From assembly GCA_027487555.1 (NCBI GenBank), contig JAIYDI010000012.1, forward strand, positions 1 to 64,000: a DNA stretch of 64,000 nt, given 5' to 3'. Under the pieces are notes generated by a model, which had not been told where the DNA came from, did not search any database, and was given only the letters and a program-made list of their open reading frames with translations. The translations under genes were made by a program, and so were the position numbers. Positions 1 to 64,000 of the stretch are shown piece by piece. This DNA is from Hyphomicrobiales bacterium. Lineage in GTDB: Bacteria > Pseudomonadota > Alphaproteobacteria > Rhizobiales > Devosiaceae. Positions within the stretch are counted from its first letter, which is position 1. Each line of letters begins with the position of its first letter.

Positions 1-406
1 CGGCAGTTCCACCAACCGAACCATCTTCGAAAGACAAGGTCTTGACCGAAGAGGTACCGATGGTCGTCGCATCAACTGCGAAGGACTGGGTCTTGAAAGA
101 CTTGTCCTGGCGCGCCTGCCGCAAAGCAGACTGCATCGCTTCGACCGTCTTGGTGATGGCACTGAGGCCGTTATCCGCCGCTTCGATCGTCTTGATACCG
201 TTCGACATGGAGTCGAGCAGATTGGCCATGTCCGACGCACGGCTGTTGAGGGCCGACGAGGTGAAGAAGTTCGTCGGGTTGTCGAGAGCGGAGTTGACCT
301 TAAGGCCGGTCGCCAGCCGCTCCTGCGTCTTGGCCATGGTGTTGGCGGTGGACTGCAAGCTCAACAGGTTCGATCGGACGGCTTTGGAAAGATTAATCTC
401 CGGCAT
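1..406 (-). CDS. Flagellin, N-terminal part (cut by window edge)
   Basis: Structural subunit of the flagellar filament, exported through the flagellar type III apparatus. Reading the minus strand from the ATG at 406 gives a peptide starting MPEINLSKAVRSNLLSLQ, followed by TQERLATGLKVNSALDNP and later TIEAADNGLSAITKTVEA, which is the conserved D0/D1 helical start of bacterial flagellins. The reading frame stays open to base 1, so about 135 residues are visible and the C-terminal part lies outside. A Shine-Dalgarno stretch AGAAGGA sits about 8 bases upstream; the ATG at 413 runs into a stop after six codons and was rejected. Two inverted-repeat motifs and scattered TTAA half-sites lie 180-230 bp upstream. 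High confidence in family; which flagellin paralogue it is cannot be told. Confidence 0.93.
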   Translation of the reverse strand, partial: MPEINLSKAVRSNLLSLQSTANTMAKTQERLATGLKVNSALDNPTNFFTSSALNSRASDMANLLDSMSNGIKTIEAADNGLSAITKTVEAMQSALRQARQDKSFKTQSFAVDATTIGTSSVKTLSFEDGSVGGTA

Positions 407-584
407 TGGGCATTCCTTCTGGCAATGATGTCGGTCATCTCATTCTGAGAGTGTCCGGATAGTACCGCCCGAGAAGCTTCCGAATGGTTAACAAATCCCT
501 CGCCGGCATCGTTAATTTGGTTTTCATCGAGAGGTTAACAGAAAACGTAAGGCATTGAAAAATATAACGGTAAACTCCCTGATG

Positions 585-597
585 AGCAGGTTTTGCC
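585..597. promoter_or_regulatory. Flagellar inverted-repeat motif, copy 1 (flagellin)
   Basis: AGCA-N5-TGCC, one mismatch from the GGCA-N5-TGCC motif that recurs in front of other flagellar operons in this window. It lies about 180 bp upstream of the flagellin start. Function as a regulator site is inferred only from recurrence and position. Confidence 0.4.
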
Positions 598-625
598 TGT
601 GTCTGAACGAGCCAGTTCGTTGCCT

Positions 626-640
626 CGGCAAGTCCTGCCG
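626..640. promoter_or_regulatory. Flagellar inverted-repeat motif, copy 2 (flagellin)
   Basis: CGGCA-N5-TGCCG, a perfect 5-bp-arm inverted repeat with a 5-base spacer, 41 bp further from flagellin than copy 1 (start to start). It has the same core as the copies at 3595, 3640, 18201 and 26652. Confidence 0.45.
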
Positions 641-1026
641 GGTGGAATCGTCGGCGTGGAATGAGCAACGGGCGGGCCGGTTCTCAGAAGCGATTCCAGT
701 CGGTCCTTTGGCGGTCAGCAGCGCACCGAAAACGCCAGAAATCGAACCGAGTATCCGCTCCGGGCGCTGCGCAAGTGCCACAATTGGCGCCCTTGTTTTC
801 GCTGAGCCATTATCGCACTGCCCAGACAGACGGGGATGGAATAATTCGCGAGGAAGATCAGGGGGATGTGGGCGTGGAAGGCGTTGGGCGCCCGGAGCAG
901 GGGCGTTGCATTCCGGCGCGCGGAATGGCGGCGGTCACGGCGCCTGACACAGATTTGCCGCGCGCACTCCGTATAGATGAACAGTGCTTGAACGGTGTCT
1001 GTATGGGGTTCCAGGACAGACCGAAC

Positions 1027-1356
1027 TCAGGCAAGCCTGTCGTGCAACGCGAGGGTCCCCTGAGCCGGCAGATCAGCACTGCCCAGTCGCATCTGGAGTT
1101 CCCGCTCGGACTTTGGACGCGGCGGCAATTGTCCGGTGATCAGCGCGACTGCAAAGGCCGCTCCGGGTGGCTCAACCGGCGGAAAAGTCATCGGCTCGGG
1201 CTTGTCAGCCTTCTTGGGCTCGCCGAACGGAAGCGATTGCTGCGCAGACGAACCATCGGTGCGGCGCTCGACCTCACCATTGATCTGTCTCTGCCGGTAA
1301 TCTCCCACGCTTTTCAAGGCGGAGAGGACCGGCTCTGGCGCAATTCTCGCGCTCAC
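1027..1356 (-). CDS. Small conserved-looking protein beside flagellar genes
   Basis: A 109-residue protein of unknown function. The GTG start at 1356 has an AGAAGGAAT ribosome-binding stretch about 10 bases upstream, the same string that precedes flagellin, which supports translation. The N-terminal part is helical and charged (ALKSVGDYRQRQINGEVERR), the middle is proline/lysine-rich and probably disordered, and the C-terminal third is more hydrophobic (AAFAVALITGQLPPRPKS). It has no signal peptide or membrane span. It lies between flagellin and the flgI-flgJ-flgN operon on the same strand, so a role in flagellar assembly or filament gene control is possible, but nothing in the sequence proves it. 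A short hairpin GGTAGC/GCTACC lies just upstream at 1379-1395. Confidence 0.6.
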   Translation of the reverse strand: MSARIAPEPVLSALKSVGDYRQRQINGEVERRTDGSSAQQSLPFGEPKKADKPEPMTFPPVEPPGAAFAVALITGQLPPRPKSERELQMRLGSADLPAQGTLALHDRLA

Positions 1357-1503
1357 GACCCGAATTCCTTCTTGGATTGGTAGCGTCTTGCTACCCCAGA
1401 GGAATTGAACGGTCGTGAGCGAAATCTATCCCAATTGAAACAAATACTGTGCGACGACTCGTAGTGTGACCGCGCGCGCTATTGCGAGGACTCGACCTGC
1501 CGG

Positions 1504-1974
1504 TCAAAGGGAGCGATTGATCGAGAGGCCCTTTGCGGGCGCCGGCGGAATTGGCGGCATTGTACCCGCCGGACCATAGGTGCGGGGACGCTCTGTGGCG
1601 GCGACCGCCATCGCGACGTCGGTCAGCAAGTCCTCGGTGACCTTGCGGGCGGTGGCGATGACCCGAAGGTTCTCGGCCATCTGGGTCGCAAGGCGTTCAT
1701 GCGCGCCCTTGAGCAGCGCGAGTTCGCGAGGGGCGCCGGCCGCAAGGCGCTGCTGCTGCCGCTGCACTGCGCGGGCATAGCCCATGTAGCTTTGTGCCAG
1801 CTCGGTCTTCTGCGCCGTGAGCGTGGTCGCCTCCCGGGCGCGCCCGGCGCGGAGCAGGGTGGTTTCCTGGTTGAGGACGCCGACAAGTTGCTCAAGTGTA
1901 TGCAAGGTGACGAGGCAAAGGTCGGGTGCGGGCAAATTGTCAATGCTCGCAATGCGTTCGGCGGCGTTACTCAT
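1504..1974 (-). CDS. flgN: FlgN/FlbY-like flagellar protein
   Basis: A 156-residue, mostly helical protein of the FlgN type, the family of cytoplasmic chaperones for hook-associated proteins; in Caulobacter the equivalent third gene of the flgI operon is called flbY. Visible features are an N-terminal helix (LCLVTLHTLEQLVGVLNQET), a basic Gln-rich coiled-coil middle (AVQRQQQRLAAG) and a Pro-rich tail ending GLSINRSL. Its ATG overlaps the stop of flgJ by four bases (ATGA), so it is co-translated as the last gene of flgI-flgJ-flgN. Assignment rests on length, helix pattern and position more than on a sharp motif. Confidence 0.7.
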   Translation of the reverse strand: MSNAAERIASIDNLPAPDLCLVTLHTLEQLVGVLNQETTLLRAGRAREATTLTAQKTELAQSYMGYARAVQRQQQRLAAGAPRELALLKGAHERLATQMAENLRVIATARKVTEDLLTDVAMAVAATERPRTYGPAGTMPPIPPAPAKGLSINRSL

Positions 1975-2327
1975 GTGCGGTATCCGTTGGTCGAAAGATG
2001 GGGCGGGTAGCCGCTGGCGGCCGCAGATTGGGCGCGTTCCTGCACGGCGAGGAGATCGGTATAGATGGCATGGGCGATACCCACGCCGCCGTCGGCCGCG
2101 ACGGCATCGGACATGCGCTCGGCCTGGATCCCGCGCCAGGTCTCCTCCGCAAAACCGCCGCCCATGGCGGACTCGTCGGACTTGAGCGACGAGAAGATTT
2201 CCTTGAACAGGGTGTTGAGGAACACGCCTTCAAGGTCCTCGGCCTGCTGACGGAGCTTGTGGGCGGTTGCCGCCGGCACCGTGCTGGTAGAGGTGGTGCT
2301 GACGAGGGCAGCGGTCGAGGTCAGCAT
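1971..2327 (-). CDS. flgJ: Rod-binding protein, FlgJ N-terminal domain type
   Basis: A 118-residue protein matching only the rod-binding half of FlgJ; the muramidase half found in enterobacteria is absent, as is usual in alphaproteobacteria (CheL in Caulobacter). The core motif LEGVFLNTLFKEIFSSL is followed by MGGGFAEETWRGIQAERMSDAVA, the two helices typical of the domain. It acts in the periplasm as a cap or scaffold for rod polymerisation. Its start overlaps the flgI stop by one base (TGATG) and its stop overlaps flgN, so the three genes are one tight operon. The missing peptidoglycan hydrolase must be supplied by another protein not seen in this window. Confidence 0.88.
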   Translation of the reverse strand: MLTSTAALVSTTSTSTVPAATAHKLRQQAEDLEGVFLNTLFKEIFSSLKSDESAMGGGFAEETWRGIQAERMSDAVAADGGVGIAHAIYTDLLAVQERAQSAAASGYPPHLSTNGYRT

Positions 2328-3448
2328 CAGAGCACCTGTATCTCGGCCTGCAGCGCGCCCGAGGCCTTGATGGCCTGGAGGATGGCGATCAGGTCGCGCG
2401 GGCTGATGCCGAGCGCATTGAGCCCGTCGACGAGTTGCTGCAGGGAAATGGTATCGTCAACGACGGCCAGACTGCTGTCGGTCTGGTTGACCTGGATGTC
2501 GGTGCGCGGCTGAGTCGCTGTCTGCCCGTTTGAGAGGGCATTGGGCTGTACCACGGTCGGATTCTCGCCGATCGAGACAGTGAGGTTGGACTGCGCGACC
2601 GCCACTTTTGACACTCGCACATCCTGTCCGATGACGATGATACCGGAGTTTTCGTCGACGACGATCTTGGCGGGCAGATCCGTCTCAACCACGAGTTGCT
2701 CGATGTCCGTGAGAAGGTCGACGATATTGCCGTTGAAGTTCTGCGGAAGGTTGAGGCGGACAGTTGCCGGATCCTCGGGGGTGGCGCAGGGGACGCCGAT
2801 GAAATCGTTGATGGCGAGGGCAATACGCCGTGATGTGGTGAGATCGGGATTGCGAAGCGCGAGGCGGAGTGTGCGCTGCGCGCCGAGAACGAAGCCAATC
2901 TCGCGTTCGATCAGCCCACCCGCCGAGATGCGGCCCGTCGTGGGGACCCCGGAGACAATGGAGGCGGCGTCGCCCTGCGCCTTGAAGCCGTTGATGGTAA
3001 CAGAACCCTGCGCGATGGCATAAACTTCGCCATCTGCGCCGAGCAGCGGCGTGACCAGCAGCGTACCGCCCTGGAGGCTCTTGGAATCCCCCAGCGCCGC
3101 GACATTGACATCGAGCCGCGAACCCTGCGTGGCAAAGGCGGGCAGGCTGGCAGTGACCATGACGGCCGCGACATTGGCCGTCCGCATGCTTTCGCCACGC
3201 GTATTTACGCCCAGACGCTCGAGCATGGCTTGCAGGCTCTGCTTGGTGAAGGGGGAATTGTTGAGGCTGTCGCCAGTCCCGTTGAGGCCGACGACCAGGC
3301 CGTAGCCGACAAGCTGGTTGTCGCGCACACCCTCGATCTCGACGATGTCCTTGATGCGCGATGCAGCGGCATGTGCGGGCAAGGCCTCGAGCATGGGCAG
3401 AAGCGCAAACAGCGCTGCGGTGATGAGTCTCAGTGGTCTCGAATGCAT
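2327..3448 (-). CDS. flgI: Flagellar P-ring protein FlgI
   Basis: Forms the P-ring around the flagellar rod in the peptidoglycan layer. The start at 3448 gives about 373 residues with a signal peptide (RPLRLITAALFALLPM, cleavage after LPAHA), followed by SRIKDIVEIEGVRDNQLVGYG and GLNGTGDSLNNSPF, the family hallmark; the end GALQAEIQVL is also typical. An in-frame extension of 36 residues to 3556 lacks secretion features and was rejected; GGGGA lies about 9 bases before the chosen ATG. First gene of flgI-flgJ-flgN, divergent from fliX, with a shared control region carrying a CtrA-type box and two inverted repeats. Confidence 0.96.
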   Translation of the reverse strand: MHSRPLRLITAALFALLPMLEALPAHAAASRIKDIVEIEGVRDNQLVGYGLVVGLNGTGDSLNNSPFTKQSLQAMLERLGVNTRGESMRTANVAAVMVTASLPAFATQGSRLDVNVAALGDSKSLQGGTLLVTPLLGADGEVYAIAQGSVTINGFKAQGDAASIVSGVPTTGRISAGGLIEREIGFVLGAQRTLRLALRNPDLTTSRRIALAINDFIGVPCATPEDPATVRLNLPQNFNGNIVDLLTDIEQLVVETDLPAKIVVDENSGIIVIGQDVRVSKVAVAQSNLTVSIGENPTVVQPNALSNGQTATQPRTDIQVNQTDSSLAVVDDTISLQQLVDGLNALGISPRDLIAILQAIKASGALQAEIQVL

Positions 3449-3594
3449 CTTCACGTCCCCGGTCGGCCAGCCGTCCCCACGGCGGACCACACGAGAACAA
3501 ACAAAGCGATAATCGTGCCAGTTCCGGACACACTGCCCAAAGCGCTGAAAAATCAATGAAATTCAGCGCTGGGACAGGAGTGCGGTGGCATCGC

Positions 3595-3611
3595 CCGGCA
3601 GGTTCTGCCGG
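3595..3611. promoter_or_regulatory. Flagellar inverted-repeat motif, copy 3 (flgI/fliX)
   Basis: CCGGCA-N5-TGCCGG, a perfect 6-bp-arm inverted repeat with the same 5-base spacing as the other copies. It sits between the divergent flgI and fliX operons, six bases before the CtrA-type box. Confidence 0.5.
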
Positions 3612-3616
3612 ATCGA

Positions 3617-3633
3617 TTAACCTTTGCTTAACC
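3617..3633 (+). promoter_or_regulatory. CtrA-type binding site (fliX/flgI)
   Basis: TTAA-N7-TTAACC with exact spacing, the full consensus box of the alphaproteobacterial cell-cycle and motility regulator CtrA. It lies 46 bp before the fliX start and between two inverted repeats. In Caulobacter fliX is a CtrA-dependent class II flagellar gene, so this is a sensible target. Confidence 0.75.
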
Positions 3634-3639
3634 TGTTAG

Positions 3640-3652
3640 GGCAGATTTTGCC
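3640..3652. promoter_or_regulatory. Flagellar inverted-repeat motif, copy 4 (fliX)
   Basis: GGCA-N5-TGCC lying seven bases after the CtrA-type box and 27 bp before the fliX start, a position that would overlap or abut the promoter. The N5 is T-rich, as in copies 1 and 7. Confidence 0.5.
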
Positions 3653-3678
3653 GGGTATCGAAAGGGCGACGAATCCAA

Positions 3679-4104
3679 GTGCGCATCGATCAGGCTTTGA
3701 GGCTACAGGCAGCAGCGAACCGCCCGGGCGTGAACCGCACCGGCGCGGCGGATTTCCTGCTGCCCAGCGCACAGGAGCAGGTTGAGGCGCGTGCCGCCAC
3801 CCCGACACAGGCCATGACCGGCCTCGACTCGCTGCTGGCGCTGCAGGCGGCGAGCCTTGTCGATGCCGATCCTGTGGAGCGGCGGAAGCGAGTGCTACGA
3901 CGCGGTCGCAGCCTGCTGGACCTGCTCGACGGACTGAAGGCCGAACTGCTCGGCGGCAAGGTGAGTGCCGAGAGACTGCAGATGATGATGGGGTTGCTGG
4001 CCGAGGCTGAGGCCGCCGAAGACCCCGGACTTGCCACCACGATGGCCGATATCGACTTGCGGGTACGGGTCGAGCTGGCAAAGCTCGGGCAGTTTCCCCG
4101 CTGA
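3679..4104 (+). CDS. fliX: Flagellar assembly regulator FliX
   Basis: A 141-residue regulator known in Caulobacter to couple class II basal-body assembly to class III/IV gene expression, acting with FlbD. The sequence has the short basic start (MRIDQALRLQ), a low-complexity Ala/Gly linker, then the conserved segment TGLDSLLALQA, a basic RRKRVLRRGRSLLDLLDGLK helix and the C-terminal IDLRVRVELAKLGQ, all typical of FliX. The start is GTG. It is divergent from flgI and 212 bp before dksA, the same neighbourhood as in many alphaproteobacteria. No FlbD gene is visible in this window. Confidence 0.88.
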   Translation: MRIDQALRLQAAANRPGVNRTGAADFLLPSAQEQVEARAATPTQAMTGLDSLLALQAASLVDADPVERRKRVLRRGRSLLDLLDGLKAELLGGKVSAERLQMMMGLLAEAEAAEDPGLATTMADIDLRVRVELAKLGQFPR

Positions 4105-4316
4105 CATCACCGCAGGCCCTTGCCGGCACCATTTCCATCAACTTGCTGATTCGACTGCTGATTCTGATTGCCCTGACGCCAGGCGCTTTTGCCATTGATT
4201 CAGCGGTGTCACGGCTCTGTCGCGCGAATTAAGTACCCAATGCCCAAAGGCTTGCGGCGGAAGGCCCAACCCCACTATAAGGCGCCGATGTAGGGGCGTT
4301 AGGAATCGAGTAAGGA

Positions 4317-4730
4317 ATGACTACGGAAGTTCTCGAATATCGGCCTACCGAAGACGAAACCTTCATGAATCCCCGGATGCGGGACTACTTCCGCAAGAAG
4401 CTGGAACGCTGGAAGCGGGAGATCCTCGAGGAGAGCCGCGAAACCCTTGAGAACCTGCAGGAAGAAAGCCAGAATCACCCGGACATGGCAGACCGGGCTT
4501 CCTCGGAAAGTGATCGGGCTCTGGAGCTGCGGACGCGCGACCGCCAGCGCAAGCTGATCTCCAAGATCGACTCGGCGCTCAAGCGTATTGACGACGGCAC
4601 CTATGGCTTTTGCGAGGAGACCGGTGACCCGATTGGGGTAGCTCGGCTCGATGCGCGTCCGATCGCCACCCTGAGCCTCGAGGCCCAGGAGATGCATGAG
4701 CGGCGCGAAAAGGTCTATCGCGACGAATAA
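4317..4730 (+). CDS. dksA: RNA polymerase-binding protein DksA
   Basis: A 137-residue DksA/TraR-family protein that binds the RNA polymerase secondary channel and works with ppGpp. After an N-terminal region comes the coiled coil, whose tip has D56-M-A-D59-R-A, matching the DxxDxA tip motif needed for activity. The zinc-finger region (YGFCEETGDPIGVARLDARP) keeps only one of the four usual cysteines: later positions read SLEAQ instead of a CxxC, so metal binding is probably lost, as known for some alphaproteobacterial DksA proteins. A rho-independent terminator follows 30 bp after the stop. A second in-frame ATG at residue 17 is possible but would remove conserved sequence. Confidence 0.93.
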   Translation: MTTEVLEYRPTEDETFMNPRMRDYFRKKLERWKREILEESRETLENLQEESQNHPDMADRASSESDRALELRTRDRQRKLISKIDSALKRIDDGTYGFCEETGDPIGVARLDARPIATLSLEAQEMHERREKVYRDE

Positions 4731-4759
4731 TCGAGCAATTTTAGGATGTTGACTCTGAT

Positions 4760-4790
4760 GGCCCTGTCTTGCGCGGGGCCTTTTCTTTTT
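4760..4790 (+). terminator. Rho-independent terminator after dksA
   Basis: GGCCC (4760-4764) pairs with GGGCC (4776-4780), followed directly by a T-rich run TTTTCTTTTT. Position immediately after dksA fits a transcript end. Confidence 0.85.
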
Positions 4791-4920
4791 GTCGGCCTCG
4801 CTCACGCCACTTTGCTGAATGTGAACTGAACGGCTGACTCACACTGTGGTCAGACCGACCGATCTAGGGTTGGCCAACGTCGCTGAACGGCGCACCAACA
4901 CTGAACCTGAGGGAATGCAA

Positions 4921-5523
4921 ATGAAGACCTTTCTCGCTACCGCCGCCACCCTGATCACGCTCGCTGGCTCCGCCGGGATGGCCCAGGCCATGGATGGCAT
5001 CACGCTTGGCGAACCAGGCTACGGTGGCACCGGCTGCCCCGCCGGCTCCGTGTCGGCTACACTGAGCCCCGACGCGACCTCGCTCAGCCTGCTGTTCGAC
5101 GGCTACCAGGTGGAAGCGGGCGGCGAGACGGGCAAGAAGTTCGACCGCAAGAGCTGCAACATCGCCATCCCCGTACGGGTGCCCCAGGGCTATGCCGTGT
5201 CGGTGCTGGCCATCGACTACCGTGGCTACAACAACTTCCCGGCCGGCGCCAATTCGCAGTTCAACGTCGAGTACTTCTTCGCCGGTGCCAAAGGCCCGAC
5301 CTTCTCGAAGGTGTTCAACGGACCCAAGGATGAGGATTACCTGATCCAGAACAAGCTGACGGCGCAGACCGTCGTCTACTCCGCCTGTGGTGCCGAAGTG
5401 AACCTGCGCACCAATTCGTCGATCCGCGTCACCACCAAGAACAACGCCCAGGCGCTGGCGACGGTGGATAGCCAGGACGTGAGCGCTGCGATTGTTTACC
5501 AGCTTCAGTGGAAGCAGTGCTAA
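4921..5523 (+). CDS. Secreted DUF4360 protein, paralogue 1
   Basis: A 200-residue exported protein. From the ATG at 4921, preceded by GAGGGA at good spacing, there is a clear signal peptide (KTFLATAATLITLAGSAG, cleavage after AQA). The mature part carries the DUF4360 signature: GYGGTGCPAGSVS near its start, LLFDGYQVEAGG, SCNIAIPVRVPQGY, a late YSACGAEVNLRTNSS, and a C-terminal Cys. The four cysteines could make two disulfides. The domain's function is unknown to me; it occurs in secreted proteins. The gene at 7040 is a clear paralogue with all four cysteines in the same motifs, and the beta-barrel gene between them has a related N-terminal domain. An upstream in-frame extension to 4846 has no ribosome site and was rejected. 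Confidence 0.85.
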   Translation: MKTFLATAATLITLAGSAGMAQAMDGITLGEPGYGGTGCPAGSVSATLSPDATSLSLLFDGYQVEAGGETGKKFDRKSCNIAIPVRVPQGYAVSVLAIDYRGYNNFPAGANSQFNVEYFFAGAKGPTFSKVFNGPKDEDYLIQNKLTAQTVVYSACGAEVNLRTNSSIRVTTKNNAQALATVDSQDVSAAIVYQLQWKQC

Positions 5524-5542
5524 ACTGACCCCAATGGACGGC

Positions 5543-5561
5543 GGGGGCCAATGCGGCCCCC
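5543..5561 (+). other. GC-rich hairpin between DUF4360 gene and barrel gene
   Basis: GGGGGCC pairs perfectly with GGCCCCC around a five-base loop. There is no T-run after it, so it may be a partial attenuator or an mRNA 3'-end stabiliser between the first DUF4360 gene and the barrel gene rather than a full terminator. Confidence 0.5.
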
Positions 5562-5585
5562 GTCTTCGAAAGAGGGGTGGGACAG

Positions 5586-6926
5586 ATGAAGTACCTGGTT
5601 TCGGTTGCGGCAATGCCGATTGCCTTGCTGATGTGCTCGACAGCGCTGGCGGACGACCCCTGCAGCGGCACCACGTTCCCTGACGGGCCAACAGACTTCA
5701 ACGTCTTCTTCGACGCGTTCTCTGTGGCGGACAACGACTCGCTCACCTGCAACGTGACTATTCCTGTCCCATTGGCATCTGACTTGTTCGGCGTCTACGT
5801 TGCGGACTATCGCGGTGGCACTTCACCCTTTGGAACCGCGACGCTAACAACCGTCCATAACGGCGTGACCGCAACAACGATTCTTGCGCAGGATGTCAGC
5901 TATACGGTTACCCAGTATGTCGGCACCGCGCCTGGTGGCTCGATTGTTGATGATTTGACTCTTTTCGCCAGTGAAGATGGCAGCAATGACCTTGAGACGG
6001 TCGACTATGCGCTGCTCGGCACGGTGACGCTTGGCGACGTTGAGGAATCGGTTGGCGGGCTCGCCGATGTTGAGGCGGGGATTGTGACGCATCTCAATGC
6101 GACGGCAGGGCTGCTGACGGGCGCAGATGACGCGCCGGATGGGGCGAATTCGGTCGGGCTGATCGGTGCGATCGGTTCCTACACAGTTGGCATCGCCGGA
6201 CACGTGGCGATTGACGAGGGGCTGAGCCTCGATGTCGGCGTCGCGAGCTTCGAGCAGGGGGCGGGCGATCTTGAACTGAGCGGGCTGCTCGCGGCGGCGA
6301 AGCTTCGGTATTTCGCGCCTGATGAGGGCGGGATGCGCTGGTTCGGTGCCTTGGGCCTGACGGGTGCCAAAGCCGATCTCGATATCGCGCGGCACTATGG
6401 CGTGGACTATACCGACCCTGACCTCGCCGACCAGGCGACGATCACGTCGGAGACAGCGGCATCGCTGCTGACGCTTTCTGCCGAGGCCGGTGTGCTGCTG
6501 GCGCCCGATACAGGCAACAGCTTCCGGCTGTCTGGCGAAGTGGCGCAGAGCTGGGTGAATGTCGACGGCTTTGTCGAAGCCTTCTCGGAAGACAATCTCT
6601 TCCCGGTGTCGGTGCCCGACAGAAGCGCAGGCCATACCACTGTGAAGGCCAAGGCCGGATGGACCACGGCGCTGGCGAGCACTATCGACCTGACGCTCTC
6701 AGCAGCGCTGGGCCAGAGCTTCGCCAACGACGATTTCGATGCCGAGGTGCTGTATGTGGGCGACGTGAGCGTCGCCGGGACGTCGGAAGGCTTCGCCGAA
6801 GCCGAAGCCAGACTCGGCTGGGCCGTGGCGGGGAATTCCAACCTCGACCTGTTCGCCAAGGGCAGCTTCGGGACCGCAAGCGGCAGCCATGTGCAGGTGG
6901 GTACCGAGTACCGCCTGAAGTTCTAG
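5586..6926 (+). CDS. DUF4360-like domain fused to outer-membrane beta-barrel
   Basis: A 446-residue protein predicted for the outer membrane. The ATG at 5586 follows GAGGGG and begins a signal peptide (KYLVSVAAMPIALLMCST, cleavage after ALA). Residues about 24-145 resemble the flanking DUF4360 proteins: FNVFFDAFSV, then LTCNVTIPVPLASDLFGVYV and ADYRGGTS align with LLFDGYQV, CNIAIPVRVPQGYAVSVL and IDYRGYNN of the upstream gene, but only two cysteines remain. From about residue 180 the protein alternates polar and hydrophobic residues with aromatic girdles (AKLRYFAPDEGG, GWTTALASTIDLTLSAALGQ) and ends in YRLKF, the terminal Phe of autotransporter-type barrels. I infer a short surface passenger on an integral barrel. 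Whether the passenger is cleaved is unknown. Confidence 0.72.
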   Translation: MKYLVSVAAMPIALLMCSTALADDPCSGTTFPDGPTDFNVFFDAFSVADNDSLTCNVTIPVPLASDLFGVYVADYRGGTSPFGTATLTTVHNGVTATTILAQDVSYTVTQYVGTAPGGSIVDDLTLFASEDGSNDLETVDYALLGTVTLGDVEESVGGLADVEAGIVTHLNATAGLLTGADDAPDGANSVGLIGAIGSYTVGIAGHVAIDEGLSLDVGVASFEQGAGDLELSGLLAAAKLRYFAPDEGGMRWFGALGLTGAKADLDIARHYGVDYTDPDLADQATITSETAASLLTLSAEAGVLLAPDTGNSFRLSGEVAQSWVNVDGFVEAFSEDNLFPVSVPDRSAGHTTVKAKAGWTTALASTIDLTLSAALGQSFANDDFDAEVLYVGDVSVAGTSEGFAEAEARLGWAVAGNSNLDLFAKGSFGTASGSHVQVGTEYRLKF

Positions 6927-7039
6927 GTACGGCAGGAGCGGAATCACTTTCTCGACTTCCTTGCCGAACCGATTGATTTTCAAGGGCTTCCGAAATCGGT
7001 AGCCCGCAATCGCCGGAAGGATCCGGAGGAGTGTGTGCC

Positions 7040-7621
7040 GTGAAGATCGCCGCTATTGGACTGAGCCTCGTACTGGCGCTGGGGTTTGCCGCCCCAGCCG
7101 ACGCCGCGAGCATCAAGCTCGGCGCGCCCGGCTATGGCGGCACGGGCTGTCCCGGCGGCACGGCAAGTGTCGCGACATCGGGAAGCGCAATCACCGTGAA
7201 GTTCTCGGCTTATCGCGTCGCCGCCGGCGGCTCGACAGGCAAGAGCTTCGACCGCAAGGCCTGCGCGCTCTCGATCCCCGTGATGGTGCCGAAGGGCCAG
7301 GCTGTCGCGATCGTGGGGGTGGATTTCACCGGCACGAGCAACCTGCCCTCGGGCACCAGCGCGACGTTCAAGCTCGAGCAGTTCCTGGTGGGCGGCAAGG
7401 GCCCCGTGGTGGAAAAGACCGTCAGCGGCCCGGCCAAGGGCAAGTTCACCACCAGTTCGGCGGCGGCTTTGAGTTGGTCCGCGTGCGGCGCGAGCACGGT
7501 GCTGCGCACCAATTCCAGCCTCATCGTCAAGACCTCGGGCGGCAAGGCGGCCTCGGCCTCGATCCGCTCGCAGGATGTGGGCACGACGATCGTCTACCGG
7601 CTGAAGTACAAGAGCTGCTGA
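7040..7621 (+). CDS. Secreted DUF4360 protein, paralogue 2
   Basis: A 193-residue exported protein. The GTG at 7040 is nine bases after GGAGGA; the earlier GTG at 7031 directly touches that ribosome site and was rejected. A signal peptide (KIAAIGLSLVLALGFAAPA, cleavage after ADA) leads into GYGGTGCPGGTAS, ITVKFSAYRVAAGGSTGKSF, CALSIPVMVPKGQA, SACGASTVLRTNSS and a C-terminal KSC: the same motifs, order and four cysteines as the protein encoded at 4921. The two probably arose by duplication. Function unknown; the shared architecture with the barrel protein between them suggests a common surface or periplasmic role. Confidence 0.85.
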   Translation: MKIAAIGLSLVLALGFAAPADAASIKLGAPGYGGTGCPGGTASVATSGSAITVKFSAYRVAAGGSTGKSFDRKACALSIPVMVPKGQAVAIVGVDFTGTSNLPSGTSATFKLEQFLVGGKGPVVEKTVSGPAKGKFTTSSAAALSWSACGASTVLRTNSSLIVKTSGGKAASASIRSQDVGTTIVYRLKYKSC

Positions 7622-7842
7622 GCGCTCCCACGAAATTCCGCCCGGGCTGCACGAAAACTGCAAACCGGGCGGGCAGGGTGCGGCCATGCACACGACATCG
7701 CTTGCCGCACTTCTCAAGTCTCCCGCCCGCCGCCTCCCGGACCGGCTGTCGAATGACGGCTGGTGGCTTGTGGAGCCGCACAGCGGCGGGGACAGGAAGA
7801 CGTCGCGCGCTGCCGTCTGCGAGACCCAGATGGAGACGCCGA

Positions 7843-9366
7843 TTGACCGACCTCTCGAAACCGAGCCCGCTCACCGCGAGTGACAGGCCGCAGCCGCCGC
7901 TGCGGGCGTTGTTGCTTGTCGCCGTGGCTATTGCAGCCGATCTGCTCAGCTTTGGCCATTGGGGCCTTGGTACGGTATTGAGCCTGCTGCTGATCGTGGT
8001 GGCGAGCGTGACTGCGGCCCGACCCCGCCCGCGCCCCATGGCTGGAGCTTTGGCGCTGGGTGTGCTTGGTCTGCTGCCGATGCTGGAGGCGCCGGAAGAA
8101 CCCGGCAGCGTGATCGTCGCGCTGTTCGGGCTTGGCATGGCCGCTGTGCTGGCAAGCGGCGACTGGTCCGGTCGGGTCGAACGGCTCGCCGGGGTGGCGG
8201 TGCGGTTCGCACTCGTCGCGCCCGGGCGGCTGCTCGCGGATGTGGTGCGCGCGGCCATCGACATGCGGGTCGGCGGGATCAAGGCGCGCCTTTGGAAGTC
8301 CCTGCTGCTCTGGGGGCTGCCGGTGGGGTTGGGGATCGTGTTCGTGCTGCTGTTTTCGGCCGCCAACCCGCTGATCGAGACCGCATTGCGGCTATTGACG
8401 CCGGACGGAGCGAAGCTCGACCAGGCAATCGCGCATGGGCTGTTCATGGCGGTGGTCGCGGCCTTTGCCTGGCCGTTCATCGTGCCGAAACTGTTGACCT
8501 ATCGCGCCGGCGCACAGATGTACGGACCTTGGCAGCCGACGCTCATCGGGCAGGTTTCCGGGCGCGACGTGGCGCTGAGGGCGCTGATTCTGTTCAACCT
8601 GCTGTTCGCGGTGCAGACCGGGCTCGACCTGGTCTATCTGTGGGGCGGTGTGAAGCTACCGGACGGCATGACCTATGCCGACTATGCGCATCGCGGCGCC
8701 TACCCGCTGATCGTGACAGCACTGCTTGCCGGGGCTTTCGTGCTGGTGGCGCTGCGTCCGGGAAGCCCGACATCGGCCGACCGGCTGGTTCGAGCGCTGG
8801 TCTATGCCTTCATCGCGCAGAACGTGCTGCTGGTGATCTCTTCGATCCTGAGGCTCGACCTCTATGTCGATGTGTATGGGCTGACGCGGCTCAGGCTCGC
8901 GGCCGGGCTGTGGATGGGCCTCGTCGCGCTGGGGCTGGTGCTGATCCTCGTACGCATTCGACTTGGGCGATCCAATGCCTGGTTGATGGGCAGCAATCTC
9001 CTCGCGGCGCTCATGATGCTGTTCGGCGCCAGCGTCGTCGATCTCGACCGAGTGGTCGCGGGGTTCAACCTCGCCCATGCCGTCGAGCCAGGCACAGGCG
9101 CCGTGCCGCTGCACGTGGCCTATCTCGAGGAATTGGGTCCGAGCATCATTCCTGATCTCGACAGGGCGCTGGCGGACGACAAGCTTGCGCCCATCGCTCC
9201 GCGTCTCGACGTGCCCGCGGTCCGGGCTGAACTGATGGCGCTGAGGACCTACATGGCGTCGCGCGTGCAGCATTCGACGGATTGGCGCGACTGGAACTGG
9301 CGCGCTGCGCGCCTCAGGGATTATCTTGCCACGACCCCGCGTGCCCCGGAGCCCACTCGGCCGTGA
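7843..9366 (+). CDS. DUF4173-type multi-pass membrane protein
   Basis: A 507-residue integral inner-membrane protein. I place the start at TTG 7843, seven bases after GGAG; earlier in-frame sequence runs through the DUF4360 gene in another frame. Around ten hydrophobic segments are visible, for example ALLLVAVAIAADLLSFG, VLSLLLIVVASVTAA, LLWGLPVGLGIVFVLLF, ALILFNLLFAVQTGLDLVYLW and LWMGLVALGLVLILV. The segment QTGLDLVYLWGGVKLPDGM is typical of DUF4173 (a relative of DUF4153). A soluble C-terminal tail ends with a Trp-rich TDWRDWNWRAARLRDYLA. The stop overlaps the response regulator start (GTGA), so the protein is translationally coupled to a two-component system and may be its sensor partner or effector. 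Confidence 0.75.
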   Translation: MTDLSKPSPLTASDRPQPPLRALLLVAVAIAADLLSFGHWGLGTVLSLLLIVVASVTAARPRPRPMAGALALGVLGLLPMLEAPEEPGSVIVALFGLGMAAVLASGDWSGRVERLAGVAVRFALVAPGRLLADVVRAAIDMRVGGIKARLWKSLLLWGLPVGLGIVFVLLFSAANPLIETALRLLTPDGAKLDQAIAHGLFMAVVAAFAWPFIVPKLLTYRAGAQMYGPWQPTLIGQVSGRDVALRALILFNLLFAVQTGLDLVYLWGGVKLPDGMTYADYAHRGAYPLIVTALLAGAFVLVALRPGSPTSADRLVRALVYAFIAQNVLLVISSILRLDLYVDVYGLTRLRLAAGLWMGLVALGLVLILVRIRLGRSNAWLMGSNLLAALMMLFGASVVDLDRVVAGFNLAHAVEPGTGAVPLHVAYLEELGPSIIPDLDRALADDKLAPIAPRLDVPAVRAELMALRTYMASRVQHSTDWRDWNWRAARLRDYLATTPRAPEPTRP

Positions 9367-10043
9367 CCCTTCGCATCCTGATTGCCGACGACGAGCCGCA
9401 TATCCGCGATGTCATCGCCTTTGCACTCGAACGGGCGGGAATGGAGGTGGCGCTGGCCCGGACCGGCACCGAGGCGCTACGGCGGGCGAAGCAGGGCGAT
9501 TGCGCGCTCGCGGTGCTGGATATCGGGTTGCCGGAGATGGATGGGCTCGAGGTGTGCCGGCAGCTACGGCGCAGCTCGGACCTGCCGATCCTGTTCCTCA
9601 CGGCCCGCAGCGACGAAATCGACCGGGTACTGGGGCTCGAAATCGGCGGTGACGACTATGTGACCAAGCCCTTCAGCCCGCGCGAACTTGTGGCGCGGGT
9701 CAGCGCGATCCTCAGGCGCGGGCGGGCCGCGCCGGCAGCCGACGTCATGCGGCATGGCGGGCTGCTGCTCGACCCGGCAGCGCGAACCCTGCGTTATGAC
9801 GGGCAGCTGGTGGACCTGACGGCGCTTGAGTTTGCCATTGTGGAGGCGCTGCTGAAGCGGCCGGGTCATGTGCTGACGCGCGACATGCTGATTGACGCTG
9901 CCTATGGTCCGACGATGCATGTGGCCGAGCGCACAGTTGACAGCCATGTGCGCAATATCCGCGGCAAGCTGCGGCTCGTGGGCGGCGGCGAGGTGATCGA
10001 GACCGTGCATTCGGTGGGCTTCAAGCTCGCCGAGGCGGGCTGA
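9363..10043 (+). CDS. OmpR-family response regulator
   Basis: A 226-residue DNA-binding response regulator. The receiver domain has the acidic pocket D9-D10-E11 and the phosphoacceptor D53 in VLDIGLPEMDG, the Thr/Ser switch in LFLTARS, and Lys in DDYVTKPF. A winged-helix domain follows, with LTALEFAIVEALLKRPGHVLT and the recognition helix ERTVDSHVRNIRGKL. GTG at 9363 overlaps the stop of the DUF4173 gene, and its own stop overlaps the kinase start by one base, so the three genes form one coupled unit. The gene order recalls CreB-CreC systems, but the signal and targets are unknown. Confidence 0.93.
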   Translation: MTLRILIADDEPHIRDVIAFALERAGMEVALARTGTEALRRAKQGDCALAVLDIGLPEMDGLEVCRQLRRSSDLPILFLTARSDEIDRVLGLEIGGDDYVTKPFSPRELVARVSAILRRGRAAPAADVMRHGGLLLDPAARTLRYDGQLVDLTALEFAIVEALLKRPGHVLTRDMLIDAAYGPTMHVAERTVDSHVRNIRGKLRLVGGGEVIETVHSVGFKLAEAG

Positions 10044-11035
10044 TGGTCGAGATCCGCCGCAAGTGGCGGCCGCGACTCGGGCTCGTCGTGCTGGGCGTGC
10101 TGCTGGCGGTGCTGGTGGTCGATACCGCCATCGTGCTTGGCTTCCGGCTGTTCGACCAGGCCGGCGCGCATATGGGTTGGGTGGAACTCGGCGCTTTGGC
10201 GCTCGCCACGGTGCTGACGCTGACCATCGGGCTTGTGCTGGGGCGAACGCTGACCGGCCCGATCGAGGACCTCGTAAAACTGGCGCAGGCGATTGGCAAT
10301 GGTGGGCGCGCCGCGATTGTGGCGCCGCCGCGGCAGGGCACCGAGGAAGTGGCCCGGCTGACCGAGAGCCTGATGGCGCTCGCGACGCGGCTTGTCGACC
10401 GCAACGACTATCTCGCAGGGTTCGCCGCCCACGTGTCGCATGAGCTGAAATCGCCGCTGACCGCGATCCGCGGCGCGGCAGAACTGCTGCGCGACAATCA
10501 GATGAGCCCTGTCGAGCGCCAGCGCTTCCTCGACCAGATCATCAGCGAAAGCGGCAGGTTGGCGCGGTTGCTCGACCGGCTGCGCGAACTGGCGCGGGCT
10601 GAGGGCGCGCAGCCGGTCGGCACCACATCACTTGCCGGCTTGTTGCCGGCACTCAGATCGCGCAGTGCGAGGCTGGATTTGCATGTCACCGGCGGCGCAG
10701 ACCTGGTCATGCCGCTCGCGGAGGAAACCGCGACAATCGTCTTCGGGTACCTCATCGACAACTCCGCTGAGCACGGTGCGAGACGGGTGACGCTCGATGT
10801 TGCGATACGGGGCGACGCACTTTCGGCCATAGTTGCCGACGATGGGCCAGGCGTGAGTGCGGGTAACCGCGACCGCGTCTTCGAGCCGTTCTTCACGACG
10901 CGGCGCGAAGGAGGCGGCACCGGCCTCGGCCTTGGGATTGTCCGCGCGCTTCTCGGTGCCTCGGGCGGAACGATCACGCTGCTGCCGGACGCTCCGGGAC
11001 AGGGCGCGCGGTTCGAAATCCGGTTGCCCGCCTGA
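10043..11035 (+). CDS. Sensor histidine kinase, partner of the upstream regulator
   Basis: A 330-residue membrane kinase. Two transmembrane helices (about residues 11-33 and 47-69) leave only about a dozen periplasmic residues, so it has no real external sensor domain. A HAMP linker follows (LTGPIEDLVKLAQAI), then the dimerisation helix with the phosphorylated H133 in HVSHELKSPL, and an ATPase domain with N-box DNSAEHGA, G1 box VADDGPGVS, F box FEPFFTTRR and G2 box GGTGLGLGIVRA. With so small an external loop it may sense the membrane itself or the DUF4173 protein encoded two genes upstream. It starts one base inside the regulator's stop codon. Confidence 0.93.
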   Translation: MVEIRRKWRPRLGLVVLGVLLAVLVVDTAIVLGFRLFDQAGAHMGWVELGALALATVLTLTIGLVLGRTLTGPIEDLVKLAQAIGNGGRAAIVAPPRQGTEEVARLTESLMALATRLVDRNDYLAGFAAHVSHELKSPLTAIRGAAELLRDNQMSPVERQRFLDQIISESGRLARLLDRLRELARAEGAQPVGTTSLAGLLPALRSRSARLDLHVTGGADLVMPLAEETATIVFGYLIDNSAEHGARRVTLDVAIRGDALSAIVADDGPGVSAGNRDRVFEPFFTTRREGGGTGLGLGIVRALLGASGGTITLLPDAPGQGARFEIRLPA

Positions 11036-11142
11036 TCCTGCACGTTGGGGATGCTGTTTCTATACGACACCAAAGCTTACATTCCGGCAGGTAGAGTGTT
11101 CCCACACAGGGCAAGCAGCCCAAGAGAAACAGAAGGCGTAGA

Positions 11143-11766
11143 ATGCAGCATCCAGAGAGCGTGTCGTCCGGCAACCCATGCCCCGTGCTTCGGGCGCTGG
11201 TGGCGCACGGACTCGCCAATGACCAGTTCGAGCCGGTGGGGCGCCTCGCCTCGACCATCAGCCGCATGGCGGCCGAGAGCGATGGCGGCAAGAAGCTGCC
11301 GACGAGCCTCGTGGCGCTGATCGCGGTGACAGCCAACGGGCTGAGCCCTGCGACCGTGCTGCGCAATGCGCGCGAGGGTGTGCATCTGAGCGGGCTGCGG
11401 CGCGGGCCGCTGGACAAGCAGGGCGCCGGATCGCGCGTGCTGGACCAGCACGGGCAGGTCGATGAGGAACAGCTCGACCGGTTGGCGGGCTTCGGCTGCG
11501 ACAAGCGCATGGCCGACGGCGGCGCGGAATTGGGGCTCGACGCGTCGGAGGTCGCCCAATTCCTCAAGGCGAACTGGGAGCGCGCCAAGGGCCGGCGCCG
11601 GGTGATCGACCGGGGCTTGATGCGCGGCGAATGGCCGGTGCTGCTCGAAGTGCTGGGCAAGACCGGCCCCGACGGGCGCTATCTCGCCTTCGCCGATATC
11701 CGTCGGCTGGTGGTGGAGCAGGCGCTTCCCGAGCGGCTGACCTCGCGGCTCGGGAAGGTCGCTTGA
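11143..11766 (+). CDS. Uncharacterised protein with peroxidase-like CP motif
   Basis: A 207-residue soluble protein without signal peptide. Near the N terminus is GNPCPVLRALVAHGL, similar to the Pro-Cys-Pro haem-ligand segment of chloroperoxidase-type haem peroxidases (usual form PCPALNxLANHG). Other blocks are LVALIAVTANGLSPATVLRN, VHLSGLRRGPLDKQGAG and AELGLDASEVAQFLKANWERA. I cannot confirm a haem peroxidase fold, because the distal Glu/His region is not obvious. The gene lies 107 bp after the kinase on the same strand and could be part of its regulon. An upstream RBS-like AGAAGG precedes the ATG. Treat the enzyme call as a hint only. Confidence 0.55.
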   Translation: MQHPESVSSGNPCPVLRALVAHGLANDQFEPVGRLASTISRMAAESDGGKKLPTSLVALIAVTANGLSPATVLRNAREGVHLSGLRRGPLDKQGAGSRVLDQHGQVDEEQLDRLAGFGCDKRMADGGAELGLDASEVAQFLKANWERAKGRRRVIDRGLMRGEWPVLLEVLGKTGPDGRYLAFADIRRLVVEQALPERLTSRLGKVA

Positions 11767-11782
11767 TGGGTCCGGGCGCGCC

Positions 11783-13291
11783 TTACCCGAGGTAACGCTG
11801 GGTGAGGTGGGCCTCGAAGTACTTTGCATCGAGCTTCTCGCCAGTGGCGCGGATGAGCAGATCCGGCGTCGAGTAGCGGCTCGCGACCGACCAGATTTTC
11901 TCGCGCCGCCAGTCGTTGATGGCGACGAAGCGGCCATGGCGCACATCGTCATCGAGGCCCGGCAGGTCGCGCTTCATCGCGGCCTTCAGCTGCGCGGCAA
12001 CCATGGCCCCGAGCGTGTAGGACGGGAAATAACCGATGGCGCCCGAGGGCCAGTGCACATCCTGCATCGGGCCGTTCTTCATGTCGGTGATGGTTGAGAG
12101 GCCGAGATATTCGCGCATCTTCGCGTCCCAGATTTCGGGGACGTCTGACGGGCGCACCGAGCCGTCGATGAGGCCGGACTCGATCTCGAAGCGCAGGATG
12201 ACATGCAGCGGATAGGTGCACTCGTCGGCATCGACGCGGATGAGGCCGGGCTCGACCTCAAGCACATGGGCAAGCACATCGTCGAGATCCCAGCCGGCGA
12301 CGGCATCGGCCCCGAGGGTTTCGCGGACGTGGGGCAAGGCCCATTCCCAGAATTCCGGGGCGCAGCCGATCTGCTTTTCCTGGAAGAGACTCTGGCTCTC
12401 GTGGATGGTCATGCCGCGGGCGCGGCCCGAGGGCCAATGCGTCCAGGCCTGCGGCAGGTTCTGCTCGTAAAGGCCATGTCCGGTTTCGTGGAGGATGCCC
12501 ATGAGCGAGGAGAGGAATTCGCTTTCGGTGTAACGGGTGGTCATCCGCACGTCGGTGGGCACGCCGCCGCAGAAGGGGTGATGCGAGACATCGAGGCGGC
12601 CATGGCTGAAATCGAAGCCGATGGCTTCCATCATCACGAGGCCGAGGGCCTTCTGCTTTTCGATCGCGAAGGGGGCGTTATAGGGTTTCAACGGGCGGCG
12701 GGCGCGGCGCTCGGCCTGCCTGTCGATGGCGCGCGGGATGAAATCCTTGAGGAAGCTCTTGAGGCTGGCGAACACCGGGGCGATGTCGGCGGCGCGGTTG
12801 CCCGGATCATACTGGTCCATCATCGCGTCATAGGGCGAAAGTCCCAGCGCATCGGCGCGCAGCTGCGCCTCCTCGCGGGCAAGGGCCACTAAGCCTTCGA
12901 AGGCGGGGAGGAAGCCCGTCCAGTCGCCTGCGGGACGGAGTTCGCGCCAGAGCTGCTCGGAGCGGACGCGGGCATTCACCTGCCGCGTGACGAATTCCGA
13001 CGAGAGGCAGGTCATGTTGGTATGGGACCGGCGGAACTCGCGGATGGCGGCGGACTGATCGTCGTCGAGCGGCTCGGATTCGGCGGCGCTGAGCCAGTCG
13101 CCGACTTCGGGGGCCGTCGCCATCTCGTGGTACATGCCGGCGAGGGTGCCGAGGGTTTCGGCGCGCTTTTCGCCGCCGCCAGAGGGCATCATCACGGCTT
13201 CGTCGACGCCCAGCATGGCTTGGGCATGTTCGATGGCTTCAAGCCTGCGGGCGAGGGTGTCGAGGCGGGAGAAGGCGGTATTGGCGGACAT
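11783..13291 (-). CDS. M32 (Taq-type) metallocarboxypeptidase
   Basis: A 502-residue cytoplasmic zinc carboxypeptidase that removes C-terminal residues from peptides. The zinc motif HETGH is at residues 268-272 in GILHETGHGLYEQNLP; the family motifs SHHPFCGGVPTDVRMTTRY, just before it, and HESQSLFQEKQIG, after it, are present. Length fits the family (about 500). The start was set at ATG 13291 because the sequence MSANTAFSRLDTLARRL matches the usual N terminus; an extension upstream runs through repeat DNA and is not protein-like. It is convergent with the peroxidase-motif gene and upstream of it lies a block of repeats. Confidence 0.93.
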   Translation of the reverse strand: MSANTAFSRLDTLARRLEAIEHAQAMLGVDEAVMMPSGGGEKRAETLGTLAGMYHEMATAPEVGDWLSAAESEPLDDDQSAAIREFRRSHTNMTCLSSEFVTRQVNARVRSEQLWRELRPAGDWTGFLPAFEGLVALAREEAQLRADALGLSPYDAMMDQYDPGNRAADIAPVFASLKSFLKDFIPRAIDRQAERRARRPLKPYNAPFAIEKQKALGLVMMEAIGFDFSHGRLDVSHHPFCGGVPTDVRMTTRYTESEFLSSLMGILHETGHGLYEQNLPQAWTHWPSGRARGMTIHESQSLFQEKQIGCAPEFWEWALPHVRETLGADAVAGWDLDDVLAHVLEVEPGLIRVDADECTYPLHVILRFEIESGLIDGSVRPSDVPEIWDAKMREYLGLSTITDMKNGPMQDVHWPSGAIGYFPSYTLGAMVAAQLKAAMKRDLPGLDDDVRHGRFVAINDWRREKIWSVASRYSTPDLLIRATGEKLDAKYFEAHLTQRYLG

Positions 13292-13346
13292 AGCTCGGTG
13301 GGCTCGGTTGGGACTGTGCGATCTAGCGAATAGCGAATGGCGAATG

Positions 13347-13421
13347 GCGAATAGGGACGGGTCGAAGGCCGCGCCGGTATCTGTAAATGCGGTCCTTCTC
13401 CATTCGCTACTCCCTATTCGC
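13347..13421. repeat. Inverted GCGAATAGGGA repeat with short tandem units
   Basis: GCGAATAGGGA (13347-13357) is matched by its exact reverse complement TCCCTATTCGC at 13411-13421. The left arm is preceded by tandem GCGAATRGC units from about 13326. It lies between the M32 gene start and the first 78-bp direct repeat. It looks like a non-coding dispersed repeat; no function is evident. Confidence 0.6.
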
Positions 13422-13432
13422 ACCGTGCAAAA

Positions 13433-13510
13433 GGGGAAAGGGCGCAGCCGGGGAAGCTGCGCCCTTGTGTGGATGGTCTCCTCCTGGATCGCATCCGGGT
13501 CGCCCGCCGC
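13433..13510. repeat. 78-bp direct repeat, left copy
   Basis: Matches 14634-14711 at 77 of 78 positions (T13500 versus C14701). It contains a perfect 9-bp-stem hairpin GGGCGCAGC/GCTGCGCCC (13440-13464). The two copies bracket the AT-richer orphan gene at 13668-14369. The right copy lies just after flgH and probably served as its terminator, so the left copy may be a duplicate created when the orphan segment arrived. Confidence 0.9.
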
Positions 13511-13667
13511 ACTAGTTGAGGGCGTCGGTCGCGGTACCCGAGTAATTGTCGCCAGTTTGAGCAAGGGTAATTTAGGCCCCACGTAAGCCGCCGCTATTGT
13601 ACAGAGTGGGTTGCATTTTCCAGTGCTGAAGCGGAAACATATGGCGGCATTATTGCCCTGAAAACCC

Positions 13668-14369
13668 CTATCTTTCCGACTCAGCTATCACACCTATAAC
13701 CATCGAGAAGATTCGATCCGTGTACTTGTGAATTTCCTCCAGTTCACTTGGCATGAGCGCTCCAATAGTGATAGCGGCATTCGCAGGAAGCTCGCCACAG
13801 CAGCGAGACCGTAGCATATAAATCGTGCAGTCATTATCGAAGCAAATCTGCCAAGCCGCTATTCCTTTAGAGTCCATATTAATAGAGACATTAGGCGTAT
13901 CATTAAGGTGAGGCACGCACACCGAAACTTGTTCTGGAAGATTGAACCAGTAACCGGAGATATTACCTAATTCTTTACGTGCGGACATTATTGCGTCTGA
14001 TATTGTCTGCGCGGAACAAAGTGTACTAAGGCCAACTTCAGGATACAAGGTCCATGTTACCGGGACACCAATTGTCCGGTCATATGCCGTGGCATTTTGC
14101 AGCGCTCCCGCACCGGCATCTAGCTCCGCCATGACGGGCCAGTCGCAAGATATCGATAAACAATCCGCAAATACCTGTCGTGGATCAAGCGGCACCGCAA
14201 CGTCACCGTTCGACCTGGCCGCTAGAATTTCATATTTCTGCATCGGAAACAGAATTCTATCGGCCGCGGCGGCCTGATACACGAGACCATAATAAAGGAA
14301 CAAGAGAAGAAGTGTAATCGTGACTTGCAGAAGGTGAGGGAAACGTATCTGGACAAGGTCGAGTGGCAT
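13668..14369 (-). CDS. Orphan membrane-anchored protein, AT-richer, likely acquired
   Basis: A 233-residue protein I do not recognise. It has a short cytoplasmic start, one transmembrane helix at about residues 11-30 (HLLQVTITLLLLFLYYGLVY), and then a presumably periplasmic domain rich in aromatic residues and cysteines (DCLSISCDWP, STLCSAQT, SVCVPHLND, WQICFDNDCTIYMLRSRCC). At least eight cysteines suggest disulfides. Base composition and codon use (ATA, TTA, AAT, many A/T third positions) differ sharply from all neighbours, and the gene sits alone between two 78-bp direct repeats, which points to horizontal acquisition. No recombinase or integrase is present. Its function is unknown. Confidence 0.7.
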   Translation of the reverse strand: MPLDLVQIRFPHLLQVTITLLLLFLYYGLVYQAAAADRILFPMQKYEILAARSNGDVAVPLDPRQVFADCLSISCDWPVMAELDAGAGALQNATAYDRTIGVPVTWTLYPEVGLSTLCSAQTISDAIMSARKELGNISGYWFNLPEQVSVCVPHLNDTPNVSINMDSKGIAAWQICFDNDCTIYMLRSRCCGELPANAAITIGALMPSELEEIHKYTDRIFSMVIGVIAESER

Positions 14370-14633
14370 TTATCTGTAAATTCCCGTTCTAATGTGATCA
14401 ATTAGTGAGGGCCGCGAAGCGCTTGGAAGTCATTTATTGTTTGACGCTGCTATGTTGCGGAATGACGAATTTTGCTGAGGCCGATTTGGCTGCAACGCCC
14501 TTCTGCCCTTGAGTGAATTGGTGCTCAAAGGGAGGATACTGGGTTTCTTTACGTCACCGGACACCCCCTCATCCGTCTCGGCCTTCCGCCGAGGCGCCGA
14601 GAATTCGGTGACACTAACCGCAAAACACAGAAT

Positions 14634-14711
14634 GGGGAAAGGGCGCAGCCGGGGAAGCTGCGCCCTTGTGTGGATGGTCTCCTCCTGGATCGCATCCGGG
14701 CCGCCCGCCGC
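14634..14711. repeat. 78-bp direct repeat, right copy (flgH terminator region)
   Basis: Second copy of the 13433 repeat. Read on the minus strand, it begins 44 bp after the flgH stop and its hairpin GGGCGCAGC/GCTGCGCCC is followed by CTTTCCCC, so it can act as the transcription terminator of the flgF-flgG-flgA-flgH operon. Confidence 0.85.
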
Positions 14712-14754
14712 GCCTATGGGGGAAACGCGCGGCAGGCGAAGGGGGAAACTCAGG

Positions 14755-15543
14755 CTAGAACGGCAGGATCGCGTCGGCCACCTGCTGCCCGTAGCGCGGC
14801 TGCTGGACCTGGGTGATCTGCCCGCGGCCACCGTAGGAAATCCGGGCCTCGGCGATCTTGGAGCTTTCGATGGTGTTGTCGGACTGCACGTCCTCGGGGC
14901 GGACGACGCCGGCGATGATCATGTCGCGGATTTCGAAGTTCACCCGCACTTCCTGATGGCCCTCGATGACGAGATTGCCATTGGGCAGAACCTGCGTGAC
15001 GACCACGGCGACCTGCGTGGTCAGCGCCTCCGAGCGGTTGACGGAACCTGTGCCTGTATCCGAGAGGCTGCCTGCGGTGGTGATGGCTCCGCTCGCCTCG
15101 ACATCGGCAAGCGGCACATTGCCGCCAAAGATCGAGCCGAGCACGCCGCCAACGCTGCCTTCGCTTTCGCTGTCGCGGCTGCGGGCGGTGGTATTGGAGA
15201 TCTTCGCGCTATCGTCGATGGTGACCATGACGGTGAGGATGTCGCCGATGCGATGCGCCCGCTGATCCTTGAAGAAGCCCTTTGCCTGGCTCGAGAACAG
15301 CGAGTTCGGCTGGTAGGAAGCCGCCTGCACTTCCGGCATCGGCATGGAGGCGGGGCGATAGCCGGGCTGCGCGGTAGCATCGGAAATAGCGGACAGCTTC
15401 GGAGCTTCACCGACCGAGGCGAGGCTGTCGAGCGTCGAGCAGCCGCCGAGGCCTGCGGCGACGAGCGCGGCGGTGGCAAGCGGGAAGAGCCGGGAAAGGG
15501 AAGCGGGGAGCGTGAGCATCGGGTTGGCCTTTCGCGGGGACAT
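14755..15543 (-). CDS. flgH: Flagellar L-ring lipoprotein FlgH
   Basis: Forms the outer-membrane L-ring of the flagellum. It is a lipoprotein: the signal sequence ends in AAGLGGC, giving a lipidated Cys. The family motifs SLFSSQAKGFFKDQRAHRIG and DILTVMVTIDDSAKISNTT are present, as are LPNGNLVIEGHQEVRVNFE and the C-terminal GQQVADAILPF. The 262-residue length fits. The ATG at 15543 overlaps the flgA stop by one base; a second ATG at residue 9 would also give a good lipoprotein signal. Last gene of flgF-flgG-flgA-flgH. Confidence 0.95.
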   Translation of the reverse strand: MSPRKANPMLTLPASLSRLFPLATAALVAAGLGGCSTLDSLASVGEAPKLSAISDATAQPGYRPASMPMPEVQAASYQPNSLFSSQAKGFFKDQRAHRIGDILTVMVTIDDSAKISNTTARSRDSESEGSVGGVLGSIFGGNVPLADVEASGAITTAGSLSDTGTGSVNRSEALTTQVAVVVTQVLPNGNLVIEGHQEVRVNFEIRDMIIAGVVRPEDVQSDNTIESSKIAEARISYGGRGQITQVQQPRYGQQVADAILPF

Positions 15544-16481
15544 CAGAGGCCGGCAACTGTGCGAGGGCCGGCGGCGATTTCGACGGTGCCGGCGCCCGTG
15601 GCGGTGCCGGTGAGGATCTTGTGGCTGACTGTGTTCATCACCTGCACCGGGGACCCGGCAGCCGCGTCGCCAAGCGCGGTGCCGATGACGCTGAGGGTCA
15701 TCGGGCCGGTGCGCAGCAGCACGGTCACCTGCTGGTTGCGGCGGACGACCATGGGTTCGGTGAGGTCGGAGAGCTTGAGCATCAGCCCGGCACGGGCATT
15801 GCGCCGCAGCGCCTTGCCCACAACGTCGGCCTGGCTGTCGATGCCGGTTTGGGTCGCGAGTTCGTAGGCGACCGGCTTCATCTCGACATCGGCCGCGGTG
15901 ATGATGTCGCCAGCGGCGATGGTCTGGCTGAGATGCGGCACCGCCACCATCAGTTGCACGCGGCCGGTGAGGCGCATCGGTTTCTGATAGCCCGCGACGC
16001 GAAATGTGGCGGTGAAGATGCGGCCGCCGGGCACATAGTCCAGATCGGTGAGAGCGACGGGCTCGGGTTCTGCAGCGGCCTCGACTTCGGGGGCAATATC
16101 GAAACGCGTATCGATGGTGACGCCAGCCGGCACGAGGTTGCGTCCGAGCATTTCGCTCGCGACAAGGCTGCTCAGCGTGGTGGCATCGACAAGAGTCGCA
16201 TCACGGGTGACGCGCACCGAGGTGAGGTCGCCCGCGATGAAATCGGCGAGGCCGACCTTGCTGGCCGCGGCGCGGATTGCGGCGACGCTGACCATGCCGG
16301 CGGTGCCGGGCTGCGGCGCGCGGAACAGCGGCTGCTCCGCGAGGAGGCCTGCATCGGTGAACAGATCGCCCACGGTGACTATCTCGCCGGTGACAAGAAT
16401 CTCGGGCTTCAGCTCTGGCGCGGCAAAGGCGGCGCCCTGCAGCGCGACAAGAACGGCGGTCAGCGCCATGATCGACTTCAT
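15543..16481 (-). CDS. flgA: P-ring assembly chaperone FlgA
   Basis: Periplasmic chaperone for P-ring formation. It has 312 residues with a signal peptide (MKSIMALTAVLVALQGAAFA). The C-terminal SAF domain is recognisable in AVPHLSQTIAAGDIITAADVEM, VGKALRRNARAGLMLKLSDL and the end VMNTVSHKILTGTATGAGTV. At over 300 residues it is longer than the short enterobacterial FlgA, like other alphaproteobacterial forms. It starts 11 bp after the flgG stop and overlaps flgH by one base. Confidence 0.93.
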   Translation of the reverse strand: MKSIMALTAVLVALQGAAFAAPELKPEILVTGEIVTVGDLFTDAGLLAEQPLFRAPQPGTAGMVSVAAIRAAASKVGLADFIAGDLTSVRVTRDATLVDATTLSSLVASEMLGRNLVPAGVTIDTRFDIAPEVEAAAEPEPVALTDLDYVPGGRIFTATFRVAGYQKPMRLTGRVQLMVAVPHLSQTIAAGDIITAADVEMKPVAYELATQTGIDSQADVVGKALRRNARAGLMLKLSDLTEPMVVRRNQQVTVLLRTGPMTLSVIGTALGDAAAGSPVQVMNTVSHKILTGTATGAGTVEIAAGPRTVAGL

Positions 16482-16492
16482 TCAGCCCTCCC

Positions 16493-17278
16493 TTAGCGAA
16501 GCTGCGACGTGGACTGCATCATCTCGTCGGCACCCGAGATGACGCGCGCATTCATTTCGTAGGCGCGCTGGGCAGCGATGAGGTCGGCGATCTCGGTGAC
16601 GGAGTTGACATTGGATGCTTCGAGATAGCCCTGAAGCAGATCGCCCATGCCGTCGGTATCGGGCGTGCCGGTCTGCGCGGCGCCGCTCGAGGCGGTTTCG
16701 AGATAGAGGTTGTCGCCGATGCCCTGCAGGCCGGCGGTATTGACGAAGCGGGCGAGCTGCAACTGGCCAATGGCCGTCGGCGTCGTCGAGGTGCCCAGAT
16801 AGGCCTCCACGGTGCCGTCATTGCTGATCGAGACGGAATTGGCGTTCGACGGAATGACGATGCCCGGCGAGATGGTGTAGCCGTTGACATTGACCAGCTG
16901 GCCGGTGTCGTCGCGCTCGAAGGAGCCATCGCGGGTATAGGCCGTGTTGCCATCGGGCATCTGCACCATGAAGAAGCCTTCGCCGCGGATGGCGACATCG
17001 AGTTCCTTCTCCGTCTGGGTGACGGTGCCCTGGCTCATGATGCGCGGGGTGGCCACCGTCTTGACGCCCGAGCCGATCTCGATGCCGGCGGGGACCAGCG
17101 TGCCGGTCTCCGACGTGGTGGCACCGGCACGGCGGTGGGCCTGGTAGAGCAGATCCTGGAACTCCGCACGCTGGCGCTTGTAGCCGGTGGTGCGCATGTT
17201 CGCGATGTTGTTGGAAATCACTTCGACGTTGCGTTCCTGCGCGGACATGCCGGTGGAAGCGATGTAGAGGGCTTTCAT
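16493..17278 (-). CDS. flgG: Distal rod protein FlgG
   Basis: Structural protein of the distal flagellar rod, 261 residues. The N-terminal rod motif MKALYIASTGMSAQERNVEV and SNNIANMRTTGYKRQRAEFQ is diagnostic, FQDLLYQAHRRAG is the FlgG-specific region, and the C-terminal EMNARVISGADEMMQSTSQL matches the family end. It is exported by the flagellar type III system, so it has no signal peptide. It lies 12 bp after flgF and 11 bp before flgA. Confidence 0.97.
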   Translation of the reverse strand: MKALYIASTGMSAQERNVEVISNNIANMRTTGYKRQRAEFQDLLYQAHRRAGATTSETGTLVPAGIEIGSGVKTVATPRIMSQGTVTQTEKELDVAIRGEGFFMVQMPDGNTAYTRDGSFERDDTGQLVNVNGYTISPGIVIPSNANSVSISNDGTVEAYLGTSTTPTAIGQLQLARFVNTAGLQGIGDNLYLETASSGAAQTGTPDTDGMGDLLQGYLEASNVNSVTEIADLIAAQRAYEMNARVISGADEMMQSTSQLR

Positions 17279-17290
17279 GTGTTCGCTCCC

Positions 17291-18028
17291 TTAAGCCGAC
17301 AGCGAGCCGAGGCGCTGAATGGCGTTGCGCCGCAGGTCATCCTGCTGCGAAATCAGGCTGGCGACGCTCTGGTAGGAGCGCTGCACACGGATCATCTGCG
17401 CAATTTCGCTGATGCCCGAGACGTTGGATTTTTCGATGGAGCCCTGCATGATGCGGGTCGCGGCGGCCGGCTGCGGCGTACCGCCCGACCACAGGTTGCT
17501 GCCATCGCGAGCAAGCTCCTGCGGGTTGGCGAACTCGACGACCGCCAGCTTGCCCTTGATCCCCTGGCTGGAGGAGATGGTGCCGTCGCGGCCGATATTG
17601 ATGTCGGTATCGGCGGCAGTGAAGGTGATCGGGCCGCCATCGCCAAGCACCTCGTTGCCGGCCAGATCGACCAGCGTGCCTTCGGAATTGACGACGAGCG
17701 AGCCGGAGCGGGTATAGCGCTCGCCGGCAGGGGTCTGCACGGTGAGGAAGCCTTCGCCCTCCAGCGCCACATCGAGTGGGTTGCCGGTCTGCACCATGGC
17801 GCCCTGCGACATGTCGTGAGCGGTGGCCCAATCCTGCGTGTAGCTCAACTGCTGATCCACGAAGGCAAAGTCCCGGTCGCGTGCGACGGGCATCTTGTAC
17901 TCTTCGAAAAGCAGATCCTCTGCCTTGAAGCCGGAGGTGTTGAGATTGGCGATGTTATTCGCCACAACATCCATCTGGCGCTGCAAGGCCACCTGTCGCG
18001 ACAGGCTGATGAGCTGCGCATTCTCCAT
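17291..18028 (-). CDS. flgF: Proximal rod protein FlgF
   Basis: Flagellar proximal rod protein, 245 residues from the ATG at 18028, which follows GGGGAC at good spacing and gives the expected start MENAQLISLSRQVALQRQ. ANNIANLNTSGFKAEDLLFE is the rod-family motif, and the C-terminal SGISEIAQMIRVQRSYQSVA fits FlgF. An in-frame 36-residue upstream extension to 18136 is not conserved in style and was rejected. It is the first gene of the flgF-flgG-flgA-flgH operon, divergent from fliL, with the inverted repeat at 18156-18178 in its leader. Confidence 0.95.
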   Translation of the reverse strand: MENAQLISLSRQVALQRQMDVVANNIANLNTSGFKAEDLLFEEYKMPVARDRDFAFVDQQLSYTQDWATAHDMSQGAMVQTGNPLDVALEGEGFLTVQTPAGERYTRSGSLVVNSEGTLVDLAGNEVLGDGGPITFTAADTDINIGRDGTISSSQGIKGKLAVVEFANPQELARDGSNLWSGGTPQPAAATRIMQGSIEKSNVSGISEIAQMIRVQRSYQSVASLISQQDDLRRNAIQRLGSLSA

Positions 18029-18155
18029 GGCGCAAAGTCCCCGGTTAATTCCCCGAACCAGCCAACTTCCCCAAGCCGGCAGGCTCGCCATTAACACTGC
18101 AGAAACCATGCCAAGCAGGTTTGTAAGCAAAATCAATTATTTATAGGGAGTGCTC

Positions 18156-18178
18156 ACTCGGCGAAAATTGCCGAGTGC
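18156..18178. promoter_or_regulatory. Flagellar inverted-repeat motif, copy 5 (flgF/fliL)
   Basis: CACTCGGC and GCCGAGTG form perfect 8-bp arms around a seven-base A+T-rich centre; the core GGCG-N5-TGCC is one mismatch from the other copies. It lies on the flgF side of the flgF/fliL divergent control region. Confidence 0.5.
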
Positions 18179-18200
18179 AACACCTCGGTAACTTCGACCC

Positions 18201-18213
18201 GGCAAAAACTGCC
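18201..18213. promoter_or_regulatory. Flagellar inverted-repeat motif, copy 6 (fliL)
   Basis: GGCA-N5-TGCC with an A-rich spacer, flanked by CCC and CGG. It is 107 bp before fliL and 17 bp before a CtrA-like box, mirroring the arrangement at fliX and flgB. Confidence 0.5.
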
Positions 18214-18229
18214 CGGTTTGGCACAGATT

Positions 18230-18245
18230 GTAACCAATCGTTAAC
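18230..18245 (+). promoter_or_regulatory. CtrA-like box, imperfect (fliL)
   Basis: GTAA-N7-TTAAC: the second half-site and the spacing match the CtrA consensus, the first half has one mismatch. It is 75 bp before the fliL start. Caulobacter fliL is CtrA-controlled, which makes this plausible. Confidence 0.5.
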
Positions 18246-18319
18246 TCTCTGCGCATTAGCTCGATGTCAGGTGTCGGAATCGCCGGTTCAGCGCCGGCTT
18301 CCCTGGGGGTTTCGAGAAA

Positions 18320-18805
18320 ATGGCGGCAGAAGCCGAAATCGCGGAAGTCGAAGGCAAGAAGAAGCCGCCCATCATGCTGATCGCCATTGCGGCGGCGGTA
18401 GTGGTGTTGCTCGGCGGTGGGGCCGCGGCCTTCATGCTGATGTCCGGGTCGAAAACCGAGGAAGCTCACGGCGACGCGCACGGTGCGGCAGCCGAGCACG
18501 AAGGCTTCGTGTTCAACCTCCCCACAATGACGGTGAACCTCAACGCAACCGGTGGCAATGCGGCCTTCATGAAGCTCACCGTCGCGCTCGAAGTGGCGAA
18601 TGAAGAGGTGATGACCGAGATCCAGCCACGGATGGCCAAGGTCATCGACGCCTTCCAGGTCTATCTGCGCGAACTGCGCCTCAGCGACCTCGAGGGGTCG
18701 GCGGGGATCTACCGATTGAAGGAAGAGCTGCGCCGCCGCGTCAATCTCGCTATATTCCCGCAGCAGGTGGACGCTATCCTGTTCAAAGAAATCCTGGTGC
18801 AGTAA
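18320..18805 (+). CDS. fliL: Flagellar basal-body protein FliL
   Basis: A 161-residue single-pass inner-membrane protein that surrounds the stator and supports motor torque. A short charged cytoplasmic start with KKKPP leads into the transmembrane helix (IMLIAIAAAVVVLLGGGAAA), then a His/Ala linker and the periplasmic domain (FVFNLPTMTVNLN, FMKLTVALEV, the helix after VMTEIQPRMAKVIDAFQVYL, and the end VDAILFKEILVQ). The stop overlaps the fliM start (TAATG). Confidence 0.95.
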   Translation: MAAEAEIAEVEGKKKPPIMLIAIAAAVVVLLGGGAAAFMLMSGSKTEEAHGDAHGAAAEHEGFVFNLPTMTVNLNATGGNAAFMKLTVALEVANEEVMTEIQPRMAKVIDAFQVYLRELRLSDLEGSAGIYRLKEELRRRVNLAIFPQQVDAILFKEILVQ

Positions 18806-19950
18806 TGCCCGGCGACCAGGACAAGCTCAGCGACGATTGGGATCCGGGCGTCGCACCCGCCATTGGCGACGGCCCGCCGGAGGACATCCCCCCCGAATGG
18901 GCGGCGATGCTGGCAGAAGACGCCAATGGCGAGGGCACGAACACCGACCGGGTGCTGAACCAGGACGAGATCGACAGCCTGTTGGGTTTTGACCCGAACG
19001 CCTCCTCGAGCCAGGAACTGACCGGCGTCCAGGCACTGATCAACTCGGCGCTGGTTTCCTACGAACGCCTGCCCATGCTCGAAATCGTCTTCGACCGCAT
19101 GGTGCGGCTGTCGACGACAAGCCTGCGCAATTTCACCTCCGACAATGTCGAGGTGGCGCTCGACTCGATCTCGTCGGTGCGCTTCGGCGATTATCTCAAC
19201 TCCATTCCGCTGCCGGCCATCCTCTCGGTTATCAAGGCCGAGGAATGGGACAATTTCGGGCTGCTGACGGTCGACAGCTCGCTGATCTATTCGATGATCG
19301 ACGTCTTGCTGGGGGGGCGCCGCGTTGGCGCTGCGATCCGCGTCGAAGGCCGGCCCTACACGACGATCGAGATGACGCTGGCGCGGCGCATGATCGAGGT
19401 GATCCTCGAGGACACGCGCAAGGCCTTCGAGCCCTTGACCGAAGTCACCTTCAAGATCGAGCGGCTCGAAACCAATCCGCGTTTCGCCGCGATCTCGCGT
19501 CCTGCCAATGCGGCGATCCTGATCGAACTCAGGATCGAGATGGATGATCGTGGCGGCAAGATCGAAATCCTGCTGCCCTACGCCACAATCGAGCCCATCC
19601 GCGAGCAGTTGCTCCAGATGTATATGGGCGAAAAGTTCGGCCGTGACCCGATCTGGGAAGGTCATCTCGCGACCGAGATCTATTCGGCCGATGTCGAGAT
19701 CGATGCGATCCTTCACGAAGTGGACCTGCCGCTGAGCCGCGTGCTGAGCCTCAAGCCGGGCGACACCGTGATGTTCGACCGCTCGCCAACCGATCCCGTG
19801 CGGTTGCGTTGCGGCGATATCGAACTGACCCAGGCGATCATGGGCCATATCGGCGAACACGTGTCGGTGCGGGTCAACCGCCCGCTCAACCCGCCCAAGG
19901 TCACCATGGCCGCATTCGAAGCCCTCGACGAACAAAGGGAAGCACGCTGA
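18805..19950 (+). CDS. fliM: Flagellar motor switch protein FliM
   Basis: C-ring protein that binds phosphorylated CheY and sets rotation direction. It has 381 residues: an N-terminal tail with LNQDEIDSLLGF (the conserved FliM start, here after an acidic extension of about 50 residues), the middle CheC-like domain (DRMVRLSTTSLRNFTS, SVRFGDYLNSIPLPAIL, GLLTVDSSLIYSMIDVLLGG) and the C-terminal FliN-like SpoA domain (PLSRVLSLKPGDTVMFD). The extended N terminus is longer than in E. coli. It is coupled to fliL upstream and to the DUF6468 gene downstream by one-base overlaps. Confidence 0.95.
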   Translation: MPGDQDKLSDDWDPGVAPAIGDGPPEDIPPEWAAMLAEDANGEGTNTDRVLNQDEIDSLLGFDPNASSSQELTGVQALINSALVSYERLPMLEIVFDRMVRLSTTSLRNFTSDNVEVALDSISSVRFGDYLNSIPLPAILSVIKAEEWDNFGLLTVDSSLIYSMIDVLLGGRRVGAAIRVEGRPYTTIEMTLARRMIEVILEDTRKAFEPLTEVTFKIERLETNPRFAAISRPANAAILIELRIEMDDRGGKIEILLPYATIEPIREQLLQMYMGEKFGRDPIWEGHLATEIYSADVEIDAILHEVDLPLSRVLSLKPGDTVMFDRSPTDPVRLRCGDIELTQAIMGHIGEHVSVRVNRPLNPPKVTMAAFEALDEQREAR

Positions 19951-20411
19951 TGTTCGGATTGCCGTTCGGTCTCATCGTCGAAACGTTGGTCGCGATTTTG
20001 CTGGCGACAACAATCGGTTACTGCGTTGTGCTGAATAGGCGCCTGAAGCGACTCCACTCAGACCGCGACCAGTTGCGCAAAATGGTCACGGACCTGATCA
20101 CCGCTACCAACCTCGCCAATTCCGCGATCAAGGAGCTGAAGACCACTGCCATTGAAGCCGAACAGGTGCTGCAGACGCGGCTCGACGAGGCCGAGCGCTT
20201 TGGGGTGGAACTGGCGCAGCACGTATCGGCCGGCCAGCAGGTAATGGACAAGATTGCCCGGATCACCAGCGCGGCCCGAGCGCCGTCGGGTACCGCGACA
20301 CTGAGCATGGCGCCGACCCCGGTAGTGGAACTGCATCCCGAGCAGAACCGGCTGGCTCTGGCGCTCGAACAACTGGCCTCACGGCCACGCATCCGGGGTG
20401 ACGCAGCATGA
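19950..20411 (+). CDS. DUF6468-type flagellar-cluster protein
   Basis: A 153-residue protein with one N-terminal transmembrane helix (VETLVAILLATTIGYCVVL), then NRRLKRLHSDRDQLRKMVTD and a long predicted coiled coil to about residue 90, followed by a Pro/Ala-rich tail. The helix, the LNRRL turn and the following Arg-rich segment are typical of DUF6468, a family found beside fliM and motE-like genes in alphaproteobacteria. The ATG overlaps the fliM stop by one base, and its own stop overlaps the next gene by four. A role at the cytoplasmic face of the motor is plausible but not established. Confidence 0.8.
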   Translation: MFGLPFGLIVETLVAILLATTIGYCVVLNRRLKRLHSDRDQLRKMVTDLITATNLANSAIKELKTTAIEAEQVLQTRLDEAERFGVELAQHVSAGQQVMDKIARITSAARAPSGTATLSMAPTPVVELHPEQNRLALALEQLASRPRIRGDAA

Positions 20412-21484
20412 AGCGCCCCCAACTGAAGGCTCCCCGCCTGCTGCCGGTGGTGATTGCCGCCGGCGCGGCGCTCTTGTTGTTCAAGGGCATCGGGATCCTT
20501 TCGGGTGACGGTTATGTGCTGACAGGCCCGAGTGCGGCGATCGCCGCGGGCGGAGGCGGTGGGCATGGCGGCGGCGAGGAAGCTGCCACGGGCGGAGAGG
20601 GGGGTGACACGACAATGTCACTGCCGTCCGACCCGAGCCTCGAAGATACGAGCCCGACCCTGGAGGACACCAGCGTGACGCTTGGTGAGGGGGAAAAGGC
20701 CGAATCAGGCGACCATGGCGGATCAGGCGACAAAGCCAAGTCCGACGAACACGCGGCAGAGGGCGAACACGCGGCAGAGGGCGAGCACACCGCCGAAGGC
20801 GACGCAAAGCCGGCGGCCGAGGGTGCCGCCACTGCATGTCCGCCAACGGACGCTGCCGCTGCGGCAGCTGAGGCCGGGCATTCCGACGCCAAGGCATCGG
20901 GCGAGTACGGTGAGGCGGCGGAAGGGGAGGCGGCCGCCGCGACCGATTGCATCCCGACAACGGCGTCGGGGGATGCCCTGCCGATGATGACAAACGGGGC
21001 CGGAGAAGTCGTGCCGGTCTCTGATGCGACTGCCGGAAGCACGCCGCAGATCCTTGAGCGCTTGGGTGAGCGCCGCACCGAACTCGACAATCGTGCCGCG
21101 GAGCTCGACGCGCGCGAGGCATTGCTGGCCGCGACCGAGAGGCAGCTTGAGGAAAAGAACGCCGCGCTCAAGGCGCTTGAGGAGCAGCTTGCGCAAAAGG
21201 AGCTGCAGACCAAGGCCGAGGATGGCCAGCAGATGGCAGCGCTCGTAACCATGTACGAGCAGATGAAGCCCAAGGATGCCGCCTTGATCCTCGGGCAGCT
21301 CGACCTCGAGACGCTGACCCGCGTCGCCAAGGCGATCAGCCCACGCAAGATGGGCCCAATCCTTGCAAGGATGGACCCGGCCAAGGCCGAGGCGCTGACG
21401 GCCGCGCTGGCTGCCGTGCCGGTTGCGGACAATGACATGGCTGCTACGGACCTGGGGCAATTGCCGCAGATCGTCGGCAACTAG
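20408..21484 (+). CDS. MotE/MgtE-N-like flagellar protein with acidic linker
   Basis: A 358-residue protein. It begins with a membrane anchor (LPVVIAAGAALLLFKGIGIL), continues with a long low-complexity region (about residues 40-210) rich in Gly, Ala, Glu and His and containing the tandem unit EHAAEG, then a coiled coil (ERRTELDNRAAELDAREALL to LEEQLAQKEL), and ends with a globular MgtE-N/MotE-like domain (LVTMYEQMKPKDAALILGQL, TLTRVAKAISPRKMGPILAR). In Sinorhizobium, MotE is a periplasmic chaperone for the motor protein MotC. The linker is much longer than in typical MotE. ATGA overlap with the DUF6468 gene places it in the fliL operon. Confidence 0.8.
   Translation: MKRPQLKAPRLLPVVIAAGAALLLFKGIGILSGDGYVLTGPSAAIAAGGGGGHGGGEEAATGGEGGDTTMSLPSDPSLEDTSPTLEDTSVTLGEGEKAESGDHGGSGDKAKSDEHAAEGEHAAEGEHTAEGDAKPAAEGAATACPPTDAAAAAAEAGHSDAKASGEYGEAAEGEAAAATDCIPTTASGDALPMMTNGAGEVVPVSDATAGSTPQILERLGERRTELDNRAAELDAREALLAATERQLEEKNAALKALEEQLAQKELQTKAEDGQQMAALVTMYEQMKPKDAALILGQLDLETLTRVAKAISPRKMGPILARMDPAKAEALTAALAAVPVADNDMAATDLGQLPQIVGN
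20747..20800 (+). repeat. 18-bp tandem repeat inside MotE-like gene
   Basis: Two perfect 18-bp units (20747-20764 and 20765-20782) and a third diverged unit to 20800, encoding EHAAEG, EHAAEG, EHTAEG. It keeps the frame and lies in the disordered linker, so unit number could vary between strains without breaking the gene. Confidence 0.9.
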
Positions 21485-21617
21485 GACGCTTCCGGCAAGA
21501 GCGGCAACACCTTTCCGGTTCCACAGAGCGACAGTGGATCGGTCGTGTCCATGTGCTGGTTTCATTCTTCGAGCAAAGATCGGGCGCCGGCCGAAACAGC
21601 TTGGTTGATCAAGGCGG

Positions 21618-21633
21618 TTAGCGGGACGTTAAG
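21618..21633 (+). promoter_or_regulatory. CtrA-like box, imperfect (TPR protein gene)
   Basis: TTAG-N7-TTAAG, one mismatch in each half from the CtrA consensus but with correct spacing, 26 bp before the start of the 1135-residue protein gene. Confidence 0.35.
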
Positions 21634-21659
21634 CCCCCAAACCCTATGATGCCCGAAGG

Positions 21660-24600
21660 ATGGCACAGGCGGCAGAAGCCGGCATGATTCTTCGGGCGGC
21701 ACAGCGAGGTAAAGGGCTCGCGCCAATCTGGCGCGCTGTCACAGTGCTTTTGCTCGTCCTGATGTCGACCTTGCCCGCCATTGCTGCGGACAAGGCGCAG
21801 TTGCTGGTGACGCAGGAAGAGGGCTATGCCCGCATGATCGTGGTGTTTCCCACCCGCAACGACCTGCCGAGCTACTCGGTGAAGTACGAGAATGGCGTCC
21901 TCGCCATCAATTTCGACCAGCCCGTCGACGTACTCGTGCCCGATGTCGAACTCGCGATCCCGGATTATGCCACAATCGCCCGTGTGGACCCCGACAACAA
22001 GGGCATCCGCATCGGGTTGCGCAATGCGGTGAATATCAACCGCATGGAAGCGGGCGAAAAATTGTTCATCGACCTGCTGCCTGCGAATTGGCAGGGCCTG
22101 CCTCCGGCGCTGCCTGCCGAGGTGGTGGCGGAGTTGACCGAGCGCGCGAAGCGGGCCGCGGAGAAGGCGGCGCAGGACCAGAAGGCCGCCGAGGCCAAGC
22201 GCATCAACCCCACTGCCACTGTGCGGGTGGGCGAGAACCCGACCTTCCTGCGGTTGCAGTTCGACTGGTCGGCGGACACAAAGGCCGAGTTCGTGGCGGC
22301 GCCCGGTTCTGGGACCATCGACTTCGACTGGCCGGTGTCGATCGACCTCTATCCGCTCGAGGGTGACCTGCCGTCAGCCTTCAAGGGCGCCAAGAACAGC
22401 GTGTCGGCCAACGGCTCGCGCGTTGTGCTCAATGTCGGCGAAGACGTGGTGCCGCGCTTTTATGAACTGGGGCCACGCAGTTTCATCGTCGATATCGATA
22501 TCGACCCAGAGGAGGGCCTGAAGGTAGCCCTCGAACTCGAGGCCAAGGTGAAGGCGGCCCGCGAGAAGCTGGCCGCGGCGGCGACGCAGGAGCAGAACGA
22601 GAAGGACAAGCGGCTGAACTTCGACGATCCGGAGGCGCAGGGCGGGACGGCCATCGCCCTTGGCGGAACCGAAAGCCCGGGCGGCGCCGTGTCGCCGACG
22701 GTTTCGGTCGTCGGCAATACTGTCCGCATCGCCTTCCCATTTGCCGCCGATACGCCGGCTGCGGTGTTCCGGCGCGGCAATATCGTATGGATGGTGTTCG
22801 ACACCGCGCAGATCATCGACCAGCCGCCCCCATCGGATGCACTCTCGGCCATCGCGTCGGCGTTCGAAGTGCTGCCGGCCGGCGATACCAAGGTAGTGCG
22901 GCTCGATCTCTCGGCTGACCGTCTTGCGACGCTGGCGTCGGAGGGCCGCAGCTGGGTGCTGTCGCTTGGCGACGTGCTGCTGGCGGCCACCGAGCCGATG
23001 ACGCTGAGCCGCGTCCGCATGGCCGATGGCACCTACACGATGAAGGCCGATGTCGAGCGACCGGGCGGTGTGCACATCCTGCGCGACCCGGTGGTGGGCG
23101 ACACGCTGCGCGTCGTGACGGTGATGCCGCCGGCCCGCGGGTTGTCGCGTGACCTGAACTATGTGGATTTCGACGCACTGCGCAGTGCGCAGGGGCTGGT
23201 GATCAAGCCCAACAATGACGAACTCGATGTGTCGATTGCCGAAAAGAATGCGGTGATCTCGGCGGCTGGCGGGCTGACCCTTTCGGCGGTGGATGCCACA
23301 CGCGCAGCCGATATCGGGCAGGACCCGATCCGGCGCGAAAGCTTCGTCGACCTGACCGTGTGGCAGGAAGAGGACCCTCGGCGGCTGGCGGAGCGGCTGA
23401 CCGAGCAGATGAGCAAGGCGTCGAGTGGCGAGGGCCGCCTGCGCGACCAGGGGCGGCTCGACCTCGCGGCGCTCTATATCGCCAACAACCTCGTTTACGA
23501 GGCAATCGGCGTATTGGGGGTCGCCGGCAATGACCTGGCGACGGACAATCTGCGACCGCGTGCCAAGCTGCTGCGCGCGATGGCGGACACGCTTGCCACC
23601 CGCACGACCGATGCGCTTGCGACGCTCAACACCGGCAACTTCCCGCAACAGGCCGATGCGCTGATGTGGCGCACGATCGCCAAGACGGATTCGAGTGACT
23701 TCATCGGGGCTCGGCTCGATGCGCTCGCTTCGGAGGCGGTGATCGACAACTATCCGGAGTGGGTGCAGCACAGGTTCAAGTTCGCGGCGATCCGTGCGGC
23801 CGTCGAGACCAAGGACACCGCAATGGCGATCCGGCTGATGGGCGAACTCGATTTTGCCAAGCTCGACTCCGAGGAAGTGAGCCACTTCCAGCTGATGCAG
23901 GGGCGGATCGCCGAGCTCGAGGGCCAGGAAGACAATGCGCTGGACAGTTACGGGCAGGTGATCGCCACCGACGTCCGCCCCACCCGCGCGGAAGCGGTGT
24001 ATCGCACGCTCGCCATCCTAAAGAAGAACGGCAGGATCGACCTCGACAAGGCGACGCAGACGCTTGCCGCCGAGGCGCTGCTCTGGCGCGGCGACCGGCT
24101 CGAGGCGTCGATGGACAGCCTCCTCGCGCAGCTCTACTTCGAGCACAAGGACTATCGTCTCGGCTTCGATACAGTGCGGCAGGCGGCGGCGAACTTCCCT
24201 GAAAACGAGACGATCAGTGCCTTGGCCGATGAGGCGGAGCGACAGTTCGAGGGGCTGTTTCTCAATGGCGGCGCCGACCAATTGCCGGATGTCGATGCGC
24301 TCGCGCTGTTCTACGATTTTCGCCAGCTGACACCCCCCGGCGCCCGCGGTGACGAGATGATCCGCAACCTCGCGCGACGTCTGGTGAAGGTCGATCTGCT
24401 GGCGCAGGCGGGCGATCTGCTGCAATATCAAGTCGACAACCGGCTCGAGGGCATCGGGCGGGCGCAGGTGGCGGCCGATCTTGCGGCAATCCGCATCGCC
24501 GACCGCGATCCCCAGGCGGCGCTGCGCGTGCTGAGCGACACGCGCATTGCGCAATTGCCGCCAGAGCTTGAGCGGCAGCGGCGGGTGCTCGAGGCGCGCG

Positions 24601-25067
24601 CCATGATTGACGCCGGACGGCAGGACCTGGCGCTCGACATGATCTCGAAGCTCAAGGGACGCGACACTGACCTGCTGCGCATCGATGGCTATTGGAAATC
24701 GAAGAACTATTCCGAGGCCGCCAACCTGCTCGAAGTGCTGCACACGCCCGAGGACCCCGCGGTGCAGATGACGAAGCAGGAGCGCATGGGTGTGATCAAG
24801 GCGGCAGTGGGGTACGTGCTGGCAGGCGACAAGCTGAGCCTGGCGCGCGTGCGCTCGAAATTCTCCGACCAGATGTCGAAATCCGAGGAGTGGCCGCTGT
24901 TCGACTACGTGACCAGCCAGATCAATCCGCAGGCCAAGGAATTCTCGAAGATCGTCGCCGAAGTGGCGGCGGTGGATTCACTCGACGCGTTCATGAGCGC
25001 CTACAAGAAGCTTTATGCGCCCACGGATGCTGTGACCCCGAGCGGCCCGGCGGCCCCGAAGGCGTAA
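21660..25067 (+). CDS. Very large exported AMIN/TPR-type protein
   Basis: A 1135-residue exported protein, function unknown. A signal or anchor helix (AVTVLLLVLMSTLPAIAA) is followed by beta-rich segments resembling AMIN domains (QEEGYARMIVVFPTR, VKYENGVLAINFDQPVDV, later NTVRIAFPFAADTPAAVFRR and IVWMVFDT), an Ala/Lys-rich helix near residue 170 and another near 300. The second half, from about residue 575, is helical and reads like tetratricopeptide repeats (DLAALYIANNLVYEAIGVLG, DNALDSYGQVIATDVRPTRA, YRTLAILKKNG). It lies between the fliL operon and fliP, with an imperfect CtrA box, so a role in flagellar or envelope assembly is likely. ATG 21660 abuts GAAGG; ATG 21684 is an alternative start with better spacing. 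Confidence 0.75.
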   Translation: MAQAAEAGMILRAAQRGKGLAPIWRAVTVLLLVLMSTLPAIAADKAQLLVTQEEGYARMIVVFPTRNDLPSYSVKYENGVLAINFDQPVDVLVPDVELAIPDYATIARVDPDNKGIRIGLRNAVNINRMEAGEKLFIDLLPANWQGLPPALPAEVVAELTERAKRAAEKAAQDQKAAEAKRINPTATVRVGENPTFLRLQFDWSADTKAEFVAAPGSGTIDFDWPVSIDLYPLEGDLPSAFKGAKNSVSANGSRVVLNVGEDVVPRFYELGPRSFIVDIDIDPEEGLKVALELEAKVKAAREKLAAAATQEQNEKDKRLNFDDPEAQGGTAIALGGTESPGGAVSPTVSVVGNTVRIAFPFAADTPAAVFRRGNIVWMVFDTAQIIDQPPPSDALSAIASAFEVLPAGDTKVVRLDLSADRLATLASEGRSWVLSLGDVLLAATEPMTLSRVRMADGTYTMKADVERPGGVHILRDPVVGDTLRVVTVMPPARGLSRDLNYVDFDALRSAQGLVIKPNNDELDVSIAEKNAVISAAGGLTLSAVDATRAADIGQDPIRRESFVDLTVWQEEDPRRLAERLTEQMSKASSGEGRLRDQGRLDLAALYIANNLVYEAIGVLGVAGNDLATDNLRPRAKLLRAMADTLATRTTDALATLNTGNFPQQADALMWRTIAKTDSSDFIGARLDALASEAVIDNYPEWVQHRFKFAAIRAAVETKDTAMAIRLMGELDFAKLDSEEVSHFQLMQGRIAELEGQEDNALDSYGQVIATDVRPTRAEAVYRTLAILKKNGRIDLDKATQTLAAEALLWRGDRLEASMDSLLAQLYFEHKDYRLGFDTVRQAAANFPENETISALADEAERQFEGLFLNGGADQLPDVDALALFYDFRQLTPPGARGDEMIRNLARRLVKVDLLAQAGDLLQYQVDNRLEGIGRAQVAADLAAIRIADRDPQAALRVLSDTRIAQLPPELERQRRVLEARAMIDAGRQDLALDMISKLKGRDTDLLRIDGYWKSKNYSEAANLLEVLHTPEDPAVQMTKQERMGVIKAAVGYVLAGDKLSLARVRSKFSDQMSKSEEWPLFDYVTSQINPQAKEFSKIVAEVAAVDSLDAFMSAYKKLYAPTDAVTPSGPAAPKA

Positions 25068-25081
25068 GGGTCAGTAAGGCA

Positions 25082-25903
25082 CTACCCCGACACGAAGCTG
25101 CGGACCAGCGCGCCCGCCACGAGGTGCCAGCCGTCGACAAGCACGAAGAAGATCAGCTTGAACGGCAAAGAGATGATCACCGGCGGCAGCATCATCATGC
25201 CCATGGACATGAGCACCGAGGCGACGACCATGTCGATGATCACAAACGGCAGGAACAGGAGGAAGCCGATCTCGAAAGCGCGGCGCAACTCGGAGATCAT
25301 GAACGCGGGCACGAGGGTCTGCAGCGGAATGCTCGCCGCATCGGCTGGGGGCGGCGTCGCGGACAGATCGTAGAACAGCTGCAGGTCTTCCTGGCGCACA
25401 TTGGCGGCCATGAAATCGTGCACTGGTTGCGCCGCGCGGTTGAACGCCTCCTGCACCTCGATGGTGCCGGCGATGAGCGGTGCGATTCCGTTGTCATAGC
25501 TCTGCTGCAGGGTCGGGCCCATGATGAAGAGCGTGAGGAACAGTGCGAGGCTGACCATCACCGAGTTGGGCGGCGCGGTGGTGAGGCCGATGGCGGTGCG
25601 CAGCAGCGAGAGCACGACGACGATGCGCGTGAAGCTCGTCACCATCACGAGTACTGACGGCGCGAGCGACAGCAGCGTGATGAGCCCGACGAGCTGCACT
25701 GCCCGGGCGGTGACGCCCTGCTGGTCGCCGAAGTTGATCGAAATGTCCTGGCCCAGGGCCACGGCCGGGAGGCCTATGGCGAGGATCAGGCAGAGGCAGG
25801 ACAACGCGCGCCGCAGTGGCGCCCCACGACGGAGCGTGGGCCCGGTGCGGTCAGGATAGATCCGGGCGCTTGTCACCGGAACCTGTGCGGCCGCTCGCGT
25901 CAC
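25082..25903 (-). CDS. fliP: Flagellar export protein FliP
   Basis: Core membrane protein of the flagellar type III export gate, forming a FliP5-FliQ4-FliR1 complex. It has 273 residues with a cleavable signal region (LSCLCLILAIGLPAVALG), and then the family motifs LLSLAPSVLVMVTSFTRIV, ALFLTLFIMGPTL, ELRRAFEIGFLLFLPFVIID and SMGMMMLPPVIISLPFKLIF, ending in GWHLVAGALVRSF. It overlaps the end of the upstream fliO-like gene by 53 bases; a downstream start would cut into the signal region, so the overlap seems real. The gene ends 15 bp from the convergent TPR gene. Confidence 0.96.
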   Translation of the reverse strand: MTRAAAQVPVTSARIYPDRTGPTLRRGAPLRRALSCLCLILAIGLPAVALGQDISINFGDQQGVTARAVQLVGLITLLSLAPSVLVMVTSFTRIVVVLSLLRTAIGLTTAPPNSVMVSLALFLTLFIMGPTLQQSYDNGIAPLIAGTIEVQEAFNRAAQPVHDFMAANVRQEDLQLFYDLSATPPPADAASIPLQTLVPAFMISELRRAFEIGFLLFLPFVIIDMVVASVLMSMGMMMLPPVIISLPFKLIFFVLVDGWHLVAGALVRSFVSG

Positions 25904-26522
25904 TCTCCATCCGCCCGTTTTCGCCTGTCCGGCTTGTCTTAGCTGAGTCGGACCGCCCCCGGGCCGGGTTATCCCCAGCCATCGGCGGCAGCGGGATCAC
26001 AGCTGGCTCCATGACGCTCACGGGACGGAGAAGTCCCGTATGGCGGAGCGAAAAGCGACCCGACGTGCTGCCTTGCGGCGTCGATGGCGGCGTCGGCTTC
26101 CGCCCCAGTGTGCCGCGGGTAAGGTCGCGCAGGTGATCGAGGCGCGTACTGGGTGTGGCCCTGACGACAACTGCTGGGCGGGTGGCCTGGGTCTCGGTCG
26201 GGAGGGGCGCTGCGGTTGCAGCTGGCGCCGCCTCGACCGGAATGCCGCTTTCGACCAGCAGATCCTGTGCGCCGCCGATAAGGACGAGGTGCTCGACACC
26301 ATCGCGCCGAATGAGCAGCAGTTGCCGCCGCGCGTCGACAGGCACCTGCTCGACCACCTGCAGGCGCCGACTGCGCGGACGCACCAAGGCGCCCGTGGTG
26401 TTCATGGTTGCCTTGAGCAGCCAGAGCCCGAGCACGATAAGGATCAGGACGAAGACGAGCGCCAGCACATAGGTGACTGGTCCGTTGCCGGTGCCGGTAA
26501 GAAGGCTTGTAAGGAACTGCAT
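25851..26522 (-). CDS. fliO: FliO-like flagellar protein
   Basis: A 223-residue bitopic membrane protein. The transmembrane helix (VTYVLALVFVLILIVLGLWL) is followed by RPRSRRLQVVEQVPVDARRQ and LLLIRRDGVEHLVLIGGAQD, the small beta domain of FliO, which helps FliP assembly. The long C-terminal tail (about residues 100-223) is Pro/Thr/Arg-rich, likely disordered, and overlaps fliP at the DNA level. It is upstream of fliP on the same strand and divergent from flgB. Confidence 0.85.
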   Translation of the reverse strand: MQFLTSLLTGTGNGPVTYVLALVFVLILIVLGLWLLKATMNTTGALVRPRSRRLQVVEQVPVDARRQLLLIRRDGVEHLVLIGGAQDLLVESGIPVEAAPAATAAPLPTETQATRPAVVVRATPSTRLDHLRDLTRGTLGRKPTPPSTPQGSTSGRFSLRHTGLLRPVSVMEPAVIPLPPMAGDNPARGRSDSAKTSRTGENGRMESDASGRTGSGDKRPDLS

Positions 26523-26631
26523 CGCCGCCTCCCAGCCGCGAGCCCGCCTGACCGGCGGCGCGGCATCATTTGCCTAGTGTGTCACGCCGGAGCGGATTTT
26601 GCGAGGTCCGGACCCGCAATGGCACAGGTCG

Positions 26632-26648
26632 TTAAGACATGGTTAACC
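26632..26648 (+). promoter_or_regulatory. CtrA-type binding site (flgB operon)
   Basis: TTAA-N7-TTAACC, full match with exact spacing, 49 bp before the flgB start. It is three bases from the inverted repeat at 26652. It probably drives the flgB-flgC-fliE-fliQ-fliR-flhB operon. Confidence 0.75.
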
Positions 26649-26651
26649 ATT

Positions 26652-26672
26652 ACTGGGCAGGATTTGCCCAGT
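26652..26672. promoter_or_regulatory. Flagellar inverted-repeat motif, copy 7 (flgB)
   Basis: ACTGGGCA-N5-TGCCCAGT, the most symmetrical copy, with perfect 8-bp arms. It lies 24 bp before the flgB start and directly after the CtrA-type box. Confidence 0.55.
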
Positions 26673-26696
26673 AACGCCGAATCCGGTGACGGAAAA

Positions 26697-27089
26697 ATGA
26701 AGCTGGCCCTCTTCGACGCCCTCACCGACAAGATGCGCTGGCACCAGACTCGCCAGCTGCTTCTGTCACAGAATGTCGCCAATGCCGAGACGCCGGGCTT
26801 CAAAGGGCAGGACCTGAAGAGCTTCACCCTCGAGCAGACTGCCGGCCCAAGCATCGCTCTATCGACCGTGGCCACGCAGAGGGGGCACATTGTGGCCCGC
26901 GCGAGCAGTGGCGGCGCATTCGGTGCACAGCAGATGAACGGCTTCGAGGTGACGCCCGAGGGCAACGCCGTGACACTCGAGGACGAGATGATGAAGGTCA
27001 CCACCAACCAGATGGACTACCAGGCGGTGACCACAATCTACCAGCGCTCGATGAAGCTGTTGAAGACGGCGCTTGGCCGGTCGGCGTGA
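26697..27089 (+). CDS. flgB: Flagellar rod protein FlgB
   Basis: Proximal rod subunit, 130 residues. From the ATG at 26697 the protein reads MKLALFDALTDKMRWHQTRQ, then LSQNVANAETPGFKGQDLK (rod-family N-terminal motif), and ends VTTIYQRSMKLLKTALGRS. Earlier in-frame sequence runs through the control region and overlaps fliO, so it is not used. First gene of a six-gene export and rod operon; flgC starts 11 bp downstream. Confidence 0.95.
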   Translation: MKLALFDALTDKMRWHQTRQLLLSQNVANAETPGFKGQDLKSFTLEQTAGPSIALSTVATQRGHIVARASSGGAFGAQQMNGFEVTPEGNAVTLEDEMMKVTTNQMDYQAVTTIYQRSMKLLKTALGRSA

Positions 27090-27100
27090 GGAACTGAGCG

Positions 27101-27514
27101 ATGAATGACTTTCTTTCTTCGATCCGAATTGCCGCTACCGGGCTTCACGCCCAGACGGCGCGCATGCGGGTGATCGCCGAGAATCTCGCCAACGCCGATT
27201 CCGCCGGAAAGACGGCAGGCGAGGATCCCTATCGGCGCAAGATACCGACTTTCGAATCGCAGCTCGACCGTGAGTTGGGTGGTGAAGTGGTGAGAATAGG
27301 CCGCATTGCCTATGACCAGTCGGATTTCAACGAGCGCTTCGAGCCCGGGCATCCGGCCGCAGATGCCAACGGCTACGTGAAATATCCCAACGTCAATTCG
27401 CTGATTGAAACGATGGATATGCGCCAGGCACAGCGCAGCTACGAGGCCAACCTCAACGTCGTGACGGTGAGCCGGCAGATGCTGGGCTCGACCCTAGACA
27501 TCCTGAAAGGCTGA
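27101..27514 (+). CDS. flgC: Flagellar rod protein FlgC
   Basis: Rod subunit of 137 residues. SIRIAATGLHAQTARMRVIA and ENLANADSAGKT form the N-terminal rod motif, VKYPNVNSLIETMDMRQAQR and SYEANLNVVTVSRQMLGSTL the C-terminal one. It sits between flgB and fliE, each separated by about 10 bp, as in most alphaproteobacteria. Confidence 0.97.
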   Translation: MNDFLSSIRIAATGLHAQTARMRVIAENLANADSAGKTAGEDPYRRKIPTFESQLDRELGGEVVRIGRIAYDQSDFNERFEPGHPAADANGYVKYPNVNSLIETMDMRQAQRSYEANLNVVTVSRQMLGSTLDILKG

Positions 27515-27522
27515 TCCGCATC

Positions 27523-27846
27523 ATGGCCATTCCATTCAATGCCGCCGCGAGTGCCTACGCCAGCGCCGCCAAGCTGATCAACAATTCGGCAACTGGCATT
27601 TCCGGCCCGGCCGATCCGGCTACCGACGGTCAGGATTTCGCCAAGCTGCTCGGGCAGGCGGTACAGGGCGTGGTGGATTCGGGTCGGGTTTCGGATGCCG
27701 CGACCACCAACATGCTCAATGGCAAGGGCGACATGGTTGATGTGGTGACCGCGCTGAGCCAGACCGAACTCGCCCTCGATACCATGGTGTCGGTCCGCGA
27801 CCGGGTGATTTCCGCCTATGAGGAAATCATGCGGATGCCGATCTGA
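27523..27846 (+). CDS. fliE: Flagellar hook-basal body protein FliE
   Basis: Joins the MS-ring to the rod. It has 107 residues with a variable Ala-rich start and the conserved C-terminal half: DFAKLLGQAVQGVVDSGRVS, VDVVTALSQTELALDTMVSV and RDRVISAYEEIMRMPI. The gene follows flgC by 8 bp and precedes fliQ by 75 bp. Confidence 0.95.
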   Translation: MAIPFNAAASAYASAAKLINNSATGISGPADPATDGQDFAKLLGQAVQGVVDSGRVSDAATTNMLNGKGDMVDVVTALSQTELALDTMVSVRDRVISAYEEIMRMPI

Positions 27847-27921
27847 GTTGAAAGCCGCCGCTGGGCGCTTGCGACTCGGCGGGCTTGGTGGCGAGGGTGG
27901 GGCAATGACGGAGTATCGGCC

Positions 27922-28188
27922 GTGAGCGGCGCCATTGTCCTCGATCTTGCGCGCGAAGCGCTCTGGGTGATGATCCTGATCGGCGCGCCGAGCATGCTGG
28001 TGGGCCTTGCCGTTGGCCTTGTCATTGGCCTCGTTCAGGCTCTGACCCAGATCCAGGAAGCGACACTGGTGTTTGTGCCGAAAATCCTCGCGATCTTCGT
28101 CACCATGATTCTCACACTGCCCTTCATGGGCGCAACGCTCGGCAGCTTCATGAACCGGGTGGCCGACATGATCATGACCGGCGGATGA
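27922..28188 (+). CDS. fliQ: Flagellar export protein FliQ
   Basis: Small export-gate protein of 88 residues with two transmembrane hairpin helices (ALWVMILIGAPSMLVGLAVG and VPKILAIFVTMILTLPFMG) joined by QALTQIQEATLVF, the diagnostic FliQ segment. The start is GTG. Its stop overlaps the ATG of fliR (ATGA), so the two are coupled. Confidence 0.96.
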   Translation: MSGAIVLDLAREALWVMILIGAPSMLVGLAVGLVIGLVQALTQIQEATLVFVPKILAIFVTMILTLPFMGATLGSFMNRVADMIMTGG

Positions 28189-28964
28189 TCTCGCTCAACT
28201 GGCTCCCCGAGACGGCGTTCTGGTTCATGCTGGTCTTCGCGCGGGTCGGCAGCATCCTGATGCTGATCCCGGCGCTCGGGGAAAGCACAATCCCGGCGCG
28301 CCTGCGGCTCACCTTCGCGCTCGCCTTGAGCTTTGTCCTTTATCCGCTTGTTTCCCAGTTGCTTCCGCGGATGCCGGAGTCGCTGGCCGGACTGGCGGTC
28401 GCGCTCGGCCACGAAATCATCATCGGCCTCATCATCGGCACCATCGCGCGACTCGCGGTGACGAGCGCGCAGACGGCCGGCTCGATCATCGCCTTCCAGG
28501 CGGGCCTCTCGGCCGCGCAGGCGGCGGACCCGACCAATGCCGGCGCTCAGGGCGCGCTTGTGGGCGCCTTCATCTCGATGCTGGGCGTGACGCTCATTTT
28601 TGCGACCGACCTGCACCATGTGGCGATTTCGGCGATTTATGAAAGCTACAAGGTGTTCTCGCCCTCGGTGCCGCTGATGATGGGCGATGCGGCGACCGCG
28701 GTGCTCGACAGCGTGGCCAAGAGCTTTGTCATCGGCATCCAGATGTCGGCGCCATTCATCGTGTTCGGCCTGGTATTCCACCTTGGCATGGGCATCCTCG
28801 GCAAGCTGATGCCGCAGCTGCAGGTGTACTTTATCACGATGCCGGCGACGGTCGGCGTCGGGCTCATCCTGATGATGCTGCTGCTTGCGGTGATGATGGG
28901 GCTGTTCCTGACGCATTTCGAGGAAGTGCTCGCGATGCTGCGCGGTGCGGGAGGGACGCTTTGA
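28185..28964 (+). CDS. fliR: Flagellar export protein FliR
   Basis: Export-gate membrane protein of 259 residues with about six hydrophobic segments. Recognisable blocks are FMLVFARVGSILMLIPALGE, LGHEIIIGLIIGTIARLA, FQAGLSAAQAADPTNAGAQG and GILGKLMPQLQVYFITMPAT. It overlaps fliQ by four bases, and its stop overlaps the TTG start of flhB. Confidence 0.95.
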   Translation: MISLNWLPETAFWFMLVFARVGSILMLIPALGESTIPARLRLTFALALSFVLYPLVSQLLPRMPESLAGLAVALGHEIIIGLIIGTIARLAVTSAQTAGSIIAFQAGLSAAQAADPTNAGAQGALVGAFISMLGVTLIFATDLHHVAISAIYESYKVFSPSVPLMMGDAATAVLDSVAKSFVIGIQMSAPFIVFGLVFHLGMGILGKLMPQLQVYFITMPATVGVGLILMMLLLAVMMGLFLTHFEEVLAMLRGAGGTL

Positions 28965-30046
28965 GCGACGACGCACCGGAACAGGAACAAAAAACCGAAG
29001 ACCCGTCGGAAAAGCGCCTGCGTGACGCGCACGAGCGTGGCGATGTGGTGAAGAGCCAGGAGGTGAGTACCTGGTTTCTGCTATCGGGTTCGGCGTTGGT
29101 CTTCGCCATGCTGGCGGTGCCGACGAGCCAGGGCCTGCTCGATGCATTTCGCGGGCTATTGGCCAACGCCGACCGCTACGAGGTGGGTGGCGCGGCGCTG
29201 ACGCAGTTCTGGACCGGGCTTGCCGTATCCATCCTGCTGGTGGCGCTGATACCCTCGATCGTACTCACTATCTTTGCGGTGGTCGGCAACCTTGTGCAGC
29301 ACGCGCCGCTGATCTCGACCGAGCCGATCAAGCCGAAATTCTCCAAGGTCAACCCCATCGAGGGCGCAAAGCGGTTGTTCGGTGCCGAGGCACTGGTGAA
29401 CTTCGTCAAGGGCCTGATCAAGATTGCCCTGGTCTCGGGCGTGCTCTGGTTCGTGCTCGCGCCGCAGATCGACAGTTTCGAGGCAATGGCGGCGCTCGAA
29501 CCTGCCGGCATTCTGGGGGCCTCTCTCGATCTGTCGATCAGCATCTTCACATCGGTGCTGGCGATCGTCACGCTCATCGCAATCGTCGACTATATCTATC
29601 AGCGCAACCGCTGGTGGAAGCGGCTCAAGATGACGCTGCAAGAAGTGAAGGACGAGTACAAGCAACAGGAAGGCGACCCGCATGTTAAGGGGCGCATCCG
29701 ATCCATCCGCATGGAGCGCTCCAAGAAGCGCATGATGCAGAGCGTGCCGCAGGCAACCGTTGTGGTGACCAACCCGACCCACTTCGCCGTAGCGCTGAAA
29801 TACGAGAAGGGCATGGCGGCCCCCAAATGCGTCGCCAAGGGGACCGATGCGGTGGCGCTGCGGATCCGCGCCGTGGCCGAGGAGCACAAGGTACCGATTG
29901 TCGAGAACCCGCCGCTCGCCCGCGCGCTCTACAAGGCGGTTGATGTGGAGCAAACCATCCCCACCGAGCACTTCAAGGCTGTGGCCGAAGTGATCGGCTT
30001 TGTGATGCGCCTCAAGCAGCGGACCGGCTGGCGGCCAGGTGCCTGA
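28961..30046 (+). CDS. flhB: Flagellar export switch protein FlhB
   Basis: Controls substrate switching of the flagellar export gate. It has 361 residues: the acidic start DPSEKRLRDAHERGDVVKSQ, four transmembrane helices, and the cytoplasmic domain with the autocleavage motif N271-P-T-H in VVVTNPTHFAVALKYEKGMA. The C-terminal part (ENPPLARALYKAVDVEQTIP) is also typical. The start is TTG at 28961 overlapping the fliR stop, six bases after GGGAGGGA. It is the last flagellar gene before cckA, the same order as in Caulobacter. Confidence 0.96.
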   Translation: MSDDAPEQEQKTEDPSEKRLRDAHERGDVVKSQEVSTWFLLSGSALVFAMLAVPTSQGLLDAFRGLLANADRYEVGGAALTQFWTGLAVSILLVALIPSIVLTIFAVVGNLVQHAPLISTEPIKPKFSKVNPIEGAKRLFGAEALVNFVKGLIKIALVSGVLWFVLAPQIDSFEAMAALEPAGILGASLDLSISIFTSVLAIVTLIAIVDYIYQRNRWWKRLKMTLQEVKDEYKQQEGDPHVKGRIRSIRMERSKKRMMQSVPQATVVVTNPTHFAVALKYEKGMAAPKCVAKGTDAVALRIRAVAEEHKVPIVENPPLARALYKAVDVEQTIPTEHFKAVAEVIGFVMRLKQRTGWRPGA

Positions 30047-30136
30047 GGCCGATATGACGCGTTACCGAGCCCGTGAGCGGGGAAAACCGCCAAAGCGCTC
30101 CCCTTGGACGGGGCCATTTGCTAGAGGTGAATTGGC

Positions 30137-32731
30137 TTGATTCGACGCTTGGCCGGGGGACAGACAACGCTTATGGCACCTTCGCCGCTCGACGAGGACA
30201 GCTATCCAAAACCAGTCCTCAATCGCGCCCGATCGGCTGGCGGGTTGTGGCGCGTCGTGCTGCTTGCCGCAGGCTTCATAGCGGTGGCTCTGGCGCTGAC
30301 GCTGATGGGTGAGCGCATCCCCGCGGACCTGATCCTCGTGTTCCTTGGCCTGTTGGCGGTAGTGGGGGTTTTCTGTCTGTTCGCGCTGGCGGCCGGACTC
30401 TTCCGTTTTGGCGCCGGGGAGGACCCTTCCTCGCTATCGCGCGCCATCGTCGACAGCCTTCCCTTCGGCGCGCTGGTAGCAGACCGCGACGGGCATATCA
30501 GTTACGCGAACGCGCAATACGGCAATTTCGCCGGCGGGCTGCATGACGGCGTACCTGTGTCGGTGCCGCGGCTCTTTGCCGGCCAGCCCGAGGCAAGCGA
30601 GGCGATCTACCGGATCGCGCGCGCGGCCCGCGATGGCCGCCCGGCGCTCGAGGATATCTGCCTGACGGGCGGGCTCGGCGGCAGTTCCGGGGCAGGGCGG
30701 CTCGCATGGTACCGGATCGGCGTCAGAGCGCTGCCCGAACGCGATGCGGGCGGCAAGCCGCTTGTGCTGTGGACGGTGGAAGACATCTCCCGCGACCGCG
30801 AGCGGCAGGATAATGCCTTCGACGAGTTGCAGCGCGCGATCGATTATCTCGACCATGCCCCTGCCGGCTTTTTTTCCGCCGATGCACGCGGCCAGATCCA
30901 GTATCTCAACTCGACGCTGGCAGACTGGCTTGGTTACGACCTGGCCGAGTTCGAGACGGCGAGCATAGCGCTTGAGGACATCGTGCGGGGGGATGGCGCC
31001 AGCCTGCTGATGCGCGGCCGTTCGGATGGCGAAATCCGCACCGAGATCATCGATATCGACCTGGTGCGGCGCAACGGCACGACTTTCCCGGTGCGCCTGA
31101 TGCATCGCGCGGCCCGGCTCGCCGATGGCGAACTTGGCGAGACCCGCACACTGGTGCTCGACCGGCGACAGGGGGCCGACAAGGAAGAGGCGCTGCGCGC
31201 CTCGGAGGTACGGTTCTCGCGCTTCTTCAACGATACGCCCTTCGCCATTGCGACGCTGGATGCGGCCGGACGGATCGTGCGGACCAACGCGCCGTTCAGC
31301 CGGATATTCGGCTGGGCGGGTGGCGAGGCCTCGATCGACCAGCGGCCAATGGCCGGGTTGCTTGCTGAAGGCGCGCGCGAAGCCTTCGGCAGGGCCGTGG
31401 CAGCGGCACTCGAACAGCGCTCGAGCATCGACCCGGTGGATGCGGCGCTGGCGAGCGGCGGCGATCTGGCCGTGCGGCTTTACGTATCCGGCTCGGAGGA
31501 ACTGGCCGGCTCGCCCGAGCGTGTCAACATCTATGCGCTCGACATGACCGAACAGCGCAAACTCGAGGCGCAGTTCGCCCAGGGGCAGAAGATGCAGGCG
31601 GTCGGCCAACTGGCGGGCGGCGTGGCGCATGACTTCAACAATGTGCTGACCGCGATCATCGGCTTTGCCGACCTGCTCCTGCTCAAGCACAAGCCGGGTG
31701 ACCCGAGCTTCGCCGACCTGATGTCGATCAAGAACAGCGCCAACCGCGCGGCCGGACTGACGCGGCAATTGCTCGCCTTTTCGCGCCGGCAGACCCTCAG
31801 GCCGCAGGTTCTTGAGATTCCCGGCCATGTCGATGATCTGACGGTGCTGCTGAAGCGGCTGATCGGCGAGCAGATCACGCTTTCGGTCGAGCACCAGCAG
31901 GGCGTGTGGCCGGTGAAGGCTGACCTCGTGCAGCTCGAGCAGGTGGTGGTGAACCTGGTGGTGAATGCGCGCGACGCCATGCCGAACGGCGGCGCGATCA
32001 CCATCCGCACCCGCAACGTCATGGAGACCGACTCCGGCAATTTCAACTATACCGGCATGCCGGCTGCCGACTATGTGCTGATCGAGGTCGAGGATACCGG
32101 TACCGGCATGCCACCCGAAATTCTCGAGAAGATCTTCGAGCCGTTCTTTTCGACCAAGGAACTGGGCAAGGGCACCGGTCTGGGGCTTTCGACGGTGTAC
32201 GGCATCATCAAGCAGACAGGCGGCTTCATCTACCCGGAATCGGTACTGGGCAAGGGCACGATCTTCCGCATCTTCCTGCCGCGCCACATTCCCGCCGAGG
32301 GCGAGACGCCGGTGAAGGTCGTGCAGGCGCAGGTGAAGGACCTGACCGGGCACGAGCGAATCCTGCTGGTGGAAGACGAGGATTCGGTGCGGGCCTTCTC
32401 GGCGCGGGCGCTGCGGGCCACCGGCTACGAGGTGTTCGAGGCCGCCTCCGGCGACGAGGCGCTCGAGGTGCTGGAAGACATCAATTACGAGATCGACCTG
32501 ATGATTTCGGATGTGGTGATGCCCGAAATGGACGGACCTACGCTGCTCGGCGAAGTGCGTCGCAAGATGCCCGATCTCAAGGTGATCTTCGTATCCGGGT
32601 ATGCCGAGGAAAGCGTGCGGCAGGACATCGCCGACAACCAGAGCGTCGAATTCCTGCCCAAGCCCTATTCGCTCGACCAGATCAATTCCAAGGTCAAGGA
32701 CGTGCTCGGCAAGGTGTCGCAGCCCACCTGA
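30137..32731 (+). CDS. cckA: Cell-cycle hybrid histidine kinase CckA
   Basis: Membrane hybrid kinase that, through ChpT, phosphorylates CtrA in alphaproteobacteria. It has 864 residues from TTG 30137 (AGAGGTG seven bases upstream); ATG 30173 is an alternative. Two transmembrane helices ([20 protein letters not shown] and [20 protein letters not shown]) are followed by three PAS-like segments, a dimerisation domain with H498 in [20 protein letters not shown], an ATPase domain ([50 protein letters not shown]) and a receiver domain with phosphoacceptor D792 in [15 protein letters not shown] and the family-typical [12 protein letters not shown]. It lies about 90 bp after flhB. Its presence here, next to operons with CtrA boxes, fits a single control circuit. 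Confidence 0.95.
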
Positions 32732-32844
32732 TTGTCGCCGCATGGAAGCGCAGTGGAGAGAGCTGCGGTGGGGACGGCGGGGCACCGGCGTCGAGGGAGT
32801 CCCGGCGGATAGCCATTTCGGGCTGAAGCGCCTATATCGGGCCG

Positions 32845-34020
32845 ATGGATCAGTCCCTTTCGAAGCTTGAGCAGTTCTTGTCCGCCTTTCGCGAGGCCGT
32901 CGCGGCCGGGACGCTCGTGCGCGCCACGCTGCGCATGCCAACGAAGGAAAGCGGCGGGCTCACCGGCGTCGATATCCGCCCGGTGGCGCTGAAATCCGGG
33001 CTGAAGCTCGGCTTCGTGCTGCATACGAAAACCCAGGATCGTCAGGAGAACCTTGATGCCGATGCGGCGTTCGACCGGGTAGGTGCGTGGCTTGCGGTCG
33101 GCTTCCGGCAGGGCTTCGTGTTCGCCACAGATGCGGATGTGAGCTACGATGCGCAGGGCAAGGGGCCGAAGCTGAAGCGCGCCGCGCCGAGCTCAAAGGC
33201 GGGTCCGGTGCTCGGGCATGATCGCGAAAAGCACCGCCCGGTACCGGCGGATCGACCGTGGCTCCAAGCGCTGGGCGTCACCGACGACAAGGGCGAGGTG
33301 CTGAAATCGGCCGGCGACAAATTCCGCCAGATCAACCGGTATGTGGAACTGCTGGCGCCCGTGCTGGAGAGCCTGCCGGCTGGCAAGGTGCCGAAGATTG
33401 TCGATATGGGTGCCGGCAAGGGTTACCTGACTTTCGCGGTGGCGGATTACGCGGCGCGCGAGTTGGGCCGCGACGCCCAGGTGGTGGGCGTCGAGTTCCG
33501 CCGCGACCTGACCGAACTGTGCAACCGGGTGGCTGGCGCGGCTGGGCTCGATGGCTTGAGCTTCGTGCCGGGCACCATCGCCGATCATGACGCGACGGGC
33601 GCCGATGTGCTGATTGCGCTGCATGCCTGCGATACGGCGACCGACGATGCCATCGGCAAGGGTATCGCCGCCGGCGCGCGGGCGATTGTGGTGGCACCCT
33701 GCTGCCACAAACAGATCCGCCGCGAGATGGAAGCCGCCAATATCGAGAGCCCGCTGGAATTCGCCACGCGGCACGGCATCTTTCTCGAGCGTCAGGCCGA
33801 GATGGTGACGGACGCAATGCGCGTACTTGTCCTCGAGCATTTCGGCTACGAGGTGAAGGCGGTTGAATTCATCTCCGATCAGCATACGCCGAAGAATGTC
33901 ATGCTGATCGCCACGAAGCGCGGCCTGGGCGACAAGCGGGCACTGGAGAAATTCAGGGCGGCAAAGGCCGTCTTCGGGATCAGGAAGCACTATCTCGAAA
34001 CGGTGACGGGGTTGGGCTGA
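32845..34020 (+). CDS. SAM-dependent methyltransferase (GSTCD/METTL25-like)
   Basis: A 391-residue soluble enzyme. The N-terminal third is a basic domain without known name (RMPTKESGGLTGVDIRPVAL). The Rossmann domain starts at KIVDMGAGKGYLTFAVADYA (motif I, SAM binding), continues with VVGVEFRRDLTELCNRVAG, and has the characteristic LIALHACDTATDDAIGKGI and VVAPCCHKQIRREME segments shared with GSTCD/METTL25-type methyltransferases, which probably act on RNA or protein. The target is unknown. It stands alone between cckA and a repeat-rich region, with ATG 32845. Confidence 0.8.
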   Translation: MDQSLSKLEQFLSAFREAVAAGTLVRATLRMPTKESGGLTGVDIRPVALKSGLKLGFVLHTKTQDRQENLDADAAFDRVGAWLAVGFRQGFVFATDADVSYDAQGKGPKLKRAAPSSKAGPVLGHDREKHRPVPADRPWLQALGVTDDKGEVLKSAGDKFRQINRYVELLAPVLESLPAGKVPKIVDMGAGKGYLTFAVADYAARELGRDAQVVGVEFRRDLTELCNRVAGAAGLDGLSFVPGTIADHDATGADVLIALHACDTATDDAIGKGIAAGARAIVVAPCCHKQIRREMEAANIESPLEFATRHGIFLERQAEMVTDAMRVLVLEHFGYEVKAVEFISDQHTPKNVMLIATKRGLGDKRALEKFRAAKAVFGIRKHYLETVTGLG

Positions 34021-34059
34021 GCATCGCCACGACCTCGTGCCGAGTTGTCATGGTGTCTT

Positions 34060-34113
34060 GGCCACGACCTCGTGGTTCGTCGTTCGACAGGCTCACGATG
34101 AGGACGCTGACCA
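34060..34113. repeat. 54-bp intergenic repeat, copy A
   Basis: Imperfect direct repeat with 34137-34190 (about 45 of 54 bases match by eye); a shorter piece of the same unit lies at 34026-34036. The central TCGTTCGACAGGCTCACGA string is also echoed at about 44776-44795 before ilvH. It is part of the 460-bp gene-free stretch between the methyltransferase and recA. Confidence 0.75.
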
Positions 34114-34136
34114 TGAGGTCAACCGAGGCACGGACT

Positions 34137-34190
34137 GGCCGTGACCTCGTGGTCCGTCGTTCGACAAGCACGCGACGGGGATGCTGACCA
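34137..34190. repeat. 54-bp intergenic repeat, copy B
   Basis: Second, diverged copy of the 34060 unit (GACCTCGTGGTCCGTCGTTC core). It has no coding content. Confidence 0.75.
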
Positions 34191-34299
34191 AAAAGCTCGA
34201 TCAGCGAAGTCTCGCGCCGCTTTGCAGTCGGAGAGACATTTCAGGCTGCGCCGGGGTGACCCGGTGGATGGGCGAGATGGTGCCACACTCTCGGTGTCA

Positions 34300-34317
34300 T
34301 GCCGGCGAAGGCCGGCA
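34300..34317. repeat. TGCCGGC/GCCGGCA palindromic element
   Basis: Perfect 7-bp-arm hairpin with GAAG loop, preceded by GTCA. The string GTCATGCCGGCGAAGGCCGG is of the type found as a dispersed intergenic palindrome in many alphaproteobacteria. Only one copy was seen in this window. Confidence 0.55.
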
Positions 34318-34422
34318 CACAGCCTGAGATATCGTCGCGGCCGTGAGTTGTGAGCGGCGGGATTTCAGGCTCGCCGCCGGTGTGACTCAGAGCGCGCTGA
34401 AACGCCGGCAAAGCCACCCCCA

Positions 34423-34451
34423 GAAAACAAAGAGGCGCCCGAAGGCGCCTC
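34423..34451 (-). terminator. Rho-independent terminator of recA
   Basis: On the minus strand, GAGGCGCC and GGCGCCTC form a perfect 8-bp stem with a four-base loop, followed by TTTGTTTTC. It lies about 30 bp after the recA stop. Confidence 0.9.
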
Positions 34452-34481
34452 AAAGCTCATCCCGCATGGGAGCAGGGAAAC

Positions 34482-35558
34482 TCACGGCTCGCCGTCATCG
34501 CCTTCGGCGGCATCGGGGCCAACAAGCAGCGCCTCGGACAGAACACCGGAACTCTGCCGCACCGAGTGCTCGATGGAATCGGCGACCGCCGGATTGTCCT
34601 TGAGGAACTGTCGCGAATTCTCGCGACCCTGGCCGAGCCGCTGGCTGTCATAGGAAAACCAGGCGCCGGATTTCTCGACAACGCCGGACTTGACGCCGAG
34701 ATCGAGCAATTCGCCGGTCTTCGAGATGCCTTCGCCATACATGATGTCAAATTCGACCTGGCGGAACGGCGGGGCGAGCTTGTTCTTCACCACCTTGACG
34801 CGCGTCTGGTTGCCGATGACTTCCTCGCGGTCCTTGATGGCGCCGACGCGGCGGATATCGAGGCGAACCGACGAGTAGAACTTCAGCGCATTGCCACCCG
34901 TCGTCGTTTCCGGCGAGCCATACATCACGCCGATCTTCATGCGGATCTGGTTGATGAAGATCACCATGCCCTTCGACTTGGAAATCGAGGCGGTGAGCTT
35001 GCGCATGGCCTGGCTCATCAGGCGGGCCTGGAGGCCCGGCATGGAATCGCCCATCTCGCCTTCGAGTTCCGCCTTGGGGGTCAGGGCCGCCACCGAGTCG
35101 ACCACCAGCACATCGACCGCGCCGGAGCGGATCAGCGTATCGGCGATCTCGAGCGCTTGCTCGCCTGTGTCGGGCTGAGAAATCAGCAGTTCATCGACCT
35201 TCACACCGAGCTTGCGGGCATAGATCGGATCGAGCGCATGCTCGGCATCGATGAAGGCGGCGGTGCCACCAGCCTTTTGCGCCTCGGCAACCACATGCAG
35301 CGCCAGCGTCGTCTTGCCCGAGCTTTCCGGGCCGAACACCTCGACAATACGGCCACGCGGCAGACCACCGATGCCCAGTGCAATATCGAGCCCGAGCGAG
35401 CCGGTGGAAATCGCCTCCACCTGCGCAATGGCACCCTCGCCAAAGCGCATCACCGTGCCCTTGCCGAAATTCCGCTCGATCTGGCTCAGCGCCGCAGCGA
35501 GCGCCTTGTCCTTGTCCATAGATCCCTCAACCACGCGCAAAGGTGTTGCAGCAGCCAC
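34482..35558 (-). CDS. recA: Recombinase RecA
   Basis: DNA strand-exchange protein and co-protease for LexA cleavage. It has 358 residues with Walker A GPESSGKT at 76-83, the start motif [20 protein letters not shown], the [20 protein letters not shown] segment, loop L2 [20 protein letters not shown] and an acidic C-terminal tail ([10 protein letters not shown]). The start is GTG 35558 with GGAG six bases upstream; an internal ATG at residue 14 would drop a rhizobial-type extension. Two LexA-like direct-repeat boxes lie about 75-115 bp upstream and a strong terminator follows. Confidence 0.98.
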
Positions 35559-35629
35559 TTCGGTCTCCTTATTTCATTTCGGCCCCGGCGGTGCAAACCG
35601 GGCAAATGTGCAGTGAACGTACTTGAAGT

Positions 35630-35644
35630 GTTCTCAGTTTGTTT
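35630..35644 (+). promoter_or_regulatory. LexA-like box, imperfect (recA)
   Basis: GTTC-N7-GTTT, one mismatch from the alphaproteobacterial LexA direct repeat GTTC-N7-GTTC, about 75 bp upstream of recA. Confidence 0.4.
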
Positions 35645-35657
35645 CACCCACGTCAAG

Positions 35658-35672
35658 GGACAAAAAGAGAAC
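35658..35672 (-). promoter_or_regulatory. LexA-like box (recA)
   Basis: On the minus strand GTTC-TCTTTTT-GTCC, one mismatch from GTTC-N7-GTTC, in the recA transcription direction and about 100 bp upstream of its start. The T-rich spacer is usual in this class. Confidence 0.5.
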
Positions 35673-35837
35673 AAATACCGATTCCGGAGGGACCGAATCG
35701 ACTGGGCCGGTGCAGTGCGGTGACCGTGGACCCTCACGGCCCCGGGGTAAAGCGCGGGACATGCCCTATCCCAAATAACGAATGCATGCCGGCGGAGGGT
35801 GCGCTATAGGGGCGCAAAGCCATTGAGGGGAGTGTCC

Positions 35838-36830
35838 ATGCACCTGATCCAGTTCATCGCTGCCGATGGCAGCCGCGCCGTTGCCGTTACCGAGGGTGGC
35901 GCGACCAGTGTGGTGACGGGCGCAGCGAGCGTGTACGCTCTGGCTGCCGAGGCTGCCGAGCGCGGACTGACGCTGCGTGCCCTGGTGATCGAGAAGGGGC
36001 TTGGCGGCACCGTCGACAAGGCAGCGCTTGCGCGTGAAGGCCGGTTGCTCGCCCCGATCGACCATCCCGATCCGGCGCATCTTTGCGTGACGGGTACGGG
36101 CCTGACGCATCTGGGTTCTGCCTCGACGCGCGACGCCATGCACAAGGCTAACCAGCAGCAGGCCGAGGCGCCGCTCACGGACTCGATGAAAATGTTCCGC
36201 ATGGGCCTCGAAGGCGGCAAGCCCGCGCCGGGCGAAAAGGGCGTGCAGCCCGAATGGTTCTACAAGGGCAATGGCCACATCATTGCCAACCCGGGTGCGC
36301 CGATCCCGTCGCCGAGCTTTGCCAAGGATGCGGGCGAGGAGCCTGAAATCGCCGGGCTCTACTACATCGGCAAGGATGGCACCCCGTACCGCCTGGGCTT
36401 TGCGCTCGGCAACGAGTTCTCGGACCACGTAACCGAGCGGGTCAACTATCTGTATCTGGCGCATTCGAAGCTGCGCTGGGCCAGCTTCGGGCCGGAACTG
36501 CGCGTCGGCGATCTGCCGCGCAACGTGTCGGGCATGAGCCGTATCCTGCGCGACGGCAAGGTGATCTGGGAGAAGCCATTCCTCTCCGGCGAGGACAACA
36601 TGAGCCACACCATCGCCAACCTCGAATACCACCACTTCAAGTATGACCTGTTCTGCCACCCCGGCGATATCCATGTGCACATGTTCGGTACCGCGACGCT
36701 GAGCTTCGCCGACGGCGTGCGCACCGAGCCGGGAGATGTTTTCGAGATCGAAGAGAGCCAGTTTGGCCTGCCGCTCCGCAACGCCGTTGCGTGGGACGAC
36801 GAGAAGCCGTTCACAATCAAGTCGCTGTAA
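35838..36830 (+). CDS. GguC/AraD1-family protein
   Basis: A 330-residue soluble protein of the AraD1/GguC family, related to fumarylacetoacetate hydrolases and linked by context elsewhere to arabinose or galactose use. From ATG 35838 (GAGGGGA upstream) it begins MHLIQFIAADGSRAVAV. The segment HLCVTGTGLTHLGSASTRDA with MHKANQQ, then QPEWFYKGNGHIIANPG, GLYYIGKDGTPYRLGFALGN, and the metal-site-like EIAGLYYI and GDVFEIEESQFGLPL are typical. No sugar transporter or dehydrogenase gene lies beside it, so its pathway cannot be read from context. A hairpin terminator follows. Confidence 0.8.
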   Translation: MHLIQFIAADGSRAVAVTEGGATSVVTGAASVYALAAEAAERGLTLRALVIEKGLGGTVDKAALAREGRLLAPIDHPDPAHLCVTGTGLTHLGSASTRDAMHKANQQQAEAPLTDSMKMFRMGLEGGKPAPGEKGVQPEWFYKGNGHIIANPGAPIPSPSFAKDAGEEPEIAGLYYIGKDGTPYRLGFALGNEFSDHVTERVNYLYLAHSKLRWASFGPELRVGDLPRNVSGMSRILRDGKVIWEKPFLSGEDNMSHTIANLEYHHFKYDLFCHPGDIHVHMFGTATLSFADGVRTEPGDVFEIEESQFGLPLRNAVAWDDEKPFTIKSL

Positions 36831-36863
36831 GGCCCAGCTTCAGTCATTTCGCGGCCAATATTG

Positions 36864-36904
36864 TCGGGCTCCATTACCCTCACCGGCAGTGGAGCCCGAT
36901 TTGC
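36864..36904 (+). terminator. Hairpin after GguC-like gene
   Basis: TCGGGCTCCA and TGGAGCCCGA form a perfect 10-bp stem with a 16-base loop, followed by a short TTT. It probably terminates the GguC-like transcript. From here to the next gene (about 250 bp) I see nothing else. Confidence 0.65.
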
Positions 36905-37158
36905 TTCGGTACCTCAACCGGGTGGCCCGACCGCGACAATTTGAACCAAATTCGCTCGACCGCGAATAATGCCGATTCATGTCGCGGCCTCAGGGTCATG
37001 TGCAGCGATGCGCCGGGGGGCATTCGCAAACGGAATGACGTGGCGGGCCGCAGGGTCTGCAGGCGTTGTTCTGGCCCTTGTGTTGTCGCGCCTTCATTGC
37101 GGAGAGGTTGAAGGACCCATCCTGAAGGCGCCCTAGCGAGATTTGCGAAAGGTTCCTG

Positions 37159-39258
37159 ATGATCTCCGTCAGCCCCTCGATTTCGGCTGCAGAACTGCAG
37201 TCGATCATCGACTCTGCGCCCAATGGCGCCACTATCTACCTCTCCCAGGGGAGCTACCGCTTCGACCAGACGGTCGTGATCAGCCGCAGCGACATCAAGC
37301 TCGTGGGTGCGGGCCCCGACAAGACGACGATCACGCTGACCGGCGATGCTGTCGTGGGTGGGGCGTTCCGGATCGGCACGCCGATCGATGAGACGGTGCT
37401 CACCACGCCAACGACACTCGCCGCCTACGCGGCGGAAAGCGCGACGAGCCTGTCGCTTGCGAGCACGGCGGGAATCACGGCCGGCGACTACCTCTGGATC
37501 ACCACACCCAATACTCCATCCTTCCTCAAGTCGCTCGCTGCATCGACGAGTTGGGACGGGGAGAAGGCACTGCGCACCTCGATGGTGCAGGTTGTCTCAG
37601 TGGAGGGGAACACGGTTACCCTCGCCAATGGCGTGGCGTTCGATTTCTCAGCCGGGGCCTCCGTCGCGAAGATGGAAGTGACCGAGAATGTCACTCTCGG
37701 GGGCTTTACCGTCGACAGCGGTTTGAAGAACCCGGATCCCGGGGTCTTCGAGAACCTGGACAAGGACTATGACCGCTCAAACGTCATCTCCGTATCGGCC
37801 AGCGCGCATGTGACGCTTAAGGATATCGATGTCGTCAACGCGCCATCGAATGGCTTCACCTTCGCGCAGTCGATCTTCATCGAAGGCGACGACCTGAAGG
37901 TCGATGGGGCACTCAACAAGGGCGATGGTGGCAACGGCTACGCGTTCCAGCTCCGGGCGCTCTATGACAGCAAGCTCGATGGGCTCGAAGCCTATGATAC
38001 CCGCCATGCAGTTCTGTTCGCCAGCTGGACGAGCGAGGCCAACAACCTGATCACGGTCGAGGCTACCAATCGCGACATCAATTTCCACGGCGGGCCCGAC
38101 CACGGCAACGTGGTGACAGTGCTGAACTCGCTGCGCACCGAGACGGAAGCCGGCTATATGTCGCCGACGCTCTTCGTCAACGCGACGGGCACGACCTATG
38201 GAACCGCGACGGACCTCAGCCAGAATACGGTGACGTTTCGCAACGTGACAGGGACCAACAAGGCCGAAGTGCTTGTGGCTGACAGCAGCGGCGCCCAGAT
38301 CTACGCGCGGGCGGGGGCCGATACGCTGGTGGGCGGCAAGGGCAATGACCTGCTCTTTGCCGACAGGGGCAATGACCTGATCCATGCCTCGGCCGGCATT
38401 GACAGGATAGACGGCGGCATGGGCACGGACACGTTGTACTACGCGCTGGCGAGATCGGAATATGTTCTGGGTCGTGATGCCGCCGGCAATCTGCTGGTGG
38501 TCAAACCCGATGGCTGCGACACGCTGAGCGGCATCGAAACGCTCAGCTTTGCGGATGGCACGATCTCGGTCGCGAAGCTCGGTGCCGTGCCGACAGTGCT
38601 GTTCGGCTCCGAAGACAGTGACAGCATCACCGTGAAATCGGGTTCAGATATTGTCTTTTCCGGTGCGGGCTTCGACCGCATCCACTCGGCGTTCACGTTT
38701 CGCCTCGCCTCCGACGCCGAGGCCCTGGACCTGACCGGCAGCGCGGCAATCGACGGCCATGGCAATGCGCTGAACAACGCACTGACAGGCAATGATGCCG
38801 CCAACACGCTGTATGGCAATGCCGGCAACGACCGCTTCTATGCCCGGGGCGGCGACGACGCGATCTATGGTGGCGAAGGCAACGACCTCATCTACGGGCA
38901 GGGCGGAAACGACCGTCTGTTCGGTGGGTCCGGGGACGACGTGATGCGTGGCCATTCAGGTGCCGATACGTTCGTGCTCTCATCGGGCGCCGACGAGATC
39001 GAGGACCTGGTGGTGAGGCACGGCGACCGCGTCGATGTCGGGCAGACGTCGCAAGGCAGCGCGGCGACCTTCTACGCTGCGTTCAAGGCAGCAGCCGCTG
39101 CGAGCGGCGACAGCTTCAAGGCCTTGGGCATCGACGTGGCACAATCTGGCACGAACGTGGTCATCCACACGACCGACGCGTCAGGGGCCGACATCTACAC
39201 CACTATCGACAACACCACGATAGCGAGCCTCGCAGCCAATTCCGACTGGCTGGTATAG
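37159..39258 (+). CDS. Secreted beta-helix protein with RTX calcium repeats
   Basis: A 699-residue protein without an N-terminal signal. Residues 1-370 form a right-handed beta-helix like pectate lyases and alginate epimerases (IIDSAPNGATIYLSQGSYRF, TVVISRSDIKLVGAGPDKTT, later NVTLGGFTVDSGL and VTLKDIDVVNAPSNGF). Two blocks of RTX nonapeptide repeats follow, near 390-430 (GGKGNDLLFADRGNDLIHAS) and 551-612 (GGDDAIYGGEGNDLIYGQGG), which bind calcium and mark type I secretion. The C terminus ends DWLV. It is likely an extracellular polysaccharide lyase, epimerase or adhesin; catalytic residues cannot be assigned. No type I secretion genes lie nearby. Confidence 0.8.
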   Translation: MISVSPSISAAELQSIIDSAPNGATIYLSQGSYRFDQTVVISRSDIKLVGAGPDKTTITLTGDAVVGGAFRIGTPIDETVLTTPTTLAAYAAESATSLSLASTAGITAGDYLWITTPNTPSFLKSLAASTSWDGEKALRTSMVQVVSVEGNTVTLANGVAFDFSAGASVAKMEVTENVTLGGFTVDSGLKNPDPGVFENLDKDYDRSNVISVSASAHVTLKDIDVVNAPSNGFTFAQSIFIEGDDLKVDGALNKGDGGNGYAFQLRALYDSKLDGLEAYDTRHAVLFASWTSEANNLITVEATNRDINFHGGPDHGNVVTVLNSLRTETEAGYMSPTLFVNATGTTYGTATDLSQNTVTFRNVTGTNKAEVLVADSSGAQIYARAGADTLVGGKGNDLLFADRGNDLIHASAGIDRIDGGMGTDTLYYALARSEYVLGRDAAGNLLVVKPDGCDTLSGIETLSFADGTISVAKLGAVPTVLFGSEDSDSITVKSGSDIVFSGAGFDRIHSAFTFRLASDAEALDLTGSAAIDGHGNALNNALTGNDAANTLYGNAGNDRFYARGGDDAIYGGEGNDLIYGQGGNDRLFGGSGDDVMRGHSGADTFVLSSGADEIEDLVVRHGDRVDVGQTSQGSAATFYAAFKAAAAASGDSFKALGIDVAQSGTNVVIHTTDASGADIYTTIDNTTIASLAANSDWLV

Positions 39259-39276
39259 GTTTGACAAAACAATGGT

Positions 39277-39319
39277 TTAGACCATTTCAACGTTTCAGAC
39301 AAAACGTGAAATGATCTAG
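39277..39319. repeat. GATCATTT-type palindromic element, copy 1
   Basis: CATTTCAACGTTT pairs imperfectly with AAACGTGAAATG around a short loop, flanked by GACC and GATCTAG. Related palindromes occur at 45474 and 52695. It lies just after the RTX gene and could also end its transcript. The rest of the 208-bp gap before the aldo/keto reductase shows nothing else. Confidence 0.7.
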
Positions 39320-39466
39320 TCGTGGGTGGCTCTGGCACCGGAAGACCGCAGCTGCTTTTCCCGCGCGGGTAAACCCGCGTCGTGCGGACGCTTTAGACCT
39401 TGGCCGAACTTTACCGGCGGGCACTGACATGTCAGTGTCCGCCGCATCGGTTCGAGGAGTCTGACG

Positions 39467-40513
39467 ATGAGTGATGCCAAGTTCAAGAAGCGCCGTGTGG
39501 GCAAAACCAGCCTCGAGCTGACCGAGCTTGGCCTCGGGGGCGCGACACTCTCGGGCATGATGGGAAATGAGGTGCCCGACGAGCAGGCTCGCGCGCTGGT
39601 GTCGCGCGCGCTCGACGCTGGCATCGGCTATTACGATACCGCGCCGCATTATGGCGATGGCCGCTCCGAGCGCCTGATGGGGGACGCGCTGCGTTATCGC
39701 CACGACGATGTGGCGATCTCCACCAAGGTCGGCCGGTTGCTGACGCCCGTACGCTCGGAGGCGACGCGCACAGTGCCGCGCAACTGGACTTACCCGTTCC
39801 CATTCGAAATCCGCTACGACTACAGCTACGACGCGATCATGAAATCCTACGAGCACTCGCTGCAGAGGCTGGGGCTCGGGCATGTCGAAATCCTGCTGGT
39901 GCACGATATCGGGGTGCAATCGCACGGCGAGGAGGGCAACAGGAAGCACTGGGCTGACCTGTCATCAAGCGGCTACAAGGCGCTCGACGAGTTGCGCCGG
40001 AATGGCGACGTCAAGGCGATCGGCTTCGGTGTGAACGAGGTGCCGGTGCTGCTGCAGGCCTTCGATATCGGGCAGTGGGACGTGTTCCTTGTCGCCAATC
40101 GCTACAACCTGATCGAGCAGTCTCCAATCGAGGAACTGTTTCCCGCCTGCGCCAGGCATGGCAGCTCGGTGATCGCAGCCGGCCCCTTTGCCGCTGGCGT
40201 GCTCGCCGGCACCGATGTGTGGGGGCCGACCAACGGCGCCTACCAGAAGGCGCCGCCGCATATCGCCGAGAAGGTGGGCAAGCTCCGTGCCGTTGCCGAC
40301 CAGTTCGGCATTCCGCTCGGGGCTGCCGCTCTGCAGTTCGGCACCGCCCACGACGTGGTGGTCTCGGTGCTGACGGGACCCAAATCGGTGCCCGAACTCG
40401 AGGGTATCCTCGCCTGGTGGAATACGAGTATCCCGTCAGGATTCTGGGCTGCGCTGAAGGACCAGAACCTGGTTGCGCCCGGAACGCCGCTGCCGAACGG
40501 CACTGTTGCCTGA
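39467..40513 (+). CDS. Aldo/keto reductase (aldose dehydrogenase type)
   Basis: A 348-residue NAD(P)-dependent oxidoreductase with a TIM-barrel. Catalytic elements are D and Y in GIGYYDTAPHYGDGRSERLM, Lys in ISTKVGRLL and His in ILLVHDIGVQSHG. The insert RYDYSYDAIMKSYEHSLQRL and the tail GTAHDVVVSVLTGPKSVPEL resemble the D-threo-aldose/L-fucose 1-dehydrogenase subgroup. Substrate is not provable here. It stands alone, upstream of and convergent with motB. Confidence 0.88.
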   Translation: MSDAKFKKRRVGKTSLELTELGLGGATLSGMMGNEVPDEQARALVSRALDAGIGYYDTAPHYGDGRSERLMGDALRYRHDDVAISTKVGRLLTPVRSEATRTVPRNWTYPFPFEIRYDYSYDAIMKSYEHSLQRLGLGHVEILLVHDIGVQSHGEEGNRKHWADLSSSGYKALDELRRNGDVKAIGFGVNEVPVLLQAFDIGQWDVFLVANRYNLIEQSPIEELFPACARHGSSVIAAGPFAAGVLAGTDVWGPTNGAYQKAPPHIAEKVGKLRAVADQFGIPLGAAALQFGTAHDVVVSVLTGPKSVPELEGILAWWNTSIPSGFWAALKDQNLVAPGTPLPNGTVA

Positions 40514-40604
40514 AAGAGGGACGATCCGCCACCGCGTGCCCGGAGAGTTCCGGCAAGGGGTGGCGGATGCCCCCCGTTCGCGGGCGGTAGCGGTGAAACC
40601 TGAC

Positions 40605-41516
40605 TTACGGTTTCAGGTCAGCGGGAACCGCTGGCGGCGCGTAGTGCACGGTGATCTCGATGCGGCCATTGCCTGCGAGATAGGGGTCGTTGGGGAACAA
40701 CGGCTTGGCAGTGGCATTGCCTGAGACAGTGGAGATGTGATCATCGGTGAGGCCGAACTCGCCGAGGATACCGCGCACGACATTGGCCCGATCGAGCGAC
40801 AGGTCCCATGCGCCATATCGGGGATTGTTGTAGACCGCGCCCGCAGCCGTATGTCCCGAGATGCTGATCTGGGCGCCGAGCCGCTGCAGAATGGGCGCAA
40901 GCGACGCGATGGCCTGGCGGGTTGTCTCGTAGGGGAACTTCGAACCTTCTGGGAACATCGGCCGGCCGTCTCGATCCATGATCTGGATATCGAGGCCCTC
41001 ATCGGTCTCGGTGACGGAGAGGTTGTCGTCGATGCTGGTGATATCGGGCATGGCCTGCCAGGCCTGCTTGATGCTGGTGGCCGCGCCGTGGAAATCCTGG
41101 TTCCATTTCGATTTCATGTCGACCGAGGCCGACTTGCTCGCCTCGAATTCACTGCCGCCGATTTCGCCGAGACCACCCTTGGCAGCGACTTTCGGCCCGG
41201 CGGCCGAGGTTTCCGGCGCGGTAAGCGCATCCATACGGGAATCGGAGGAGACTTTTGCGCCGTTTTCGTCGAACGCCTGACCACCCATGACGCCGCCGGC
41301 GCCGCTCATGCTCTCGGACACGTTTGGCGGGGCGAAGTAATCCGCGAGGCCCTTCTTCTGCTCCGGAGTCGTCATCGAGACGAGCCAGAGCAGCAGGAAG
41401 AAGGCCATCATCGCCGTCACAAAGTCGGCGTACGCGATTTTCCACGCACCGCCGTGGTGGCCATGGGCCGCCTTCTTGACCTTCTTGATGATGAAGGGTT
41501 GGTCGTTGCTCGCCAT
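40605..41516 (-). CDS. motB: Flagellar stator protein MotB
   Basis: Anchors the stator to peptidoglycan. It has 303 residues. The single transmembrane helix carries the proton-carrying Asp in AYADFVTAMMAFFLLLWLVS, with TPEQKKGLADYF after it. A long linker of about 110 residues precedes the OmpA-like domain (GRPMFPEGSKFPYETTRQAI, ISISGHTAAGAVYNNPRYGA, LSLDRANVVRGILGEFGL). Some usual OmpA-domain residues differ (GHTAAG rather than GHTD), as in other alphaproteobacterial MotB. It follows motA by 20 bp on the same strand. Confidence 0.95.
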   Translation of the reverse strand: MASNDQPFIIKKVKKAAHGHHGGAWKIAYADFVTAMMAFFLLLWLVSMTTPEQKKGLADYFAPPNVSESMSGAGGVMGGQAFDENGAKVSSDSRMDALTAPETSAAGPKVAAKGGLGEIGGSEFEASKSASVDMKSKWNQDFHGAATSIKQAWQAMPDITSIDDNLSVTETDEGLDIQIMDRDGRPMFPEGSKFPYETTRQAIASLAPILQRLGAQISISGHTAAGAVYNNPRYGAWDLSLDRANVVRGILGEFGLTDDHISTVSGNATAKPLFPNDPYLAGNGRIEITVHYAPPAVPADLKP

Positions 41517-41536
41517 GGCTCAGGCCCTCGGGTGGA

Positions 41537-42400
41537 TTATGCCGGTGCCGGCAGGTTGGCAGTGGCTTCTTCGATTTCAGCGAAGGTCGGACGCACTTCC
41601 GACATCAGCGACTTGCGAGCGAACTCGATGGCTATGGAGGGCGCATTGCCCGACATATGGGCCAGAAGCCCGATCTTGATCGACAGAAGGTACTTGGACT
41701 CGGCCTCGAAGGTGTTCTTGAGGGACTGCGCCATGGGGCCGAAGAAGCCATAGGCAACGAACACGCCGAGGAAGGTACCGACGAGCGCGCCACCGATCAT
41801 GTGGCCAAGCACTTCGGGCGGCTCGCTGATGGAGCCCATGGTCTTGATCACGCCCAGCACGGCGGCGACGATGCCGAGAGCCGGCGTGCCGTCGGCAAGG
41901 CCTTGGATCGCCGATACCAGACGCTCCTGCTCCTGATGGTGGGTCTCGAGTTCCTCGTCCATCAGCGCTTCCATCTCGTGCACGACGCGCGTCCCCAGGG
42001 TGACCATGCGCAGATAGTCGCACATGAACTCCACCGCATGGTGGTCCTTCATGAACGTGGGGAACTGCGTAAAGATCGATGACCCTTCGGGGTTCTCGAT
42101 ATGCGGCTCCAGCGCGAGCACGCCCTTGGACTGGATCAGCTTGAAGATGGAAAACTGCAGACCCAGAAGCTCGACATAGGCGGCCTTGTTGTATTTTGGC
42201 CCCTTCAAGAGGGTGCCGAACACCTTGAGGCTCTGCTTGAGCACCGGACCGGTATTGCCGATGACGAAGGCGCCCATCGCGGCGCCAAGAATGATCACGG
42301 CCTCGAAGGGCTGCCAAAGCACTTCGAGATGGCCGCCCATCGCGGAGTATCCGCCAAAGACGCAGACCAGGATCAGAATAGTCCCGACGATCAGCCGCAT
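41537..42400 (-). CDS. motA: Flagellar stator protein MotA
   Basis: Proton channel component of the flagellar motor. It has 287 residues and four transmembrane helices: LIVGTILILVCVFGGYSAMG, VIILGAAMGAFVIGNT, PALGIVAAVLGVIKTMGSI and GGALVGTFLGVFVAYGFFGP. The cytoplasmic loop has the charged region with DEELETHHQEQ. The ATG at 42400 has AAGGGA about 10 bases upstream. First of a two-gene motA-motB unit separated from the main flagellar cluster by about 10 kb. Confidence 0.96.
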   Translation of the reverse strand: MRLIVGTILILVCVFGGYSAMGGHLEVLWQPFEAVIILGAAMGAFVIGNTGPVLKQSLKVFGTLLKGPKYNKAAYVELLGLQFSIFKLIQSKGVLALEPHIENPEGSSIFTQFPTFMKDHHAVEFMCDYLRMVTLGTRVVHEMEALMDEELETHHQEQERLVSAIQGLADGTPALGIVAAVLGVIKTMGSISEPPEVLGHMIGGALVGTFLGVFVAYGFFGPMAQSLKNTFEAESKYLLSIKIGLLAHMSGNAPSIAIEFARKSLMSEVRPTFAEIEEATANLPAPA

Positions 42401-42745
42401 GGGCCAGTAATCCCTTGCCCTGGTACCCCTGGGACCGGACGGGCAGGGCTACCCATACGATCCTCGTCATGTGCGGAAACCTTCTGGCCTCCGATGCCGA
42501 GCGCCCAACTTCGTTTCCGGAAGTTAAGCTTCAGATAAATTTCGTCCCAAAACGGGTGCGACACTCTCGCCAATGCTTGGGCGAAGGGTCGGAAGCACCT
42601 GATAATCCTTGCATGAAGAAGGTTAATGGATTGATGGAGCGCGACCGCCCCGGATCTGTGAGGGCGATGCGCCGGGCGCCTCTTGCCGCTTGACTCAAGG
42701 TCGGCTCTGCGCCTAAGTCATGCCAAACGACGCAGGGGCACATCC
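42401..42745. other. motA/ilv intergenic region, first part
   Basis: No credible gene in either strand. It holds the divergent promoter regions of motA and of the ilv leader transcript; TTAACTTCC on the minus strand near 42524 is a lone CtrA-type half-site before motA. I see no inverted repeat of the flagellar GGCA-N5-TGCC kind here. Confidence 0.5.
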
Positions 42746-42793
42746 GTGCAGACCATTCTTGTAGTACCGAGGCGCATCGAGCACGTGGGATAA
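42746..42793 (+). CDS. Leader peptide of the ilv attenuator
   Basis: A 15-codon open frame starting with GTG, seven bases after AGGGG, encoding MQTILVVPRRIEHVG. The run Ile-Leu-Val-Val contains all three branched-chain amino acids, the products controlled by the downstream acetolactate synthase. It is followed within 30 bases by a terminator, and the 3' half of the frame lies in a long stem (GCGCATCGA 42772-42780 with TCGATGCGC 42809-42817). This is the layout of transcription attenuation by ribosome stalling. Confidence 0.75.
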   Translation: MQTILVVPRRIEHVG

Positions 42794-42822
42794 CACTCCC
42801 GCGATAGGTCGATGCGCGCCAC

Positions 42823-42850
42823 AAGGTCCCGAACGGGGCCTTTTTTATTA
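42823..42850 (+). terminator. Attenuator terminator before acetolactate synthase gene
   Basis: AAGGTCCC (42823-42830) pairs with GGGGCCTT (42835-42842, one G-U pair) around a GAAC loop, followed by TTTTATTA. It lies between the leader peptide and the start of the large-subunit gene 130 bp later, so it must be conditional for the operon to be expressed. Confidence 0.8.
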
Positions 42851-42980
42851 CCCGGGATTCCGCGAGCGGCCGGGATGACGAACAGGGGTCCGGACCATCC
42901 GGGCCTGAGGCACAGAAGGCGGTAGCACCGCCCACCCGCAAAGCCGAGCAGAGCTCGGGCGGGCGCTGGGAAGGAAGGAA

Positions 42981-44756
42981 ATGACGATGGCCGAGCAGAT
43001 GACGGGCGCCGAAATGGTGATCCAGGCGCTTACCGACCAGGGGGTGGAGCATATCTTCGGATATCCCGGCGGCGCCGCGCTGCCGATCTACGATGCCATG
43101 TTCCAGCAGGACAAGGTGGTGCATATCCTCGTCCGGCACGAGCAGGGCGCGACCCACATGGCAGAGGGCTATGCCCGCTCGACCGGCAAGGTCGGCGTGG
43201 TGCTGGTGACCTCGGGCCCCGGCGCAACCAATGCAGTCACCGGCCTGACCGATGCGCTGATGGACTCGATTCCCATGGTCTGCATCACCGCGCAGGTGCC
43301 GACGGCGCTGATCGGCTCGGACGCGTTCCAGGAATGCGACACGGTCGGCATCACCCGCTCCTGCACCAAGCACAACTATCTGGTGAAATCGGTGAAGGAC
43401 CTGCCGCGCGTCCTGCACGAAGCCTTCCACATCGCGCGCTCTGGCCGCCCCGGCCCCGTGCTGGTCGACATCCCCAAGGATGTGCAATTCGCGCTCGGCA
43501 CCTATTTCGGGCCGGACGAGGTCGATACCACGCGCCACAAATCCTACCGGCCGGCCGGGCAGGGCGACGCCAATGCCATTGCCCAGGCCGTGGACCTGAT
43601 GATGCGCGCCGAACGCCCGGTCTTCTACACGGGCGGCGGCGTCATCAATTCCGGCCCTGAGGCGTCGGAACGGCTGCGCGAAATTGCCGAACTCACCGGT
43701 TTCCCGGTGACGTCGACGCTGATGGGGCTCGGTGCCTTCCCCGGCTCCAATCCGCAATGGCTCGGCATGCTCGGGATGCACGGCACCTACGAGGCCAACA
43801 TGGCGATGCATGATTGCGACCTGATGGTCTGCATCGGCGCGCGCTTCGACGACCGCATCACCGGCAGAATCGATGCGTTCTCGCCCGGTTCGACCAAGAT
43901 CCATATCGATATCGACCCCTCGTCGATTTCGAAGAATGTCCGCGCCGACCTGCCGATCGTCGGCGACAGCGGGCTGGTGCTGGCTGAGATGATCCGCCTG
44001 TGGCGCAGCCGAACAAACCAGCCGCGCACCGAGGCGATCGCGCCCTGGTGGGACCAGATCGAGCAGTGGCGCGCCCGCAACTCGCTCGGCTTCCGCAACT
44101 CGTCGACGGTCATCAAGCCCCAGCATGCGGTCAAGCGGCTCTATGAGGGAACCAAGGGCCGCGACGTCTACATCACCACTGAAGTTGGCCAGCACCAGAT
44201 GTGGGCGGCGCAGCACTTCCCCTTCGAGCAGCCGAACCGCTGGATGACCTCGGGCGGCTTGGGCACCATGGGCTATGGCCTGCCGGCGGCAGTGGGCGTG
44301 CAGGTGGCGCACCCGGATGCGTTGGTGATCGACATCGCTGGCGAAGCGAGCGTGCAGATGACCATGCAGGAGCTCTCCACCGCAATCCAGTACGACCTGC
44401 CGATAAAGGTGTTCATCCTCAATAATGAGCGGATGGGCATGGTGCGGCAGTGGCAGGACCTGCTGCATGGCGGGCGCTATGCGCACTCCTATTCCGAGAG
44501 CCTGCCGGATTTCGTCAAGCTGGCGGAAGCCTATGGGGCCAAAGGCATCCGCTGCTCGGACCCGGCGCTGCTCGATGACGCGATCCAGGAGATGATCGAA
44601 TATGACGGCCCGGTGCTGTTCGATTGCGTTGTCGAAAAGCACGAGAACTGCCTGCCGATGATCCCGTCGGGCAAACCGCACAACGAAATGATCCTGCCTG
44701 ACTTCGCCGAAGACATTGGCGCGGTGATCGATGAAAAGGGCCGGCAGCTGGTTTGA
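42981..44756 (+). CDS. ilvI: Acetolactate synthase large subunit
   Basis: Thiamine-diphosphate enzyme of valine, leucine and isoleucine synthesis, 591 residues. The catalytic Glu is in VRHEQGATHMAEGYARSTGK, GGAALPIYDAMF is the N-terminal binding motif, FAD-region sequence is at SKNVRADLPIVGDSG, and the ThDP/Mg motif is GEASVQMTMQELSTAIQYD followed by LNNERMGMVRQWQ. The diphosphate motif reads GEAS rather than the common GDGS or GDAS. GGAAGGAAGG lies directly before the ATG. It is controlled by the upstream leader and co-oriented with the small-subunit gene 155 bp downstream. Confidence 0.97.
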   Translation: MTMAEQMTGAEMVIQALTDQGVEHIFGYPGGAALPIYDAMFQQDKVVHILVRHEQGATHMAEGYARSTGKVGVVLVTSGPGATNAVTGLTDALMDSIPMVCITAQVPTALIGSDAFQECDTVGITRSCTKHNYLVKSVKDLPRVLHEAFHIARSGRPGPVLVDIPKDVQFALGTYFGPDEVDTTRHKSYRPAGQGDANAIAQAVDLMMRAERPVFYTGGGVINSGPEASERLREIAELTGFPVTSTLMGLGAFPGSNPQWLGMLGMHGTYEANMAMHDCDLMVCIGARFDDRITGRIDAFSPGSTKIHIDIDPSSISKNVRADLPIVGDSGLVLAEMIRLWRSRTNQPRTEAIAPWWDQIEQWRARNSLGFRNSSTVIKPQHAVKRLYEGTKGRDVYITTEVGQHQMWAAQHFPFEQPNRWMTSGGLGTMGYGLPAAVGVQVAHPDALVIDIAGEASVQMTMQELSTAIQYDLPIKVFILNNERMGMVRQWQDLLHGGRYAHSYSESLPDFVKLAEAYGAKGIRCSDPALLDDAIQEMIEYDGPVLFDCVVEKHENCLPMIPSGKPHNEMILPDFAEDIGAVIDEKGRQLV

Positions 44757-44765
44757 CGATTGGAG

Positions 44766-44880
44766 GAGCGTCCTCGTGCGTCGACAGGCTCAGCATGAGG
44801 ACGACGGAAACATGGGGGACCGGCGCCGTGGCGCCACAGTCCCGGAGAACCTCATCCTGGGCGGGTCGAAGGATGGGGGT
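44766..44880. repeat. Intergenic repeat-like stretch between ilv genes
   Basis: GTCGACAGGCTCAGCATGAGGAC resembles part of the 34060 repeat unit, and CCTCATCCTG further on is an imperfect reverse complement of its end, so the stretch can fold back. It has no reading frame of its own. Confidence 0.4.
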
Positions 44881-44911
44881 CGGGTGCGACAGCGCCCAGA
44901 GGAGTAGAACA

Positions 44912-45466
44912 ATGAACGCACATCTGCAGCCGAGCGGTTCGGCTTATTTTCTAGCCGCGGAAACACAGCAGCCCGAGCGCCACACGCTTTCGGTTCTGGT
45001 GGACAATGAGCCGGGCATTCTCGCGCGCGTCGTGAGCCTGTTCTCCGCCCGCGGCTACAATATCGACAGCCTGACTGTCAGCGAAACCGAGCACGACAAG
45101 GGCCTGAGCCGCATCACCGTGGTGACGGTCGCGACCCGCAAGGTGCTGACCCAGATCAAGCTGCAGCTCGAGCGGCTGGTGCCGGTGCACCGGGTGCACG
45201 ACCTGACCGAAGAGGGCAAGGCGCTCGAGCGCGAACTGGCGCTGATCAAGGTCGCCTCGACCGGTGAGCAGCGTGCCGAGGCGCTTCGGCTCGCCGATGC
45301 CTTCCGCGCGCAGATCGTCGATGCGACAGTCGAGAGCTTCGTATTCGAGGTGACCGGCAAACCCTCAAAGATCGATAGCTTCATCGATCTCATGCGGCCG
45401 CTCGGGCTGGTCGAGGTGGTGCGTACCGGCCTCGCCGCCATCGGTCGCGGCGCCGGCGCGATGTGA
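44912..45466 (+). CDS. ilvH: Acetolactate synthase regulatory small subunit
   Basis: A 184-residue regulatory subunit giving valine feedback. The ACT domain starts at RHTLSVLVDNEPGILARVVS with LFSARGYNIDSLTVSETEHD, and the C-terminal domain has ELALIKVASTGEQRAEALRL and KPSKIDSFIDLMRPLGLVEV. The ATG at 44912 follows GAGGAG; an upstream in-frame extension runs through the intergenic repeat. Partner of the large subunit just upstream. Confidence 0.96.
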   Translation: MNAHLQPSGSAYFLAAETQQPERHTLSVLVDNEPGILARVVSLFSARGYNIDSLTVSETEHDKGLSRITVVTVATRKVLTQIKLQLERLVPVHRVHDLTEEGKALERELALIKVASTGEQRAEALRLADAFRAQIVDATVESFVFEVTGKPSKIDSFIDLMRPLGLVEVVRTGLAAIGRGAGAM

Positions 45467-45473
45467 CTGTCCC

Positions 45474-45515
45474 GATCATTTCCGGTTTCACCAGAAACGC
45501 CGAAGTGATCTAAGG
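45474..45515. repeat. GATCATTT-type palindromic element, copy 2
   Basis: GATCATTTCCGGTTTC pairs imperfectly with GAAACGCCGAAGTGATC. It belongs to the same family as 39277 and 52695 and lies directly after ilvH, where it may end the transcript. Confidence 0.65.
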
Positions 45516-45517
45516 CA

Positions 45518-45555
45518 GTGTCTTGTCGCGCTGTGTCTTGTCGCGCTTGTCGCGC
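45518..45555. repeat. Two perfect 15-bp tandem repeats
   Basis: GTGTCTTGTCGCGCT occurs at 45518-45532 and again at 45533-45547, followed by a partial third unit TGTCGCGC. It is non-coding, between ilvH and the transporter gene. Confidence 0.85.
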
Positions 45556-45645
45556 ACGACAGCTTTGACGTTTCTCCTGGGCGCGCTCCAGGGGAGCAGA
45601 ATGGGCCGGGAGCGATCCCGGCCATGTCTTTGAGGGGAGACATAA

Positions 45646-46530
45646 GTGACGACCACGCATCACCCGCTGCGCGGGCCATTATTCATGGTCGTCGCCACGT
45701 GTTCCTATGTCATCAACGACACGATGATGAAACTCGCAACGGTGGGCCTGCCGCCCTATGAAGTGCTGTTCCTCCGTGGCGTGGCGGCGGCGATCTGGGG
45801 CCTGCCGCTGCTCCTGCTGCTTGGGTATGGCAGGAAACTGCCGATGATCGTCGAGCGGAGGGTGCTGCTGCGCAATCTCTGCGAGATGGGCGCTATCCTC
45901 TGCTACATTGTCGCATTGTCGCATATGCCGATCGCAGATGCCTCCGCGCTGGGGCAGGTGACGCCATTACTGGTGTTGCTGGGGGCTTCGATCCTGTTCC
46001 GAGAAAAGATCGGGGGCTTGCGCATGGCACTGATCGGACTCGGCTTTATCGGCGCGGTGATGGTGGCACAACCAACCATGTCCGGCATTTCGATCTATGC
46101 GGTGCTGGCGCTGGCCAACGCTGTGCTCTGCGCCGCGCGCGACATTGCCGGGCGGCGGATCGCCGCCGAGGTGCCGGGAATGATTGTCGCCATGTCGGCC
46201 GTGTTCGTTGTGCTGGTCGGCTCCGGCCTGGTGCACCTGTTCACCGAGCAATGGGTGATGCCAACAATGAGCCATGTCTTGCTGCTGTTTGGTTCGGCTC
46301 TGTTCCTGATCTTCGGGCACTTCTTCATCTTCATGGCCTATCGGGTTGGACCGACGGGCGTAGTGGCGCCTTTCTACTACTTCTTCACGTTCTGGGCGGT
46401 CCTGTCCGGGCTCTTCGTGTTCGGCCAGTTCCCCAATGCACTGGCCTTCGCCGGGATTGCGCTCGTCGTCGTGAGCGGCCTCATAATCGTGGTGCTCGAC
46501 AATCGCAGGCGGCCTGTGCCCGTAGCCTAG
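45646..46530 (+). CDS. EamA-family (DMT) transporter
   Basis: A 294-residue inner-membrane protein of the drug/metabolite transporter superfamily with about ten transmembrane helices in two EamA halves (LFMVVATCSYVINDTMMKLA and LRGVAAAIWGLPLLLLLGYG; later AVLALANAVLCAARDIAGRR and GVVAPFYYFFTFWAVLSGLF). The start is GTG 45646 after GAGGGGAG. Substrate unknown. Proximity to the ilv genes could suggest amino acid export, but there is no direct sign of it. Confidence 0.9.
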   Translation: MTTTHHPLRGPLFMVVATCSYVINDTMMKLATVGLPPYEVLFLRGVAAAIWGLPLLLLLGYGRKLPMIVERRVLLRNLCEMGAILCYIVALSHMPIADASALGQVTPLLVLLGASILFREKIGGLRMALIGLGFIGAVMVAQPTMSGISIYAVLALANAVLCAARDIAGRRIAAEVPGMIVAMSAVFVVLVGSGLVHLFTEQWVMPTMSHVLLLFGSALFLIFGHFFIFMAYRVGPTGVVAPFYYFFTFWAVLSGLFVFGQFPNALAFAGIALVVVSGLIIVVLDNRRRPVPVA

Positions 46531-47028
46531 GGGCAGCACCCCTCCAGGGACGCTGGGGCGGCTCGCCTGGGCGCCAGCAATCGGCGATGCTCGGGCACCG
46601 GGCGGTTGCGCGCGGCCTGAAGCGCGTACGCGCCATAGTTGTCCCGGGCTGGGGGCGTTTGCTGTCAAGCGCAGGGTCGCGCCTGGCGCCCCGAAAACGC
46701 GCTGATTGTAGGCCGCGCCATTATGCTGACTGCTGAGAAATGTTCGACTTGATGGCTTATTGTTCCGAACAAGCGATTGTCGTCGTGCCACTTATTGAGA
46801 CAGGCTCGCTCGCGTCATCGCGCGCTGGCGCCTGTGTTTTCGGCACTCTGCCTAATGAATTGGCAGTATTGGCGGTTTACTCGTTCGCCTGCAACAGGCT
46901 GATGCCGCTCGCACAGCAAGCCAGCGCGCGTTGAACGCACAACAACCTTCGTCTCATTCTGTATGCAATAACGTCGCCTTAACGATGCCGGGCGTTTAAT
47001 TGCGTATCCCGAATGTAGAGGTCCCCCA
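46531..47028. other. Gene-free stretch before chemoreceptor
   Basis: About 500 bp without a convincing gene. A 64-codon frame at 46740-46934 has no ribosome site and unnatural composition. The first 200 bp are very G+C-rich and contain fragments such as GGCGCC and CCCGGGC that may be repeat remnants; the last 100 bp are A+T-richer and presumably hold the chemoreceptor promoter. A lone CCTTAACG near 46977 resembles a CtrA half-site only. Confidence 0.45.
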
Positions 47029-49143
47029 ATGAAGGACGCGACGATCCGCAGCCGACTGACCGTGGTGGTGCTGCTCTCCCTGCTATGTGTTCTGCTGCTT
47101 GGCTACCTGTTCGTAACCCAGAGCGAAAAAGACATCAGCTTCGCCTATCGCGAACTGCAAGGCACAGACTACGTTGAAGACCTGCTACCGGACCTCGTGG
47201 CCCGGTTTGGCGGCCAAGCAATGCCTGCGGATGGCCGGCTCGCCGATGTCGCCAAGCGGCTCGACGGAACGCTTGACCTTGCGCCATGGAGCAATGCGTA
47301 CCTGCAGGTGCGGGAGACGATCGCCGGCACATATGATGCCGCCTACTGGACGGCGGCCGATGAGTTGCGTTCCAAGATCGGTGACAACTCGCTGCTGATC
47401 CTCGACCCAGATATCGACAGCTTCTATTTGATGGACATTCTGGTGGTGAAGCTTGGGGCCCTGCTCGAGGACGGCACGAAGCTCCGTGCTGCAGTGGAGC
47501 AGGCTGCCGGAGCCGGGCTCGACAGTGACGCGCTCGTCGAGGCGCTCGCGCTCGCGGGCGCTTTCAAGAGCAATGTCGAGGGGACGGGCAATTCCTACGA
47601 GTCCGCCCTGACAGGGCAGAACGGCGACCAAGTGAAGGGCTGGCTGCAGCAGCCGATCGCCGGGCTCGAAGAGGCGTCCAAGGCCTTCGATAGTGCCGTA
47701 GCCGCTGTGCTGAAGGCCGATGCGACAACGGACCGTGCCCCCCTCAAGGCCGCCGCGGACAAGGCGGCTGCCGAGATGTCTGCGGCAACGACTTCTGTGG
47801 TCAGGGCCGCCAATCTCGGTCTTCAGACCCTCCTGAAGCAGCGCATGGACGGGCTGGTGAACCGGCTGGTGACGACCCTTCTGGCAGCATCGGGTCTGGT
47901 GGCGCTGGTGTTCCTCGTGTCGTGGCTGTTTGCGCGCTCGATCCTGAAGGCGGTGCTAAGGCTCGAAGCCGATATCCGCAAGATGGCGGACGATCCCGCG
48001 ATGCTCAGCCTCGCGCAGGCGGAAAAGCGGAACGAAATCGCCGCAATTGCGCGGGCGGTGCAATATCTGCGCGACCAGACGGTCGAGAAGCTTGCCGAGG
48101 CCGATCGGGCGCGACAAGCGGAGTCTGAGCGGGCCGCAATTGCCGAGCGCGAAGCCGCGGCGCAACGCGAGGCCAACCTCAAGCTCGCCGCAAACGAAGC
48201 GGAGGCGCAGCGCGAGATGATCGCAGAACTGTCGTTGGCTTTGGCGAGGCTCGCCGATGGCGACCTGCGCTGCCGCGTCGACCGGCGCTTCGCCGGCGGG
48301 CTCGAGCAGATCCGCGAGGCGTTCAATACTTCGGTGTCCGCGCTCGAGAAGACCATCAGCCTCGTGAAAGCCAGCTCGGTATCGATCCGCACTGCGACAG
48401 AGGAACTGCTGGCGGGCGCCACCGACCTGGCCGATCGAACATCACGACAGGCGGGCTCGCTGCAGGAGACTTCCGAGGCCGTCCGCGCGCTCGCACGTAC
48501 AGTGGAAGAGAGTGCCCGCCTTGCCGAAACCGCCCGCTCCAACGGCGAACTTGTCAGCGCCAGCGCCAGCCATACCGGTCGGGCAATGGGACAGACCGCT
48601 CAGGCCATGTCGCGGATCGAGGAGAGCTCGCAGCGCATCGCCAATATCGTTGGCCTGATCGACGACATCGCCTTCCAGACCAACCTGCTGGCGCTCAATG
48701 CTTCGGTTGAGGCAGCACGGGCGGGCGAGGCAGGTAAGGGCTTCGCCGTCGTGGCTGTGGAAGTCCGCCGGCTGGCGCAATCGGCGGCGACCGCTTCGTC
48801 CGACGTGAAGCAACTGATCGAGGAAAGCCGCGCGCACGTCGCCGATGGGTCGAGATATGTCACTGATGCGGGCACCTACATCGCCGACATGGAGGGGCTC
48901 GCCGGCAAGAGTCGTGAACTACTCGCGGACATTGCCCGCCGCAGTGCCGAGCAGAACAGCTCGATCTCGGTTGTCGAGCGTTCGATGCAGCAGATGGACT
49001 CGGCGACCCAGCAGAATGCCGCGCTGGTGGAAGAGACCAATGCCGCGATTGCTCAGACGGAGGCACAGGCAAACCAACTGGATACTGTCGTTGCGCGTTT
49101 CGTGCTCGACGGACAGCGGGAACAGCGCCGCGCGGTTGCCTGA
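47029..49143 (+). CDS. Methyl-accepting chemotaxis protein
   Basis: A 704-residue transmembrane chemoreceptor. TM1 is at about residues 10-27 ([20 protein letters not shown]), then a helical periplasmic sensor domain of about 250 residues, TM2 at about 281-305 ([20 protein letters not shown]), a HAMP domain, a long Ala/Glu/Arg coiled coil, a second HAMP-like stretch ([20 protein letters not shown]), and the signalling domain with the conserved tip [20 protein letters not shown] followed by [19 protein letters not shown]. The ligand is unknown. No CheR-docking pentapeptide (xWxxF) is seen at the C terminus, which ends REQRRAVA. It stands alone, with no che genes in the window. Confidence 0.95.
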
Positions 49144-49376
49144 CATCTCAGGGCGCCGCATCGTGACATGAGAGGGGCGGACCCATGGCCCGCCCGACAT
49201 GGGGCTTGCGATTCGCGGGAGGCGTCGCCACGGCGGCGCCTCAGTCGCAAAGGAAACCTTACCGCAATGGCGTTGGGCTTCGACTAAAACCAGTTCAATT
49301 GCCCACCCGCTCCGACACCATACTCAAAGCGTGGATGAATGAGGTTCTGCCCTTCTCCAGAGGACGGAGTTTTTTT

Positions 49377-49706
49377 ATGTCATTGCATGCGACACGTTTG
49401 GCTTTCGATATGAGCGACCCGATCAACGAAGCACTGTTGATCTATACCGGATACGGCGCCGCCTCGTTCCCGAGGGCGCGGACGCCGCAACTTGTCTCGC
49501 GCTTCGGCGAGCAGGATGCGCAGGAATTGAAGCAGCGCATTCTGGACCTGATGCAGGAAATGCAGCAGCCCCTCGCGACCGAGGGCAAACGTAGCAAGAA
49601 GAGCGTGACCGAACAGGCGATCGAGCAGATTCGGCCCCGTCACCCCGAACTCGATGAGCCGGCGCTGAAGGCGCTGGCCTGGACGTTTGCCTTCGGACTG
49701 CGGTGA
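49377..49706 (+). CDS. Small hypothetical protein
   Basis: A 109-residue protein I do not recognise. ATG 49377 follows GAGGACGGAG and a T-run. The sequence has TYSGYGAA-like LIYTGYGAASFPRARTPQLV, then an amphipathic helix (EQDAQELKQRILDLMQEMQQ), a basic linker and a C-terminal helix (ELDEPALKALAWTFAFGLR). It has no signal peptide or membrane span. A second ATG at 49410 (MSDPINEA) is an alternative start. It lies about 230 bp after the chemoreceptor on the same strand, but a link is not shown. Confidence 0.6.
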   Translation: MSLHATRLAFDMSDPINEALLIYTGYGAASFPRARTPQLVSRFGEQDAQELKQRILDLMQEMQQPLATEGKRSKKSVTEQAIEQIRPRHPELDEPALKALAWTFAFGLR

Positions 49707-49952
49707 TCCGTCGTTCGTCTTTGCCGAACAGTGATTTTCACCAACCTGCATGATCGGGCAACAATGCCGAAAGTGGCAGCGCCCACGCTGCGAAGCACCT
49801 GAAATCCCTCAAGGTATCAGGTCTGTGACTGAGATACCTTTGTGTAACTGCGTTGTAGCCATGTGCCCCCCTTTCAAACTGGTGCCTGCTTGCACAAAGC
49901 GCGCTGGGGCACATATTGCGCCTCAGTTACGGTTTGTTACTGGAGAGCAGCA

Positions 49953-50549
49953 ATGTCCAAGCCCAAGATTGGCGTCATTATTTCGTCCACTCGTCCGACC
50001 CGCTTCGGCGACAAGCCGGCGAAATGGATCGCCGAGCATGCCGCCGCCCGCGGCGACGTCGACGTGGAAATCGTTGACCTGCGCGATTATCCGCTTCCGC
50101 TGTTTGACGCCCCGGCCTCGGACGCCTGGATGCCGACCCCGAACGAAGTCGCTGCCAAGTGGCAGGCGAAGCTGAAGGAATTCGACGGCTACATTTTCGT
50201 CGTCGCTGAGTACAATCGCTCGATCACGGGCGCCCTCAAGAACGCCATAGACTGGGCCTATACACCGTTTGCCAAGAAGGCCGCCGGCTTCGTGGGCTAC
50301 GGCTCGGTAGGCGGCGCCCGTGCTGTCGAACACCTGCGCAACATCATGGTTGAGCTGCAGGCGGTTCCTGTTCGCCACGGCATTCATATCGGCGGCTCGG
50401 ACTTCTTCCCCATCATGATGGGCCAGAAGACCTGGGACGACGTGAAGGCCAATTTCGATGGCTTCGTTCCCGACCTGCTGAACAACCTGGTGTGGTGGAC
50501 CAACGCCACCAAGGTGGCCCGGGAGGCGGATGCGACCAAGGCCGCGTGA
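49953..50549 (+). CDS. NAD(P)H-dependent FMN reductase family protein
   Basis: A 198-residue flavodoxin-fold oxidoreductase. The N terminus KIGVIISSTRPTRFGDKPAK gives the phosphate-binding loop for FMN (STRPTR), IVDLRDYPLPLFDAP is a family motif, and VVAEYNRSITGALKNAIDWA forms the flavin-contact region with YGSVGGARAVEHLR after it. It likely reduces flavins or quinones; substrate unknown. ATG 49953 follows GGAGAGC. A rho-independent terminator follows, so it is transcribed on its own. Confidence 0.9.
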   Translation: MSKPKIGVIISSTRPTRFGDKPAKWIAEHAAARGDVDVEIVDLRDYPLPLFDAPASDAWMPTPNEVAAKWQAKLKEFDGYIFVVAEYNRSITGALKNAIDWAYTPFAKKAAGFVGYGSVGGARAVEHLRNIMVELQAVPVRHGIHIGGSDFFPIMMGQKTWDDVKANFDGFVPDLLNNLVWWTNATKVAREADATKAA

Positions 50550-50579
50550 TCTCGAACAGTCCTCCTGTTCGTCTACCGG

Positions 50580-50612
50580 AAGGGGATGGCATCGCGCCGT
50601 CCCCTTTTGTGT
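50580..50612 (+). terminator. Terminator after FMN reductase gene
   Basis: AAGGGGA (50580-50586) pairs with TCCCCTT (50600-50606), followed by TTGTGTTTG. Confidence 0.8.
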
Positions 50613-50714
50613 TTGTGACGCAGCCTAGCCGTCGCAGATCAATTGACCAGTTGAGCGGAGCGGGAGCACAGTGTAGACAGGCCTGACCCGATCAACAGGG
50701 TATGCGAAGGGCAG

Positions 50715-52631
50715 ATGACCCAGACCAACACGTCCGGCCCCCGTGCCGGCGCTGCGGAGCGCGAGCCGACAGGCCATGGCGCGAACGGCAATCTCCCCGT
50801 CCTGATCCTCGGCGCGCTCGGCGTTGTGTTCGGGGACATTGGCACCAGCCCCCTCTACGCGTTCCGAGAGGCCCTGCATACGGCCGGCACCCACGCCGAC
50901 CCGAACGAGGTTCTCGGCCTGCTGTCGCTGATATTGTGGTCGCTGACTGTGGTGGTGACGATCAAATATGTCGGATTCGTGCTGAAGGCCGACAACAAGG
51001 GCGAGGGTGGCACGCTGTCGCTGATGGCGCTGGCGAGCAATGCGTTCAAGCAGCGACCGACCTGGATACTCGCGCTCGGGCTGATCGGAGGATCGCTGTT
51101 CCTCGGCGACGCCATCATCACTCCCGCAATCTCGGTACTGTCGGCTGTAGAGGGCATCGAAGTCGTCGCGCCGTCGCTGGCGCCGTGGGTAGTGCCGTTG
51201 ACGGTGATCATTCTCGTCGGGCTGTTCATGGTGCAGCGGATGGGCACAGCGAAGGTTTCGACGATCTTCGGCCCGGTCATGCTGGTCTGGTTTCTGGTGC
51301 TGGGATTCTCTGGCCTGATCCACATCTTCGAAGGTCCGCAGGTGCTGGAGGCGCTCAACCCCCTGCTTGCAGTGCAGTTCATCTTGTCGCATGGGCATGT
51401 GGCGATCGTGGTGCTTGGTGCGGTCTTCCTCGCTGTCACCGGCGCCGAAGCGCTCTATGTCGACCTCGGACATTTTGGCCGCAGGCCAATCACGCTCGCC
51501 TGGCTCGTGCTGGTCTTCCCATGCCTGCTGCTGAACTATTTCGGGCAGGGCGCCTTCGTGCTCAACCATAACGGCCAGGTAGAGCACCCGTTTTACGAAA
51601 TGCAGCCCGACTGGGCGCTGATCCCGATGATCGCGCTGGCCACGTTGGCGACCGTGATCGCAAGTCAGGCAGTGATCACCGGCGCCTATTCGCTTGTGCG
51701 TCAGGCCATGCACCTCAACCTGCTGCCGCGCCTCGAAGTGCGCCACACATCGGAAGAGGTTGCCGGGCAGATCTTCATGCCACAGGTCAATGGATTCCTG
51801 CTAGTAGCCGTGGTGCTGCTGGTACTTGGCTTCAAGAGTTCGAGTGCGTTGTCAGCGGCCTACGGCATCGCTGTGACGGGTGAGATGCTGGTGACGGTGA
51901 TCCTTCTGTTCATCGTCATGTGGCGGGTATGGAACTGGAACCTCGGAGTGAGCATAGCGGTGATCGTGCCGCTATTGGTGATCGACCTCGCCTTCTTCAT
52001 CGCAAACGTTGCCAAGTTTCCGCAGGGTGGCTGGGTACCGGCGGTGGTCGCCTTCGTGCTCGCTGGGCTCATGACGATCTGGATCGTCGGGCGGAAACGA
52101 CTTGCGGACAAGACGCGGCGCGATGAGGTGCCGCTTGAATTCCTGGTCGAGAACCTCGCAAAGAAGCGCCCGACGACGGTGCCCGGTACCGCAGTGTTTC
52201 TCACCTCCGATATCGAAGGCGCGCCGACCGCGCTGCTACACAGCCTCAAGCACTACAAGGTGCTGCACGAGCACAATGTCATCCTCACCGTCCGCACCTC
52301 GGAAAGCCCAACCGTTGCCGACGAGGAAAAGGTCACGATTGACGCCTATAACGACCTGTTCTACCGGGTGGTGGTGACCTTCGGGTACATGGAAACCCCG
52401 AACATCCCGAAGGCGCTGGCGCTGGCCCGTAAGCTCGGATGGAAGTTCGACATCATGTCGACCTCATTCTTCCTGTCGCGACGCTCGCTGCGGGCCTCAC
52501 CCAAGGGCGGAATGCCGCTTTTCCTCGATCGCATCTTCATCGCGCTGGCCAAGAACGCCACCGATGCGACGGAGTATTTCCACATTCCGACCGGTCGTGT
52601 CGTCGAGATCGGCACCCAGGTGATCATATAG
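50715..52631 (+). CDS. kup: Potassium transporter Kup
   Basis: Proton-coupled potassium uptake protein of 638 residues with about twelve transmembrane helices and a cytoplasmic C-terminal domain. The signature GVVFGDIGTSPLYAFREALH lies near the N terminus, followed by KYVGFVLKADNKGEGGTLSL, GGSLFLGDAIITPAISVLSA and a late FVPALVAFVLA-like segment (GGWVPAVVAFVLAGLMTIWI). The end is FHIPTGRVVEIGTQVII. ATG 50715 follows GAAGGGC. A single gene; no regulator nearby. Confidence 0.96.
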   Translation: MTQTNTSGPRAGAAEREPTGHGANGNLPVLILGALGVVFGDIGTSPLYAFREALHTAGTHADPNEVLGLLSLILWSLTVVVTIKYVGFVLKADNKGEGGTLSLMALASNAFKQRPTWILALGLIGGSLFLGDAIITPAISVLSAVEGIEVVAPSLAPWVVPLTVIILVGLFMVQRMGTAKVSTIFGPVMLVWFLVLGFSGLIHIFEGPQVLEALNPLLAVQFILSHGHVAIVVLGAVFLAVTGAEALYVDLGHFGRRPITLAWLVLVFPCLLLNYFGQGAFVLNHNGQVEHPFYEMQPDWALIPMIALATLATVIASQAVITGAYSLVRQAMHLNLLPRLEVRHTSEEVAGQIFMPQVNGFLLVAVVLLVLGFKSSSALSAAYGIAVTGEMLVTVILLFIVMWRVWNWNLGVSIAVIVPLLVIDLAFFIANVAKFPQGGWVPAVVAFVLAGLMTIWIVGRKRLADKTRRDEVPLEFLVENLAKKRPTTVPGTAVFLTSDIEGAPTALLHSLKHYKVLHEHNVILTVRTSESPTVADEEKVTIDAYNDLFYRVVVTFGYMETPNIPKALALARKLGWKFDIMSTSFFLSRRSLRASPKGGMPLFLDRIFIALAKNATDATEYFHIPTGRVVEIGTQVII

Positions 52632-52694
52632 GGCGCTTTCAGGGAAAGCTGCATGACTTTCCCACCTCGAAAGCACGACAAAACAAGGGCGTCG

Positions 52695-52733
52695 ATCATT
52701 TCAGCGCTTCAACCAAGACTGAAATGATCCAGG
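52695..52733. repeat. GATCATTT-type palindromic element, copy 3
   Basis: GATCATTTCAG and CTGAAATGATC form perfect 11-bp arms around a loop. It lies after kup in a gene-free stretch of about 360 bp whose remainder (to 52989) shows no other recognisable element. Confidence 0.7.
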
Positions 52734-52989
52734 GCAGGAGCGCGTTCAGTTGTCGCTCCCGCGGGAGCCGCTCCGTCCTGATGTCGCGGAAAGTGCTTGT
52801 CGGCGTACAAACAGGCAGTAGGCGACGTTGTTCCTGCAGCAGGCGTGTGAGCGATACGACGAAAGTAACGTCACCATAATGACATTCCTGCCTTGAACCG
52901 GACGCAAATCGGCGCAAGGAATAGGCATTCCCCTCGTGTCGTACGGGCCGAATCCGGATCGCGTTTGCGGTTTGGCGCGGTCAAGAACC

Positions 52990-54858
52990 ATGTTTGGACC
53001 ACATAAATTGAACGATCAGTCCGCGCCGAGTGCCGCTGCACCCGGTGACGCCCGCATGCATGTCCGCGCCATCCACCAGTCGAAGGGTCACGGGATCCTC
53101 ATGCGCATCATGGTACTCACCATGCGGCATCCCTGGCAGGTTGCAATTACGGTCGTCTCAACGATAATCGCCTGCGGCCTCCAACTGTGGATGCCTGTAC
53201 TTCTCGGCCAGGCCGTCGACCACGCCGAGGGCGTCATCAATGGCGGCGCCGGGGCGGCAGATGCGCTCTGGACGACGGCGATGATCATGCTTGTGGTTTC
53301 GGTGGGCCGCGGCATCTTCACGATGTGGCAGAACTATTTCGGCGAGGCGGTGGGCCACTTTACCGCCTATGAGCTGCGCCTTGCGGTCTACGAGAAGATC
53401 CAGCGACTGAGTTTTTCGTACCACGACAAGGTACACACCGGCGACCTGATCACGGTGGGCATGCTCGACCTTGAAGGCGTGCGCATGTTTTTCGCAACAG
53501 GCGTGCTGCGCGTCGTGTTGCTGGGCATTCTCATCGGCGTCGGCGCATACATGATGCTCTCGACTGACCTTTGGCTGGGTGTACTGGCGCTCGCTTTCGT
53601 CCCCTTTGTCGCCTGGCGTTCGTCGGTGATGCACATAACGCTGCGCCTCACCTGGATGAAGCTGCAGGACCTGCTGCAGGTCGTGTCGCGGGTGATGGAA
53701 GAAAATCTCGGCGGTATCCGCGTGGTGCGGGCCTTTGCGGCGCAGGACCATGAACTCGAGAAGTTCGACAAGGCGTCGGATGCGGCGCTTGAGCTGGCGC
53801 ACAAGCGCGTCGATTTCCGCGTGGTGAACACGGCGGTCACCAATCTGAGCTTCTTCATCTCGATGGGGCTGGTGCTCTGGGTCGGCGGCGAGAAGGTCGC
53901 GTCTGGTGTGATGAGCGTCGGTACGCTCGCGACGTTTCTGACATTCATGACCATCCTGCAGATGCCGGTTCGGCAGCTCGGCCTGCTGGTCAATTCGTTC
54001 TCGCGCGCAGCAACCTGCGGGCAGCGGCTCTTCGCTTTTCTCGACCAGGAGGTAGAGATTGCCGACAGGCCCCAGGCCAAGCCGCTCAATGTGACCAAGG
54101 GTACGTTGCGCTTCGAAAATGTCGGATTTGCCTACCCCAGCGCGCCTGATCGACAGGTGCTGCAGGGCGTGAGCTTCGAGGCGCGGCGCGGCCAGACAAT
54201 CGGGCTCGTTGGCGCACCGGGCAGCGGCAAATCGACCATCGCCCACCTGATTCCGCGCTTCTATGACGTGACCGCCGGTGCGGTCACGATCGACGGCCAG
54301 AATGTCGCCGATGTATCGCTCGACAGCCTGAGGAAGCACGTGGCGGTTGTGCAGCAGGACAGTTTCCTGTTCACCACAAATATCGAGAACAACATCGCAT
54401 ATGGCGACCCCTGGGCCAAGGAGACGCGGATTGCACGCTCGGCCGAGTCCGCGCAATTGCACAATTATATCATGGGCTTGCCGACAGGCTACCAGACCGT
54501 TGTGGGCGAACGCGGCGTGTCGCTTTCCGGCGGGCAGCGGCAGCGGCTCAACATTGCCCGTTCGCTGATGCTGCACCCGGCGGTGATGGTGTTCGACGAC
54601 TCGACGGCGGCGGTGGATGCGGGCACGGAACAGCGCATTCGTTCGGCGATGAAGCGCTTCTCGCGCGACCGGGTGACGATGATCATCTCGCATCGGCTGA
54701 GCTCGCTGATGCATGCGGACCAGATCCTGTTCATCGAGAATGGGCAGGTGATCGAGCGTGGCACCCACGCCGAGCTGCTGGAACTTGGCGGCCGCTACCG
54801 CGAGCTCTATGATCTGCAGGTCCGTCCGTCCGACGACCAGATGGAGGCGGCGCAATGA
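52990..54858 (+). CDS. ABC exporter half-transporter, degenerate ATPase subunit
   Basis: A 622-residue fused membrane/ATPase half-transporter of the multidrug or lipid exporter type, with six transmembrane helices then a nucleotide-binding domain. Walker A starts at G408 (GAPGSGKST), the signature LSGGQ is at 512-516, and Walker B reads MVFDDST with D537 where a catalytic Glu is expected. The next gene has the opposite defect, so the two form a heterodimer with one weak ATP site. ATG 52990 was chosen as the first natural start (MFGPHKLNDQS); a GTG at 52936 is possible. It overlaps the second gene by four bases (ATGA). Confidence 0.9.
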   Translation: MFGPHKLNDQSAPSAAAPGDARMHVRAIHQSKGHGILMRIMVLTMRHPWQVAITVVSTIIACGLQLWMPVLLGQAVDHAEGVINGGAGAADALWTTAMIMLVVSVGRGIFTMWQNYFGEAVGHFTAYELRLAVYEKIQRLSFSYHDKVHTGDLITVGMLDLEGVRMFFATGVLRVVLLGILIGVGAYMMLSTDLWLGVLALAFVPFVAWRSSVMHITLRLTWMKLQDLLQVVSRVMEENLGGIRVVRAFAAQDHELEKFDKASDAALELAHKRVDFRVVNTAVTNLSFFISMGLVLWVGGEKVASGVMSVGTLATFLTFMTILQMPVRQLGLLVNSFSRAATCGQRLFAFLDQEVEIADRPQAKPLNVTKGTLRFENVGFAYPSAPDRQVLQGVSFEARRGQTIGLVGAPGSGKSTIAHLIPRFYDVTAGAVTIDGQNVADVSLDSLRKHVAVVQQDSFLFTTNIENNIAYGDPWAKETRIARSAESAQLHNYIMGLPTGYQTVVGERGVSLSGGQRQRLNIARSLMLHPAVMVFDDSTAAVDAGTEQRIRSAMKRFSRDRVTMIISHRLSSLMHADQILFIENGQVIERGTHAELLELGGRYRELYDLQVRPSDDQMEAAQ

Positions 54859-56762
54859 CCAATGTCGCATTGGACACCGAGGACGAGGATACCGAAGACC
54901 GCCGCCGCCGGCCGCCGCGTGCCGTGGTGGGCTCCAGCCTCGACAAGGAGGAGGAAGTCTTCGGCAAGGCGTATGACCCCCGTATCGTGCGGCGGATATG
55001 GGCCTTCGTGAAGCCATACCAGTCGAGGATCTACCTGTCCGTCGCAGCGGTGCTGGTGTTCACGCTCACCCAGCTCGCCATTCCTCTGCTGGTACGCTAC
55101 GCCATCGACCACGGAATGCATACAGATGGCAGCGGACGAACTGTACTGCTCACCGTGATGATCGGCTTCTTCGCGGTCGTCATCGTGAACTACGGCGCGA
55201 GCTGGATCCAGGAAGTTGTGGTGGGCAAGGCCGCCGAGAACGTCCTGTTTGACATGCGCCGCGCCATGTTCGCCAATTTGCAGCGCGTGTCGCTGGGTTG
55301 GATGGACAAGACCGAGGTCGGACGCCTGATGAGCCGCCTGATGGGCGACGTGAATTCCATGCAGGAATTCCTCGAAACCTCGGTGCTTTCGGTCGGAGAC
55401 ATCATCCTGCTGTTTGGCATCATTGGCGTGCTGCTCTGGCTCGATCCGATGCTAGGCGCCATCACCATGGCAACCATGCCGGTACTGTTCATCGTGCGGC
55501 TCTTCTGGCTGCCACCCGCGAAGAAGAGCTTCATGGATGCGCACCACACGAATTCGTCAGCAAATGGCGCGCTGGCGGAAGGCATCAATGGCGTGCGCAC
55601 GGTGCAGAGCCTCGACCGGCAAAAGGTGAACTTCGACCTCTACGAAGAAAAGGCGCGGGCCAACTTGCGAGCGCATCTGCGGGCGGCCAAGTTCGCACAG
55701 GTGATGGTGCCGATCGTCGATACGCTGACCGGCATTTCCATGGCCACTGTGATTGTCCTCGGCGGCCAGATGGTGCTTGGCCGACAGCTCGATGTCGGCG
55801 TCATGGTGGCGTTTCTGTTCTATATCCAGCGCTTCTTCGATCCGATCCGCTCACTCACCATGCAGTACTCGGTGTTCCAGCGCGCCATGAGTTCAGGCAG
55901 CCGCATCATCGAAGTGCTCGACGTGCCGGTGGATATCAAGGACAAGCCCGATGCCGTCGCACTGACGCCCGACATGGACGGCTCCGTAGAGTTCAAGGAC
56001 GTCACCTTCGGGTATCGCAAGGGCCAGCCGGTACTGAGGAATGTCAGCTTCCGCGTGAACCCTGGCGAAACGGTAGCGCTGGTGGGCCCGACTGGCTCGG
56101 GCAAGTCGAGCTGCATGTCTCTGGTGCACCGCTTCTACGATGTGTGGGACGGGTCGGTGACCGTGGGTGGCCACGACGTACGCGACCTGACGCAGGATTC
56201 GCTTGGCGCAGAAGTGGCGATGGTGTTGCAGGAGCCGTTCCTGTTCACCGGCACGGTGCTTGAGAACATCCGCTACCACAAGGTCAACGCCAGCCGTGAA
56301 CAGGTGGTTGATGCCGCCAAGGCGGTAGGTGCGCATGAGTTCATCATGTCGCTGGCCGAGGGCTACGACACCAAAATCGAGCAGCGCGGCGGCAACCTCT
56401 CGCTTGGTCAGCGGCAACTGATCAGCTTTGCGCGCGCGCTCGTGGCGGATGCGAAGATCCTGGTGCTCGACGAGGCAACTGCCAATATCGACAGCTACAC
56501 CGAGATGCTTATCCAACGAGCGCTGAAGCGGCTGCTGGAAGGACGAACGGGTCTGGTGATTGCGCACCGGCTTGCGACAATACGCGGCGCCGACCGCATC
56601 ATCGTGCTGCAAAACGGCGAGCTGCTGGAGACGGGGAACCACGACCAACTGATGAAACTGGGCGGGCTCTATTCCAAGCTCTACACCATGAATTACGCCA
56701 GTTTCGACGACCTGCCGGACGATGCAATAGGTGTCGGGGCCTCAGTCGGAAAGGCGACGTAA
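54855..56762 (+). CDS. ABC exporter half-transporter, catalytic subunit
   Basis: A 635-residue partner half-transporter. An acidic N-terminal tail (DTEDEDTEDRRRRPPR) precedes six transmembrane helices and the ATPase domain: Walker A from G411 (GPTGSGKSS), signature LSLGQ at 515-519 (degenerate third position), Walker B VLDEATANID with the catalytic E540. A normal Walker B here and a normal signature in the partner build one competent site; the two defects fall in the other site. This asymmetry is known from heterodimeric exporters such as TM287/288. Substrate unknown. A methyltransferase gene follows after 50 bp. Confidence 0.92.
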   Translation: MTNVALDTEDEDTEDRRRRPPRAVVGSSLDKEEEVFGKAYDPRIVRRIWAFVKPYQSRIYLSVAAVLVFTLTQLAIPLLVRYAIDHGMHTDGSGRTVLLTVMIGFFAVVIVNYGASWIQEVVVGKAAENVLFDMRRAMFANLQRVSLGWMDKTEVGRLMSRLMGDVNSMQEFLETSVLSVGDIILLFGIIGVLLWLDPMLGAITMATMPVLFIVRLFWLPPAKKSFMDAHHTNSSANGALAEGINGVRTVQSLDRQKVNFDLYEEKARANLRAHLRAAKFAQVMVPIVDTLTGISMATVIVLGGQMVLGRQLDVGVMVAFLFYIQRFFDPIRSLTMQYSVFQRAMSSGSRIIEVLDVPVDIKDKPDAVALTPDMDGSVEFKDVTFGYRKGQPVLRNVSFRVNPGETVALVGPTGSGKSSCMSLVHRFYDVWDGSVTVGGHDVRDLTQDSLGAEVAMVLQEPFLFTGTVLENIRYHKVNASREQVVDAAKAVGAHEFIMSLAEGYDTKIEQRGGNLSLGQRQLISFARALVADAKILVLDEATANIDSYTEMLIQRALKRLLEGRTGLVIAHRLATIRGADRIIVLQNGELLETGNHDQLMKLGGLYSKLYTMNYASFDDLPDDAIGVGASVGKAT

Positions 56763-56811
56763 CGACAAGGGAACGGGCACCCTGCCATCCTCCTAGCGGG
56801 AGGATGACCAG

Positions 56812-57558
56812 ATGGCAGGATTGTACGATAGGCCGGATCTCTACGACCCCGTGGCGGGCGACAACCCCGCGGCGCTCGGCTTCTATGCATGTCTGGCCGG
56901 AGCGGACCCTGCGCTTGTGCTCGATATCGGCTGCGGTTCCGGTCGACTTGCGCTGCCGCTCGCGGCGCGGGGACACCTGGTGACAGGCGTCGACGCTTCC
57001 AGCACGATGCTGGAGGAGGCTCGGCGGCAGGCGCAAGCGCAAGGCATGCAGATGACGTTTGTCGACGCGGATTTCCGCGAACTGAACCTCTCGTTCAAGG
57101 ACTTTGCCTTCGCGTTTTCGGCCACGAACACGCTCCTGCACCTCAAGGCGGACGACGATCTGCTGAGTTGCCTCCGCGCGGTAGCGCGCCATTTGCGGAA
57201 TGGTGGCCGCTTCGCTTTCGATATGTTCGTGCCGAATCCGCAGATCCTTGCACGCTCGCCGGGACTGCCACTTCCGATTGCCACGTTCCAGCATGCGGAA
57301 TTGGGGCCGATCCAGGTGGAGGAGGACACGCGCTATGACGCCCCCACCCAGATGCTGGCTGCCGCGTGGACTTGGAGAGGCTCAAACGGACGGGTGCTGC
57401 ATAGAGCTGAGTTCGCCCTTCGGCAGCGCTTTCCAGACGAGGTCATGGCATTGGTGTCCATATCGCCCTTCCGCATTGTCGACCGCTTCGGCGATTTCGC
57501 TGGCTCCGCATTCACGCCGGATAGCCAGCGGCAGGTCTACTTGCTGACGACAGACTAA
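56812..57558 (+). CDS. SAM-dependent methyltransferase
   Basis: A 248-residue class I methyltransferase. Motif I is LVLDIGCGSGRLALPLAARG, followed by LVTGVDASSTMLEEARRQAQ (acidic Asp for the ribose), TFVDADFRELNLS and NTLLHLKADDDLLSCLRAVA, then NGGRFAFDMFVPNPQIL. The C-terminal half, after EDTRYDAPTQM, is beta-rich and may recognise the substrate. It starts 49 bp after the ABC exporter pair on the same strand, so it could modify or protect against the exported compound; this is only inferred from position. Confidence 0.85.
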   Translation: MAGLYDRPDLYDPVAGDNPAALGFYACLAGADPALVLDIGCGSGRLALPLAARGHLVTGVDASSTMLEEARRQAQAQGMQMTFVDADFRELNLSFKDFAFAFSATNTLLHLKADDDLLSCLRAVARHLRNGGRFAFDMFVPNPQILARSPGLPLPIATFQHAELGPIQVEEDTRYDAPTQMLAAAWTWRGSNGRVLHRAEFALRQRFPDEVMALVSISPFRIVDRFGDFAGSAFTPDSQRQVYLLTTD

Positions 57559-57592
57559 AATCCGCGCCTTCGCCGCGCCTCCGGCAAAGGCG

Positions 57593-58345
57593 TCACTGCA
57601 TGCGGACAGCTCGCTCCAGAAGAACGCGGTACCAGATGTTCGCCTTGGCATCGGGATTTTGGTCGAAGTGCCGCAAGAGCAGATAGCTGTGAAGGCGCTC
57701 CATCAGAAAGCCTCCCACGCGTCGGTTATAGTCTTGCCGGGGTACAAAAAACCGATCGTAGAAGCAATTCCAGACCTGCCTCAGGATCGAGAGGTGCTCA
57801 AGGAGCATGGCAGAAGGGTAAATGCCGAGACTTGGGCTGCCGATCAGCAGTTTCGCATTGTAGAACTGGGAAGCCTCTTTCGGCGTGAATGCCCCGCTGA
57901 TCACCATCGCCTTCGCGAGATTCTGCAGATCGACAAGATGATGATAGGCCGCGAACTGTTCAGCGACCCGGCACTGCATGATTGCCCCGAATGTCGGAAG
58001 GTTCGTCGCCTCGAGGCGTTCCGCAGACGGGACTAGCGGTGGCGCGGCGTGCGGCGGCAAGCACAGGGACCCGAATTCCTGGTGGGTATGGCTGGGAGGA
58101 GAAATGGGCGTCAGGATTCGACGATACTGAATCAGATGTATCATTCCGTCCCAGCCAGCCCATTGCTCCGCAAGTACGAAGAGCTGCAGATATTCGCTCA
58201 GGACTCGACCGTTCCAGCGGTCACCCCACACGTCGTCTGAAATGACTGTGGTTTGAACGCCTGGAATCGGTACCGGGGAGTAGAACTCGTACGGCACGCT
58301 GGGAGTGTAGCGAAGCGGCGCGTGGCTGATACAGATATGCTTCAT
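57593..58345 (-). CDS. DUF4422-like protein, possible glycosyltransferase
   Basis: A 250-residue soluble protein. The pattern KHICISHAPLRYTPSVPYEF, WNGRVLSEYLQLFVLAEQWA, MIHLIQYRRILTP and the late DYNRRVGGFLMERLHSYLLL resembles DUF4422 proteins, where SEY, a CHYRRY-like block and GFLxERL recur; these are thought to be glycosyltransferases. Here the CHYRRY block reads IQYRRI. The start at ATG 58345 was preferred to a TTG at 58384. It is convergent with the methyltransferase gene and divergent from the exported-protein pseudogene. Confidence in the family is moderate. Confidence 0.6.
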   Translation of the reverse strand: MKHICISHAPLRYTPSVPYEFYSPVPIPGVQTTVISDDVWGDRWNGRVLSEYLQLFVLAEQWAGWDGMIHLIQYRRILTPISPPSHTHQEFGSLCLPPHAAPPLVPSAERLEATNLPTFGAIMQCRVAEQFAAYHHLVDLQNLAKAMVISGAFTPKEASQFYNAKLLIGSPSLGIYPSAMLLEHLSILRQVWNCFYDRFFVPRQDYNRRVGGFLMERLHSYLLLRHFDQNPDAKANIWYRVLLERAVRMQ

Positions 58346-58446
58346 GGGTGTTTTTGACCCTTCGGCCTCATCGTTGCCCCCCAAGGATATATTCGCAGAA
58401 ACCGTCTCACTCTGGCAACGTTCAGATTTAGGAACAGGGGGACAAC

Positions 58447-59694
58447 TTGTATCGCAGTCCGCTGAACTCTGTGGTCACGCTGGGCGCCGTGCTGTTTGCC
58501 GGGATGGCGCCGGCATATGCCGCGCCGCTGGATGACTATCTGGCGGTCCGGATCGCCGAGCGCATCAACCTGAGTTGTCATGCGCTCAAGTTCGTAGAGC
58601 ACAGCTACCTGCCGCAGATCGCAGAAGCGTTTCTTGCCGAAACCGACCAGAGCAAGGCCCACCGGGCCAACCTGATGGACACTTCCGAGTTTGAGATCTG
58701 GCAGGCCGAGATCGCGGCAGAGGCGTCGGCAAAGGCGAACGAGGTGGGCTGCTCCGAGGCAGCGACGCCATATTTGCTCGCGGCGCGCGCCGTCGCCAGC
58801 CAGAGGATCTACCAGGATCTGTTGCTCGCCTTCCACTTCGACTCGACCGCCGCGCCGGACCGATTCCGGGCAGCGCTGACCGATGGCCAGAAGCAGGTCG
58901 CAGCGACCTACGAAGGGTTCCTCAAGCAGATTTTTGGGGAGGGCTACCTGCAGTTCAGCGAGACCCAGCGGCAATGGGCAGTCCAGCGGCTGCCCAGGTC
59001 CGCGTTTGCGGCGTCGGAAGCGCCGGCGTCGAGCTGGGGAGACGTCGGGCTCGAGACTTTGTTGGGCACGATTCAAACCGCCGATGATATCGAGCTCGTG
59101 ACAAATGCCCAGGCAGCGGGCGACTGGGCCATGGAGCATGTAGCGCTTTAGGTCTTTGCCGAAACAAATGGTTGGGCAGTCTGGCCATTCGCGCCGGCCA
59201 ATGGCGGGCTCTTCCCATCGCTGAAGCGGGCTGACGAGGCCGCACTTCTGCCGCTCTGGTCGAGTGGCCGACGCTACAGCCTCGAAAGCGGCGGCAGCTT
59301 TGCGTATGCGCTGGCGCGGCTGCCCGACGGACGATTGCGCCTGATGACATTCGGTGACCAGGCGGCTGAACTCGACAGCAATGCGACGGTGCGGCTCTAT
59401 ATTCCCGAGGCATTGCCGAAGGGATGGTCGGGCTGGGATTTCTTCGAACAGCAGGCATTCCGCGAGGGTGCGCGGGTATTCGAGGCGGTGCCAGTGACCG
59501 ATGAGCCTTGCCTCGGCGGCCCGTGCTACGACTTTGACGCTACCGTGGGCAAGGCGGCGCTGGCCTATGGGGAACAGAACATCATTGAATTGTTCATCGC
59601 CCAGGCGCCCGGGGCGGAGCCACATCCGACGAGCGACCTGCCGGTTCGGCGTGCCCAGGTGGAGGTATCTGGACTGGCACGGGTGGCAAACTGA
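58447..59694 (+). pseudogene. Exported protein gene interrupted by in-frame TAG
   Basis: The first part (58447-59151, 234 residues, TTG start after AGGGGGAC) has a signal peptide (VVTLGAVLFAGMAPAYA) and helical sequence including LQFSETQRQWAVQRL. It stops at TAG 59149-59151. The same frame then stays open without another stop to 59694 and continues protein-like, from VFAETNGWAVWPFAPANGG to GWSGWDFFEQQAFREGARVF and EPCLGGPCYDFDATVGKAAL. No good start for the second part exists before TTG 59335. I read this as one protein of about 415 residues split by a point mutation, for example CAG to TAG, or a rare readthrough. I do not recognise the family. Confidence 0.65.
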
Positions 59695-59778
59695 GGCTCT
59701 AGCGCAAAGGTCGCATCACATTTTCCCCACATAAATCAGCGAGGCGTGCCACTCTTTAGTCAAAACGGGGATCGTCGC

Positions 59779-62700
59779 ATGACCGAACTCGACTCGCTGC
59801 GCAGCCGCATCCGCGCCACCACGTTCGCCGAGGAAGGCGATATCGTCACCCGGTTGGTGGGCGAGGCGGCGCTCTCGGAGGGCGAGCGGGCGGCGATCTG
59901 CGGCGTGGCGGAGCGCTTGGTCGAAAGCGTGCGGCGCGAGACCGCGACGGGCATGCTCGAGAGTTTCCTGGCGGAGTATGCGCTGTCGACCCATGAGGGC
60001 ATTGCTTTGATGTGCCTCGCCGAGGCGCTGCTGCGGGTGCCGGACACCCGCACGATCGATGCGCTTATCGAGGACAAGATCGCCCCGGCACGCTGGGCAG
60101 AGCATCTCGACCGGGCCAATTCACCGCTGGTGAACGTGTCTGCGCTGGCGCTGACGCTGACAGGCGAGGTGCTGAAGGACCGCGGCGCGGGGATCGCCGG
60201 GCTGATCCAGGGCTTCGTGCAGCGGATGGGCGAGCCGGTGATCCGTTCGGCTGTTATTCAGGCAATGAAGATCCTCGGCAACCAGTTCGTGCTCGGCCGC
60301 GATATCGAGGAGGCCGTGAAGAACGCGCGCAGGGAGGAGAAGCAAGGCTTCACCTATTCCTACGATATGCTGGGCGAGGGCGCGCGCACGGAGGCGGATG
60401 CGAAGCGTTACCGCGCCGCCTATGCAGAAGCGATCGCAGTGTTGGCAGAGCGGGCCACGGCCGGCAATGTGCGCGACAATCCGGGCGTTTCGGTGAAGCT
60501 GTCGGCGCTGCATCCGCGTTACGAGACGGCGAAGCGCGAGCGGGTAATGACCGAACTGGTCGAGCGTGTATTGGCGCTTGCGCTGATGGCGCGAGGCGCC
60601 AACATGGGCTTTAACATCGACGCCGAGGAATCCGACCGGCTGGACCTGTCGCTCGACGTGATCGCCGCGGTGCTGGCTGACAGGCGGCTTGCCGGCTGGG
60701 ACGGCTTCGGCATAGTGGTGCAGGCCTATGGCTTGCGCGCGAGCCCGACCATCGACTGGATCGCCGCGCTGGCCGAAAGCCTCGACCGCCGTGTGATGGT
60801 GCGGTTGGTGAAGGGCGCGTACTGGGACACCGAGATCAAGCGGGCGCAGGTGCTGGGGCTGTCGGGATTTCCGGTGTTTTCGACCAAGGCGGCGACCGAT
60901 GTGAGCTATATCGCCAACGCGCGGCGGCTGCTGAGCCACCGAGCGCGGGTCTATCCCCAGTTTGCCACGCACAATGCACATACGACGGCCGCTGTGCTAC
61001 ATTTGGCCGAGGCCGAAGGCGCGGCGCCCGAGACCTACGAGTTCCAGCGGCTGCACGGTATGGGCGAGCGCCTGCACCAGATTTTGACAAAGACGCACGG
61101 AACGCGGACGCGCATTTACGCGCCGGTGGGGCGGCATGCGGACCTCTTGGCCTATCTTGTGCGGCGACTGCTCGAAAACGGCGCCAATGGCAGCTTCGTG
61201 CACATGATCGCCGACCGTTCCGTGCCGGCGGCCGCGGTGGTTGCGGACCCGTTCGCGGCGGTGGCGACGGCAAGATCCATTGTGAAAAGACCGGCTGAAC
61301 TGTTTGGCGCATCGCGGGTGAATTCGTCCGGTATCGACCTTGGTGATAGCGAGAGTCTGGCGCGCGCGCTCGCGGCCCGCGATCGGTTCAAAGGCGTTGA
61401 CTGGGTGGCGCAGTCGACCACTGTGGTGGTGAATGACGGCGGTGAGGGCTTCGCCATCCGCTCCCCAGCGACGGGGGAAGCGGCTGGCCGGGCGCAGGGG
61501 GCTGGGCCTATAGCACTGGACCTTGCTATCGGCGCCGCGCAGGACGCACGCCCCGATTGGGCCGCGCGCAAAGTGGAAGAGCGGGCGCTGATCCTCCGGC
61601 AGGCGGCAGACCTTTATGAGCGGCACGCGGCGGAGTTCCATGCAGTGCTGGCACGTGAAGCCGGAAAGACACTGGCCGATTCGATATCGGAAGTGCGCGA
61701 GGCGGTGGATTTCCTCCGTTACTATGCGGCCGAGGCCGAAGCCGGAGTGGACGCCAGCAATCCGCGCGTGCCGCTTGGCACCTTCGCCTGTATTTCGCCC
61801 TGGAACTTTCCTCTCGCCATCTTCAGCGGGCAGGTTGCCGCGGCGCTGGTGACAGGCAACAGCGTGGTGGCGAAGCCGGCCGAGGCGACGCCGCTCGTAG
61901 CGTCGCTGGCGGTGCACATGTTGCATCAGGCCGGCGTGCCCGAAGATGTGCTGCAACTGGTAATCGGCACCGGGCCCGTGGTTGGGGCGGCGCTGGTTGC
62001 GGATCCGCGGATCGACGGGGTGTGCTTCACCGGTTCGCTCAGGACCGCCAAGGCGATCGACGCGGCGATGGCGGACCATATGTCCGCGGCGGCGCCGCTT
62101 ATCGCCGAAACCGGCGGGCTCAATGCCATGCTGGTCGATTCCACCGCGCTGCCCGAGCAGGCAGTGCGCGATATCATGGCATCGGCGTTCCAGTCGGCGG
62201 GGCAGCGGTGTTCGGCTCTCCGCGTTCTGTACCTCCAGGAAGAGACGGCGCCGCGCATTCTCGAGATGCTCTTTGGCGCGATGGATGAACTCAGCGTCGG
62301 AGATCCTTGGGATATCGCCACTGACGTCGGCCCGCTGATCGACGAGAAGGCCGCGGACAAGGTGCGGGCGCATATCGCGGATTTCGCGGCACGCGACGCT
62401 GTGCTGCATCAGGTGGCGGCGCCGGACGGCGTTTGCTACGTGCCGCCGACGGTGCTGAAGGTTTCAGGAATTGGGGACCTGAAAGAAGAAATATTCGGGC
62501 CGGTGCTGCATGTGGCAACCTATCGCGCCGAGCACATCGACCAGGTGATCGCGGCAATCAATGCCGCTGGCTATGGTCTGACATTTGCGCTTCATACCCG
62601 TATTGATGGCCGCGTCGCTGAGATCGCCGAGGCGGTCAAGGCAGGCAACATATACGTGAATCGCAACCAGATCGGTGCCGTCGTTGGCGTGCAGCCATTT

Positions 62701-63336
62701 GGCGGCGAGGGGTTGAGCGGCACGGGTCCGAAGGCAGGTGGCCCGCATTATCTCGAGCGCTTCTGGCGTCCCTGGCAGCGCTTCGAGCCGGTTGTGGGCG
62801 TGAACCCGCACCAGGGCATCTCGATCGGCTACGCAATTGCGGCGGTGGACCAGGTGCGGATCGTTGTCGAAAAGGTAGGGATCGAGCCCTTCGCAAACAT
62901 ATTGCCAGGCCCGACCGGCGAGCGAAACACGCTCTATACCTGGCCGCGCGGCGTAGTGCTTTGTCTCGGTCCAACAACACAGGCGGCAGAGTTGCAGGCG
63001 CGGCTGGCCCTTGAACAGGGCAACGGCGTTCTGGTGGTCGCGCCGGGCGCAACGCGTATTGCAGCGGAACTAGGAGCCAATGGCGAGCCGATTGGGGGCA
63101 TCGAGAAAAAGCTGGCGCCCGCTGCCGTTGAGGCCGGGCTGCACGTCGATGCGGTGATGCATTTCGGACCGGAGACAGATCTCAAGCCCTGGCGGCAGGC
63201 ACTAGCCCGCCGCGAAGGCGCGATCATCCCGCTGATCACCCGGCCCGCTGACGCGGAACTGCTGATCCGCGAGCGACATGTGTCGATCGACACTACTGCC
63301 TCGGGTGGCAACGCGGAACTGCTTGCATCCGCCTAG
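59779..63336 (+). CDS. putA: Bifunctional proline utilisation enzyme PutA
   Basis: Oxidises proline to glutamate in two steps. It has 1185 residues from ATG 59779 (GGGGA seven to eight bases upstream). The proline dehydrogenase barrel covers about 60-470 ([59 protein letters not shown]). The aldehyde dehydrogenase part has [21 protein letters not shown]777 in [11 protein letters not shown] and the nucleophile C811 in [12 protein letters not shown], and a C-terminal domain follows. There is no N-terminal ribbon-helix-helix domain, so it is not its own repressor. It ends overlapping the convergent ABC ATPase gene by four bases. Confidence 0.96.
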
Positions 63337-64000
63337 ATCACCTTGCCGTCTGCCCCGAACAGGTGGCCGCGAGTCGGGTCGATATATGTTGTGAGCTTGG
63401 AGCCGAGCACGAGGTGGCGCTGGCCATCGACCGCGATGGTGAGAGGCTGCCCGTCGCCCGTGGTGGCGTAGATCATCGTCTGGCCGCCGAGCTGTTCGAC
63501 GAGATCGACACTGACGTCGGCGAGCTTGATCCCGGTTTCGGACTGGAGGCCGATATGCTCGGGCCGAATGCCGAAGGTCACTTCGCCAGTGCTCGCTGTC
63601 GGATGGGGCAGGGTGACCTCGCCACCTGCAACCGCGATTCGCACCGAATTGCCGTCACTTCCAGCAATGCGGGCTGTGAGAAAGTTCATCTTCGGCGACC
63701 CGAGGAACCCGGCGACAAAGCGGTTGCGCGGCGTGTTGTAGAGATCGAGCGGCGAGCCCACCTGCTCGATGATGCCGGCCTGCAGGACGACGATCTTGTC
63801 CGCCATGGTCATGGCTTCGACCTGGTCGTGTGTGACGTAGATCATGGTGTTGCCAAGGTCGCGATGGAGCTTTGCGATCTCGACGCGCATCTGCACGCGC
63901 AACTCGGCATCTAGGTTTGAGAGCGGTTCGTCGAAGAGGAATATCCGCGGATCGCGCACGATCGCGCGGCCGATAGCAACGCGCTGGCGCTGACCGCCGG
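63333..64000 (-). CDS. Sugar-type ABC transporter ATPase, partial
   Basis: C-terminal part of a MalK/UgpC-family ATPase, cut at the window edge. The signature [20 protein letters not shown] runs in from base 64000, followed by Walker [16 protein letters not shown], the switch His in [14 protein letters not shown], and a TOBE/OB-fold regulatory domain ([35 protein letters not shown]). The N-terminal Walker A lies outside. It powers an importer for sugars, polyols or glycerol-3-phosphate; the substrate cannot be told without its neighbours. Its TAG stop shares the CTAG of the putA end. Confidence 0.93.

Follow-up and report, generated by a model that had tools for sequence, protein, structure and literature searches.

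A predicted FlbD operator at flagellar promoters of a Devosiaceae bacterium and its paired arrangement around a CtrA-type box at fliX/flgI

The inverted repeat GGCA-GRWTY-TGCC, nearly palindromic around a 5-base spacer, is very probably the binding site and operator of FlbD, the flagellar activator of the NtrC family, through which FlbD would activate class III sigma-54 promoters and would probably repress class II promoters. The positions of the sites, their conservation, their promoter context and the presence of FlbD, FliX and sigma-54 were computed here, and from these we infer FlbD as the binding protein, the sign of regulation and a competition with CtrA. The DNA analysed is a 64,000-nucleotide stretch of a Hyphomicrobiales bacterium of the Devosiaceae (the window), together with the rest of its genome, a 4.53-Mb draft in 52 contigs, and the genomes of relatives. 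A sequence-only reading of the window had likened the repeat to the ftr/FlbD sites of Caulobacter, possibly acting with FliX, and this proposal is supported by the findings that FlbD, FliX and sigma-54 are all encoded in the genome and that the sites recur at flagellar promoters.

Copies of the repeat in flagellar intergenic DNA

The window contains the flagellar genes flagellin, flgI, fliX, flgH, flgA, flgG, flgF and fliL, and further fliM, fliP, flgC, fliE, fliR and flhB. The FliO match is borderline (22.2 bits, cut-off 22), and FlgB, which has no Pfam match, was named by its position before FlgC and FliE. Separately, the four frames scanned in the roughly 10-kb stretch from fliX-dksA to flgH (4900-14700) gave no flagellar match; they correspond to DUF4360, DUF4153, an M32 carboxypeptidase and one frame without a match.

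The exact GGCA-N5-TGCC core occurs 11 times in the window against 2.5 expected (shuffle mean), and six of these copies are located within four flagellar intergenic regions (407-1026, 3449-3678, 18029-18319 and 26523-26699) that together comprise 1318 bp. When the dinucleotides of this 1318 bp were shuffled, the mean was 0.042 exact copies and the maximum was two, and none of the 20,000 shuffles reached six, so that a chance origin of the flagellar copies was rejected. The repeat in flagellar intergenic DNA is real. The remaining 62,682 bp of the window contain the other five exact copies (5026, 11170, 22090, 41047 and 62553), each within an open frame of coding-type G+C pattern. All seven sites of the sequence-only reading were recovered, some with coordinates moved by 1-4 bases; its five exact copies correspond to 627-639, 3597-3609, 3640-3652, 18201-18213 and 26656-26668, and its two one-mismatch copies to 585-597 and 18160-18172. 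The sixth exact copy, at 26562-26574, had been overlooked. Since a sigma-54 element requires GG-N10-GC and only 8 bases separate GG from GC in the repeat, we rejected the idea that the repeat had been mistaken for -24/-12 promoters, which are present as separate elements nearby.

The flagellin gene, truncated by the window edge (2-406, minus strand; PF00669, E 4.3e-13), is preceded by the copy at 585-597, which carries one core mismatch and lies 42 bp from the exact copy at 627-639. No sigma-54 element with up to three mismatches was found between the gene and this pair. The only -24/-12-like match in the interval 407-700 is located at 664-680 on the minus strand, beyond the pair on the far side from the gene, so that the flagellin sites would either follow that promoter or work as repressor sites.

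Between flgF and fliL, the copy at 18160-18172 has one core mismatch and that at 18201-18213 is exact. A sigma-54 type promoter for flgF (TTGGCATGGTTTCTGCA, 18098-18114, minus strand) was recognised with two mismatches, and a CtrA-like box (GTAACCAATCGTTAA, 18230-18244) with one mismatch to TTAA-N7-TTAA is placed on the fliL side, outside the palindrome pair. At fliO/flgB, the two sites (26562-26574 and 26656-26668) are both exact and have a full CtrA-type box between them (TTAAGACATGGTTAA, 26632-26646, exact TTAA-N7-TTAA). Since the flgB start is at 26697, the flgB palindrome was counted as intergenic even though a long open frame overlaps the site. In three of three relatives a counterpart of the 26562 copy was found with one mismatch, 95 bp from the flgB-proximal site, the distance here being 94 bp.

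The fliX/flgI region and its conservation

The flgI gene (2327-3448, minus strand; PF02119, E 2.3e-135) and the fliX gene (3679-4104, plus strand; PF10768, E 2.8e-30, 106 bits, cut-off 25) are separated by two predicted FlbD sites. The FliX protein also matches five NCBIfam FliX models, all below their own cut-offs. Palindrome 1 (3597-3609) has the exact core within the extended form CCGGCA-N5-TGCCGG, and palindrome 2 (3640-3652) has the exact core. The perfect CtrA box that the sequence-only reading had placed between them was confirmed as TTAA-N7-TTAA at 3617-3631 (TTAACCTTTGCTTAA). A -24/-12 promoter of sigma-54 type faces flgI (CTGGCACGATTATCGCT, 3505-3521, minus strand, one mismatch).

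Comparison of orthologous fliX promoters and of flgB promoters in related species had been proposed as a check on the repeat. The named fliX loci are the best 80 of 328 loci found and come mostly from Devosia and its neighbours, Pelagibacterium and Maritalea among them. An exact copy is present upstream of the gene at 73 of these loci (two or more at 26, a single one at 47) and absent at 7; before flgB an exact copy is present in three of three relatives. A palindrome pair 41-44 bp apart is found at 65 of the 80 named fliX loci, with spacings of 43 bp in 47, 42 bp in 10, 44 bp in 4 and 41 bp in 4. All 80 of these loci have flgI divergent from fliX and a sigma-54 promoter with up to two mismatches between the flgI start and fliX, compared with a base-shuffle mean of 0.88 of 80 in 450 bp. 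When we aligned the 47 named loci with a 43-bp pair together with the window, the 5-base spacer of palindrome 2 reached 1.80 bits compared with about 0.2 in the flanks. Because these loci had been picked by their palindrome cores, the informative columns are those of the spacers, the CtrA box and the flanks, and among these the spacer and CtrA-box columns are conserved while the flanks are not.

The full CtrA box lies inside the pair at 58 of the 65 named fliX loci that have the pair, and at flgB it recurs in three of three relatives. This arrangement could suggest that the sites form an auxiliary operator within the CtrA layer, bound by CtrA itself or by a co-working factor. We consider this very unlikely, since at flgF the copies stand in a sigma-54 setting without a full CtrA box (sigma-54 promoter in nine of nine relatives, CtrA box in none of nine), and the sites recur together with sigma-54 promoters at a gene of unknown function on contig C33 (see below), where the count covered sites and sigma-54 promoters.

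The two-palindrome pattern was present in 21 of 61 genomes, and its reversed control in none. Of its 28 places, 20 have a fliX match no more than 250 bp away, and three of the eight remaining places are the fliL/flgF promoter. Outside the order, where the best-scoring 30 of 81 fliX matches were taken as one locus for each of 30 other families, an exact copy was found within 350 bp upstream of fliX at 21 loci, nine loci were without an exact copy, and a sigma-54 promoter with up to two mismatches was found at 22. Across the class, the pair spacings gave no support for helical phasing: 9 of the 16 class-wide spacings are near a multiple of 10.5, and the Rayleigh test gave R 0.39 with p of about 0.10. 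Some adjacent pairs, moreover, have a spacing of 14 bp, at fliK, at the C33 gene and at flgF in relatives.

Promoter context and distribution across the genome

At flgI, flgF, flgE, fliK and the C33 gene, the sites are located roughly 45-120 bp upstream of a -24/-12 promoter. Measured from the start of the palindrome to the promoter, the distances are 76 and 119 bp for flgI, 46 and 87 bp for flgF, 85 bp for flgE, and 63 and 77 bp for both fliK and the C33 gene. A GGCA-N5-TGCC repeat could in principle fold as a 4-base stem with a 5-base loop and thus act as a small hairpin in leader transcripts, but the copies at flgI, flgF, flgE and fliK are upstream of the -24/-12 element and hence outside that transcript, which makes such a role in RNA exceedingly improbable.

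The relatives in which individual promoters were examined had been chosen by hand among genomes that carry FliX or FlbD on a large contig; 20 FlbD-carrying genomes were used for fliF and fliG, and 10 FliX-carrying genomes for the other genes. An exact site precedes fliF in 17 of 20 relatives, flgI in 10 of 10, flgF in nine of nine, fliL in eight of eight and flgE in two of three, in addition to the flgB copies described above. At the operon-internal genes fliM, flgG, flgC, flhB, flgH, fliG, fliP and fliR of the relatives, by comparison, none of 59 has an exact site upstream. The promoters that carry the site differ in context. The sigma-54 promoter of flgF is kept in nine of nine relatives, whereas no sigma-54 element with up to two mismatches was found at fliF (0 of 20), flgB (0 of 3) or fliL (0 of 8). 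Judging from these contexts with and without sigma-54 elements, the sites split into putative class III enhancers and probable class II repressor sites. A full CtrA box was found before fliF in one of 20 relatives, before fliL in none of eight and before flgB in three of three, and its rarity at fliF and fliL means that the link to CtrA is firm only for fliX and flgB.

We suggest that at the rod, ring and hook genes (flgI, flgF, flgE and fliK-flgD) and at the C33 gene, bound FlbD would serve as an enhancer for sigma-54, becoming active after FliX has signalled completion of the early basal body. At the early promoters of fliX, fliF, flgB and fliL, most of which carry CtrA-type boxes and where the searches made turned up no sigma-54 promoter for the gene itself, FlbD would probably turn expression off by keeping CtrA or RNA polymerase from the DNA. 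The pair at fliX/flgI would serve both directions, with one operon turned on and the other off. More tentatively, and as a possibility that we would not yet favour, this region could be a hard-wired toggle, in which two FlbD dimers, spaced by about four turns of the helix and flanking the CtrA box, would exclude CtrA, silence fliX and fire the divergent flgI promoter. As fliX encodes FlbD's own partner, its silencing would close a FliX-FlbD feedback loop. If true, the toggle would be one element that converts early into middle flagellar expression, and a composite operator kept at near-fixed spacing in the Devosiaceae.

Outside the window, the same site stands before fliF, flgE and fliK-flgD, all on other contigs. 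The exact site before fliF is at L013:8334, and no sigma-54 promoter was found at the fliF promoter of this genome. Within the fliF promoter region (L013:8271-8334), a variant site on the reverse strand (GGTAATTTTTGCC) was also observed, 63 bp from the exact copy; all 20 of 20 relatives have this variant or a close one 60-78 bp ahead of fliF, with the same 13 letters in 15. The site before fliK-flgD is a tandem palindrome pair 14 bp apart (L013:12388/12402). An assignment of this pair to mnmA was dropped, since the sigma-54 element faces fliK-flgD.

The C33 gene (L075:3633-4721, equal to G000:C33:5635-6720, minus strand) encodes 362 amino acids with no Pfam match above cut-off; its sigma-54 promoter is perfect and lies at a distance of 63 bp from a predicted FlbD site. 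Its relatives were found at 20 loci in 19 of the 61 genomes, with its own genome counted among them. An exact site was found within 300 bp upstream at 18 of these loci and a sigma-54 promoter with up to two mismatches at 17; in the three loci without the promoter, the gene start was extrapolated and may be misplaced. This recurrence suggests that the gene is likely a candidate new member of the flagellar regulon.

The bare 4+4 core has 209 copies in the genome, compared with 103 for its reversed control and with a chance level of about 178 per genome as extrapolated from the shuffle mean of the window. As 209 copies are close to the chance level, we rejected the bare core as a genome-wide marker of flagellar genes. 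The sequence-only reading had held that an equal frequency in coding or unrelated DNA would speak against the motif, and this objection applies to the bare core with its 209 copies; the site in its conserved promoter setting is not touched by it, with none of the 59 operon-internal genes carrying the site and with enrichment at flagellar promoters.

The extended pattern GGCAGRWTYTGCC has eight exact places in the genome, namely fliX (two), flgB, fliF, flgE, the C33 gene, an EF-hand gene on C7 and a coding frame on C22. Since this pattern was composed after the window, fliF and flgE sites were known, only the C7, C22 and C33 matches are independent, and of these three, two are intergenic and one is coding. 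With one mismatch, GGCAGRWTYTGCC gave 76 forward and 57 reverse matches, compared with 8 and 6 in the reversed control. When 20 one-mismatch copies of the extended consensus (L023-L042) were examined, 18 were found in coding DNA, indicating that promoter context is needed to recognise the site. As an observation of its own, the FlbD-type palindrome of the EF-hand protein gene (L073:5294-6031, G000:C7, minus strand) is located at 6273, about 240 bp ahead of the gene, and the DNA between palindrome and gene contains a full CtrA-type box (TTAATGAAAAGTTAA).

Seven strict -24/-12 matches were found in the genome against five in the reversed control, and the exact palindrome is upstream of two of the seven, those of flgI and the C33 gene. 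Other sigma-54 promoters are thus mostly without the site, as expected if other activators serve them.

FlbD, FliX and comparison with known systems

FlbD is encoded in the genome (NCBIfam equivalog NF050807, 806 bits, cut-off 750), GAFTGA is seen in its translation, and its gene clusters with fliF, fliG and flhA on another contig than the window genes. The sigma-54 gene (rpoN) is present as well. The genome has eight strong Sigma54_activat matches including FlbD, plus four weaker ones, which would allow the sites to belong to another flagellar regulator, either another NtrC-type activator or a so far unrecognised repressor, with FlbD binding elsewhere. This seems unlikely to us, because FlbD is the only one of these in the fliF cluster, with the nearest other Sigma54_activat match on the contig more than 100 kb away, and because the target set of class II and class III promoters fits the action of FlbD in Caulobacter, as far as the available accounts describe it. 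FlbD remains the binding protein that we prefer.

Among the 61 genomes of relatives, FliX was found in 46 and FlbD (E up to 1e-100) in 47; 44 genomes have both, 12 have neither, two have FliX alone and three have FlbD alone. Only three of the 12 double-negative genomes have a recognisable fliF, so that most of them may simply lack this flagellum, and the co-occurrence is weak evidence. As a tiny control, the three fliF genes of these FlbD-less genomes have an exact copy within 400 bp in none of three cases and a one-mismatch copy in one of three.

The predicted FlbD-site consensus would apply to Devosia-like bacteria, in which flagellar regulons could be predicted from sequence. Among 30 other alphaproteobacterial families, taken as the best-scoring 30 of 81 matches, 21 show it at fliX. 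Moreover, a CtrA box between two FlbD-type sites makes a hand-over from CtrA to FlbD testable.

NtrC sites have a 5-base centre, and their half-site differs from GGCA/TGCC. The sites described here are likewise dyads with a 5-base centre, often paired, and roughly 45-120 bp upstream of -24/-12 elements, as are the enhancers of the NtrC family. Unlike NtrC enhancers, they have the half-site GGCA/TGCC and are also used at promoters without sigma-54 elements.

The closest likeness in role is to the ftr elements of Caulobacter crescentus, which in the available accounts are likewise sites of a sigma-54 activator at early (fliF) and later flagellar genes. In the accessible part of PMC3930126, FlbD at ftr4, upstream of fliF, represses fliF, and in that of PMC3096577, reporters in a fliX deletion were consistent with FlbD repressing fliF and activating fliK. 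The two systems thus share, by role, the FliX partner, the repression of fliF and the activation of fliK (PMC3096577, PMC3930126, as far as accessible). The accessible parts of these two Caulobacter accounts (PMC3096577, PMC3930126) mention no fixed pair enclosing a CtrA box at fliX/flgI.

Divergent fliO and flgB promoters with one common CtrA site are mentioned in the accessible part of PMC6180460, which also states that flbD is absent in the Rhodobacteraceae of its figure 6. In the window, too, a full CtrA-type box separates fliO from flgB, but here, in contrast to the case described in the accessible part of PMC6180460, FlbD-type palindromes flank the box. Among the literature matches listed, as far as their text was available, no report of FlbD sites in Devosia was found. 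The type of regulator is known from Caulobacter, while the conserved FlbD-CtrA-FlbD layout and the linked C33 gene look new.
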